A stretch of 41,131 nucleotides of DNA from Chitinophaga pinensis (lineage in GTDB: Bacteria; Bacteroidota; Bacteroidia; AKYH767-A; OLB10), in contig CALQOD010000014.1 in the NCBI GenBank assembly GCA_943332105.1, forward strand, positions 1-41,131, read 5' to 3'. Of this stretch, positions 1-41,131 are shown piece by piece (positions within the stretch are counted from its first letter, which is position 1; every line of letters starts with the position of its first letter). The notes under the pieces were generated by a model. That model made no database searches. It had not been told where the DNA came from and was given only the letters and a program-made list of their open reading frames with translations. A program made the position numbers and the translations under genes.

Positions 1-770
1 AAGATAAAATCAAACCGATCATCTAGTCCGCCAGTAGCTCCCCCACCAAATGCACGCACACGTGGCGACTGTGTATGATACTGAGCGAAAGATGCATTAT
101 TAAATGCCCCAGTAATTGTTAGAGGATCATAGAACTCTCCTTCTGTGTTTGCTGTTATCTGCAATAGCTTTTGATAAGCTGCTTCACTGGTGCTATAAAA
201 GTTAAAGTCGCCCACCACCCAAAACTTTGAATTCGGAGGAAGGGCATTGGTGTATTTACGAATACTATCCACTTCGGCAGCTCGCAGAGTTTCGTTGCTA
301 GCACCAGAACTTGCTTTTAAATGAGCGGCAAAAATGCGAATGGTATCGTTGGTTGGAAGATAAATTAATTTAAATTCTGAGATATCGCGCAGCGCAGTAC
401 GAATAGGAGTATTCGATACAAACGAAAACAAATTTGATTTAAAGAAAATAGCATTATCTGTATCAGGTCCATCATTAAACGATCCAGCAGCGAACGAGAC
501 TTGAGAGGCATTTAAAACGTAATTAAGAAAAAAGTTTACTCCTTGTTGGGAGTTCATCTCTTCTACAACTAAAATATCGGGTTGCGAAGCTTGCATGGTA
601 ACACGATAAGCAGCATTACGTATTGTTGTATCGGACGTAAGTGCACTACCGTTAGGATAGTTTAGCAGATTATAAGCCATCAGTTTAATGGGCTGTTGGG
701 CCATTGCTGGAAGACAATAGCTAAGCATAAAAACGCTCCAAAAAAGTAATTTTAAAATCTCCTTTTTCAC
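1..770 (-). CDS. Endonuclease/exonuclease/phosphatase family protein, secreted, truncated at window edge
   Basis: Manual minus-strand reading: GTG start at 770 (alternative in-frame ATG at 728), signal peptide VKKEILKLLFWSVFMLSYCLPAMAQ, then KLMAYNLLNYPNG, VVEEMNSQQG and FWVVGDFNFYSTSE motifs typical of the EEP fold. Open to position 1. Not in the supplied ORF list. Confidence 0.8.
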   Translation of the reverse strand, partial: MKKEILKLLFWSVFMLSYCLPAMAQQPIKLMAYNLLNYPNGSALTSDTTIRNAAYRVTMQASQPDILVVEEMNSQQGVNFFLNYVLNASQVSFAAGSFNDGPDTDNAIFFKSNLFSFVSNTPIRTALRDISEFKLIYLPTNDTIRIFAAHLKASSGASNETLRAAEVDSIRKYTNALPPNSKFWVVGDFNFYSTSEAAYQKLLQITANTEGEFYDPLTITGAFNNASFAQYHTQSPRVRAFGGGATGGLDDRFDFI

Positions 771-829
771 AATGCATGCAAGGTAAGGAATACGAAGGGG
801 AGTTGCAAGAACTATAATATTTGATTTGT

Positions 830-845
830 CCCGATAGCTATCGGG
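830..845. repeat. 16-bp perfect palindrome CCCGATAGCTATCGGG
   Basis: Read directly; intergenic. Confidence 0.85.
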
Positions 846-877
846 ATTGAAAGTTAGTCAATTTGAAAATTATCTGA

Positions 878-951
878 GACATCTCCCTACCTCTCCAAAG
901 GAGAGGAGAATAAATCTAGTCCCTCCGAAGGAGGAATTTAGGGAGGTCTAA
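878..951. repeat. Intergenic inverted-repeat unit, copy 1 (GACATCTCCCTACCTCTCCAAAGGAGAGG ... CCCTCCGAAGGAGGAATTTAGGGAGGTC)
   Basis: Internal hairpins CCTCTCC-AAA-GGAGAGG and CCTCC-GAA-GGAGG; outer arms roughly complementary. A second copy lies at 1050-1123. Confidence 0.8.
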
Positions 952-995
952 ACCAGGAGGAATATTATCTATTATACTTATACGAAAATCATAAT

Positions 996-1027
996 TAAGC
1001 TTACTGAGCGAAGCCGAAGTAAGCTTA
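996..1027. repeat. Inverted repeat TAAGCTTAC ... GTAAGCTTA around TGAGCGAAGCCGAA
   Basis: 9-bp perfect arms read directly; located between the two CCTCTCC repeat units. Confidence 0.7.
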
Positions 1028-1049
1028 GTAGAAACGTAAGGAATATCAA

Positions 1050-1123
1050 GACCTCTCCCAACCTCTCCAAAGGAGAGGAGTAGTAATTAATAAGTCCCTC
1101 CTTCGGAGGGATTTAGGGAGGTC
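1050..1123. repeat. Intergenic inverted-repeat unit, copy 2 (GACCTCTCCCAACCTCTCCAAAGGAGAGG ... CCCTCCTTCGGAGGGATTTAGGGAGGTC)
   Basis: Same architecture as 878-951 with GACCTC/GAGGTC outer arms. Confidence 0.85.
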
Positions 1124-1155
1124 AATAATATTGGAGGAGCTTTAATTTATAAAAA

Positions 1156-2073
1156 TCAAAAATACCTCTTCGTAAACTCAAACAAATTGAAACGACCATC
1201 TACCATCTTTGAATCAATGGCACTAACGAGGTCGTCTATACGAACATCGTGCATGCGTGCTGCTTGAATTAATCGATAAGCTTGCTCTGCTAATAAGCGC
1301 GTGTTTTTTTGAGGAGGGTGTTGCTCCTGATGTTTGATAATCATCTCTGCTAATTCTTCAACACCTTCGTTATTTACAGCAGAAGTTTTTAAAACAGGAA
1401 TGTGCCATCCATCTTTTAATGGTCGTTCGTGAAGCGTTTTGTGAATGTTGGCTACAAAAATATCCGCACCTGCACGATCCGATTTATTCACCACAAACAA
1501 ATCGCCGATTTCCATAATGCCCGACTTTAATGTCTGTATTTCATCACCCGCTTCAGGAACTAAAACAACAATCGTAGTATTGGCCATTGAAACAATCTCT
1601 ATCTCAGACTGACCAACACCAACCGTTTCAATGATGATATGATCGAAGCCTGAAGCTTTCATAACTTCTAATACTTCAAGAGTACGAGCCGATAATCCGC
1701 CTAAGGCGCCGCGTGTTGCGAGTGAACGAATGAATACACGTTCGTGATTGAAATGCTCGAACATGCGTAAGCGATCGCCTAATAGCGACCCATGCGTAAA
1801 AGGACTGGTTGGGTCTACAGCTAAAACAGCAATCTTATTGGGTTCTCCTTTAGTGTTCTTTCGTTCTAATAAAACTTTTATCAGCGCATTAATCAATGTG
1901 CTTTTGCCTGCTCCCGGAGGTCCAGTAATTCCGATGACAGGAACTTGTTCGTCTAAAGTAATAGAGGATAATAACGAATCATAACCTTCGAGATGGTTTT
2001 CAACTGTCGTGATGGCACGCGCAATACTGCGTTTGTCGCCATTCTTAAAATTGAGTTCGTGCGCTGCATTCAT
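1156..2073 (-). CDS. meaB: Methylmalonyl-CoA mutase-associated GTPase MeaB/ArgK family
   Basis: ORF protein with GITGPPGAGKSTLINAL P-loop, AVDPTSPFTHGSLLGDRLRM, FIRSLATRGALGGLS, IIETVGVGQSE and VNKSDRAGAD motifs characteristic of MeaB. Confidence 0.95.
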   Translation of the reverse strand: MNAAHELNFKNGDKRSIARAITTVENHLEGYDSLLSSITLDEQVPVIGITGPPGAGKSTLINALIKVLLERKNTKGEPNKIAVLAVDPTSPFTHGSLLGDRLRMFEHFNHERVFIRSLATRGALGGLSARTLEVLEVMKASGFDHIIIETVGVGQSEIEIVSMANTTIVVLVPEAGDEIQTLKSGIMEIGDLFVVNKSDRAGADIFVANIHKTLHERPLKDGWHIPVLKTSAVNNEGVEELAEMIIKHQEQHPPQKNTRLLAEQAYRLIQAARMHDVRIDDLVSAIDSKMVDGRFNLFEFTKRYF

Positions 2074-2134
2074 CAGCGCTAAATTAGCACCTAATTACGA
2101 ATAATAGTTATTCTTATGGCTGTTTGTTGTATTT

Positions 2135-2340
2135 TTAACGTGTTATAGGTTCTTATAAGTATAGTAGAAATTTCAGCAAGCAGAAATTACACTATAGCAT
2201 TAAGATTAATTGGGAATCTGGTGAAAGTCCAGAACAGTTCCCGCTGCTGTAAGCAACATGAAAAGTCCTTTTTCAATTACGCCACTGTATAAACGGGAAG
2301 GCAGAAAAAAGAAGTTGTAAGTCAGAAGACCTGCCTAGAA
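2135..2340 (+). promoter_or_regulatory. Cobalamin (B12) riboswitch upstream of TonB receptor
   Basis: GGGAATCTGGTGAAAGTCCAGAACAGTTCCCGCTGCTGTAA core, GCCACTG, GGGAAGGC, and B12 box AAGTCAGAAGACCTGCC at about 2319-2335. Left boundary approximate. Confidence 0.93.
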
Positions 2341-2457
2341 CAAAATAAATTCAGGCGCTTTCGGAGAAAAGGCGTAGGATGATAAGCAACATTTGACGGC
2401 GATTGTCTTAGTTGCTTTCATTGGCTTTTTACGGCTGTGCCTGGCAGATAGTATCCA

Positions 2458-4329
2458 ATGAGAAAACAACTGCTGATAATTGTATTCCTATTTTTTTGTG
2501 TTCACACACATGCTCAAATGCGTGATAGTGTAGTGCAGTTAAAGTCGGTGGAGATTAACGGATATAAACCCACTGCGGCAGATCCTGGTGTGATTACACA
2601 AAACCTGGATACAACACCGCTGACAAAAATATTTTCTTCATCACTTGCCGAACAATTAAGTCGTGAAGGAAATGTTTTTATAAAAACGAATAGTCCTGGA
2701 GGAGTGGCAACGCTCTCTATTGGAGGGAGCAATGCTTCACAAAATTCGTTGTTGTGGAATGGATTGCTCTTAAATAACCCGATGTTGGGTTTGTATGATT
2801 ACTCTTTGATTCCTTCGTTTTTATACAGCGCTGCATCGATTCAATATGGAGGTAATGGTGCTACACAAGGCAATGCTGCTGTTGGAGGAAGTGTTCATTT
2901 ATCGTCTGCACCAACTGCCATCGACGGATATGCGACGGAGTTAGTAGCAGGAGTGGGTTCGTTTCATACGCAGCAAATTGGGGTGGCCTCACACTATGGT
3001 AGCGAAGGCATACAAATTAGTACGCGAGCGTATTTCCAAAAAGCAAAAAACGATTATACCTTTCAAGACCTTTACGGACAAAAACAAACGCAACAAAATG
3101 CCGCTCTTAATCAGCAAGGATTCTCGCAAGATATTTTATTTGGCAATGAGAAAAATAATTTCTCAATACATACTTGGTACTTGAAGAATGAATATCAAAT
3201 TCCCGGGAGCATGTTGCAAACAGCATCTGCGCAAAAGCAAAATGATGAAGCTACCCGTACGGCGCTTACCTGGAATAAAAAATATCAAAAAGCAAATCTC
3301 ATCTGGAATCTCGGTTATACGAATGATAAAATTCGGTTTGTCGATTCGTTGATTGGATTAGATGAAAAGAGTAAGTCGTTCTCGATACAATCGGATATAT
3401 ACTTATCACACAGTATTCGTAAAAATTGGAATAATAGTTATCGCATCAATTATAATTACACCGAGGCATTCACCGATGCGTATCAAGAAAAACAAAACAT
3501 ACAAGCGCTGAATATTATTTTAAAATCGAGTTTTGAAACAGAAAAAGTCTATTTAGCATTATCGAATAGAAGTAGTTTATACATAGATGAATTGAACTTC
3601 TTACTGCCAGCCCTTGATTTGAAACTTAAGCTCTATAAAAATCTTTCTGCAATCATGGATGCATCGCGTGTCTATCGCAATCCAACATTGAACGATCGCT
3701 TCTGGCAGCCCGGTGGAAATTTGAATATCAAAACAGAGAGCGGCTGGAATAATTCAGCAGGGATCGTAGTCTCCAGCAAAAAAGAAGCATGGAATTATAA
3801 AATACAAGCTGTTTACTTTAATACATCAATGGACAATGAAATACTCTGGACACCAAGCGAAGGAGGATTATACTTTGCGCAGAATGTTAATCAGAGTAAG
3901 TCGAAGGGAATACGTGCCTTTGCTAACCTTGCACGAAACTGGAGGAAGTCGGCAATTAATTTTTGGATGAATGCGAGCTATGGAAATTATCTTGTTAAAC
4001 AGAATTCTGCAAGTTTAGATTATAAAAATAAAATCTATACGCCGCATGAAATTTACAAGTGGGGCATGTCTTACAGCTATCAGAAAGTACAATTGAATTA
4101 TTACGGAAGTTATGCGGGATATACGTTTGTGACCAGTGATAATTCTTCGTGGACAGATCCTTTTTTATTGCACGATTTATCTTTGAGCTATTCTATGGAA
4201 ATTAAAAACAGCATACTACAATTTTATGTAGCAAGTAAAAATATGTTGGATGCGAATTATCAGATTGTAAAATATCGTGCGATGCCTGGAAGAAGTTACC
4301 AGGTGGGGGTACATTTTTTGATGAAATAA
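2458..4329 (+). CDS. btuB: TonB-dependent receptor, BtuB-like (predicted cobalamin uptake)
   Basis: Signal peptide, plug-like N-terminus (LAEQLSREGNVFIKTNSPGGVATLSIGGSNASQNSLLWNGLLLNNP), C-terminal beta-barrel ending in aromatic strand; preceded by B12 riboswitch. Confidence 0.88.
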   Translation: MRKQLLIIVFLFFCVHTHAQMRDSVVQLKSVEINGYKPTAADPGVITQNLDTTPLTKIFSSSLAEQLSREGNVFIKTNSPGGVATLSIGGSNASQNSLLWNGLLLNNPMLGLYDYSLIPSFLYSAASIQYGGNGATQGNAAVGGSVHLSSAPTAIDGYATELVAGVGSFHTQQIGVASHYGSEGIQISTRAYFQKAKNDYTFQDLYGQKQTQQNAALNQQGFSQDILFGNEKNNFSIHTWYLKNEYQIPGSMLQTASAQKQNDEATRTALTWNKKYQKANLIWNLGYTNDKIRFVDSLIGLDEKSKSFSIQSDIYLSHSIRKNWNNSYRINYNYTEAFTDAYQEKQNIQALNIILKSSFETEKVYLALSNRSSLYIDELNFLLPALDLKLKLYKNLSAIMDASRVYRNPTLNDRFWQPGGNLNIKTESGWNNSAGIVVSSKKEAWNYKIQAVYFNTSMDNEILWTPSEGGLYFAQNVNQSKSKGIRAFANLARNWRKSAINFWMNASYGNYLVKQNSASLDYKNKIYTPHEIYKWGMSYSYQKVQLNYYGSYAGYTFVTSDNSSWTDPFLLHDLSLSYSMEIKNSILQFYVASKNMLDANYQIVKYRAMPGRSYQVGVHFLMK

Positions 4330-4330
4330 A

Positions 4331-5326
4331 TTAACCTAACTTTTCAGAGAGTAATTTCATCTCTAAGCGTGCGCTGATTTTTTCATACAGCACGTTATAA
4401 ACGGCCTCACAGATAGGGATATCCGCTTTAAGAGCTTTATTGATTTCATGAATACAGGCAACAGCATAATAACCTTCAGCAATCATGTTCATTTCTAACT
4501 GTGCACTCTTTACTGAATATCCTTTGCCTATCATTGATCCGAAAGTACGGTTACGACTAAACTGTGAGTAACATGTTACGAGTAAATCTCCCAGGTAAGC
4601 GGAGTCGTTAATATCTCGATTGATAGGATGTGCTGCTTCCGTAAAACGTTTGATTTCACGAATAGCAGATGAGATAAGTACTGCTTGAAAATTATCTCCG
4701 TAACCGATACCATGACAAATACCACTTGCAATAGCCATTATATTTTTCAATACTGCTGAATACTCTGTTCCAAAAATATCATCGCTGGTGATCGTTTGAA
4801 TATATCGGCATTTTAAAAGTGTTGCCATTGAATCTGCTTTGTTCGCATCAGGACAAGCAACTGTTAAGTACGAAAGTTTTTCGAGGGCTACTTCTTCAGC
4901 ATGACAAGGACCAGTAATTACTCCGATATTATCGAACGGTACTGCGTAGGTGTTATGCATAAAGTCACCTACAATCTGAAATTTTTCAGGTACGATTCCT
5001 TTGATCGCAGAAAAAACAGATTTGTTTTTAAAATCTTCTTGTGTTAAGCCTTCCAACGCTTTTGTTAAGAAAGCAGCAGGCACAGCAAGAATGATAATAT
5101 CTGACGAAGCGATTACCGCTTTGATATCAGAAGAAGGACGAACAACTTCTAAATTTAACTCAACATCACTCAGATAATTTGGGTTATGCTTATAACGATG
5201 AAGGAATGCAACGGACTCTTCATTACGAATCCACCAATGCACAGCACTCACATTATTAGATGTAATTTTCACGAGGGCTGTTGCCCAGCTACCGCCACCA
5301 ATTACCGCAATCGAGGTTGTATTCAT
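4331..5326 (-). CDS. gpsA: NAD(P)H-dependent glycerol-3-phosphate dehydrogenase
   Basis: N-terminal IAVIGGGSWATALVKI Rossmann motif, GVITGPCHAEEV, GTEYSAVLKNIMAIASGICHGIGYGDNFQA. Confidence 0.95.
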   Translation of the reverse strand: MNTTSIAVIGGGSWATALVKITSNNVSAVHWWIRNEESVAFLHRYKHNPNYLSDVELNLEVVRPSSDIKAVIASSDIIILAVPAAFLTKALEGLTQEDFKNKSVFSAIKGIVPEKFQIVGDFMHNTYAVPFDNIGVITGPCHAEEVALEKLSYLTVACPDANKADSMATLLKCRYIQTITSDDIFGTEYSAVLKNIMAIASGICHGIGYGDNFQAVLISSAIREIKRFTEAAHPINRDINDSAYLGDLLVTCYSQFSRNRTFGSMIGKGYSVKSAQLEMNMIAEGYYAVACIHEINKALKADIPICEAVYNVLYEKISARLEMKLLSEKLG

Positions 5327-5856
5327 TGCTGCGAATATCGTAAAATTATTCCGTATCGCTCTTGCAAAACATTCAAGTGATGCAGCGCATGACCGATGGT
5401 AAAAAATCCGATGGTAGCTGCACAGTTTTTATTTCCGTTTGCTGTACCTAAAAAGAGCAATTGCTCTTCGTTGAACGATTGATAAAGCGCAATTGTTGAT
5501 TTACGCATCAATACCAACTCATCTAAAATATTTTGCATCGAACGCATATTCGCAAATGAGTTGTCACTGAAAGAATTCTCATCGAATCCTGGAAGTTCAG
5601 TCGCATCTTTTCTAGCGAAGCGCATTGCGCGATAAGTCATCACACGTTCCGTATCGATGATATGTTGGAGGACTTCTTGCACAGTCCATTTTCCATCTGC
5701 ATACGAATACAGTTCTTTGCCTTGAAAATCGCTGACTGATAATTCAGATAAAAATACTAACGAAGCTTCTAAAGCAGACAGTAATTCATCTTGTTTTACG
5801 AGATTGATATAATGCGTTAGATATGGATGATGCGGCGGGAGATTTGATTTTAGCAT
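5323..5856 (-). CDS. DinB family protein
   Basis: Protein from MLKSNLPPHHPYLTHY; YADGKWTVQEVLQHIIDTERVMTYRAMRFARKD and HALHHLNVLQERYG are DinB-like. The longer listed ORF (to 6012) starts inside palindromic repeats, so start 5856 is preferred. Confidence 0.85.
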   Translation of the reverse strand: MLKSNLPPHHPYLTHYINLVKQDELLSALEASLVFLSELSVSDFQGKELYSYADGKWTVQEVLQHIIDTERVMTYRAMRFARKDATELPGFDENSFSDNSFANMRSMQNILDELVLMRKSTIALYQSFNEEQLLFLGTANGNKNCAATIGFFTIGHALHHLNVLQERYGIILRYSQQ

Positions 5857-5899
5857 AGGGGTAAAATTAGGGAAATGTATGATATTTTGATGGGATTGC

Positions 5900-6124
5900 A
5901 GGTGTAGGTTTGCCCGTAGACAATTTATAGGTGCGGGTTTGTATACAGGTGTGGGTTTAAACCCACACCTGTAAGGAACGTGAACATGAAAATAAAATTC
6001 ATGGTTTTGCATTTATTCAGGTGTAGGTTTAAACCTACACCTGTTGTAGGTAATTACATTTCATAATTTGATATAACCGCATCGCATTTTTATAGGTGCG
6101 GGTTTAAACCCGCACCTATAATCC
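5900..6124. repeat. Nested palindromic repeat cluster 1 (core GGTTTAAACC)
   Basis: Perfect palindromes CAGGTGTGGGTTTAAACCCACACCTG (5946-5971), CAGGTGTAGGTTTAAACCTACACCTG (6018-6043), TATAGGTGCGGGTTTAAACCCGCACCTATA (6091-6120), with spacers shared with 10558-10963. Confidence 0.95.
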
Positions 6125-6132
6125 CCTTTTAA

Positions 6133-6426
6133 CTACACCTTATTTTTCAAATCCATTTGGCTATGTAAAATTCTAATCACCTCAATTTCTTTATCGTTTA
6201 TTTTTCGATAAAAAATAATGTGACGATAAGCTAAAAACCCAAGGATACCCGGTGCAATCTCATAATATTGTTTGCCCAACTTTGGAGAAGTGGCTAACTC
6301 TTCACAAGAGTTGATGAGCAACATATAATATTTATCGGCTTGTCGTTCCGACCATGTATCGAATGTATATTCCCAAATAGCGGCGAGGTCTTCAACGGCT
6401 TTATTCGTTAATTTGAATTTAGCCAT
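6133..6426 (-). CDS. Type II toxin, RelE/ParE family
   Basis: KFKLTNKAVEDLAAIWEYTFDTWSERQADKYYMLLINSCEELATSPKLGKQY ... GFLAYRHIIFYRKINDKEIEVIRILHSQMD is ParE-like; overlaps upstream antitoxin gene. Confidence 0.93.
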   Translation of the reverse strand: MAKFKLTNKAVEDLAAIWEYTFDTWSERQADKYYMLLINSCEELATSPKLGKQYYEIAPGILGFLAYRHIIFYRKINDKEIEVIRILHSQMDLKNKV

Positions 6427-6667
6427 TCTTTTTTTGCTTCTTTAATTTAGCAAGGTGTTTTTTAGCATCGAAATTTTTTGCGGTGCCACTATCTATTCCT
6501 TCTTTCATGGCCTTTTTCAAAGTTTGTAATCGGCCTTCTTCTTCTTCGAGCATACGCAATCCGGCCCGAACCACTTCGCTTGCATTACTAAATCTTCCTT
6601 TTGCTACGGAAGACTCAATGAATGATTCAAAATGGTTACCCAATGAAACGGAAGTGTTTTTTCCCAT
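6419..6667 (-). CDS. Type II antitoxin, ParD family
   Basis: NTSVSLGNHFESFIESSVAKGRFSNASEVVRAGLRMLEEEE is the ParD ribbon-helix-helix signature; 8-bp overlap with toxin gene. Confidence 0.93.
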   Translation of the reverse strand: MGKNTSVSLGNHFESFIESSVAKGRFSNASEVVRAGLRMLEEEEGRLQTLKKAMKEGIDSGTAKNFDAKKHLAKLKKQKKNG

Positions 6668-6686
6668 AAAATTCTTTTTTGCTAAG

Positions 6687-6703
6687 TTACCAAATATTGG
6701 TAA
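6687..6703. promoter_or_regulatory. Candidate ParD operator palindrome TTACCAA-ATA-TTGGTAA
   Basis: Perfect 7-bp arms, 20 bp upstream of the parD start codon on the minus strand. Confidence 0.6.
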
Positions 6704-6781
6704 TTATTGCAAGGAGAAATCCATTAAACAAAAAATAGACACTCATTATTAATTAAAACTATATTACACTATAGCTCTAGT

Positions 6782-6816
6782 CTGGGGCTGTAGTGTGCTC
6801 GCACTACTATAGACCC
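6782..6816. repeat. Palindromic repeat TGTAGTGTGCTCGCACTACTATAG, related to 10688-10710
   Basis: GTAGTG/CACTAC arms; similar motif CGTAGTGTGCTAGCGCTACTACAG in repeat cluster 2. Confidence 0.65.
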
Positions 6817-6894
6817 AAAGACAAATAGTGTCAAACATCTAATCGAAAAAAGGGGTAACTATGCAGTTAAAATATATTTTTATGCATACTTTAT

Positions 6895-7950
6895 ATGAAA
6901 GCACTTCGAATATTAATCATAGAGCAATTTTTAAAATCGGGACCAGAAACCGTTGAGTCGCTTTCCATCAAGTTGAAGCAAAAAGGATTTACCTGCTCGT
7001 TGCGCTCAATTTATCGAGACTTATTATTGCTGGAAGAACACTTTAGTGATCCGCAATTGGAAATCAAAAAATCCGATGGGGAGTTTAATCGAAAGAAGTG
7101 GGTTATAGCAAAGAAAGAACGAAGTAAAATAAATGATGCAGATACATTTATTAAAGCGTTTTTACTTGACCAATTTACTCCGCAATGGTTAAGAAAAACA
7201 AGTGGAAGTGCAATCGAAATTTTACAGCAGCATGATTTTAAAATACCGGCAAAGGCAATAGGAGAAATCATGTCGGAGATACCACCAGAGGCGGTGATAC
7301 ATTCTAACTGGTGCGAGTTTCAATACAATGAAAAAACACTAGAACATATACGAAAAGTATTGTGGGCTATTTCAAACAAAAAAAATATTCGCATCAAACA
7401 TTTTTTTCATAGAGAATGGAGGGATCAGTCTTACAAACCCTACCGAATGATTTATCATAGAGGAACTATTCATATTGCAGGTTGGTTGCTGGAAGATAGA
7501 AAGAAACCATTTTTTTCTATTCGTGAATTAGAGGCTATTGAAAACATAGAGTTATCTAACGACCGTAAAAAAGTTAATGTCACGATTAAAGAAGCACGTA
7601 AAGAATTGAATAATCGTTTTGGGATACACGACAGTGAAGAGCAGAAGCCTGTTAATATAAAAATACAAATGGGCGAAGGGCCTTATTTATTTTTAAGCAG
7701 AAGGTACTGGCATGCGAGCCAGAAGTTTTATAAAACAACAAGCGACGATTACTTCATGGAATTAAAATGCGTGATTAATATTGAGTTGATCGGATGGCTG
7801 TTTAGCTGGCTAGAGCATATTAAAGTAATTAGTCCTGTTGCCTTAAAAAAATCAATGGAGGAACGAGCCGATTTCTTATCGAAGATGTACAAAAAGAATT
7901 TATTGCCTGTTAATCCTAGTAATACTAACCAGCCATATTTAATGGGTTAA
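6895..7950 (+). CDS. WYL-domain transcriptional regulator with N-terminal HTH
   Basis: N-terminal HTH (ESLSIKLKQKGFTCSLRSIYRDLLLLEE) and WYL-like IRIKHFFHREWRDQSYKPYRMIYHRGTIHIAGWLLEDRKKPFFSIRELEAIENIEL. Confidence 0.85.
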   Translation: MKALRILIIEQFLKSGPETVESLSIKLKQKGFTCSLRSIYRDLLLLEEHFSDPQLEIKKSDGEFNRKKWVIAKKERSKINDADTFIKAFLLDQFTPQWLRKTSGSAIEILQQHDFKIPAKAIGEIMSEIPPEAVIHSNWCEFQYNEKTLEHIRKVLWAISNKKNIRIKHFFHREWRDQSYKPYRMIYHRGTIHIAGWLLEDRKKPFFSIRELEAIENIELSNDRKKVNVTIKEARKELNNRFGIHDSEEQKPVNIKIQMGEGPYLFLSRRYWHASQKFYKTTSDDYFMELKCVINIELIGWLFSWLEHIKVISPVALKKSMEERADFLSKMYKKNLLPVNPSNTNQPYLMG

Positions 7951-8114
7951 AAAATATTTGTTATCAATGACAAATAGTGACAAGCGTGAATTTGAAAATC
8001 ATTACTTAATAACATTAAAAATTAAATTGCAAAAAAATTGGAGCCAGCAACCAATAAAATAAACGGGGCGTAGCCGAAAAGCCTTATGAGTAGGGAGTGT
8101 AATAAAAAACGAAT

Positions 8115-8525
8115 ATGAAAAAAATATTCATTATTTTATGTACATCAATTTTCGCAGTCAGCTGCGGCGGAGTTGATAATTCTACTGAAGAAATCAAAGA
8201 ACCTGAAAAAGTATTAACTGCGAAAGATGTAGAAGAGTTTATTTACGAAACTGATTATAGTTTTGGGAATATTTATTTAGACTTTAATTCTGGAGGAGTT
8301 GTAAAGAAATGTTATAAGTTTAATGAAAAAGAGTTCGGTACTGACTATGAATATGGTAATTGGTCTGTAGAAAAAGGGAATATAAAAATCAAAAATTTAG
8401 GTAAGTATAGCGGAGTTTATAAACCCATAAAAAGTAAGCATGGATTTAATGTCGGAGAGATATTAGAAAATACAGATACAATAAATGATAACACCTTTGA
8501 TTTTATTTGCATCGATTATTGGTAG
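8115..8525 (+). CDS. Hypothetical lipoprotein
   Basis: MKKIFIILCTSIFAVSCGG lipobox; no recognised domain. Confidence 0.7.
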   Translation: MKKIFIILCTSIFAVSCGGVDNSTEEIKEPEKVLTAKDVEEFIYETDYSFGNIYLDFNSGGVVKKCYKFNEKEFGTDYEYGNWSVEKGNIKIKNLGKYSGVYKPIKSKHGFNVGEILENTDTINDNTFDFICIDYW

Positions 8526-8808
8526 AAATAATCATCATTTATCAATATTAGTAATCAAAAGAAAACTTTTGTAATTAAGAATATAGAACTTTCTATCAAT
8601 ACTAAAAATCAAATTCAAAAAATTAAGAATCTAAAAAAAGTAAGTGCCTTTTATTTCGACGAGTAAAGAAATATAAATACATAAGATTAATGTAGTTATT
8701 AATAGATAAAAATTTTCATTATATTTCACTAAAATATCGACGTAGATATCACATATAACTTATACATTTTTTTAAAAAATTAATAATACAAACTTAAAAC
8801 TAAGATGC

Positions 8809-9744
8809 ATGAAAATTAAAAAACTAAAAAAACAAATTTTGAAAGTATTATGCTTTATTGTTATAGCTTTCATTTTTACTAGTTGCGGAAGCGATATAAC
8901 AATTGGTGATCAAACGTGGATGAAAGAAAACCTAAGGGTGGATAAATTTAGAAATGGAGACCCAATTCCAAAGGCTAGTAATCAGGAACAATGGGATAAG
9001 GCTAGTTTTGAACAAAAACCGGCTTGGTGCTACATTAATGATGATCCAAATACAGAAAAAGAAAATGGTAAATTATATAATTGGTTTGCAGTTAACGACC
9101 CAAGAGGCTTAGCACCAGAAGGATATGAAATAGCGACTGCTAAACAATGGATTATATTGGAACAAGAATTAAGTAATTCAAATCAACCTTACACTAGTAA
9201 CAATTATCGTTGCAGTGAAGAATTAAGAGATAAAAGTGGTTTTGCGGCAACAATAACTGGAAGGCGAATTACTGCATATGTTGAAGGTGAGAAAGGATAT
9301 TTTATAGTTGGGAACATAGGGTCATATTGGTCATCAACTAAAGAGGTAAGAGGACTAGTACAAAATGTAACATTTACAAACTATAATCATTTAGTTACAA
9401 ATGAATCATCTTGGGAAGGAACCGGAATGGCTGTTCGTTGTATCAAAGTGAAGAATAAAAATGAAAATGAAAACAAGAGCAACGAGGCAAGAGATAACAA
9501 AAGTGAAATTAATAGTCAAAGTAAAGATGGCAGCTATACTTTTGAAGCAAATCAGATTAAATGCGAAATTACAATTTCTGGATACAAATATTTTGGAACA
9601 AATCAAATGGGAAATAATCTTGAAACGCTCAGTGGAAATATTTCCGGAAAAAATTTATTAGATTCTTATGGAATGAATACAGTTGGCCATATAGGTGATC
9701 GATATATAACATATGGACCATACACTTTAAAAAAAAACAATTAA
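8809..9744 (+). CDS. FISUMP (Fibrobacter succinogenes major paralogous) domain lipoprotein
   Basis: IGDQTWMKENLRVDKFRNGDPIPKA, WCYINDDPNTEKENGKLYNWFAV, LAPEGYEIATAKQWIILE, GSYWSSTKEVRG, GMAVRCIKVK are FISUMP-like; lipobox FTSCG. Confidence 0.88.
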   Translation: MKIKKLKKQILKVLCFIVIAFIFTSCGSDITIGDQTWMKENLRVDKFRNGDPIPKASNQEQWDKASFEQKPAWCYINDDPNTEKENGKLYNWFAVNDPRGLAPEGYEIATAKQWIILEQELSNSNQPYTSNNYRCSEELRDKSGFAATITGRRITAYVEGEKGYFIVGNIGSYWSSTKEVRGLVQNVTFTNYNHLVTNESSWEGTGMAVRCIKVKNKNENENKSNEARDNKSEINSQSKDGSYTFEANQIKCEITISGYKYFGTNQMGNNLETLSGNISGKNLLDSYGMNTVGHIGDRYITYGPYTLKKNN

Positions 9745-9787
9745 AAAGTCAAAGTATCGATTTTAAAAGAGTATTATAATTAAAAAG

Positions 9788-10372
9788 ATGAATAGACTTA
9801 ATCATTATAATTTTATTGGGATTATTTTATTGTTTACAACAATTACTTCTTGTAATTCATTACCATCGGATTTGTCACAACGAAAAGACAATAATGAAAA
9901 AATACTTGATTCTTTAAACAATATTGAATTTGATAAGGTAGATTATAAAAACACTTCAAAAGTGATCAACTTATATAAATCGGTATTAGATACTTTTAGT
10001 TCAATAGCGAAAGATTGTAATAAAAGAAAATTAAAATTTAAATATGAAGACCAATACAAGGGAATAAAAAATAAATTAGAGGGCTGGGAAATAGTTAAAC
10101 AAAACCTAGCAAAAGAGCGTTTGTATGGAACATGGGAAATGAAATTGACGACAGGAGAAGTCGATAACATAACAATTAATAAAAATGGTCGTTGGTCAAA
10201 AGCCCCAATTGGTGGTTTTGGGGCAATTTTTGGATCTTGGACTGGAACACCATCTTATTTAACAATGCAAAATGATAGAGGTACTGTGAATTTATTCGCC
10301 TTTATGAATCAAGACGGTACGGCGCTTTATGTAAACTTTTTTGGTACACAAATGACGTATACTAAAAAATAA
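9788..10372 (+). CDS. Hypothetical lipoprotein with C-terminal lipocalin-like segment
   Basis: LLFTTITSCNS lipobox; C-terminus LYGTWEMKLTTGEVDNITINKNGRWS. Confidence 0.65.
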   Translation: MNRLNHYNFIGIILLFTTITSCNSLPSDLSQRKDNNEKILDSLNNIEFDKVDYKNTSKVINLYKSVLDTFSSIAKDCNKRKLKFKYEDQYKGIKNKLEGWEIVKQNLAKERLYGTWEMKLTTGEVDNITINKNGRWSKAPIGGFGAIFGSWTGTPSYLTMQNDRGTVNLFAFMNQDGTALYVNFFGTQMTYTKK

Positions 10373-10448
10373 CCATATAGAATATTTTAAGGGCGATCTT
10401 CGACAAGATATATTTTGAACTATTTTTAGGCTCCACAAATATCCCCCC

Positions 10449-10562
10449 ATGCGCATCCTAAAAATTATCGGACTATCACTAGCAGCAATCGTATTGCTAA
10501 TTGCTATAGTTGGATTGTTTCTTCCATCAACTGTAACGTTAGAGCGTAACACATTTTTGTAG
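10449..10562 (+). pseudogene. Truncated N-terminus of an SRPBCC-family (START/polyketide cyclase-like) membrane-anchored protein
   Basis: MRILKIIGLSLAAIVLLIAIVGLFLPSTVTLERNTFL* resembles the N-terminus typical of Bacteroidota SRPBCC proteins; reading stops where the GGTTTAAACC repeat cluster begins and no remainder follows. Confidence 0.6.
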
Positions 10563-10963
10563 GTGCTGGTTTGAAAACAGGCACGGGTTTAAACCCGCAC
10601 CTGTTGTGGGTAATTACATTTCATAATTTGATATAACCGTATCACATTATTATAGGTGCGTGTTTGTATTCAGGTGTAGGTTTGCCCGTAGTGTGCTAGC
10701 GCTACTACAGGCCTATACCTGTAATGAACGTGAACATAAAAATAAATTCATGGTTTTGCAATCATAATCATATGTGTTTGTAAACAGGTGTAGGTTTAAA
10801 CCTACACCTGTTGTAGGTAATTACATTTCATAATTTGATACAACAGCATCGTATTTTTATAGGTGCGGGTTTAAACCCGCACCTATAATCCTAGAAGGTG
10901 CACAAACACGAAAAAATTTATTTGAATGAAAATAAAATAGGTTTGGGTTTAAACCTGCACCTA
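10558..10963. repeat. Nested palindromic repeat cluster 2 (core GGTTTAAACC)
   Basis: Palindromes at 10578-10603 (one arm mismatch), 10785-10810 (identical to 6018-6043), 10858-10887 (identical to 6091-6120), 10938-10963 (imperfect); spacer GGTAATTACATTTCATAATTTGATAYAAC occurs twice here and once in cluster 1. Confidence 0.95.
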
Positions 10964-10981
10964 CAACGATTGATATAAATG

Positions 10982-11015
10982 AAAAAAGGCCTGATATTTA
11001 TCAAGCCCTTTTTTT
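10982..11015. terminator. Rho-independent-type terminator hairpin downstream of tatA
   Basis: AAAAAAGGCCTGATATTTATCAAGCCCTTTTTTT with A/T tracts on both sides. Confidence 0.7.
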
Positions 11016-11030
11016 ATGTGATCGGAAGAA

Positions 11031-11234
11031 TTACTTTCCGTCTTCAGTTTCTTTTTTCTCTTCTTCTTTTTTCTCTTCTCCTTTAGAAGCGTCTTTGAAT
11101 TCTTTAATTCCCTTTCCTAATCCACGCGCTAACTCAGGTAATTTCTTACCTCCAAAAAACAGTAGTAAAACAACAACGATTAAAGTGATTTCTTGGCCAC
11201 CTAATCCTAATATTAATGTGATAAATAATGTCAT
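11031..11234 (-). CDS. tatA: Sec-independent translocase TatA/E
   Basis: [42 protein letters not shown]. Confidence 0.96.
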
Positions 11235-11313
11235 AATGTTTGTTTTTTTCGACGATTCAAAGGTATAAAAATAAAATTTAGAAAGTGGAACTTCTTTTTA
11301 AACTTTAACCGAA

Positions 11314-12576
11314 TCACCTTGCTATCCACGATTGAGGATTCAGTTTTTCGCTGTTTCGCCAAATTTCCAAATGAATTTCTCCTTTCCCTGGTGCTTCTTG
11401 CGAGGATGCCACCACTCCAATACTCTGTTTGGTAGAGAGCTTTTGCCCTGTGCTCACCGATACCGTTTCCAAGTTCGAGTAGACCGTGAAAAAGTCGCCA
11501 TGGCGAACTATAACCGCCTTGCCAGCACCCGGTAATGTAATTACACCACTCACTACTCCGTTAAACAAGACCCTCACAGAAGCGCTCTGACGCGTTAAAA
11601 TATCGACGCCATTATTGTTAATGATAACACCCTTTAAATCTTTATGCTCATGTTGCCCGAAGGAAGAACTGATTGCACCCGACTCAACTGGCCATGGCAA
11701 CGAACCTTTATTGCTAATAAAACTATTCGATAGTTTTTCCGCTTCCGGAGTAAGTACAATTTCTACCTTTTTAGGAGTAGTTGTTTTAGTACCACTTTTA
11801 GGAGCAGTTGTCTTTGTAGCAGTCGTCGTAGTTTTTTTTCTGGCCTTCTCAATCTCTTTAGCAATTAAGCGCTCAATAGCACGATCTAAATTCTGTTTCG
11901 TTTTTTGCTTTTGTGCTAATGCCTTTTTTAATGCTTTTTCTTTTAAGCTTAATTGTTCCAATAATTCCGCTTGATTGACTTTTTCTTTTTCAAGTTGTGT
12001 TTTATTGGAAACTTCTGATTGTTTGAGCTGTGTTTTTTGATTTACCTGGTCTTGTAATTCGGTTTTTTTACCAGTTAATTGATCTTTGGTTTTAATAATT
12101 TCTTCTGATTGATTCCGACGAAATTCGGCGAACTCTTGAATTAATTTCATTCGCTGATATGCCTGATTAAAATCGTTGGCACCAAAAACAAACATTAATC
12201 GTTGATATACATTTTTGTTTTTTTCTGCAAATAAAATCAGCTTCGTATAATCCGATTTTAATTGTTCGAGCTTCGTCTCTAAATCGGTTATCTCTTTGCC
12301 AGTAGTGGTAATTTCATTTCCAATTTCATTTATCTCACTGTTAATAGTAGTTATCAACGATTGCCGTAATTCGATTTTCTTTTTTAATGCAGTTATTTGT
12401 TCTTTGGTTGCATTTTTATTTTTAAATACTTGATTTAATTGAGCATTTGTTTGCTCAATCTCTTTCTGAATCTTCGCTTTCTTGGCTTCTAATTCTTTTT
12501 TCGATTGCGCCAAAGAGCTATTACAGGAGAGTATCCCGATGAAAAAAACTAGAAATAGCTTAACGAATCCTTTCAT
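11314..12576 (-). CDS. EnvC-like murein hydrolase activator (coiled coil + M23/LytM)
   Basis: Signal peptide, long coiled coil, C-terminal LPWPVESGAISSSFGQHEHKDLKGVIINNNGVDILT ... AGKAVIVRHGDFFTVYSNLETVSVSTGQKLSTKQSIGVV. Confidence 0.9.
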   Translation of the reverse strand: MKGFVKLFLVFFIGILSCNSSLAQSKKELEAKKAKIQKEIEQTNAQLNQVFKNKNATKEQITALKKKIELRQSLITTINSEINEIGNEITTTGKEITDLETKLEQLKSDYTKLILFAEKNKNVYQRLMFVFGANDFNQAYQRMKLIQEFAEFRRNQSEEIIKTKDQLTGKKTELQDQVNQKTQLKQSEVSNKTQLEKEKVNQAELLEQLSLKEKALKKALAQKQKTKQNLDRAIERLIAKEIEKARKKTTTTATKTTAPKSGTKTTTPKKVEIVLTPEAEKLSNSFISNKGSLPWPVESGAISSSFGQHEHKDLKGVIINNNGVDILTRQSASVRVLFNGVVSGVITLPGAGKAVIVRHGDFFTVYSNLETVSVSTGQKLSTKQSIGVVASSQEAPGKGEIHLEIWRNSEKLNPQSWIAR

Positions 12577-13396
12577 AATTGTTCGGAATGTTAAACGGAA
12601 AATCTAATGATTCAGCTTTTGCCACTTTCCCGTATTCTATTCTTATTTCGATATTTTTTTCAGCCACAATTTTAGTAGTTGATTTGAAAGGAAACAAGCC
12701 CCCATCGGTCACGCGAAAATCGCTGTAAACAGTAGTTAATAATTTATTTATACGCTGATCCTCTACTTGTACTCTGCTTATTCTATAAGTCGAATCATTA
12801 ACATACAAATCTTGAATAACGGGTTTATTCAGATCTTTATCTTCTAACGAGCGCTTCAATTTTTTTTTATTAAGCGAACTTAAAATATAAAATTTGTCTT
12901 CTAGATAAACAGAGTTAAAACGATTTTCATTTTTCTTGTAAGCAAAAAAGTTTCCATAAAGCAAGGCTTGAACAATTTCAAAATTTACTTTCATCTGTAG
13001 CATCTTATTAATAGATTCAAAGGACGTTACTTCGTACTTGTTATGAATTTTATCAAGCATCTTAACACTATCAGCGGTTATCATTAAACGCGCTACTTCA
13101 ATACCCAATAAAGGCGAAACAGAAATCCAGATGATACTATCTTTTTTACTGCGATAGCTAATATTAAAACTAATTTCATTGCTATCTTGAATTACAACTA
13201 CAGCGGCCTTTGCTGTCAGATAATTTAAATCGAATGATGCAGAGTCGAGTTTTTCTTGTAATTCCTGTACCGACTTATTAACCATGGGCTTAATATCGAC
13301 AACCAAAGGTGCTGCAACTTTCTTCTGCGTTTTACACGCGCACAACAAAAGAAATATTGCTATAATGAAAGGTCCTCTATTAAATAAATTACTCAT
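12560..13396 (-). CDS. DUF4292 domain-containing lipoprotein
   Basis: Lipobox FLLLCACKT; LTAKAAVVVIQDSNEISFNISYRSKKDSIIWISVSPLLGIEVARLMITADSVKMLDKIHNKYEV pattern and genomic context. Confidence 0.8.
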   Translation of the reverse strand: MSNLFNRGPFIIAIFLLLCACKTQKKVAAPLVVDIKPMVNKSVQELQEKLDSASFDLNYLTAKAAVVVIQDSNEISFNISYRSKKDSIIWISVSPLLGIEVARLMITADSVKMLDKIHNKYEVTSFESINKMLQMKVNFEIVQALLYGNFFAYKKNENRFNSVYLEDKFYILSSLNKKKLKRSLEDKDLNKPVIQDLYVNDSTYRISRVQVEDQRINKLLTTVYSDFRVTDGGLFPFKSTTKIVAEKNIEIRIEYGKVAKAESLDFPFNIPNNYERIR

Positions 13397-15128
13397 AATA
13401 AGTACGTTCGTTTATCTTTCGGTCAATTTGCTCAGAATGGTCGCCTGTGTCTTTTGCTTTTTTCCACAACTCTACTCCTTCATTCACATTGCCTAATTTA
13501 AATTCAATATCGCCAGCATGTTCGATGATAGTACCATTGGTAGCACCTCCATCATGAATCGCCTTGTCAATCCATTTTTTAGCTTCACTATATTCACCTT
13601 TTACAAATAATATCCAAGCATAAGTATCTTCGTAAGAAGGATCGCCTGGACTCAACACATTTGCTTTATCCGACATATAAACAGCTTTGTTCAGATTTTC
13701 TTTTCGTAGTGATAAGAAATAAGACCAGTTATTTAAAACCATAATATTCGCAGAGTCTAACTGATAGGCCTTACCGAAATATTTATCAGAATCTTCAAAC
13801 TTCTTCAAGGTATTATAAACGTCGCCAAGGTTAGTATAAAATTCAATAAGCTGATCGTTATTATCTACCACCATTTTACTTCCCGTAATAAATGTACGGG
13901 CAGCATCTTCGTATTTTTTATTTTGTGTTTTAGCAATTCCATTTAAAAGATATAAAAGGCTCTGGTCTGAAAACATAGCCTTAGCTTCTTCAGATTCAGA
14001 TTCTAAAGAAACATAATCTTTTAAATCAACTTCAATAAATAATAGTTGTTGCCATGCTTGCAAATTATTTTCATCAAGTTTGATCGCTTTTCGATATTGA
14101 TCACGTGCTTCTATCTGCTTATTATTCATTCCTAAAAAGTCGCCATATACCGCTTGAGCATTCGATTCTTGAGGAGCAGTTTCGCTTAACAAACGACTTA
14201 ATTCAAATGCCTGCGACATCATATCAGGGTTGTCTTTCACTAAGGGAAGATAACTCGTAAGTATGCTGATTTTAATTCCGGGTGATAACTTTGGAGAACG
14301 AAAAGCCTTTTTTAATTCGATAAAGGATTCTTGTGTTTTTCCTTCACTTCGATATTGTTCTGCCATGCTTAATGCTATCGAAGGATTTTCGGGATCTATT
14401 TTTTGCATTCTTGTAATGGTCTGTTGCATTTCTGATTTCATACCATTTGCAGAATATAAATCTACCAACACGGTGTAATACTCAATATTGGACGGGTCTG
14501 ATTTAATCAGTTTTTCGATTTCCGCTGCCGCCCCTTTTACATCCCCAAGCTTTAAGTATAATTTCTGCTTTTGTTGTATTAACTCCGGATTAATTCCCAT
14601 GATGTTTTCAATCTGGTCATACAAATGAATAGCATCTGAAAATTTATTTTGCGTTAACAACAAATCGGCTTCTTCGAATAAGTATTCTGCATTATTGGGA
14701 TATTGCTTCGAAAGTTTATGAAACACTACTGTGGCTTCTGCAATTTTACCATTGTTGCGATAGCAATCTGCCAGTAATAGTTGATACCAAGGATTATCAG
14801 GTCGTAGTGTAGCAGCCTGCTTGGCAAAAAATAAAGCATCACCGTATTTTTTATTGTCGTTAAAAATTTCTGCTACATGATACATCGCTGCGTCATTCTT
14901 AGTGTCATCACGCAATGTTTGGGAAAATAATTCGGCAGCCTTTTCAGAATTGTCAGTCATCTTTTCCTTCATTGCATTGAAGAAAGCGTAGGTTGCAGTA
15001 ATCTGCATTTTCTCTTCTTGAGCAGATAACGGTTTCGCAGTACCGCCACCACTATTTTTAGTTGAGCTACAGGCCGTCAGAAAAAGACTTCCTAAAAAAA
15101 GTATAAAAGCAATGTGTTTTTTTATCAT
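13389..15128 (-). CDS. Tetratricopeptide repeat lipoprotein
   Basis: Lipobox LFLTACSS; many TPR motifs (e.g. ALFFAKQAATLRPDNPWYQLLLADCYRNNGKIAEA). Confidence 0.9.
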   Translation of the reverse strand: MIKKHIAFILFLGSLFLTACSSTKNSGGGTAKPLSAQEEKMQITATYAFFNAMKEKMTDNSEKAAELFSQTLRDDTKNDAAMYHVAEIFNDNKKYGDALFFAKQAATLRPDNPWYQLLLADCYRNNGKIAEATVVFHKLSKQYPNNAEYLFEEADLLLTQNKFSDAIHLYDQIENIMGINPELIQQKQKLYLKLGDVKGAAAEIEKLIKSDPSNIEYYTVLVDLYSANGMKSEMQQTITRMQKIDPENPSIALSMAEQYRSEGKTQESFIELKKAFRSPKLSPGIKISILTSYLPLVKDNPDMMSQAFELSRLLSETAPQESNAQAVYGDFLGMNNKQIEARDQYRKAIKLDENNLQAWQQLLFIEVDLKDYVSLESESEEAKAMFSDQSLLYLLNGIAKTQNKKYEDAARTFITGSKMVVDNNDQLIEFYTNLGDVYNTLKKFEDSDKYFGKAYQLDSANIMVLNNWSYFLSLRKENLNKAVYMSDKANVLSPGDPSYEDTYAWILFVKGEYSEAKKWIDKAIHDGGATNGTIIEHAGDIEFKLGNVNEGVELWKKAKDTGDHSEQIDRKINERTYYE

Positions 15129-16126
15129 GCTGTGGTGGAATAGTCGCCCAGGCTTAAGTCGTTTAATTTATTTTTATAGGTCACATGATTACCAACCAAT
15201 GAATTGTCCATTGTAGCATCCTGCAATAAACAACCGTTTCTGATAATGCTGTTTTTAATAACGCTGTTTTGTATCGAACTATTATCTCCTACAGAAACAT
15301 GTGGCCCAACAACTGAATTTTCAATCACTACTTTTTCACCAATAAAACAAGGCGGAATAATCACCGAATTTTTTACAGATGCCGATTTAGCAACGTAGTT
15401 ATTGCTATGCTTAATTTCCAATACGCGTTTATTCGTGTAAACAGTAGCATCTTTATTTCCGCAATCTAACCACTCATCCACCGTACCCGCTTTTAGCTTC
15501 ATTCCCTTTTGCTTCATATTTTCTAAAGCATTCGTTAATTGGTACTCTCCTTTCTCGCGTATATTATTATCAATCAAATATTGTAATTCGCTTTTCAGAT
15601 TATCACCGTCTTTGATATAATAAATACCAATAATGGCTAAATCACTTACAAAGGTTTGAGGCTTTTCTACGAAGTCAGTAATTGTATTATCCGCTTCTGT
15701 TTTTACTACTCCAAATTGACGAGGATCGTCGATTTTTTTTACCCAGATAACACCATCACAATCAGGATCCATTGAAAAATCAGCACTGAATAAAGTATCG
15801 GCAAAAGCAATGACAACAGGACCTGTTAATACAGACGATGCACATAAAATAGCATGTGCCGTTCCGAGCGGTTCGTCTTGATAATGTATGCTGCCTTTTG
15901 CTCCTAAACTTTCAGCAATGGCAATTAAATTATCTTCTGCTTCTTTTCCGAATTGTCCAACTACATAAGCAATCTCATCTACTTTTTGATTACACATGCG
16001 GGTAATATCTTCTACTAAATGTTGGACTATTGCTTTACCTGCAACAGGCACTAAAGGTTTAGGTGTTGTCAATGTGTGAGGGCGCATGCGCTTACCCATT
16101 CCTGCCATTGGTACAATTATTCTCAT
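15125..16126 (-). CDS. Sugar-phosphate nucleotidyltransferase with left-handed beta-helix tail
   Basis: MRIIVPMAGMGKRMRPHTLTTPKPLVPVAGKAIVQHLVE; hexapeptide-like C-terminus. Confidence 0.93.
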   Translation of the reverse strand: MRIIVPMAGMGKRMRPHTLTTPKPLVPVAGKAIVQHLVEDITRMCNQKVDEIAYVVGQFGKEAEDNLIAIAESLGAKGSIHYQDEPLGTAHAILCASSVLTGPVVIAFADTLFSADFSMDPDCDGVIWVKKIDDPRQFGVVKTEADNTITDFVEKPQTFVSDLAIIGIYYIKDGDNLKSELQYLIDNNIREKGEYQLTNALENMKQKGMKLKAGTVDEWLDCGNKDATVYTNKRVLEIKHSNNYVAKSASVKNSVIIPPCFIGEKVVIENSVVGPHVSVGDNSSIQNSVIKNSIIRNGCLLQDATMDNSLVGNHVTYKNKLNDLSLGDYSTTA

Positions 16127-16129
16127 AGT

Positions 16130-16564
16130 TTATTTTTTTCCTGTCGAACCAAAGCCGCCATCACCGCGTTCTGTTTCTTTTAATTCGTTAACACTGTTCC
16201 ATTCAATACGGGCATGTGCTGCTATTACCATCTGGGCAATTCGTTCCCCGTCTTTAATTTCAAAATCCTCTGCTCCCTGATTAATCAATAATACTTTAAC
16301 TTCTCCTCTATAATCAGCGTCAATTGTGCCTGGGCTATTTAACACTGTAATACCATGCTTAAAGGCTAACCCACTGCGCGGTCTTATTTGAGCTTCATAT
16401 CCTTCGGGAAGTGCAATAAAAAGTCCTGTTGGTACCAACAAGCGCTCGCCTGATTTTAATAAAAGGCCTTCTGATAAATTGGCTCTTAAGTCCATACCTG
16501 CCGATGCCACTGTTTCGTAGGCTGGCAAAACATGTTTCGATTGATTAATAATATTGATCTTCAT
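16130..16564 (-). CDS. dut: dUTP diphosphatase
   Basis: [64 protein letters not shown] motifs 1-5. Confidence 0.97.
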
Positions 16565-16766
16565 TCGCTAAAACTAAGGCGAAAATACTCCATAAATCAT
16601 TAAAATTTACCTTTTATAATTACTATTTTAACCGATGAAGTGTTGATATCATCAATATTTTTACTTCTTTGATGTAAGGAATTTAATAAAGGAACGACTA
16701 AACATAAAAAAGTGCTGATTGTTATGCATTCAAGACTATCTATCGAACCTTTTAAAAAACACAGTT

Positions 16767-17318
16767 ATGAAAACACGAAGCGCCTTTTTTACTATGCTAA
16801 TAGTATCTTTATTTTCCTTCGGATGCAGTTCTCAAGCACAAAAATCAAACTCACAAAATCAAAACGATAAGAAAATGGAAACCACGAATCAAAAAAATCC
16901 TTACTACTCTAGAACCGACACAAGCGCATTGAATGTATCCGATGAAGATTGGAAAAAAGTATTGCCTGAAGATGTTTATTATATCGCACGCAATAAAGAA
17001 ACGGAACGAGCATTCACAGGGAAGTATTGGGACTTTGAAGGTAACGGAACCTACTATTGCGCATGCTGTGGGAACGCACTATTTAAATCGGATGCTAAGT
17101 TCGCAAGCTCTTGCGGATGGCCAAGTTTTTTTGAAGCCTTACGACCTAACAGCGTGATTTATATAGACGATACTTCTTATGGAATGAGCAGAATAGAAGT
17201 TCTTTGTGGTAGATGCAATGGTCATTTAGGGCATATTTTTGATGATGGCCCTGCTCCAACGTACAAGCGTTTTTGTATGAATTCGTTGGTGCTCGACTTT
17301 GAACCAGACAGGAAATAG
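16767..17318 (+). CDS. msrB: Peptide-methionine (R)-S-oxide reductase, lipoprotein form
   Basis: YYCACCGNALFKSDAKFASSCGWPSFFEAL, CGRCNGHLGHIFDDGPAPTYKRFCMNSLVLDF. Start 16767 gives a lipoprotein signal (LIVSLFSFGCSS). Confidence 0.95.
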   Translation: MKTRSAFFTMLIVSLFSFGCSSQAQKSNSQNQNDKKMETTNQKNPYYSRTDTSALNVSDEDWKKVLPEDVYYIARNKETERAFTGKYWDFEGNGTYYCACCGNALFKSDAKFASSCGWPSFFEALRPNSVIYIDDTSYGMSRIEVLCGRCNGHLGHIFDDGPAPTYKRFCMNSLVLDFEPDRK

Positions 17319-17340
17319 TACATCTGTTCAATCATTTAGC

Positions 17341-17374
17341 AAGTCCCGGGGTTAACACTCGGGACTTTTTTATT
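17341..17374 (+). terminator. Terminator hairpin after msrB
   Basis: AGTCCCGGGGTTAACACTCGGGACTTTTTTATT: 7-bp stem followed by T tract. Confidence 0.8.
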
Positions 17375-17400
17375 GGCTTTCGAGCAACCTTTTAAAAACA

Positions 17401-17529
17401 ATGCAGTATAACGGCCCTAGAGAATCAGATAATATCGATAGCGTTATGTTAATATCAGGAAAAACACTCATTAAAATTGGAATAATCGTATTAACCGCAT
17501 TAATAATATTACTCCTTATAAATCCATAA
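17401..17529 (+). CDS. Possible 42-aa single-pass membrane microprotein
   Basis: MQYNGPRESDNIDSVMLISGKTLIKIGIIVLTALIILLLINP*: polar N-terminus plus one hydrophobic helix; between msrB terminator and 17549 gene. Below usual length cutoff. Confidence 0.4.
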   Translation: MQYNGPRESDNIDSVMLISGKTLIKIGIIVLTALIILLLINP

Positions 17530-17548
17530 GCGAATAGCAAAATTTGTT

Positions 17549-19801
17549 ATGAAAACGATAAAAAATTATTGGAAGGTAATCTCAACAAAATGGCATTGGA
17601 TGTTGTTTACAATGATCTCAGTATTTGTTGTGGCTGGCTTTTATTTATTTGTTAAACCAACAGTTTATCAATCAACAGCAGTTGTAAAAATTGATTTGCT
17701 TAATCAGTCGGTTAATAGCAATGTAACCGCTAAAGATATTTCTGCGGAGGTAGAAACCATCAAATCAAAAGCCTTATTTGAGAAAGCCCTTGCAAAAACA
17801 AACTTTAGTGTTTCCTATTTTATAAAGGGCAATTTCAGAAACACGGAGATTTTTAATCATGCACCTTTCACGGTAGATAGTTTAATTACTAACCCGGGAT
17901 TTGACAAGCGCACATATTGCTTTCAGTATGTAGATGCTAATCATTATTCAGTAATATATTCAACGGCCACAACGGATAAAACAATCGTCGGAACTTTTGG
18001 TAAGCAAATAAAGGATGATGGATGTTCTTTCACAGTCAATAAATCGAACAACAAAAATTATTTTAATGATTATGATTGGGGATTTAGTCTGTATTCGTTT
18101 GCGGCATTAACAAAGGAACTTTATAATTCCAATTATAAGGTTTTAACAACTACAGACCGTCCAAATGCGAACGTAGTTAAAGTAAGCTATACGCATTCAG
18201 TTCCTGAGAAAGCAAGTGTATTGGTCAACGCAATTGTAAATACGTATATAGATCAAATCAATAACGATAATCATTCGTATGCAAATAATACAAATGAATA
18301 TCTGGATGATCAGCTGGCAGATTACGCAGAAAAATTACATCAATCTACAAAACAGATAAATCAGTTTAAGTCGAAAAATGATTTTATGGATTTGTATCAG
18401 ACGTCTGATGCAACATATAAAACTTTAGGAGCGCTTGAAGTACAAAATGTAGATATTAATTTAAAGCTAACATCACTTGATCGGTTAAGTGAATATTTGC
18501 GTCATTCTTCTTCGGATAGTTATATTGCACCAGATTTAGATGAGATAAAAAATAATGCCTTTGGGGAAGCTATTAATCGATTTAATCAAAATTTAAGAGA
18601 TAAAAAAAGAGTTACTGCAGCAGGAAGTAATAAAGAACAGCTTGCAGAAATAGAAAACGATATTGATGCAGAGCGGACGTTTTTAGTAGAAAGCGTAAAC
18701 AACACCAGAAAAAAACTAATACTTCAAAAGCAAACAATTAGTTCTTCAATTAATACCGAAAGAGCATCGGTAGGCGAACTTCCGAATAAGCAAAGCAAAT
18801 TACAAGAGATAAGTCGTGATTATTATTTGAACGAAAGAATTTATAATTTTTTGGCTGATAAAAAAGCGCAGTTGGTTGTTTTACAAAACCCATTTGAGCT
18901 AACTAATAAATTTATTGAAAGTGCAGAACCTGCATTCTACCCTGAAGAAAAAACATCTCCTCTGTTTTTTATTTTAGTTTTAGCGATAGCATTTGTTTTC
19001 GGATCTGTTATTGCGTGTGTGGCATACGCAAAACGCAAGATTCATTCGCCGGCCGATTTGCGCGATCAGAAATCTATACCATTTATCGGACAAATTGAAA
19101 TACTACAAGATATAAAAGGGGCTTATCAATCATTTACCGCATTGTCTACAAAAATTCAATGCAATTTAGATGAAGGGAAACATCAGATAATAACGGTTAC
19201 TAGTAGCCGTAAAGGAGAAGGTAAAACATTTATTGCATCCCATATAGCGAGAACATTAGCAGCGCAAAATAAAAAGGTATTGTTAATTGATGCTAATACT
19301 TTTAATCCGAAGGTGCATGAGCTTTTTTCAATGGAACAAGAAAATGGATTAACGGATTATTATAGCAATAAAGCAACAATTAGCGATTGCATACACACTA
19401 CCTCTATTGACCAGTTAGATATTCTGCCTGCAGGCTTAGACACTAACCCTGTTAGTCATTTAATTTCTTCTGATAAAACAAAATCATTATTAGATCAACT
19501 ATCGCCTCAATACGACGCTATTGTAATTGATACACCTGAAGTGGAGGAGCATATTGATGCGATTCCGTTTATGAAGTGGAGTGATTTAAATTTATTTGTT
19601 GTAAAATCGGATACACAACGCGCAGAGCTGATCAAGCATGCCGAAATATTAAAAGAGGAGTACCGATTAAAAGAAGTAAAATTCTTATTAAATGCTATCA
19701 AGAAAAACCGTAATCATATCGGCTTTATGCGCAATAACAAAGAATATAAAATAAAAGGCAACAAGTATATTCCTAGAATCGCAAATTTATTTGTTTGGTA
19801 A
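17549..19801 (+). CDS. Polysaccharide co-polymerase/BY-kinase-like protein (Wzz + CpsD-type ATPase)
   Basis: N-terminal Wzz-like segment (TVYQSTAVVKIDLLNQ), second TM before a P-loop domain (ITVTSSRKGEGKTFIASHIARTLAAQNKKVLLIDANTFNPK; DAIVIDTPEV). Confidence 0.85.
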   Translation: MKTIKNYWKVISTKWHWMLFTMISVFVVAGFYLFVKPTVYQSTAVVKIDLLNQSVNSNVTAKDISAEVETIKSKALFEKALAKTNFSVSYFIKGNFRNTEIFNHAPFTVDSLITNPGFDKRTYCFQYVDANHYSVIYSTATTDKTIVGTFGKQIKDDGCSFTVNKSNNKNYFNDYDWGFSLYSFAALTKELYNSNYKVLTTTDRPNANVVKVSYTHSVPEKASVLVNAIVNTYIDQINNDNHSYANNTNEYLDDQLADYAEKLHQSTKQINQFKSKNDFMDLYQTSDATYKTLGALEVQNVDINLKLTSLDRLSEYLRHSSSDSYIAPDLDEIKNNAFGEAINRFNQNLRDKKRVTAAGSNKEQLAEIENDIDAERTFLVESVNNTRKKLILQKQTISSSINTERASVGELPNKQSKLQEISRDYYLNERIYNFLADKKAQLVVLQNPFELTNKFIESAEPAFYPEEKTSPLFFILVLAIAFVFGSVIACVAYAKRKIHSPADLRDQKSIPFIGQIEILQDIKGAYQSFTALSTKIQCNLDEGKHQIITVTSSRKGEGKTFIASHIARTLAAQNKKVLLIDANTFNPKVHELFSMEQENGLTDYYSNKATISDCIHTTSIDQLDILPAGLDTNPVSHLISSDKTKSLLDQLSPQYDAIVIDTPEVEEHIDAIPFMKWSDLNLFVVKSDTQRAELIKHAEILKEEYRLKEVKFLLNAIKKNRNHIGFMRNNKEYKIKGNKYIPRIANLFVW

Positions 19802-19802
19802 A

Positions 19803-20531
19803 ATGGCAACTGACTCACTTAATTATAATATTATCAAGTCCGGCTATATGCGCCGTCCTTATAAAAATGTGAAAGCCTATCATACAGCAACAAGTATTAA
19901 AGGAACCACACTAAGCAAACGTAAATTAACAAATAATCTTTTAATTCGTTTATTTTCTGTTTATAATAATACAAATGAATCAAGCCAGGTTAGAGATACA
20001 TTTGTATTTAAGTTTTTGAAACAAAATGTAAAATTTTGTCTTGCAGAAAAAGACATAAGTGGGCAAATATGGGATGAAGAGTACTTAAATAAATTTAATG
20101 TCTTCAACAATTGCTTTAATAAATTGTCGAAGGAGCAATCAATATTAGTTGCCGAAACAGTAAACTCAATTTTTGCTATACCAGCATATATTAATTCTCA
20201 AACATTATTTCTTAATAAATGGGAAGTGGAAGGCGGTAAAATGCCTTTGCTTCTTGATCTAATCCATAATATTTACATTGCTGGAGTATATTATCCAACT
20301 GATTTTGCAAAGCAATATAATTTTGATAGCTTATTTTATCAAGCGTTGCCATTATACAAGGAAATGATAAATAAATTCGCTATCGATTTTGAATTGAATG
20401 AGAAAATTTATGTCCTGTACAATCTTAGTTTTTATTATAAAGGAAAAGCGGCAGCTTTAAATTTTAGCGATGTTGAATTAGTTTATTATAGTCGATTACA
20501 AAGTCGTTTAATCGACCTTTTTGATCTGTAA
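19803..20531 (+). CDS. Hypothetical protein
   Basis: Open frame starting 2 bp after the 17549 gene stop (MATDSLNYNIIKSGYMRRPY...); no recognised domain. Confidence 0.7.
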   Translation: MATDSLNYNIIKSGYMRRPYKNVKAYHTATSIKGTTLSKRKLTNNLLIRLFSVYNNTNESSQVRDTFVFKFLKQNVKFCLAEKDISGQIWDEEYLNKFNVFNNCFNKLSKEQSILVAETVNSIFAIPAYINSQTLFLNKWEVEGGKMPLLLDLIHNIYIAGVYYPTDFAKQYNFDSLFYQALPLYKEMINKFAIDFELNEKIYVLYNLSFYYKGKAAALNFSDVELVYYSRLQSRLIDLFDL

Positions 20532-20617
20532 GATTTTCTACTATTTATTGATAAAACACACATTTTTTTACCTAAAAGGCAAACCTATTTTTTTTAGATG
20601 CGTTAAAAAACGCATTC

Positions 20618-23584
20618 ATGAATTATTTTATTTACATACCCAAATTAAAATTTTCACTTGCTGTATTTGTTGCAATGGTATTTTTAAATATTACCATTAG
20701 CAGAGCACAGTCGGTTGTTACTTATTCAGGACAAGCACTATCATCTGGTCTTGTTAATAGTTCACTTAATAATTCACGTTTCAACGAGCCACAAGGAATT
20801 GTTTCGGATGTGATTGGAAATATTTTTATAGCCGATCGATTGAATAATGTAATTCGTAAGATTTCTGTAAATGGGGTTGTTTCTACCTATGCTGGCACAG
20901 GACAAGCAGGAAGTTTTGATGGTCTAGCTCAGCAAGCAACATTTAATGAGCCTTGGGGAATTACAGCCGATACTTTAGGTAATTTATACATAGCAGATAC
21001 GAAGAGCTATAAGATTAGAAAAATTGATACAAACGGGAATGTAACTACTATTGCAGGTACAGGAATTTTTGGAACTACCAATGGAACAACAAATGTTGCA
21101 AAATTTGGATTTACTACAGGGATTGCTGTTACGAAAGATGGAAGTATTATTTACGCGTGCGATTATAATACACATGTGATTCGTAAAATTGCAAATGGCA
21201 ATGTATCTAATCTAGCTGGTACTGTTTATTTATCAGGCGCCAATGATGGTCCTGGAGTTAGTGCTTCCTTTAATCACCCATACGGAATTCATTTATTAAA
21301 TAACGGCGATTTATTAGTTACTGATGAATGGAATAATACGTTAAGAAAACTTACGCCGTTAGGTTATACATCAACATTTGCTGGTAGTGGTTTAATGGGA
21401 AGTGCAGATGGCGGTTCATTAATATCAAGTTTTAATTATCCTTGGGGCGTTACTTCGGATACGTTAGGCAACATTTTTATATTAGATGGTTATAATTTTA
21501 CAATTCGTAAAATTAATCCAGCAGGACAAGTTTCTACATATGCAGGAAACGTAGGTGTTGCTGGTAGTGCTGATGGTAACGGTTCATCGGCAACATTTAA
21601 TAATGCAGCAGGCATCTGTTATAATCGTACGGATAAATCGTTATATGTAGCCGATACTAAAAACCATACAATTCGTAAAATTTCTTTTGTTTCCGCTATT
21701 GTTTTGAATGCAACTATTAATGGCGCTAATTCAGCAACAGTATGTAATGGAGATACAATAACTATTGTTGTTTCTCCTGCGGGATTAACAGGGTATAGTG
21801 TATATGATAATGGAATAGTGGTGGGAACCTCCCCTTCTGCTTCAGTAAAAGTTTCAGGATTAATTGCAGGAAATCATTCACTAATTGCAAAAGCTTTTGA
21901 TACTAACGGGGCTGTAGCTACTTCAAATAACATTTCAATCAATGTAACTAACCCTTTTATACCACAAGTCACATATTCTGGAGGAGCCGCTATTTGTAAT
22001 GGTGATTCATTAAAGTTATCAGCAACAAGCGGTATTTCTTATGTATGGTCTGGCGGACAAACCACAAAAGATATTTATGTACAAACTACTGGAAACTATT
22101 CCGTTCAGGTAACAAACAATAATGGTTGTCGTGGTCTATCAGCTCCAACTACAATCACTATACTTCCATTGCCAGATACTACAATTACTTCTTCTAAAGG
22201 AGTAATAATTTGTCCGAATGATTCAACAGTTTTAACAGCAATAGGCGGTGTTTCTTGGAATTGGTCATGCGGATTAGTAACACAAACTGTGCGTGTACCT
22301 GCTGGTAATTTTCAGGTGACTATTACTGGGACAAACGGATGTAAAGCAACATCAGCAAATAAAATTATCTCAAATTATAATGTAGCGCCAGTAAACGTTT
22401 CTCCTGCGGGAAGTGTCACAATCTTGCAAAACGATTCTATTCTGTTAACAGCAAGTGGAGGCTCAACTTATCTTTGGTCAAACGGACAAACAGGGGCTTC
22501 TATTTATGTACATACTTCTGGAAGTTATAGCGTGAGTGCTGTAAATAGTAACGGCTGTAATGTAAGTTCTTCTGTTGTAAATGTTACTGCTATAAATGCA
22601 AGTAATATGATTTCTGTTACAGGAACAAACGCATTTTGTGAGGGGTCAAGCACAGTGCTTACATCGTATTTCGCAAACGGAAATCAATGGTATCGAAACA
22701 ATTCTGTTATAAACGGACAAACACAAAATACACTAACGGTAACGCAGCAGGGCTATTATAAAGTAAAAGTAACAACTGCTAGTAATTCATTTTATTCTGA
22801 TTCAGTATTTATTCAAGTATATCCATCTGCGCAGCTTCCAACACTAAATGATACTGCTGTTTGTAAAGGAAGTAATTTGCAAATCACAGTTGCAGGAAGT
22901 AACACATTTAAATGGTTTAACGAAATCACAGGTGGAACGGCTATCGCTAACGGAAACTCATATACTCAAAACAACGTAGTTACTCCTTTTACTGTTTATC
23001 TGGATGCAATTACAAGCAATGGTTGTTATACAACTGTTAGAAAACCAATTCAGGTTAATGTTAACCCGCTTCCAACAGTTGATTTTACACAAGAAGTAGA
23101 GATGAATAATGGAAGTTATATCACAACGTTTAATTCATCTTGTAGTGGAGCTGATATGTATAGCTGGAACTTTAATGGAATGGATACTTCCAATCTTCAA
23201 AATCCGGAATACACCTTTACTATGAATGGTGTATATACTATCGTGTTAGTAGCATTAAATTCACTAACTGGTTGTAGTAATTCTATTCAAAAGAATGTCG
23301 ACATTCATGTAACAACAGACTTATTTGTTCCAACCACATTTACTCCAAACAATGATGGAAAGAATGATATTTTCAGAGTAAGAGGAAGCGAAGTGATTGT
23401 GGAAGACATGTTGATTTTTAATCAATGGGGAAAAGCAGTGTATCATGCCAATGCATCTAATCCTACTTGGGATGGATCATCAAATGGAGAAGTTGCAAAT
23501 AATGGTACCTACGTCTATAAAATAAAATTAATCGACGCTGGTATACCGAAAGAATTAAAAGGTAGCATCACATTAATAAAATGA
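20618..23584 (+). CDS. NHL-repeat / Ig-PKD-like secreted protein with T9SS type B (gliding motility-associated) C-terminal domain
   Basis: Repeated NxxGNIFIADRLNNVIRKI / VSTYAGTGQAG blades; C-terminus FVPTTFTPNNDGKNDIFRVRG ... MLIFNQWGKAVYHAN ... WDGSSNGEVANNGTYVYKIKLID ... KGSITLIK. Confidence 0.93.
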   Translation: MNYFIYIPKLKFSLAVFVAMVFLNITISRAQSVVTYSGQALSSGLVNSSLNNSRFNEPQGIVSDVIGNIFIADRLNNVIRKISVNGVVSTYAGTGQAGSFDGLAQQATFNEPWGITADTLGNLYIADTKSYKIRKIDTNGNVTTIAGTGIFGTTNGTTNVAKFGFTTGIAVTKDGSIIYACDYNTHVIRKIANGNVSNLAGTVYLSGANDGPGVSASFNHPYGIHLLNNGDLLVTDEWNNTLRKLTPLGYTSTFAGSGLMGSADGGSLISSFNYPWGVTSDTLGNIFILDGYNFTIRKINPAGQVSTYAGNVGVAGSADGNGSSATFNNAAGICYNRTDKSLYVADTKNHTIRKISFVSAIVLNATINGANSATVCNGDTITIVVSPAGLTGYSVYDNGIVVGTSPSASVKVSGLIAGNHSLIAKAFDTNGAVATSNNISINVTNPFIPQVTYSGGAAICNGDSLKLSATSGISYVWSGGQTTKDIYVQTTGNYSVQVTNNNGCRGLSAPTTITILPLPDTTITSSKGVIICPNDSTVLTAIGGVSWNWSCGLVTQTVRVPAGNFQVTITGTNGCKATSANKIISNYNVAPVNVSPAGSVTILQNDSILLTASGGSTYLWSNGQTGASIYVHTSGSYSVSAVNSNGCNVSSSVVNVTAINASNMISVTGTNAFCEGSSTVLTSYFANGNQWYRNNSVINGQTQNTLTVTQQGYYKVKVTTASNSFYSDSVFIQVYPSAQLPTLNDTAVCKGSNLQITVAGSNTFKWFNEITGGTAIANGNSYTQNNVVTPFTVYLDAITSNGCYTTVRKPIQVNVNPLPTVDFTQEVEMNNGSYITTFNSSCSGADMYSWNFNGMDTSNLQNPEYTFTMNGVYTIVLVALNSLTGCSNSIQKNVDIHVTTDLFVPTTFTPNNDGKNDIFRVRGSEVIVEDMLIFNQWGKAVYHANASNPTWDGSSNGEVANNGTYVYKIKLIDAGIPKELKGSITLIK

Positions 23585-25656
23585 AAAGGATTCTAATCAT
23601 ATTTCTTCTTCTGTCTGTATTTGTGAAGGCAAATGCCCAGGATCCTCATTTTACACAGGTGAATCGTTTGGGGTCGATGATTAATCCTGCAGTATCACTG
23701 GCAGACAATAACAACATGCAATTAACAATGTTGTATCGTACACAATGGAATAATGTAGCACCTTTTAAAACACAAGGATTAGCATTCAATAAAAAAGTTA
23801 ATCGTTTTACGTTTGATGCAAACGTGATTAACAACACTGCTGGAGATGCTGGATTTAAACAACTTTATTTTAATGGTGGATTATCTTATAATTATAAAAC
23901 AAAGAAAAATAGTTTTATTGGTGGACTACAAATTGGAATAATCCAGCATAGTTTTAATCCGCAGAACATGACATTCGATGATCAGTTTATTCCTGATGTT
24001 GGATATTCATCTAATAATGCTACTCAAGAAGTATTTACAAATACAAAATCGATTCGTCCAGATTTTAATGTAGGCGGATTGTGGGTACGCACTGCGAAGA
24101 AAGAAAAGTTAAAACCGTTTGTAGGCTTTGCATTGTATCATATCAATCAAGCAAAAGAAACATTTTTAACAGAGACAAGCAAAACAAACATGAAGTCGAA
24201 TATTTATGCAGGTTTTGTTTATCCTATTAATGATCAGGTTCAATTGCAAACAACTAGTTATTTCGTTCATCAAGGAGTGGCTAATGAGTTTATCACTTCA
24301 GCAATCGCTAAAGTTAATTTAGAAGAGAACAAAGGGGTTGAAGGTGGAATTATTTATCGCTCGAATGATGCGCTTGCATTGTATTCTGGCTATCAACTAT
24401 CGAATTGGATGGTAGGTGTTTCTTATGATATTAATATAAGTGGATTAACAAATGGAAATGGCGCATTTGAATTAACACTTACTTATCAGCCAAAGGCGAA
24501 AGTAAAAGAGCCAAAGAAACTAGCAATTAAAGAAAATCAAAAGGCTATAAAAGACAGTATTGCAGACCAAGCCTTATTAACAGCTGAATTAGTAAATCCG
24601 AAAGAAGCAAAACCACTTGTTGTTAAAGAAAAAGAGCAAAAAGTAGTTAAGAGTCAGCGAGTACCATTAACAAAACCTTTGATCATTCCTGATAAAGAAG
24701 AAATCGCAACGATTGAAAGTAAGTCGCCTGTGCTTATAGCAACAAATCATGTTGAGGAAAATGATATTATCAAACCAACAACCAAAGTGGAGTTGACAGC
24801 TCCAGTGATGAAAGGGGATGATGAAGAGGAATTAGTAGCCATCAATTCTATTAAAGAAATCAAAACTATAATTGATACGAATACAGATGAAACAATTCTG
24901 CCTACTCAAAAAGTGGCATTAAATCAGCCATTAACAATTGAAGATGTCGAAGAAGTAGCTGCAGAAAATATAGCTATCAAAAATGCAACACCAATTGTTG
25001 TTAGCGAGACAGAAGAAACATTAAAACCAGTTGAACAAGCATCATTATCAGCGCCCCTAGTAATTGAAGAAAGAGAAGACTTGCAACCAATTGCGTCTAT
25101 TAAAGAAATACAATTAGTTGCTGAAGAAAATATTTTCGTAGCACCGGTTAAGTCAGAATTAGTACCATTATCAGCGCCACTCGAGGTTGCAGAAGAAGAA
25201 GTCGCAGTCCTTGATAGTGCTCCTGAATTAATTAAGAAGAATGCAGAGCTAGTAATTATTACGGAATCTGATGACGACTTACAAATTGCAGTGTCTCCTG
25301 CAGTACCATTAACAGCTCCGAAGGTAGAAGAAGAAAAAAGCGTTAGTGATATTTCTACGAATTATATGACCTTTAATCATAACAGTGCTGCAGTTAATCA
25401 GATTCAGGTGATAGATATTTTAGAACCAGTGTATGATAGTTTGTGGTTTAACAAAGATTATCAGGTAACCTTAGTAGCTGATAGTCGCGATAAAGAGCAA
25501 TTGAACTTACCTCGTTTGAAAGCAGTACAAAATGTGCTTATCAAAAAAGGCGTTTCTAAAGACCGTATTAAATTGGTGATGAAGGATAACGAATTCAATA
25601 CTGATTCAGAAAACTATTCAGGTGCTGTTTATTTGAAAGTCCAATCGGTGAAATAA
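23581..25656 (+). CDS. PorP/SprF family T9SS outer membrane protein with acidic repeat linker and OmpA-like tail
   Basis: N-terminus QDPHFTQVNRLGSMINPAVSLADNNNMQLTMLYRTQWNNVAPFKTQGLAFN is PorP/SprF-like; repeats from about 24655 to 25345; C-terminal MTFNHNSAAVNQIQVIDILEPVYDSLW ... VTLVADSRDKEQLNLPRLKAVQNVLIKKGVSKDRIKLV is OmpA-like. Overlaps upstream cargo gene by 4 bp. Confidence 0.88.
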   Translation: MKRILIIFLLLSVFVKANAQDPHFTQVNRLGSMINPAVSLADNNNMQLTMLYRTQWNNVAPFKTQGLAFNKKVNRFTFDANVINNTAGDAGFKQLYFNGGLSYNYKTKKNSFIGGLQIGIIQHSFNPQNMTFDDQFIPDVGYSSNNATQEVFTNTKSIRPDFNVGGLWVRTAKKEKLKPFVGFALYHINQAKETFLTETSKTNMKSNIYAGFVYPINDQVQLQTTSYFVHQGVANEFITSAIAKVNLEENKGVEGGIIYRSNDALALYSGYQLSNWMVGVSYDINISGLTNGNGAFELTLTYQPKAKVKEPKKLAIKENQKAIKDSIADQALLTAELVNPKEAKPLVVKEKEQKVVKSQRVPLTKPLIIPDKEEIATIESKSPVLIATNHVEENDIIKPTTKVELTAPVMKGDDEEELVAINSIKEIKTIIDTNTDETILPTQKVALNQPLTIEDVEEVAAENIAIKNATPIVVSETEETLKPVEQASLSAPLVIEEREDLQPIASIKEIQLVAEENIFVAPVKSELVPLSAPLEVAEEEVAVLDSAPELIKKNAELVIITESDDDLQIAVSPAVPLTAPKVEEEKSVSDISTNYMTFNHNSAAVNQIQVIDILEPVYDSLWFNKDYQVTLVADSRDKEQLNLPRLKAVQNVLIKKGVSKDRIKLVMKDNEFNTDSENYSGAVYLKVQSVK

Positions 25657-25703
25657 AGTATTCTTAAAAGGATTATGTATTTTTGAATCACATAATTCTT
25701 CGA

Positions 25704-27074
25704 ATGAAAAAATTAATTCTACTTCTGCTTAGCTTCTTTTGTTTAACTGCTGCTGCGCAGCAATCGGACTCATTAATCATTGCTAAAATATTTAATAAGT
25801 CGCTAACTAATAGCGAGTGTTATCCGCGATTAAATTATTTATGTAAAAATATTGGTCCGCGTTTGAGTGGTTCACTCAACGGTGAAAAAGCAGTGGGCTA
25901 TGTTCAACAACTTTGCTTAGACCAGAAACTAGATACTACTTTTTTACAGCCAGTTACCGTTCCGCATTGGGTACGTGGACAAAAAGAGCAAGCATACTAT
26001 AAAGTAAATGGGAAGAAATCTGAAGTTGCTATTTGTGCCTTAGGTGGAAGTATTGCAACCCCTAAAAAGGGTTTATCCGCACCCGTTATAGAAGTTCACG
26101 ATTTTGAAGAAATGAAAATGTTAGGTCGTGAAAAAATAGAGGGTAAGATTGTTTTTATGAATCATCCAATGAAATCTTCTTTTGTAAGTGCGTTTGATGC
26201 GTACGGAGAAGCAGCAGGATATCGTTGGGCAACAGCGCAGAATGCAGCGAAGTATGGTGCCGTAGGTGTAGTTGTTAGATCAATGACATTAGCGTTAGAT
26301 AATAATCCGCATACGGGCGCAATGGGATATAACGATACGATTATTAAAATTCCTGCATGTGCAATTAGTACAATGGGTGCGGAAGAATTAAGTAAGGCTA
26401 TTAAAAGTAATTTGGGTGTGCAGTTTTATTTTAAATTGTCTTGCGAGGTGTTTCCTGATGCACAATCTTATAATGTAATAGGTGAATTAAAAGGAAGCGA
26501 AAAGGCAGAAGAGATTATTGTTATTGGCGGACATTTGGATTCGTGGGAATTAGGAGAAGGTGCGCATGATGATGGGGCTGGTGTGATGCAATCTTTGGAG
26601 GTGCTAAGAATATTTCAGAATTTAAAGATGAAACCAAAACGTACTATACGATTTGTTGCTTTCGCAAATGAAGAAAATGGTAGTCGTGGTGGGAAACAGT
26701 TGTTAGCATTAGCCAAAGAGCGAAAAGAAAAAATAATTGCAGCTGTTGAAAGTGATGATGGCGGATTTACACCACGAGGATTTTCATTTAATGGCGATTT
26801 ATCAAAGATGCAACATGTATTGAGTAAGCAGGAGCTGTTCTATCCATACGAATTAAAATACTGGGAAGAAGGTTATGGTGGTACAGACATTAATTATCTG
26901 AAAGAAGTAGGTTCCTTGCTAATTGGTTTTGTGCCCGACTCACAACGATACTTTGATGTACACCATGCTGCAACGGATGTTTTCGAAAATATAAATAAGA
27001 GAGAATTAGAATTAGGTGCTGGTAGTATGGCTGCGCTAGTTTATATCCTAAGCGAATATGGGGTTAATCCATAG
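25704..27074 (+). CDS. M28 family metallopeptidase (carboxypeptidase Q-like), secreted
   Basis: IVIGGHLDSWELGEGAHDDGAGVMQSLEVLRIF, FVAFANEENGSRGG, ESDDGGFTPRGF, VHHAATDVFENINKREL. Confidence 0.93.
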   Translation: MKKLILLLLSFFCLTAAAQQSDSLIIAKIFNKSLTNSECYPRLNYLCKNIGPRLSGSLNGEKAVGYVQQLCLDQKLDTTFLQPVTVPHWVRGQKEQAYYKVNGKKSEVAICALGGSIATPKKGLSAPVIEVHDFEEMKMLGREKIEGKIVFMNHPMKSSFVSAFDAYGEAAGYRWATAQNAAKYGAVGVVVRSMTLALDNNPHTGAMGYNDTIIKIPACAISTMGAEELSKAIKSNLGVQFYFKLSCEVFPDAQSYNVIGELKGSEKAEEIIVIGGHLDSWELGEGAHDDGAGVMQSLEVLRIFQNLKMKPKRTIRFVAFANEENGSRGGKQLLALAKERKEKIIAAVESDDGGFTPRGFSFNGDLSKMQHVLSKQELFYPYELKYWEEGYGGTDINYLKEVGSLLIGFVPDSQRYFDVHHAATDVFENINKRELELGAGSMAALVYILSEYGVNP

Positions 27075-27090
27075 CTGTTAGCAAAAAAAA

Positions 27091-27198
27091 CTAATCGACA
27101 TATTCTTGTCCCCATTTATAAAGCGAGTGAATACTCGGCAATAACTTTGCTCCTTTTTTAGTTAGTTCATATTCTACAGTAGGAGGAACGGTTGCAAA
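27091..27198 (-). pseudogene. C-terminal remnant of an HxlR-family regulator
   Basis: Minus-strand reading FATVPPTVEYELTKKGAKLLPSIHSLYKWGQEYVD* matches the HxlR C-terminal signature; N-terminal HTH absent. Confidence 0.75.
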
Positions 27199-27395
27199 AG
27201 CATGAACAAGAAGTAGTAGCGCAATGGAAAGAGCAAGGAATTCTTGAAAGTCTTTATTTGCGCCAAGGAAGAAATGGTGCGGTACTAATTTTTAAAGATA
27301 TGGACCAAGCAAGAGCCGAAGAGTTAATGGCAACGCTTCCGCTTTATCCACTTAGAAAAAGTATTGAATACTATCCGCTGATTAAACAGTTTTAA
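27192..27395 (+). pseudogene. 5'-truncated muconolactone-isomerase/YciI-like small protein
   Basis: LQKHEQEVVAQWKEQGILESLYLRQGRNGAVLIFKDMDQARAEELMATLPLYPLRKSIEYYPLIKQF: lacks the usual N-terminal strand, only a TTG start, in-frame TAG at 27180-27182. Confidence 0.6.
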
Positions 27396-27417
27396 AAACA
27401 GCATTTAATTTTTAGAG

Positions 27418-27452
27418 GAACGGCGCAATTTATTGCGCCGTTCTTATTTTCT
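27418..27452. terminator. Bidirectional terminator GAACGGCGCAAT-TT-ATTGCGCCGTTC
   Basis: 12-bp perfect stem between convergent genes. Confidence 0.88.
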
Positions 27453-28245
27453 ATTTAATGATGAATTGATCCGCATCTTTATTAGCAGGAAAACGTTTTC
27501 TGAAATCTTTTAGCGCTTTGTAATTTAATTCTATCGTTTCTAATCCTTCTTTATTCGGTTTATGGTTGGATATTTTTGCGCCTAACATGTCTAACGCTAA
27601 CGAATAGCCGTTATAAGGAATAGCATTCCCATCTTTACCTACGCGATTAACCCCAATAACGTACGACTGATTCTCAATAGCGCGTGCTATCAATAATTGC
27701 TGCCATGCATAACTACGTACTGCTGGCCAATTCGCTACATTAATCATTACATCGTAACGATAATTTTTCTTCGCATCAATATTTCTGCTCCATACAGGGA
27801 ATCGTAAATCGTAACATACGAGTGGCATAATCTTCCAGCCCTTGTGCTCAACGATTAGTGTTTTATTTCCGCTCGTAAAAACAGTATCTTCTTTAGCCAT
27901 GCTGAATAAATGGCGCTTGTTGTAAAACTCATAAGTGCCATCGGAACGCATCCAGATAAAACGATTATAAAACTTATTTTTCTCTTTAATGATAATACTT
28001 CCGCAAACTACACTCTTCATACTCTTAGCCGTCTCGTGCATCCATTGCATGGTAAATCCATCCATTGCTTCAGCGCATTTAAAAACATTATTCGTGAAGC
28101 CGCTGTTAAACATTTCGGGCAATACAATAACGTCGGTCGATTTTGGCTCGATATGATTTATCAGACTATGCAAATGTTTGATGGAGGCAATTGCATCTTC
28201 CCATTTCAAATTCGCTTGTATGGTAGTTATCTTTAAGTTTTTCAT
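27451..28245 (-). CDS. Nitrilase-superfamily omega-amidase (YafV/Nit2-like)
   Basis: IVLPEMFNSGF, YNKRHLFSMA, PLVCYDLRFPVWSRN, NVANWPAVRSYAWQQLLIARAIENQSYVIGVNRVG: E-K-C triad. Confidence 0.93.
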   Translation of the reverse strand: MKNLKITTIQANLKWEDAIASIKHLHSLINHIEPKSTDVIVLPEMFNSGFTNNVFKCAEAMDGFTMQWMHETAKSMKSVVCGSIIIKEKNKFYNRFIWMRSDGTYEFYNKRHLFSMAKEDTVFTSGNKTLIVEHKGWKIMPLVCYDLRFPVWSRNIDAKKNYRYDVMINVANWPAVRSYAWQQLLIARAIENQSYVIGVNRVGKDGNAIPYNGYSLALDMLGAKISNHKPNKEGLETIELNYKALKDFRKRFPANKDADQFIIK

Positions 28246-29390
28246 TTGATATCGTGTATTTTTTCTGCTGCTCGCTCTAAGGTTTCGTTGTCTTTGGCAA
28301 AACAGAAGCGAAGCATTTTTGTATCAACATCCGACGAGTAAAACACAGATACAGGAATAGAAGCAATTCCAAATTCTTTTGTTAAACGAATAGCTAAGTC
28401 GGTATCTTTTTCATTTGAAAAATTAGAATAATCTAACAACTGAAAATAAGATCCTTTACACGGTGTAAACGTAAAGGAGCATCCTTGAATTAAGGAAAGA
28501 AAGTAATCGCGTTTAGCTTGATAAAAGAAAGGTAGCGATAAATAATGTTCTTCGTTTTGTAAATATTTTGCTAATGCAACTTGTAGCGGCGTATTCACAG
28601 AGAAAACTAAAAACTGATGCACCTTTCTAAACTCCTTCATCAAATATTCTGGCCCTAAGCAATATCCTGTTTTCCAGCCTGTCGCATGAAACGTTTTTCC
28701 GAAGGAGTAAACAATCAGACTCCTATTGCGCAATTCTTCAAAACGACAAACACTCTGATGTTCTTCTCCATCAAAAATGATATGTTCATATACCTCATCG
28801 CTTAATACAATGATGTTTGTGCCTTTTGTTATTTCTGCTAGCGATTCTAAATCTTGCTTTGATAAAATAGTTCCTGAAGGATTATGAGGTGTATTGATTA
28901 TGATTAACTTCGTTTTATCGGTAATCATGCTTTTAACTTCTTCCCAATTAATGCGGTAATCCGGTGGCGTTAGTGAATACGGTTTTACAATTCCTCCTGC
29001 TAATTCGATTGCCGGCTTATAACTATCGTATGCTGGTTCAAAAATAATTACTTCATCACCTTTATGTACCAATGCGGTAATAGCAGTATACAAAGCCTGT
29101 GTTCCTCCGGCTGTAATGGTAATTTCGGAGTCAGGATTATAGTAAGCACCGTAAAGTTTCTGAGTCTTTTTAGAGAGTTCTTCTCGCAAAGCAGGCAAGC
29201 CAGGCATCGGTGCATATTGATTATGGTTATCTACCATTGCCTGATTATACAAATCGATTAGCTCTCGCGAAACTTCAAAGCTAGGGAAACCCTGACTTAA
29301 GTTTATCGCTCCAGTTTCATTGGCTAGTCCCGACATAATCGTAAAAATGGTGGTCCCTACATTTGGTAATTTACTCTCAATGATATTCAT
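28242..29390 (-). CDS. PLP-dependent aminotransferase, methionine/glutamine transaminase (YbdL/KAT-like)
   Basis: GAINLSQGFPSFEVS, ITAGGTQALYTAITALVHKGDEVIIFEPAYDSYKPA, NTPHNPSGTIL, VYSFGKTFHATGWKTGYCLGP. Confidence 0.94.
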   Translation of the reverse strand: MNIIESKLPNVGTTIFTIMSGLANETGAINLSQGFPSFEVSRELIDLYNQAMVDNHNQYAPMPGLPALREELSKKTQKLYGAYYNPDSEITITAGGTQALYTAITALVHKGDEVIIFEPAYDSYKPAIELAGGIVKPYSLTPPDYRINWEEVKSMITDKTKLIIINTPHNPSGTILSKQDLESLAEITKGTNIIVLSDEVYEHIIFDGEEHQSVCRFEELRNRSLIVYSFGKTFHATGWKTGYCLGPEYLMKEFRKVHQFLVFSVNTPLQVALAKYLQNEEHYLSLPFFYQAKRDYFLSLIQGCSFTFTPCKGSYFQLLDYSNFSNEKDTDLAIRLTKEFGIASIPVSVFYSSDVDTKMLRFCFAKDNETLERAAEKIHDIK

Positions 29391-29481
29391 AATTACGAAA
29401 GATTATTTGTTCAAATATACTCGCAATAATTGTGATTTAAAATCTACCAATCAATTATCTTTAACCCAATAAAATATAACT

Positions 29482-31119
29482 ATGAAATCAATTCGAATTT
29501 TTGTTCTTCTGCTTTTAGTTGCCTTTGTAAAGAATGTATCGGCACAAACAACAGTAGGTCTTACCTATAATTCCGGTAACAATATATCTGACGGCTATAC
29601 ATTGTTTAGTCCGATGAGCAGCTTCAATACTTATTTGATAGATCGTTGTGGTAAGCAAGTAAAAACATGGACAAGCACTTACCGTCCTGGTTTGGCTTCT
29701 TATTTAATGGATGATGGTTCATTAATACGCACAGGCAATGCAATGAATACTTATTTTAACGCTGGTGGAAGAGGCGGTGCTATTCAAAAGTATGATTGGA
29801 ATGGGAATCTTCTTTGGACTTTAGGTTATGGAGACTCTGTTAATTGTCCGCATCATGATATATGTGCCTTGCCCAATGGGAATATATTAGTAATTGCCTG
29901 GCAGGTTAAATCGAGTACTGTAGCAATTGCCAATGGTCGTAATCCTGCTCTCGTAACACCAAAAGTATGGAGTGAGCAGATTTTAGAAATAGCAAATGGT
30001 TTTAATATTGTATGGCAATGGAATTTATGGGACCATCTCGTACAAGAGTTTGATTCTACGAAAGCAAATTACGGAAGTGTTGAAAGTAATCCACAGCTCG
30101 TAAATATTAATTATAATGCGAGTAGTACCAATGCCGACTGGATTCATTTAAATTCTATCGACTATAATCCCGCTCTAGATCAGATAATGGTAAGTGCTCA
30201 TGCTTTTAATGAAGTCTGGATTATTGATCATAGTACAACAACTGGTTATGCTGCAGGACATACAGGAGGTAATGCAGGTAAGGGTGGCGACATCTTATAC
30301 CGATGGGGAAATCCTGCTACCTATAATGCAGCCGGAACGCAACAATTTTTTGGGCAACATAATGCACATTGGATAAAACCAGGTTTGCCTTATGAAAATC
30401 AGATTATGGTTTTTAATAATGGGATTGCTCGACCAGGAGGAAACTATTCAACAATTGAAATTATTAATCCTCCATTAAACGGGTTTAATTATAATGCAAC
30501 ATTGCCTTATCTACCTACTGCTCCTACATGGAAATATAATGATGCAAACGTTCACAATTTCTTTGCGCAAAATATTTCAGGGGCACAAATGTTAGCAAAC
30601 GGAAATATAATTTATACCGATGGTCCTTCAGGAGAATTTGTAGAGATAGATTCAGCTGGAAATAAACTGTGGAGTTATATGAATCCTATTATTTCTACGG
30701 GTCCTTTATCACAAGGTGTTGTTCCTTCTACAAATTCAGTGTTTCATTGTAATTTTTATCCAACTAATTTCAGTGGATTTATTGGTAAAACACTTACGTC
30801 AACCACGATTCTTGAAAATACGAATGTGCTTTCTGATTCTTGCAGCTTAACAACAGGAATCAACACGAATGATTTTAGTGCTTCCATTAGCGTTTATCCA
30901 AATCCTGCAAACGATTATTTACAAATCGAAATCGCAACGGGTAATTCAGAAAAAGCAATGGCCATTATTTACGATAACTTTGGAAGAGCAGTGAAGCAAA
31001 TTTTAATTTCATCAAGCAACAACCGAGTGGATATACGAGAATTAAGTGCTGGTAATTATTATTTGAAAATTGCAGGAACGAATGAATCATTGACAAAGCG
31101 TTTTAGTGTGATACGATAA
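29482..31119 (+). CDS. Aryl-sulfate sulfotransferase-like secreted protein with T9SS type A sorting domain
   Basis: YTLFSPMSSFNTYLIDRCGKQVKTW, WNGNLLWTLGYGDSVNCPHHDICALPNGNILVIAW, HLNSIDYNPALDQIMVSAHAFNEVWIIDHS; C-terminus SVYPNPANDYLQIEI ... AGNYYLKIAGTNESLTKRFSVIR. Confidence 0.9.
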   Translation: MKSIRIFVLLLLVAFVKNVSAQTTVGLTYNSGNNISDGYTLFSPMSSFNTYLIDRCGKQVKTWTSTYRPGLASYLMDDGSLIRTGNAMNTYFNAGGRGGAIQKYDWNGNLLWTLGYGDSVNCPHHDICALPNGNILVIAWQVKSSTVAIANGRNPALVTPKVWSEQILEIANGFNIVWQWNLWDHLVQEFDSTKANYGSVESNPQLVNINYNASSTNADWIHLNSIDYNPALDQIMVSAHAFNEVWIIDHSTTTGYAAGHTGGNAGKGGDILYRWGNPATYNAAGTQQFFGQHNAHWIKPGLPYENQIMVFNNGIARPGGNYSTIEIINPPLNGFNYNATLPYLPTAPTWKYNDANVHNFFAQNISGAQMLANGNIIYTDGPSGEFVEIDSAGNKLWSYMNPIISTGPLSQGVVPSTNSVFHCNFYPTNFSGFIGKTLTSTTILENTNVLSDSCSLTTGINTNDFSASISVYPNPANDYLQIEIATGNSEKAMAIIYDNFGRAVKQILISSSNNRVDIRELSAGNYYLKIAGTNESLTKRFSVIR

Positions 31120-31229
31120 GAATCATAAAATTGATTTGTAATCGAGAATATGTAATCAGCAAAACATTTGTATCATTACGCAAGTTTATTTTTTAAAGGA
31201 ACACTAAGCTTGTTCACTAACCAATATTT

Positions 31230-32933
31230 ATGAAAAAGCAAAGCTATCTTCTCGTCTTATTTTTAAGTTTAATCACTTTATCGACGAGCGCGCAAACGTA
31301 TAACGCATTACGAATTCCTGATACGCTTTCCGGCACTACTTTTAATCTTGCAATGAAAGATACCTTCGCGCAAATTTTGCCTGGCAACCAAACAATAACA
31401 GGTGGTATTAACGCTAATTTCTGGGGACCAACTTTATTCATTAACAAAGGCGATACGGTTCACATGAATGTTCAAAATAATCTGAATGATTCAACTACGC
31501 TTCATTGGCACGGGATGCATTTACCTGCGGTAATGGACGGTGGTCCGCATCAGGTAATTCCTCCTGGAACTTTGTGGCAGCCTTACTGGAAAGTGACGAA
31601 TGATGCAGCTACATATTGGTATCACCCACACTTACACGAGACAACACAAGAGCAAATGACAAAAGGTTTAGGCGGATTAATCATTGTGCGCGATAGTGTT
31701 GAGTCAGCATTACCATTGCCAAGAACATATAGCGTAGATGATATACCGTTAGTATTGACCGATCGTGATATCACTACTGCAAATCAGTTTTCGGTGGTGC
31801 CTTACGGCGATAGTATGATGGTGAATGGAACATTACGTCCGCAGTATACAATTCCTGCACAAGTAGTACGTTTCAGAATTTTAAATGGCGCTATTGAGCG
31901 TTCTTATAATTTAGGGTTTAGTGATAACAGAACGTTTTATGTGATTACTTCTGATGGTGGATTATTAAGTACTCCTGTTGCGTTAACGCGTTACCTTTTG
32001 CATGCAGGTGAGCGAATTGAAATTTTAGTAAACTGTAGTGGCCAATCAGGAACTAATGTGTTTTTGAAAGCTTACAACTCTACCCTCTCACAACAAACGC
32101 CAGGTGGAGATTTATTTCCTAACGGACCTTTTGCAAATTATTTAGCAAGAATTGATTTTAATATTTTACGTTTGAATATTAGCAATCAAACGAGCAATCC
32201 AATAACAGCAATTCCAACTGCATTAAGAACCGTGACAACAATCCCTGCAGCTAATGCAAATCTTACGCGTTTTTTAACCATTAGCGACACAACGATTGCT
32301 GGAATTCCTGGTGCAGCATTTTTATTGAACCATAAATTGTTTGATATCAATTATAACAATTACGCTGTTCCTTTGAATAATACCGAGATTTGGCAAATAA
32401 CCAACTCGGGGAACTTCGGACATCCATTTCATATTCACGATGTAGAGTTTAATATCATTAGTGCAAGTGGTGCAGCACCTGCAGCAGCGCAAGCAGGATG
32501 GAAAGATGTAGTGTTTGTACCAGCTAATTCAACAGTGAAATTTATTGCGAAGTTTGATGATTATGCCGATTCGTTGCATCCGTTTATGTATCACTGTCAT
32601 ATATCACTACATGAAGATGAGGGGATGATGGGACAATTTATTGTAACAGGTAATAATACTACCGGAGTATCTGAAATCACGAATGAAGAATCACGTTTCA
32701 TTTTGTATCCTAATCCTGCAAGTGAAAAATTATTTGTTAATTTGAAAGAGGAATATCAAGGCATTTATTATTTACGTTTGACGAATGCAATTGGCAGAAC
32801 AATTTTAATGTCGCCACGTCCGCAGATAGAAAACGGAATTGATATTAGCCACCTTCCTGCAGGAGTTTATTTTGTACAAATCACCGACGAAAAAACACTA
32901 AAAACTACCACGCAAAAATTCATTAAACAATGA
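31230..32933 (+). CDS. Multicopper oxidase with T9SS type A sorting domain
   Basis: Copper motifs LHWHGMH, YWYHPHLHE, HPFHIHDVEF, MYHCHISLHEDEGMMGQF; C-terminus ILYPNPASEKLFVNL ... AGVYFVQITDEKTLKTTTQKFIKQ. Confidence 0.95.
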   Translation: MKKQSYLLVLFLSLITLSTSAQTYNALRIPDTLSGTTFNLAMKDTFAQILPGNQTITGGINANFWGPTLFINKGDTVHMNVQNNLNDSTTLHWHGMHLPAVMDGGPHQVIPPGTLWQPYWKVTNDAATYWYHPHLHETTQEQMTKGLGGLIIVRDSVESALPLPRTYSVDDIPLVLTDRDITTANQFSVVPYGDSMMVNGTLRPQYTIPAQVVRFRILNGAIERSYNLGFSDNRTFYVITSDGGLLSTPVALTRYLLHAGERIEILVNCSGQSGTNVFLKAYNSTLSQQTPGGDLFPNGPFANYLARIDFNILRLNISNQTSNPITAIPTALRTVTTIPAANANLTRFLTISDTTIAGIPGAAFLLNHKLFDINYNNYAVPLNNTEIWQITNSGNFGHPFHIHDVEFNIISASGAAPAAAQAGWKDVVFVPANSTVKFIAKFDDYADSLHPFMYHCHISLHEDEGMMGQFIVTGNNTTGVSEITNEESRFILYPNPASEKLFVNLKEEYQGIYYLRLTNAIGRTILMSPRPQIENGIDISHLPAGVYFVQITDEKTLKTTTQKFIKQ

Positions 32934-33559
32934 GAGGAAGTAAAATAAGTTTACTCTTCTTTTTGATATTGATTGGATGCTCGCTAAATGTGCAGGCAAG
33001 TGGTGGTAAAAAAAACTATGTTTCTTCATTGGGAGATACCATCCAAGATTTTTCGTTGCAAAATATAGATGGTAACTATCTCTCATTAAAAAGTTATCCT
33101 GAAGCAAAAGGGTTTATTATTGTGTTTACTTGTAACCATTGTCCTTTTGCAAAATTGTATTCTGAACGTTTTAACGTAATGGCTGAAAAGTACGGCGCTC
33201 TAAATGTTCCCTTGTTAGCGATTAATCCGATGGACACCGTAGTGTATGAGGAAGAAAGTTTTATCGGAATGCAGGAAAAAGCAAAGGCATCTTCATTTTC
33301 ATTCCCGTATTTACAAGATAATTTACAAACTGTTGCAAAAGACTTTAACGCCGATCATACTCCACATGCATTTGTTATTTGGAAAGAAAATAACCAGTGG
33401 ATTATTAAATATACGGGCGCTATTGATGATAACGGAGCTGAATCCGACAAAGTGAAAAATTCGTATGTTGCAAATGCTGTTGATGAATTATTAGTAGGTA
33501 AAAAAGTACAGGAGCCAGAAACACGATCGATTGGTTGTGCAGTTTTTTATAGAAAATAA
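32930..33559 (+). CDS. Thioredoxin-like/redoxin family protein
   Basis: GDTIQDFSLQNIDGNYLSLKSYPEAKGFIIVFTCNHCPFAKLYSERF; 4-bp overlap with the multicopper oxidase gene. Confidence 0.9.
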   Translation: MRGSKISLLFFLILIGCSLNVQASGGKKNYVSSLGDTIQDFSLQNIDGNYLSLKSYPEAKGFIIVFTCNHCPFAKLYSERFNVMAEKYGALNVPLLAINPMDTVVYEEESFIGMQEKAKASSFSFPYLQDNLQTVAKDFNADHTPHAFVIWKENNQWIIKYTGAIDDNGAESDKVKNSYVANAVDELLVGKKVQEPETRSIGCAVFYRK

Positions 33560-33597
33560 TTATTAATTTAATATATTCACACTATAAAAACAGGACT

Positions 33598-34770
33598 ATG
33601 AAAAAAATAGCATTGCAATTAATGGTTTTATGTTTATTAAATTTTGCAAGCTTCGCTCAATGGCAACAGTCTGTAGGAACAACAGGATTAAATATGCAGT
33701 CATTACTTGTAAATGGTATGTATGCATATGCTGGTGGTGCTACTGGGGCATATTTATCAACAGATACTGCCGCTAACTTTCTTTTTTCAAATAGTGGAAA
33801 TAATGCGGCTGGCCCAACTCGTGGGCTCACACACGATAATACATATACTTATACTTGTACTAGTCAAGGTGTTTTCAGAAGTTCAAACAATGGCACTACG
33901 TGGATTTCAAAAAGTATAGGCCTTTCCAATTTATTAAATAGTGGAATTATTAATGTTGGTACACGCTTATTTGTTGTAGGCCCCGGTGGAGTTTATATGT
34001 CGACTGATAATGCTGACAATTGGACTGCGGCAGGACTAACGGGAACGGATGTTCGTTGTATAACTTCAATGCAAGACACGCTATACGTTGGCACCCTTAA
34101 TTCAGGTATTTATAAAAGTTCAGATTGGGGACAAAACTGGATAAGTATAAATAATGGTCTCGGGAGTGCTAATGGATTTAGAGCCATTGAATGTAAAGAC
34201 AATACTGTTTTTGTAGGTGGACCAATCGGAACAGGTGTTTTTCGATCAATAGATTTTGGCGCAACTTGGACATTATTATCAAGTGGATTGCCATCTGGTT
34301 CATATAGAGGATTTGCAAGTAATAATCAGTATATTTTTGCTGGGTCATTCGGAGCTGGCGTATATTATTCGTCTGACAATGGCAATAATTGGACTGCCAT
34401 TAATACGGGACTATTAGATTTAACAATATTTGATTTGGAATTAAGTACTACTTACATCATTGCCGCTACTAACACACAAGGGGTGTTCCGACTGCCGCTT
34501 ACTGATTTAAATTCTGCTACAGGAATAGAGGAGCAGCGAAATATTAATACGGTAAATGTTTTTCCGAATCCTATTCAAACGACAATTAATTTTATTGCAG
34601 AAAATAAGATGATTGGGCAGGATTATTCAATTTATGATTGTTTTGGAAAAATAGTCTTATTTGGAAAAGTTGATAAAAATGAAATGGCGGTTGATGCAAG
34701 TAACTTAATAAATGGAATTTATTGGGTTAATATTGCAAACACTGCAACAGCTAAATTTATTAAGCAATAA
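33598..34770 (+). CDS. BNR/YCF48-like beta-propeller protein with T9SS type A sorting domain
   Basis: Repeated GVFRSSNNGTTWIS / GIYKSSDWGQNWISI / GVYYSSDNGNNWTAI blades; C-terminus VFPNPIQTTINF ... NGIYWVNIANTATAKFIKQ. Confidence 0.9.
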   Translation: MKKIALQLMVLCLLNFASFAQWQQSVGTTGLNMQSLLVNGMYAYAGGATGAYLSTDTAANFLFSNSGNNAAGPTRGLTHDNTYTYTCTSQGVFRSSNNGTTWISKSIGLSNLLNSGIINVGTRLFVVGPGGVYMSTDNADNWTAAGLTGTDVRCITSMQDTLYVGTLNSGIYKSSDWGQNWISINNGLGSANGFRAIECKDNTVFVGGPIGTGVFRSIDFGATWTLLSSGLPSGSYRGFASNNQYIFAGSFGAGVYYSSDNGNNWTAINTGLLDLTIFDLELSTTYIIAATNTQGVFRLPLTDLNSATGIEEQRNINTVNVFPNPIQTTINFIAENKMIGQDYSIYDCFGKIVLFGKVDKNEMAVDASNLINGIYWVNIANTATAKFIKQ

Positions 34771-34831
34771 GTAGATTAAAAGTAAAGAACAATAAACTTT
34801 CAATAATAATGATGTTGCTATTTTTGAAACG

Positions 34832-35515
34832 ATGGATAAGAATCAACAACTCGAACAATTAATTTTAGCAGAAGCAAAAGCAGCGCAATTATTTTCTGAA
34901 ATTGAAAAAAGGAACATCATTCGTGCGCAAGTATCAGAGAAAGAGGTGAACGATGCTATTTATGATTTAGCATTTGAGCTCTTCGGAATAAAAAAATTCT
35001 GGCATAAACGCATTGTGCGTGCAGGTAAAAATACACTCTTACCCTATAAACACAATCCTGAAAATTTAATCCTGCAAGAAGACGATATTGTATTCCTCGA
35101 TTTTGGCCCTGTGTTCGAAGAGTGGGAAGCTGATTATGGACGTACCTATGTGATAGGACAAAGCGAGAAGAAATTAAAGTTGAAAGCAGATGTAGAAGCT
35201 GCCTGGCACGAAGGAAAAAAATACTATCAAGAAAATAAGCAGCAGATAACGCCTGCTGAATTATACGGCTATACGCAACAGTTAGCCATTAAGTATGGTT
35301 GGACATTTGGTAATAAGCACTGCGGACATTTAATCGGTAATTTCCCACATGAAGTGATACAAGGCGAAGAGCTCGAAAATTATTTACATCCCGATAACCA
35401 CAAACCGATGTCGGACAACGACCGCAACAACAACCCTCGCTTCTGGATTTATGAAGTCCATTTTGTAGACGAAGCGTTGGAGATAGGCGGTTTTTTTGAG
35501 CAGTTGTTGGATTGA
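34832..35515 (+). CDS. M24 (aminopeptidase P-like) family metallopeptidase
   Basis: DDIVFLDFGPVFEEWEADYGRTYVIG, HCGHLIGNFPHE, IYEVHFVDEALEIGGFFEQLLD. Confidence 0.88.
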   Translation: MDKNQQLEQLILAEAKAAQLFSEIEKRNIIRAQVSEKEVNDAIYDLAFELFGIKKFWHKRIVRAGKNTLLPYKHNPENLILQEDDIVFLDFGPVFEEWEADYGRTYVIGQSEKKLKLKADVEAAWHEGKKYYQENKQQITPAELYGYTQQLAIKYGWTFGNKHCGHLIGNFPHEVIQGEELENYLHPDNHKPMSDNDRNNNPRFWIYEVHFVDEALEIGGFFEQLLD

Positions 35516-35615
35516 GTTTTAAATTTTACTCATCGATTAATAGTACTACATAGTAAAAACAGTTGCATAAGTGGCAAAATAAATTTATAGCGTTCAACAC
35601 CTTTTATATAATTCA

Positions 35616-35829
35616 GTGGCAAGTAAAATCTGACGTTTTTTGAAGCTCTTTGAAAATTTCAAAAAGATAAAAATTTGATTTATTGAGCAAAAAAACCACG
35701 TTTTACAATATATAAATAACTGATAATTAGTATAAAACATAATAGCAGAGAGCCGATATTTGCCATTTTTAATGAATTGAACAATAAGTAATTTTACTTA
35801 TTGTTTTCAGTTGTTTGCCACTTTATATT
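35616..35829 (+). promoter_or_regulatory. Conserved promoter cassette copy 1, bounded by GTGGCAA/TTGCCAC and ending in TATATTTG
   Basis: Near-identical ends with 39279-39491; internal hairpin AATAAGTAA-TT-TTACTTATT; TTG-N20-TATATTTG fits the Bacteroidota -33/-7 promoter; ATG of the 35853 gene follows. Confidence 0.75.
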
Positions 35830-35852
35830 TGAGAATCTAAAATCTAATAATT

Positions 35853-37382
35853 ATGAAAATATCAAAAAAACCACTAGCACTATGGTGCTTATTAATTAAT
35901 GTTCTTATGGCTAATGCACAATTTGTTTCTCCTGTTATACAGGATAGCAGTTATGGAGTCAGTCCTATTTATAGCCGTAATACTGGCTGTGATATTATGA
36001 CTTTTAATAATAATACATATCGTGTAAGTGTTTGGGGTAATGCTACAAAAAATAGAGGATTCGGTTGGGTGGTTGATTATATGGGTAATAGCTATGTTGG
36101 AACATTACCCCTTACTTATCCCGGATATTTAGAGGACCCTGACGTTTGTATACTCACAAAGTCTGATTCTAACCTTCTTGCGGCAGTAGTTTATTATGAT
36201 TCATTGAGCTCAAATTATTATTTAGAAATATTTGAATGGAAAAGCAGCATTTTGGCGTTTTCATCAGTTAATGTTACCAATTTTGCAAATGCTCCTTTTG
36301 GCACCACTTTAAACATTGATGGTAATAGTAAGCTAGTTGGGGAATTTACGATAGTTTGGGATGACCAATCAAAAAGAATATTTGCGGCTGTCGGAAATAC
36401 TTCTTCAGTAATTATATCGACAAATCAATTAAAGGATGGAATAAATCCTGATGTAAGTTTATATATTGACGGTGGTGCTGACGTAGTTCATGTTTGCTAT
36501 ATTGATGCTACTAGTGGCGAATTAATAGTGACGGATTATAATTTTAATGACTTAGCGTCATCAATAGTTAATGTTATTGCTGGGCCTTACGTATATTTAC
36601 CAATAAATTCTTCGTATAAATGGGAATTTCCAAGAATTGCCTCTCCTGGCCCTAATGGCGGGAGCCCTTCTGATTGGACTGTGGTAGCTCTTGAGCGTGA
36701 AATTATTCTGAGTAGTCCTCCTAATAATTGGTACATCAGAGGTTATAATAATGGCACAAGTACGATTATTAATTATAATGTCTCTTTAATAGACATTTCA
36801 AAATTTCCGAATTATTATTCAAGTATTTGCTACTCTAATAATTACCCCTCAGATGGCATTTATGTAGGTTGGTCATTTTATTCAGGTAGGCAAGGCTTTA
36901 CTAATGTAATTGATAGTGCTGATTACTCAATAGTACTTAGATGTAATAGCAATGCTTTACCAATTGATTCCCTATTCTGGCAAGTACCTTATTCAATTAC
37001 AAGTAATAACGGTGACATATCGACCTTTTTATCATTAGCGGGAAGGCATGCAGACAATGAATTATTCGCGACTTATCAAAATATTAGTATTGGAGGCGCC
37101 AATGTATGGGATGTGAATTATAAAATGATTAAGTCTATTTCGTCTGCTACAAGTTTTAAGTCGCATCAAAACGTGACAACAATACAATCTGACTCATCGA
37201 AAGAATTGCTACAAACAAGTTACTACTCTTCAGACGGTAAATTATTATTTACTACAAAAAACAAAAATACTGATGAGTTTGAAAATTACTTCAAAAACTT
37301 TACTAATGATTTTATAATTCAAAAATCAGAATATAGTAACCATACATTTCGTTCAATAAAATTAGCTAGATTTAATCATTAA
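35853..37382 (+). CDS. Secreted hypothetical protein, paralog A1
   Basis: Signal peptide (ALWCLLINVLMANAQF); strong similarity along its length to 39515..41068. Confidence 0.8.
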   Translation: MKISKKPLALWCLLINVLMANAQFVSPVIQDSSYGVSPIYSRNTGCDIMTFNNNTYRVSVWGNATKNRGFGWVVDYMGNSYVGTLPLTYPGYLEDPDVCILTKSDSNLLAAVVYYDSLSSNYYLEIFEWKSSILAFSSVNVTNFANAPFGTTLNIDGNSKLVGEFTIVWDDQSKRIFAAVGNTSSVIISTNQLKDGINPDVSLYIDGGADVVHVCYIDATSGELIVTDYNFNDLASSIVNVIAGPYVYLPINSSYKWEFPRIASPGPNGGSPSDWTVVALEREIILSSPPNNWYIRGYNNGTSTIINYNVSLIDISKFPNYYSSICYSNNYPSDGIYVGWSFYSGRQGFTNVIDSADYSIVLRCNSNALPIDSLFWQVPYSITSNNGDISTFLSLAGRHADNELFATYQNISIGGANVWDVNYKMIKSISSATSFKSHQNVTTIQSDSSKELLQTSYYSSDGKLLFTTKNKNTDEFENYFKNFTNDFIIQKSEYSNHTFRSIKLARFNH

Positions 37383-37394
37383 TAAGTTGTCTTT

Positions 37395-39044
37395 ATGAAA
37401 AAATTCTTTATAATATTTGTAATAATATTAATACAAGCCAATTCCAATGCCCAATCATTTAACTATATAGATGATCATTGCTTCGGAACAATTAGTATGG
37501 AAGAAGGAAATGCTATCACGCGCCTAAACCAACTAAATGTAATAGTAGGTCATAGTACTTGTTATTATGCGCAACAAGATAAAACAGAACCCAACTGTGT
37601 ACTCACTGGTAATAGTAAAGATATTTGGATTATTGCTTTTGATGATTCGCTTCACAAAAAATGGGACAAAATTTATGGTACAAATTCATATCAGGATGAA
37701 GCATATAGCATCATACAATATAAACAAGGGTTTTTAGTTGCTGGTCATACTGAAGGAGATTCTTCCTGTAGTCTATCAACTACCACAAAAGGGGATTGTG
37801 ATTATATTTTATTATATCTTGATTCACTTGGAAACAAAATCAATGAAACACGCTTTGGTTCAATTGGTATTGATAAAATATGTAGTGCTGCACAAACTTT
37901 AGATGGAGGTTTGTTATTATCAGGTTCAAGTAATGGAGTACATAGTTTTGATAAATCTCAAAATGCATTCTATTACCCAAATCAAACACCATTTCAAGCA
38001 GATTATGACCTTTGGGTAATCAAGCTAGACTCATTAGGAAACAAGCAATGGGACCGAATTTTTGGAGGAATGGGTAATGATAGCGGAGATGGAATATTGT
38101 ATATGCAAAAAACACAAGGGCATACAATACTGAATGATAGTTCTTACCTTGTATATGGCGGAACAGTAAGTGGTGTTGGCGGAAATATAACTTCTTCACC
38201 TATCTCACCTGCTTATGCAGAGGCAATAGTTTTTAAAGTTGATAAAAATGGAAATAAAATTTGGGATAAACGTTATGGTTGTACAGGTTGTATTGGCTGG
38301 ACAGAGTTGACAAAAATTATTGAAAAGGATAATTATTATTATTTATTTGGCAGTAAAACTAACGTGATGTTACCAAGTTATGAGCCTGACCTATGGATTA
38401 TTAAAACGGATACGAATGGTAATATTATATGGGAGAAAACATATGGAACTTCAGAAATCGATCGTTTTGCTGACGTAATAGTTAATACACAAGGTAGCTT
38501 TTTTGCTTTAGGGTCTATTTGTATTTCAAATGGTTCTTTTCTTAACCCTGGATATGGAGCATATGATGCAGTGATTATGAATTTTGATACTTCTGGAGCT
38601 TTATTGACTTATAAATATTTAGGGGCCAACAATTCAGATTTTGGCAATTCACTAATCCAAATAAATGATAGCACCCTACTTATTTGTGCAACAGCGGAAG
38701 ATGGTATAAGTAATGTGAAAAACGATGCAGGTCGTGGCGCAAAAGATATTTGGGCTGTGAAATTAGGGTATTCATCAACAACTACTTCTATCAATCAACT
38801 ACAAAATAATTTATCACTAACGGTAAGGCCTAACCCCGCAAAGGACCATATTGATATTAGCGGCTTACCGCCATCAGCTTATACTATTAATACATACAGT
38901 CTTGATGGCCGTTTGGTAATGAGTGATATAGTTACCTCCGATTTATCACTTCCACTTTCAATAGAATCCTTGCAAAGTGGTATGTATATCACCAGCATTA
39001 AGAACGAAAAAATCAACACAACTGTTCGTTGGGTGAAAGAGTAA
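37395..39044 (+). CDS. Beta-propeller-like secreted protein with T9SS type A sorting domain
   Basis: Repeated DIWIIAFDDSLHKKWDKIYGTNSYQDEAYSI / DLWVIKLDSLGNKQWDRIFGGMGNDSGDG blades; C-terminus LTVRPNPAKDHIDISGLP ... SGMYITSIKNEKINTTVRWVKE. Confidence 0.9.
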   Translation: MKKFFIIFVIILIQANSNAQSFNYIDDHCFGTISMEEGNAITRLNQLNVIVGHSTCYYAQQDKTEPNCVLTGNSKDIWIIAFDDSLHKKWDKIYGTNSYQDEAYSIIQYKQGFLVAGHTEGDSSCSLSTTTKGDCDYILLYLDSLGNKINETRFGSIGIDKICSAAQTLDGGLLLSGSSNGVHSFDKSQNAFYYPNQTPFQADYDLWVIKLDSLGNKQWDRIFGGMGNDSGDGILYMQKTQGHTILNDSSYLVYGGTVSGVGGNITSSPISPAYAEAIVFKVDKNGNKIWDKRYGCTGCIGWTELTKIIEKDNYYYLFGSKTNVMLPSYEPDLWIIKTDTNGNIIWEKTYGTSEIDRFADVIVNTQGSFFALGSICISNGSFLNPGYGAYDAVIMNFDTSGALLTYKYLGANNSDFGNSLIQINDSTLLICATAEDGISNVKNDAGRGAKDIWAVKLGYSSTTTSINQLQNNLSLTVRPNPAKDHIDISGLPPSAYTINTYSLDGRLVMSDIVTSDLSLPLSIESLQSGMYITSIKNEKINTTVRWVKE

Positions 39045-39068
39045 ATAACAATTGTTTATAGAAATTTC

Positions 39069-39090
39069 AAGGGGCCTCGTGCCCCTTTTT
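39069..39090 (+). terminator. Terminator hairpin AAGGGGC-CTCGT-GCCCCTT + T tract
   Basis: Perfect stem 25 bp after the stop of the 37395 gene. Confidence 0.88.
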
Positions 39091-39278
39091 TAATTAAAAC
39101 TATTTTAGTACAAGTCAATACGAGTAAAGAAATCTCAACCAACACCCGGGGAAATTCGTAACTAACCCTACTCCTTTTAATTTTCATTATCATAAAGCGC
39201 GTTTATACTCACAAATAGGTTTTGGTTAATTTTATTTCGTATGCCTTTAATAAAGCAATGAATAAATTATATAACCTA

Positions 39279-39491
39279 GTGGCAAGTAAAACCTGACGTT
39301 TTTTGAAGCTCTTTGAAAATTTCAAAACGATGAACTTTTGATTGATTGAACAAAAATTGTAATTATTTGAGTCTGTTAACAATTGATTATTAATGTAATA
39401 AGTAATAATCGAAAGGCGATATTTGCCATTTTTAATGAATTGAAAAATAAGTAATTTTACTTATTGTTTTCAGTTATTTGCCACTTTATAT
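39279..39491 (+). promoter_or_regulatory. Conserved promoter cassette copy 2
   Basis: See 35616-35829. Confidence 0.75.
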
Positions 39492-39514
39492 TTGAGCACC
39501 AAAAATCTTAAACT

Positions 39515-41068
39515 TTGAAAAAATTAAAACAAGTATTAGTATTATTATGTATAGCTGTTTTGAGCTACAATGCAAATGCTCAATTTGTACTACCAACTAT
39601 TCCAGATAGTAGTTATGGCGCCAACTCCATTTATAGTAGAAGGACAGGCTGTGATATTTATTATTTGAACGACTCAGCGATTTATCGAGCGAGTGTATGG
39701 GAACAAGATTCGGCAGCAAGGGGGTTTGGATATGTTGTAGATTATAATGGCACGAGGTATCAAGGTACACTACCATTTTATTGCACGGATCATGTATTAA
39801 ATGCTGATGTATGTCTATTAAAAAATTCAAGCAATACAATAACTGCCGCAGTAGTTTATAATGACTATAATAACAATAATTATTTCCTAGAATATTTCGA
39901 GTGGAAGGCTACTATTAATGATTTCGTTTCCGTTTATGTAGATACACTATATTCGACAACAACAGGAACTACCTTAAATATCGATGGTAATAGTTCTGTT
40001 GACGGAGAATTTACGATTGTATGGGATGATAACGATAGTATTATTTATTATGTAGTTGGTAGTATTGCGAATGGTGTAAATAATACAAGAGTCTTAACTT
40101 ATGGCATATCACCTGATGTGAGTATGTATTTTGATGGAACAAATGATGTTGTCCATGTTGTTTATATTGATACGCTTAATTATGAATTAACGGTTTCAGA
40201 TTATAATTTTTCGGATTTATTGTTAAGCATAACAAGTCCACTTTATACGCAAAGCGTTGCCCCAGGCGCAAATTTAAAATGGGCATTTCCACGAATAGCC
40301 TCACCGGGTCCTAATGCTGGAGGTGTTAACGAATGGACTGTTATAGCACTTGAATGGGAATTGACGAACTGGTATGTAACCGGGTTTAATAATAGTTTAG
40401 CTACACGTATACCATATAATTACATCACTTTGCCAAATCCACCTACACCTCCAATTAATTTGAATAAAGTATCAAATTATGATTTGAGTGTTTGTTATTC
40501 GAATAATTACCCAACTGACGGTATTTATGTTGGTTGGGCATTTGATGCAGATCCATCGATATTTTCATCGACAGTAAGCAACATTTCTATAAACACAAAC
40601 TATTCTATTGTTTTAAGGTGTGATAACAATGCAGTAAATCTAGATACTGCCTATTGGCAGGTTTCAAGCTCAATAACAAGTAACAATGATGATTTCTCTT
40701 CATTTTTATCTATGGCATCAAGACATGGCTCTGATGAATTATTCGCCACATATCAGAATATGGTAATCGACAGCAATAATTTATACGATATTAATTATAA
40801 AAGTATAGTTCCTATATCTTCAGCCACAAGCTTAAAAACAAGTAATATTTCGACCAATCCAAATAGAAAAATTATAGGAATAAGCGGTTATGATACAACA
40901 GGTAAATTATTATTTGTAAAATCATACTTGAATGTGGAAGAAATAAAATTTGATATTCCTAATGAATGTTATAATCAAATATTATTAATTAAATTTGAAT
41001 ATGATGATATGACATATATTACTAATAAATATTTTATCAACACTTCAAAAGCTTATTTCTTAAAATAA
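39515..41068 (+). CDS. Secreted hypothetical protein, paralog A2
   Basis: Shares PDSSYGxxxIYSRxTGCDI, GTTLNIDGNSxxxGEFTIVWDD, FPRIASPGPNxG, VCYSNNYPxDGIYVGW with 35853..37382. The ORF track begins at this position with a TTG start. Confidence 0.8.
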   Translation: MKKLKQVLVLLCIAVLSYNANAQFVLPTIPDSSYGANSIYSRRTGCDIYYLNDSAIYRASVWEQDSAARGFGYVVDYNGTRYQGTLPFYCTDHVLNADVCLLKNSSNTITAAVVYNDYNNNNYFLEYFEWKATINDFVSVYVDTLYSTTTGTTLNIDGNSSVDGEFTIVWDDNDSIIYYVVGSIANGVNNTRVLTYGISPDVSMYFDGTNDVVHVVYIDTLNYELTVSDYNFSDLLLSITSPLYTQSVAPGANLKWAFPRIASPGPNAGGVNEWTVIALEWELTNWYVTGFNNSLATRIPYNYITLPNPPTPPINLNKVSNYDLSVCYSNNYPTDGIYVGWAFDADPSIFSSTVSNISINTNYSIVLRCDNNAVNLDTAYWQVSSSITSNNDDFSSFLSMASRHGSDELFATYQNMVIDSNNLYDINYKSIVPISSATSLKTSNISTNPNRKIIGISGYDTTGKLLFVKSYLNVEEIKFDIPNECYNQILLIKFEYDDMTYITNKYFINTSKAYFLK

Positions 41069-41075
41069 TTAAACT

Positions 41076-41131
41076 ATGAAAAAATTAATATGTTCGTTAT
41101 GGTTTTTAATTATAACCTCCAATTTCTCACT
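41076..41131 (+). CDS. Start of a further secreted protein (truncated at window end)
   Basis: ATGAAAAAATTAATATGTTCGTTATGGTTTTTAATTATAACC encodes a signal-peptide-like MKKLICSLWFLIITSNFS; 7 bp after the preceding stop. Confidence 0.55.
   Translation, partial: MKKLICSLWFLIITSNFS

Follow-up and report, generated by a model that had tools for sequence, protein, structure and literature searches.

Surface-protein families such as Campylobacter fetus sap and Mycoplasma vpma and vsa use conserved 5′ regions to recombine. Vpma recombination is driven by Xer1 (PMC5634654). In Bacteroidota, the primary-sigma promoter has the consensus TAnnTTTG at −7 and TTTG at −33 (PMC7366714), and Bacteroides surface structures use invertible promoters (PMC4747536). 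The window, the whole 41,131-nucleotide stretch analyzed here, carries two copies of an element, E, that shares features with each of these systems. With a probability of about three in four, E is a regulated primary-sigma promoter of secreted-protein operons, with module exchange across loci and species.

According to an independent repeat search, the longest direct repeat within the window is 35604-35869 / 39267-39532 (identity 81-82% overall), and the two E copies within it lie 3.66 kb apart in tandem (Table 1). The original prediction of near-identical ends at these two sites holds, with 98% identity over the left 42 nt and 97% over the right 77 nt. The repeats themselves are real, but the limits first given were too narrow: the left end starts earlier, at TTATATAA (35604 and 39267), and the right end reaches TTTGAG (35833 and 39496). 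The 101-nt middle, previously described as unrelated, is 68% identical; the middles are diverged yet homologous, since 69/101 matches exceed the 51 ± 3.7 obtained for shuffles. The downstream paralogs F1 and F1′ are much more diverged than the ends, as had been proposed, with 49% protein and 58% DNA identity and only 37% identity, which is saturated, at third positions of conserved four-fold-type codons. The ends are therefore conserved far above the synonymous baseline, which is not the pattern of a simple duplication, although gene conversion rather than selection could account for part of this conservation.

E is present in at least 12 copies at no fewer than six loci in four closely related freshwater Bacteroidota species, with four copies in the genome of the window (G000) and eight in three sister species (G001, G002 and G006). 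Copy 2 is 98% identical both to the E at the G006 M24 locus and to the E that lies terminally on G000 contig C5. Every E with visible downstream sequence precedes a secreted-protein operon. The genus was sampled by seven genomes; no E was found in the other 17 family genomes searched, and no description of it was found in the literature searched. Viral contigs, plasmids and phages that were searched contained no copies, and carriage of E by mobile elements was rejected on this basis. These genomic comparisons are best explained if the secreted-protein operons F1-F2, F3 and F4 form a family confined to the genus, with E as their promoter and upstream control region. The propeller-like assignment of F1 is tentative because its AlphaFold model has a mean pLDDT of 47.8.

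Table 1. Features of the two cassettes in the window, in order of position.
Feature	Position	Strand	Support
Element E copy 1 (type A), predicted promoter and upstream control region of the F1-F2 operon	35604..35833	+	Longest window repeat; 12-copy alignment
E1 left conserved end TTATATAATTCAGTGGCAAGTAAAATCTGACGTTTTTTG, distal site	35604..35647	+	Kept in 12/12 copies; 163-166 bp from palindrome in 10/10 complete copies
E1 palindrome AATAAGTAATTTTACTTATTG; final three bases form the −33 TTG	35783..35803	+	10 copies; recurs at sRNA-like locus in 4 species
E1 −7 box TATATTTG, N20 after TTG; E-cargo switch points map to surrounding 16-20 bp	35824..35831	+	Pattern match; crossover intervals
F1, secreted protein, 509 aa, all-beta propeller-like model (low confidence)	35853..37382	+	No Pfam or NCBIfam match
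F2, 549 aa, SBBP-type beta-propeller-like, type IX secretion C-terminal domain	37395..39044	+	Por_Secre_tail / TIGR04183
Intrinsic terminator AAGGGGCCTCGTGCCCCTTTTTT closing cassette 1	39069..39091	+	3′ alignment; common to most cassettes
radA 3′ flank remnant (AATTAAAACTATTTTAGT)	39092..39109	+	20/23 nt match to G001 alr-radA locus
Decayed alr (alanine racemase) 3′-end fragment, left limit uncertain	39110..39219	+	Aligns colinearly with the alr 3′ ends of both G001 and G006
alr-E spacer common to the alr-radA locus of G001 and G006	39220..39266	+	80-83% identity
Element E copy 2 (type A)	39267..39496	+	Alignment of copies
E2 palindrome with −33 TTG	39446..39466	+	
E2 −7 box TATATTTG	39487..39494	+	Pattern match
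F1′, F1 paralog (49% identical), TTG start	39515..41068	+	
F2′ start, signal peptide only, contig end	41076..41131	+	Homolog in G001 C138 continues into F2 gene

The most fitting reading of E is a Bacteroidota primary-sigma promoter equipped with a putative two-site upstream control region. The fit of TTG-N20-TATATTTG to this promoter class, noted in the original prediction, is exact in both window copies (35801-35831 and 39464-39494). All complete copies match the −7 consensus TAnnTTTG, nine of ten as TATATTTG and the G002 copy as TATATTTA, and in all of them the −33 TTG lies exactly 20 nt upstream, as ATTG rather than TTTG. The perfect palindrome AATAAGTAAnnTTACTTATTG overlaps this TTG, and only its two central bases vary across the 10/10 copies that contain it. 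The distal site keeps its distance from the palindrome while the middle becomes unalignable between types. Between A-type and C-type copies, identity is 79-88% in the left ends and 78-88% in the right ends, whereas the middle, with 46-58 matches, is no more similar than shuffled sequence (about 50). The resemblance of the distal site to the palindrome (AAGTAA...TGAC) is weak. Among the other symmetric motifs first listed as shared, the GTGGCAA/TTGCCAC arms and the AATAAGTAA/TTACTTATT palindrome are conserved in nearly all copies, but TTTGAAAATTTCAAA is restricted to type A, shows no conservation in the B and C types, and was rejected as a common operator.

The palindrome combined with TTG-N20-TAnnTTTG (0-1 mismatches) occurs at 14 sites in 42 genomes of the order, 10 of them in E and four at an orthologous sRNA-like locus. 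This conserved locus is unrelated to the cassettes and has two palindromes 185-186 bp apart in four species, flanked by conserved blocks. It is neither a tRNA nor a tmRNA; it has no Rfam match at gathering thresholds, and a direct search returned only a sub-threshold snoRNA match. The same palindrome and spacing ahead of an unrelated locus argue for selected regulator sites. A dimeric regulator may bind the palindrome in E, with the distal site contacted via looping or by a second protein, and such a regulator would control all operons of the family jointly.

The flank, promoter and coding modules have incongruent histories. Identity is well correlated within E (left-middle 0.78; middle-right 0.73), less so between flank and middle (0.44), and not between cargo and either middle (−0.05) or flank (−0.08). 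The cassettes of G000 C50 and G006 30k have flanks and E 94-100% identical and unrelated cargo, while those of G000 C50 and G001 C151 have cargo about 99% identical and different flanks. Cargo tracts are 99-100% identical in species with about 8-13% divergence in their housekeeping genes. The crossover intervals, 20, 17, 16 and 20 nt in four informative comparisons that share sequences and are not independent, all lie at the −7 box. Comparison of the assembled loci thus shows chromosomal flank, E and cargo to have been exchanged against one another across at least six loci and four species, with the apparent E-cargo switch at the −7 box. The process is probably RecA-type homologous recombination or gene conversion through shared promoter, terminator and signal-peptide sequences. 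Such recombination, including between co-occurring species, would swap surface-protein genes behind a constant promoter. The original prediction offered a selected regulatory element or a mobile, gene-converted cassette; given the further copies, conserved ends, fixed spacing and recombination relative to flanks and cargo, both halves appear true.

The cassette is wider than first described and comprises E, F1, F2, a terminator and gene-tail remnants. Copies at another locus retain about 75 nt of the terminator and radA 3′ end (score 107; shuffle maximum 32-35). Between the window cassettes, the decayed alr fragment runs into the strongly matching alr-E spacer. These decayed alr and radA ends point to an ancestral alr-E-cargo-radA locus from which both window cassettes, now neighbors, descend. 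No base-exact empty site was found: the G004 alr-radA locus has a different 122-aa gene, and the G002 M24 locus diverges after the gene.

A stronger proposal is that exchange occurs preferentially at the −7 box segment (CCACTTTATATTTGAG) itself. This segment would be the join at which active shuffling of surface-protein cassettes among co-occurring freshwater species swaps whole operons, while the promoter ahead of them stays constant and jointly regulated and the same regulator site ties in the small RNA. We consider this unlikely. Somewhat less likely again is an artefact of metagenome assembly or binning as the main source of the flank-E-cargo mosaic, with reads of related species mis-joined at the conserved E ends. 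Every genome compared is a draft assembly, at least two were assembled from metagenomes according to their records, and co-occurring species could be mis-binned; several cassettes lie at contig ends (contigs ending in or near cassettes are G000 C5, C8 and C14, G006 C43 and G001 C112), and the conserved right end of E can exceed a short k-mer length. However, the interval common to both parents of the G006 18k cassette is only 20 nt, shorter than the k-mers (assumed to be at least 21). Moreover, G001 C28 and G006 C1, two assemblies from different sample dates, agree on one locus and its E, and the decay of the alr and radA remnants marks them as old scars rather than joins.

It is very doubtful that E is an invertible promoter or another site-specific recombination unit, with GTGGCAA...TTGCCAC half-sites flipping the segment or the palindrome serving as a recombinase core. 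The element has a suitable length of about 200 bp, inverted GTGGCAA/TTGCCAC near its ends and switch points clustered within 16-20 nt, and the Bacteroides precedent exists. Yet 12/12 copies share one internal orientation, with no inverted middle, and the arms are no longer than 7-8 bp and carry uncompensated changes in three of the copies (GTAGCAAG, TTTACCAC and GTTGCCCC), which also tells against the terminal inverted repeats raised in the original prediction. Since the −7 box lies outside these arms, inversion would not switch it cleanly. The palindrome is disfavored as a recombinase core because the G006 18k switch falls downstream of it and because it is also present at a promoter without a cassette. 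A MITE-like transposable element carrying a promoter by chance is equally improbable: its short, TIR-like ends at several loci are matched by E, but conserved sequence extends past the putative TIRs on both sides, the assembled downstream sequence is always a similar leader and signal-peptide gene, and among the copies no solitary E and no target-site duplication were seen.

The possibility of a structured RNA or regulatory leader common to the operons, also raised initially, draws on the conserved ends and a perfect palindrome able to form a hairpin, but is extremely unlikely. The palindrome lies upstream of the predicted start, as its last bases are the −33 TTG, and the predicted leader is just 20-24 nt and variable. 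Its arms never vary and so offer no covariation, and E has no Rfam match. A passive, recent tandem duplication whose ends are merely the least decayed part would fit the tandem arrangement and the junction-like alr/radA remnant between the copies, but is rejected on the further copies at other loci and in other species, the contrast between 97-98% identical ends and saturated coding sequence, and a spacing that stays fixed while the middle of E decays.

The preferred reading, a regulated promoter with exchangeable surroundings, describes a surface-protein family of uncultured Bacteroidota whose chromosomal positions, promoters and proteins behave as evolutionarily separable modules, the promoter being both the conserved part and the point where histories switch. 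The 230-bp E, with its two nearly invariant ends, provides a sequence handle to find and test cassette exchange in lake metagenomes. The palindrome over −33, common to a conserved sRNA-like locus, is a testable candidate operator in a group that has seen little work on transcriptional regulation.

Compared with type IX secretion cargo, the family is similar in that F2 and F3 carry the sorting domain Por_Secre_tail / TIGR04183, whereas the domain search recognised no C-terminal sorting domain in F1 and F4. Like Bacteroidota primary-sigma (sigma-ABfr) promoters (PMC7366714), E has an exact −7 box, and a TTG, within ATTG rather than TTTG, lies 20 nt upstream at about −33; unlike them, it has a perfect palindrome covering −33 and, about 165 bp upstream at fixed spacing, a conserved distal site. 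With the invertible promoters of Bacteroides (Mpi / Tsr19) it shares a position ahead of surface-structure genes and inverted sequence near its ends (PMC4747536), but differs in its short, imperfect arms, external −7 box and uniform orientation. In sap, vpma and vsa, as here, conserved promoter-proximal sequence precedes a variable secreted or surface protein, and recombination swaps the product expressed, as is proposed for E. In contrast to those systems, each E copy is a complete promoter at one of several chromosomal loci rather than part of a single expression site, and the apparent exchange of E cassettes is one between species.

E, the ~230-bp promoter and upstream control region present twice in the window, is a real, recurrent promoter region that is probably under selection and that, judging from comparison of its copies, is an exchange boundary of a surface-protein family. 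The two copies form the longest direct repeat found by repeat search in the window, which spans all of contig C14 of a draft genome (G000; 2.77 Mb, 147 contigs). Their left (42 nt) and right (77 nt) ends are 98% and 97% identical, with 101-nt middles at 68%. The secreted-protein genes behind them, F1 and F1', are paralogs sharing 49% protein identity and 37% identity at third positions of conserved 4-fold-type codons; the predicted structure of F1 is of low confidence. Near-identical ends before far more diverged paralogs were thus correctly described in the original prediction. Since end identity (97-98%) lies well above that of the paralogs' third positions, the ends are not an effect of recent duplication, and a simple tandem duplication is further contradicted by additional copies of E.

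Coordinates of E copies, cargo genes and associated features
Feature	Location	Remark
E copy 1	window 35604-35833	
E copy 2	window 39267-39496	
F1	window 35853-37382	gene behind copy 1
F1'	window 39515-41068	gene behind copy 2
Terminator of cassette 1	window 39069-39091	
radA 3' flank match	window 39092-39109	short; after cassette 1 terminator
alr match	window 39110-39219	decayed, colinear with last ~110 nt of alr; then alr-E spacer, E copy 2
sRNA-like locus	G000 C82, 1714-2065	orthologous non-E palindrome-promoter site
sRNA-like locus	G001 C55	orthologous non-E palindrome-promoter site
sRNA-like locus	G002 C49	orthologous non-E palindrome-promoter site
sRNA-like locus	G004 C189	orthologous non-E palindrome-promoter site
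107-nt repeat	window 6018-6124, 10578-10684, 10785-10891	three copies; REP-like, perfect palindrome TTATAGGTGCGGGTTTAAACCCGCACCTATAA
39-nt repeat	window 877-915, 1049-1087	two copies 172 bp apart; CTCTCCAAAGGAGAG palindrome

Searching the genome and its relatives recovered E elsewhere in G000 (C50:903 and the end of C5) and in sister species G001 (three places), G002 (one) and G006 (four). E is absent from the other three genomes of a genus sample of only seven and from 17 genomes elsewhere in the family. In GTDB r220, exact scanning matched only two assemblies, both metagenome-derived and already in the set (Jr-14may18-136 and Jr-28jun17-226, whose record names we take to denote a freshwater pond series), and the viral contigs, plasmids and phages searched contained no E. 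Wherever the sequence behind E is assembled, it consists of a leader of 20-24 nt followed by a gene whose start resembles a signal peptide. The cargo is of four types (F1, F2, F3 and F4); F2 is SBBP-propeller-like with a type IX tail, and F3 carries a type IX tail. A lone F2 C-terminal fragment (G000 C44:19969-20268; 100 aa at 72% identity) with a cassette-like terminator behind it is a remnant, or the end, of another cassette. The copy at the C5 contig end (9811-10000) matches window copy 2 at 98% and lacks ~52 bp containing the palindrome and -33 element, exactly between two TATTTGCCA direct repeats; this looks like a promoter-inactivating slippage deletion.

Alignment of 12 copies defines a conserved left end (TTATATAAnnnAGTGGCAAGTAAAAYCTGACGTTTTT), a middle of 100-103 bp in three types (A, B and C, with A and C alike only at shuffle level) and a conserved right end with AAAATAAGTAAnnTTACTTATTGTTTTCAGTTATTTGCCACTTTATATTTGAG. 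The left site lies 163-166 from the right-end palindrome in all ten complete copies. The palindrome-to-TTTATATTT distance is 39 in every copy measured, excluding G006 18k and G001 C28, where an upstream TTTATATTT was scored and the alignment is of normal layout.

Cargo differs between sister species at the same chromosomal place (alr, radA, acs and similar names are presumptive, read from translations). The alr-radA interval holds E-F3 in G001 and E-F1-F2 in G006. Behind acs, a SnoaL-like gene and E lie F3 in G000, F2 alone in G001, and F4-F3 in G006, which has in addition F1-F2 behind a duplicated small gene. G000 C50 and G006 30k are 94-100% alike in flank and E, with unrelated cargo, whereas C50 and G001 C151 have nearly the same cargo over its first 1 kb (~99%), E at 82-85% and no common flank. 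Likewise, window F1 and G006 18k are 99% identical from the leader to ~+780, with E at only ~70%, no common flank, and radA regions differing by ~8-13%. E at the G006 M24 locus matches window copy 2 at 98%, against ~89% for the flank, so that E and flank again prove separable. In G006 62k the signal peptide of window copy 2 (97%) precedes a copy-1-like mature protein: signal peptides, too, can switch between proteins. Across ten complete copies, identities of E parts intercorrelate (0.72-0.78), the middle correlates moderately with the flank (0.44, p ~0.01), and E shows no correlation with cargo (-0.05). Four informative triples, which have members in common and are not independent, map the E-cargo switch to intervals of 20, 17, 16 and 20 nt that surround CCACTTTATATTTGAG; the fifth triple bounds it to 53 nt only.

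The main rival, that assembly chimerism produced this exchange signal, draws on the draft status of every genome compared. It is nevertheless unlikely, given agreement between separately sampled assemblies, an overlap of only 20 nt in the 18k case and decayed gene-end scars between the window cassettes. Several contigs stop within or beside cassettes or radA (G000 C8 end, G001 C112 start, window 41131), which is what sequence that is repeated or varies within the population should produce.

As to origin, the alr remnant match is marginal alone (score 29-33; shuffle mean 19-21, maximum 35-39) and passes unbroken into a strong alr-E spacer match. In both G006 and G001, the F2 cassettes at acs retain a longer radA end (score 107 versus a shuffle maximum of 32-35). 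The simplest reading is that the window cassettes descend from an ancestral alr-E-cargo-terminator-radA unit, which would have been amplified and then spread carrying scraps of neighbouring genes. Upstream of E in G006, a REP-like inverted repeat (C1, 7113-7181) is inserted between the intact alr gene and a duplicated remnant of the alr end.

At 0-1 mismatch, the palindrome with TTG-N20-TAnnTTTG occurs at 14 sites in 42 genomes of the order, namely ten E copies and four orthologous non-E sites. The latter have two palindromes 185-186 bp apart around a diverged middle, the proximal one with the same arms as in E. This spacing exceeds that of E (AAGTAA to AAGTAA, ~164-167) by ~20 bp or two helical turns, which is no more than suggestive. 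Downstream, a conserved ~115-nt stretch that has a 12-bp closing stem and lacks an ORF has no Rfam match; it is a candidate new small RNA, and the locus a candidate member of E's regulon. A 24-nt match (96%) to its core occurs in another family of the order (G036 C43:15404-15427). Reuse of the palindrome is the best argument that the ends of E are selected regulator sites and not merely homogenised repeats.

The recurrence, conservation, fixed spacing and promoter geometry of E, with the palindrome reuse and module exchange demonstrated here, uphold the view of a selected regulatory element or exchanged promoter cassette over a passive remnant. A dimeric regulator may bind at the palindrome, with the left end as a distal site. 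Exchange, both between species and inside one genome, would proceed by homologous recombination or gene conversion at common promoter, signal-peptide and terminator sequences; a dedicated site-specific mechanism might conceivably act at the -7 box. Overlap with the -33 TTG places the palindrome ahead of the predicted transcript, which makes it a DNA site and not an RNA hairpin, one of the options raised earlier. As for the proposed primary sigma promoter, TTG-N20-TATATTTG fits the Bacteroidota -33/-7 consensus (PMC7366714), except that ATTG replaces TTTG.
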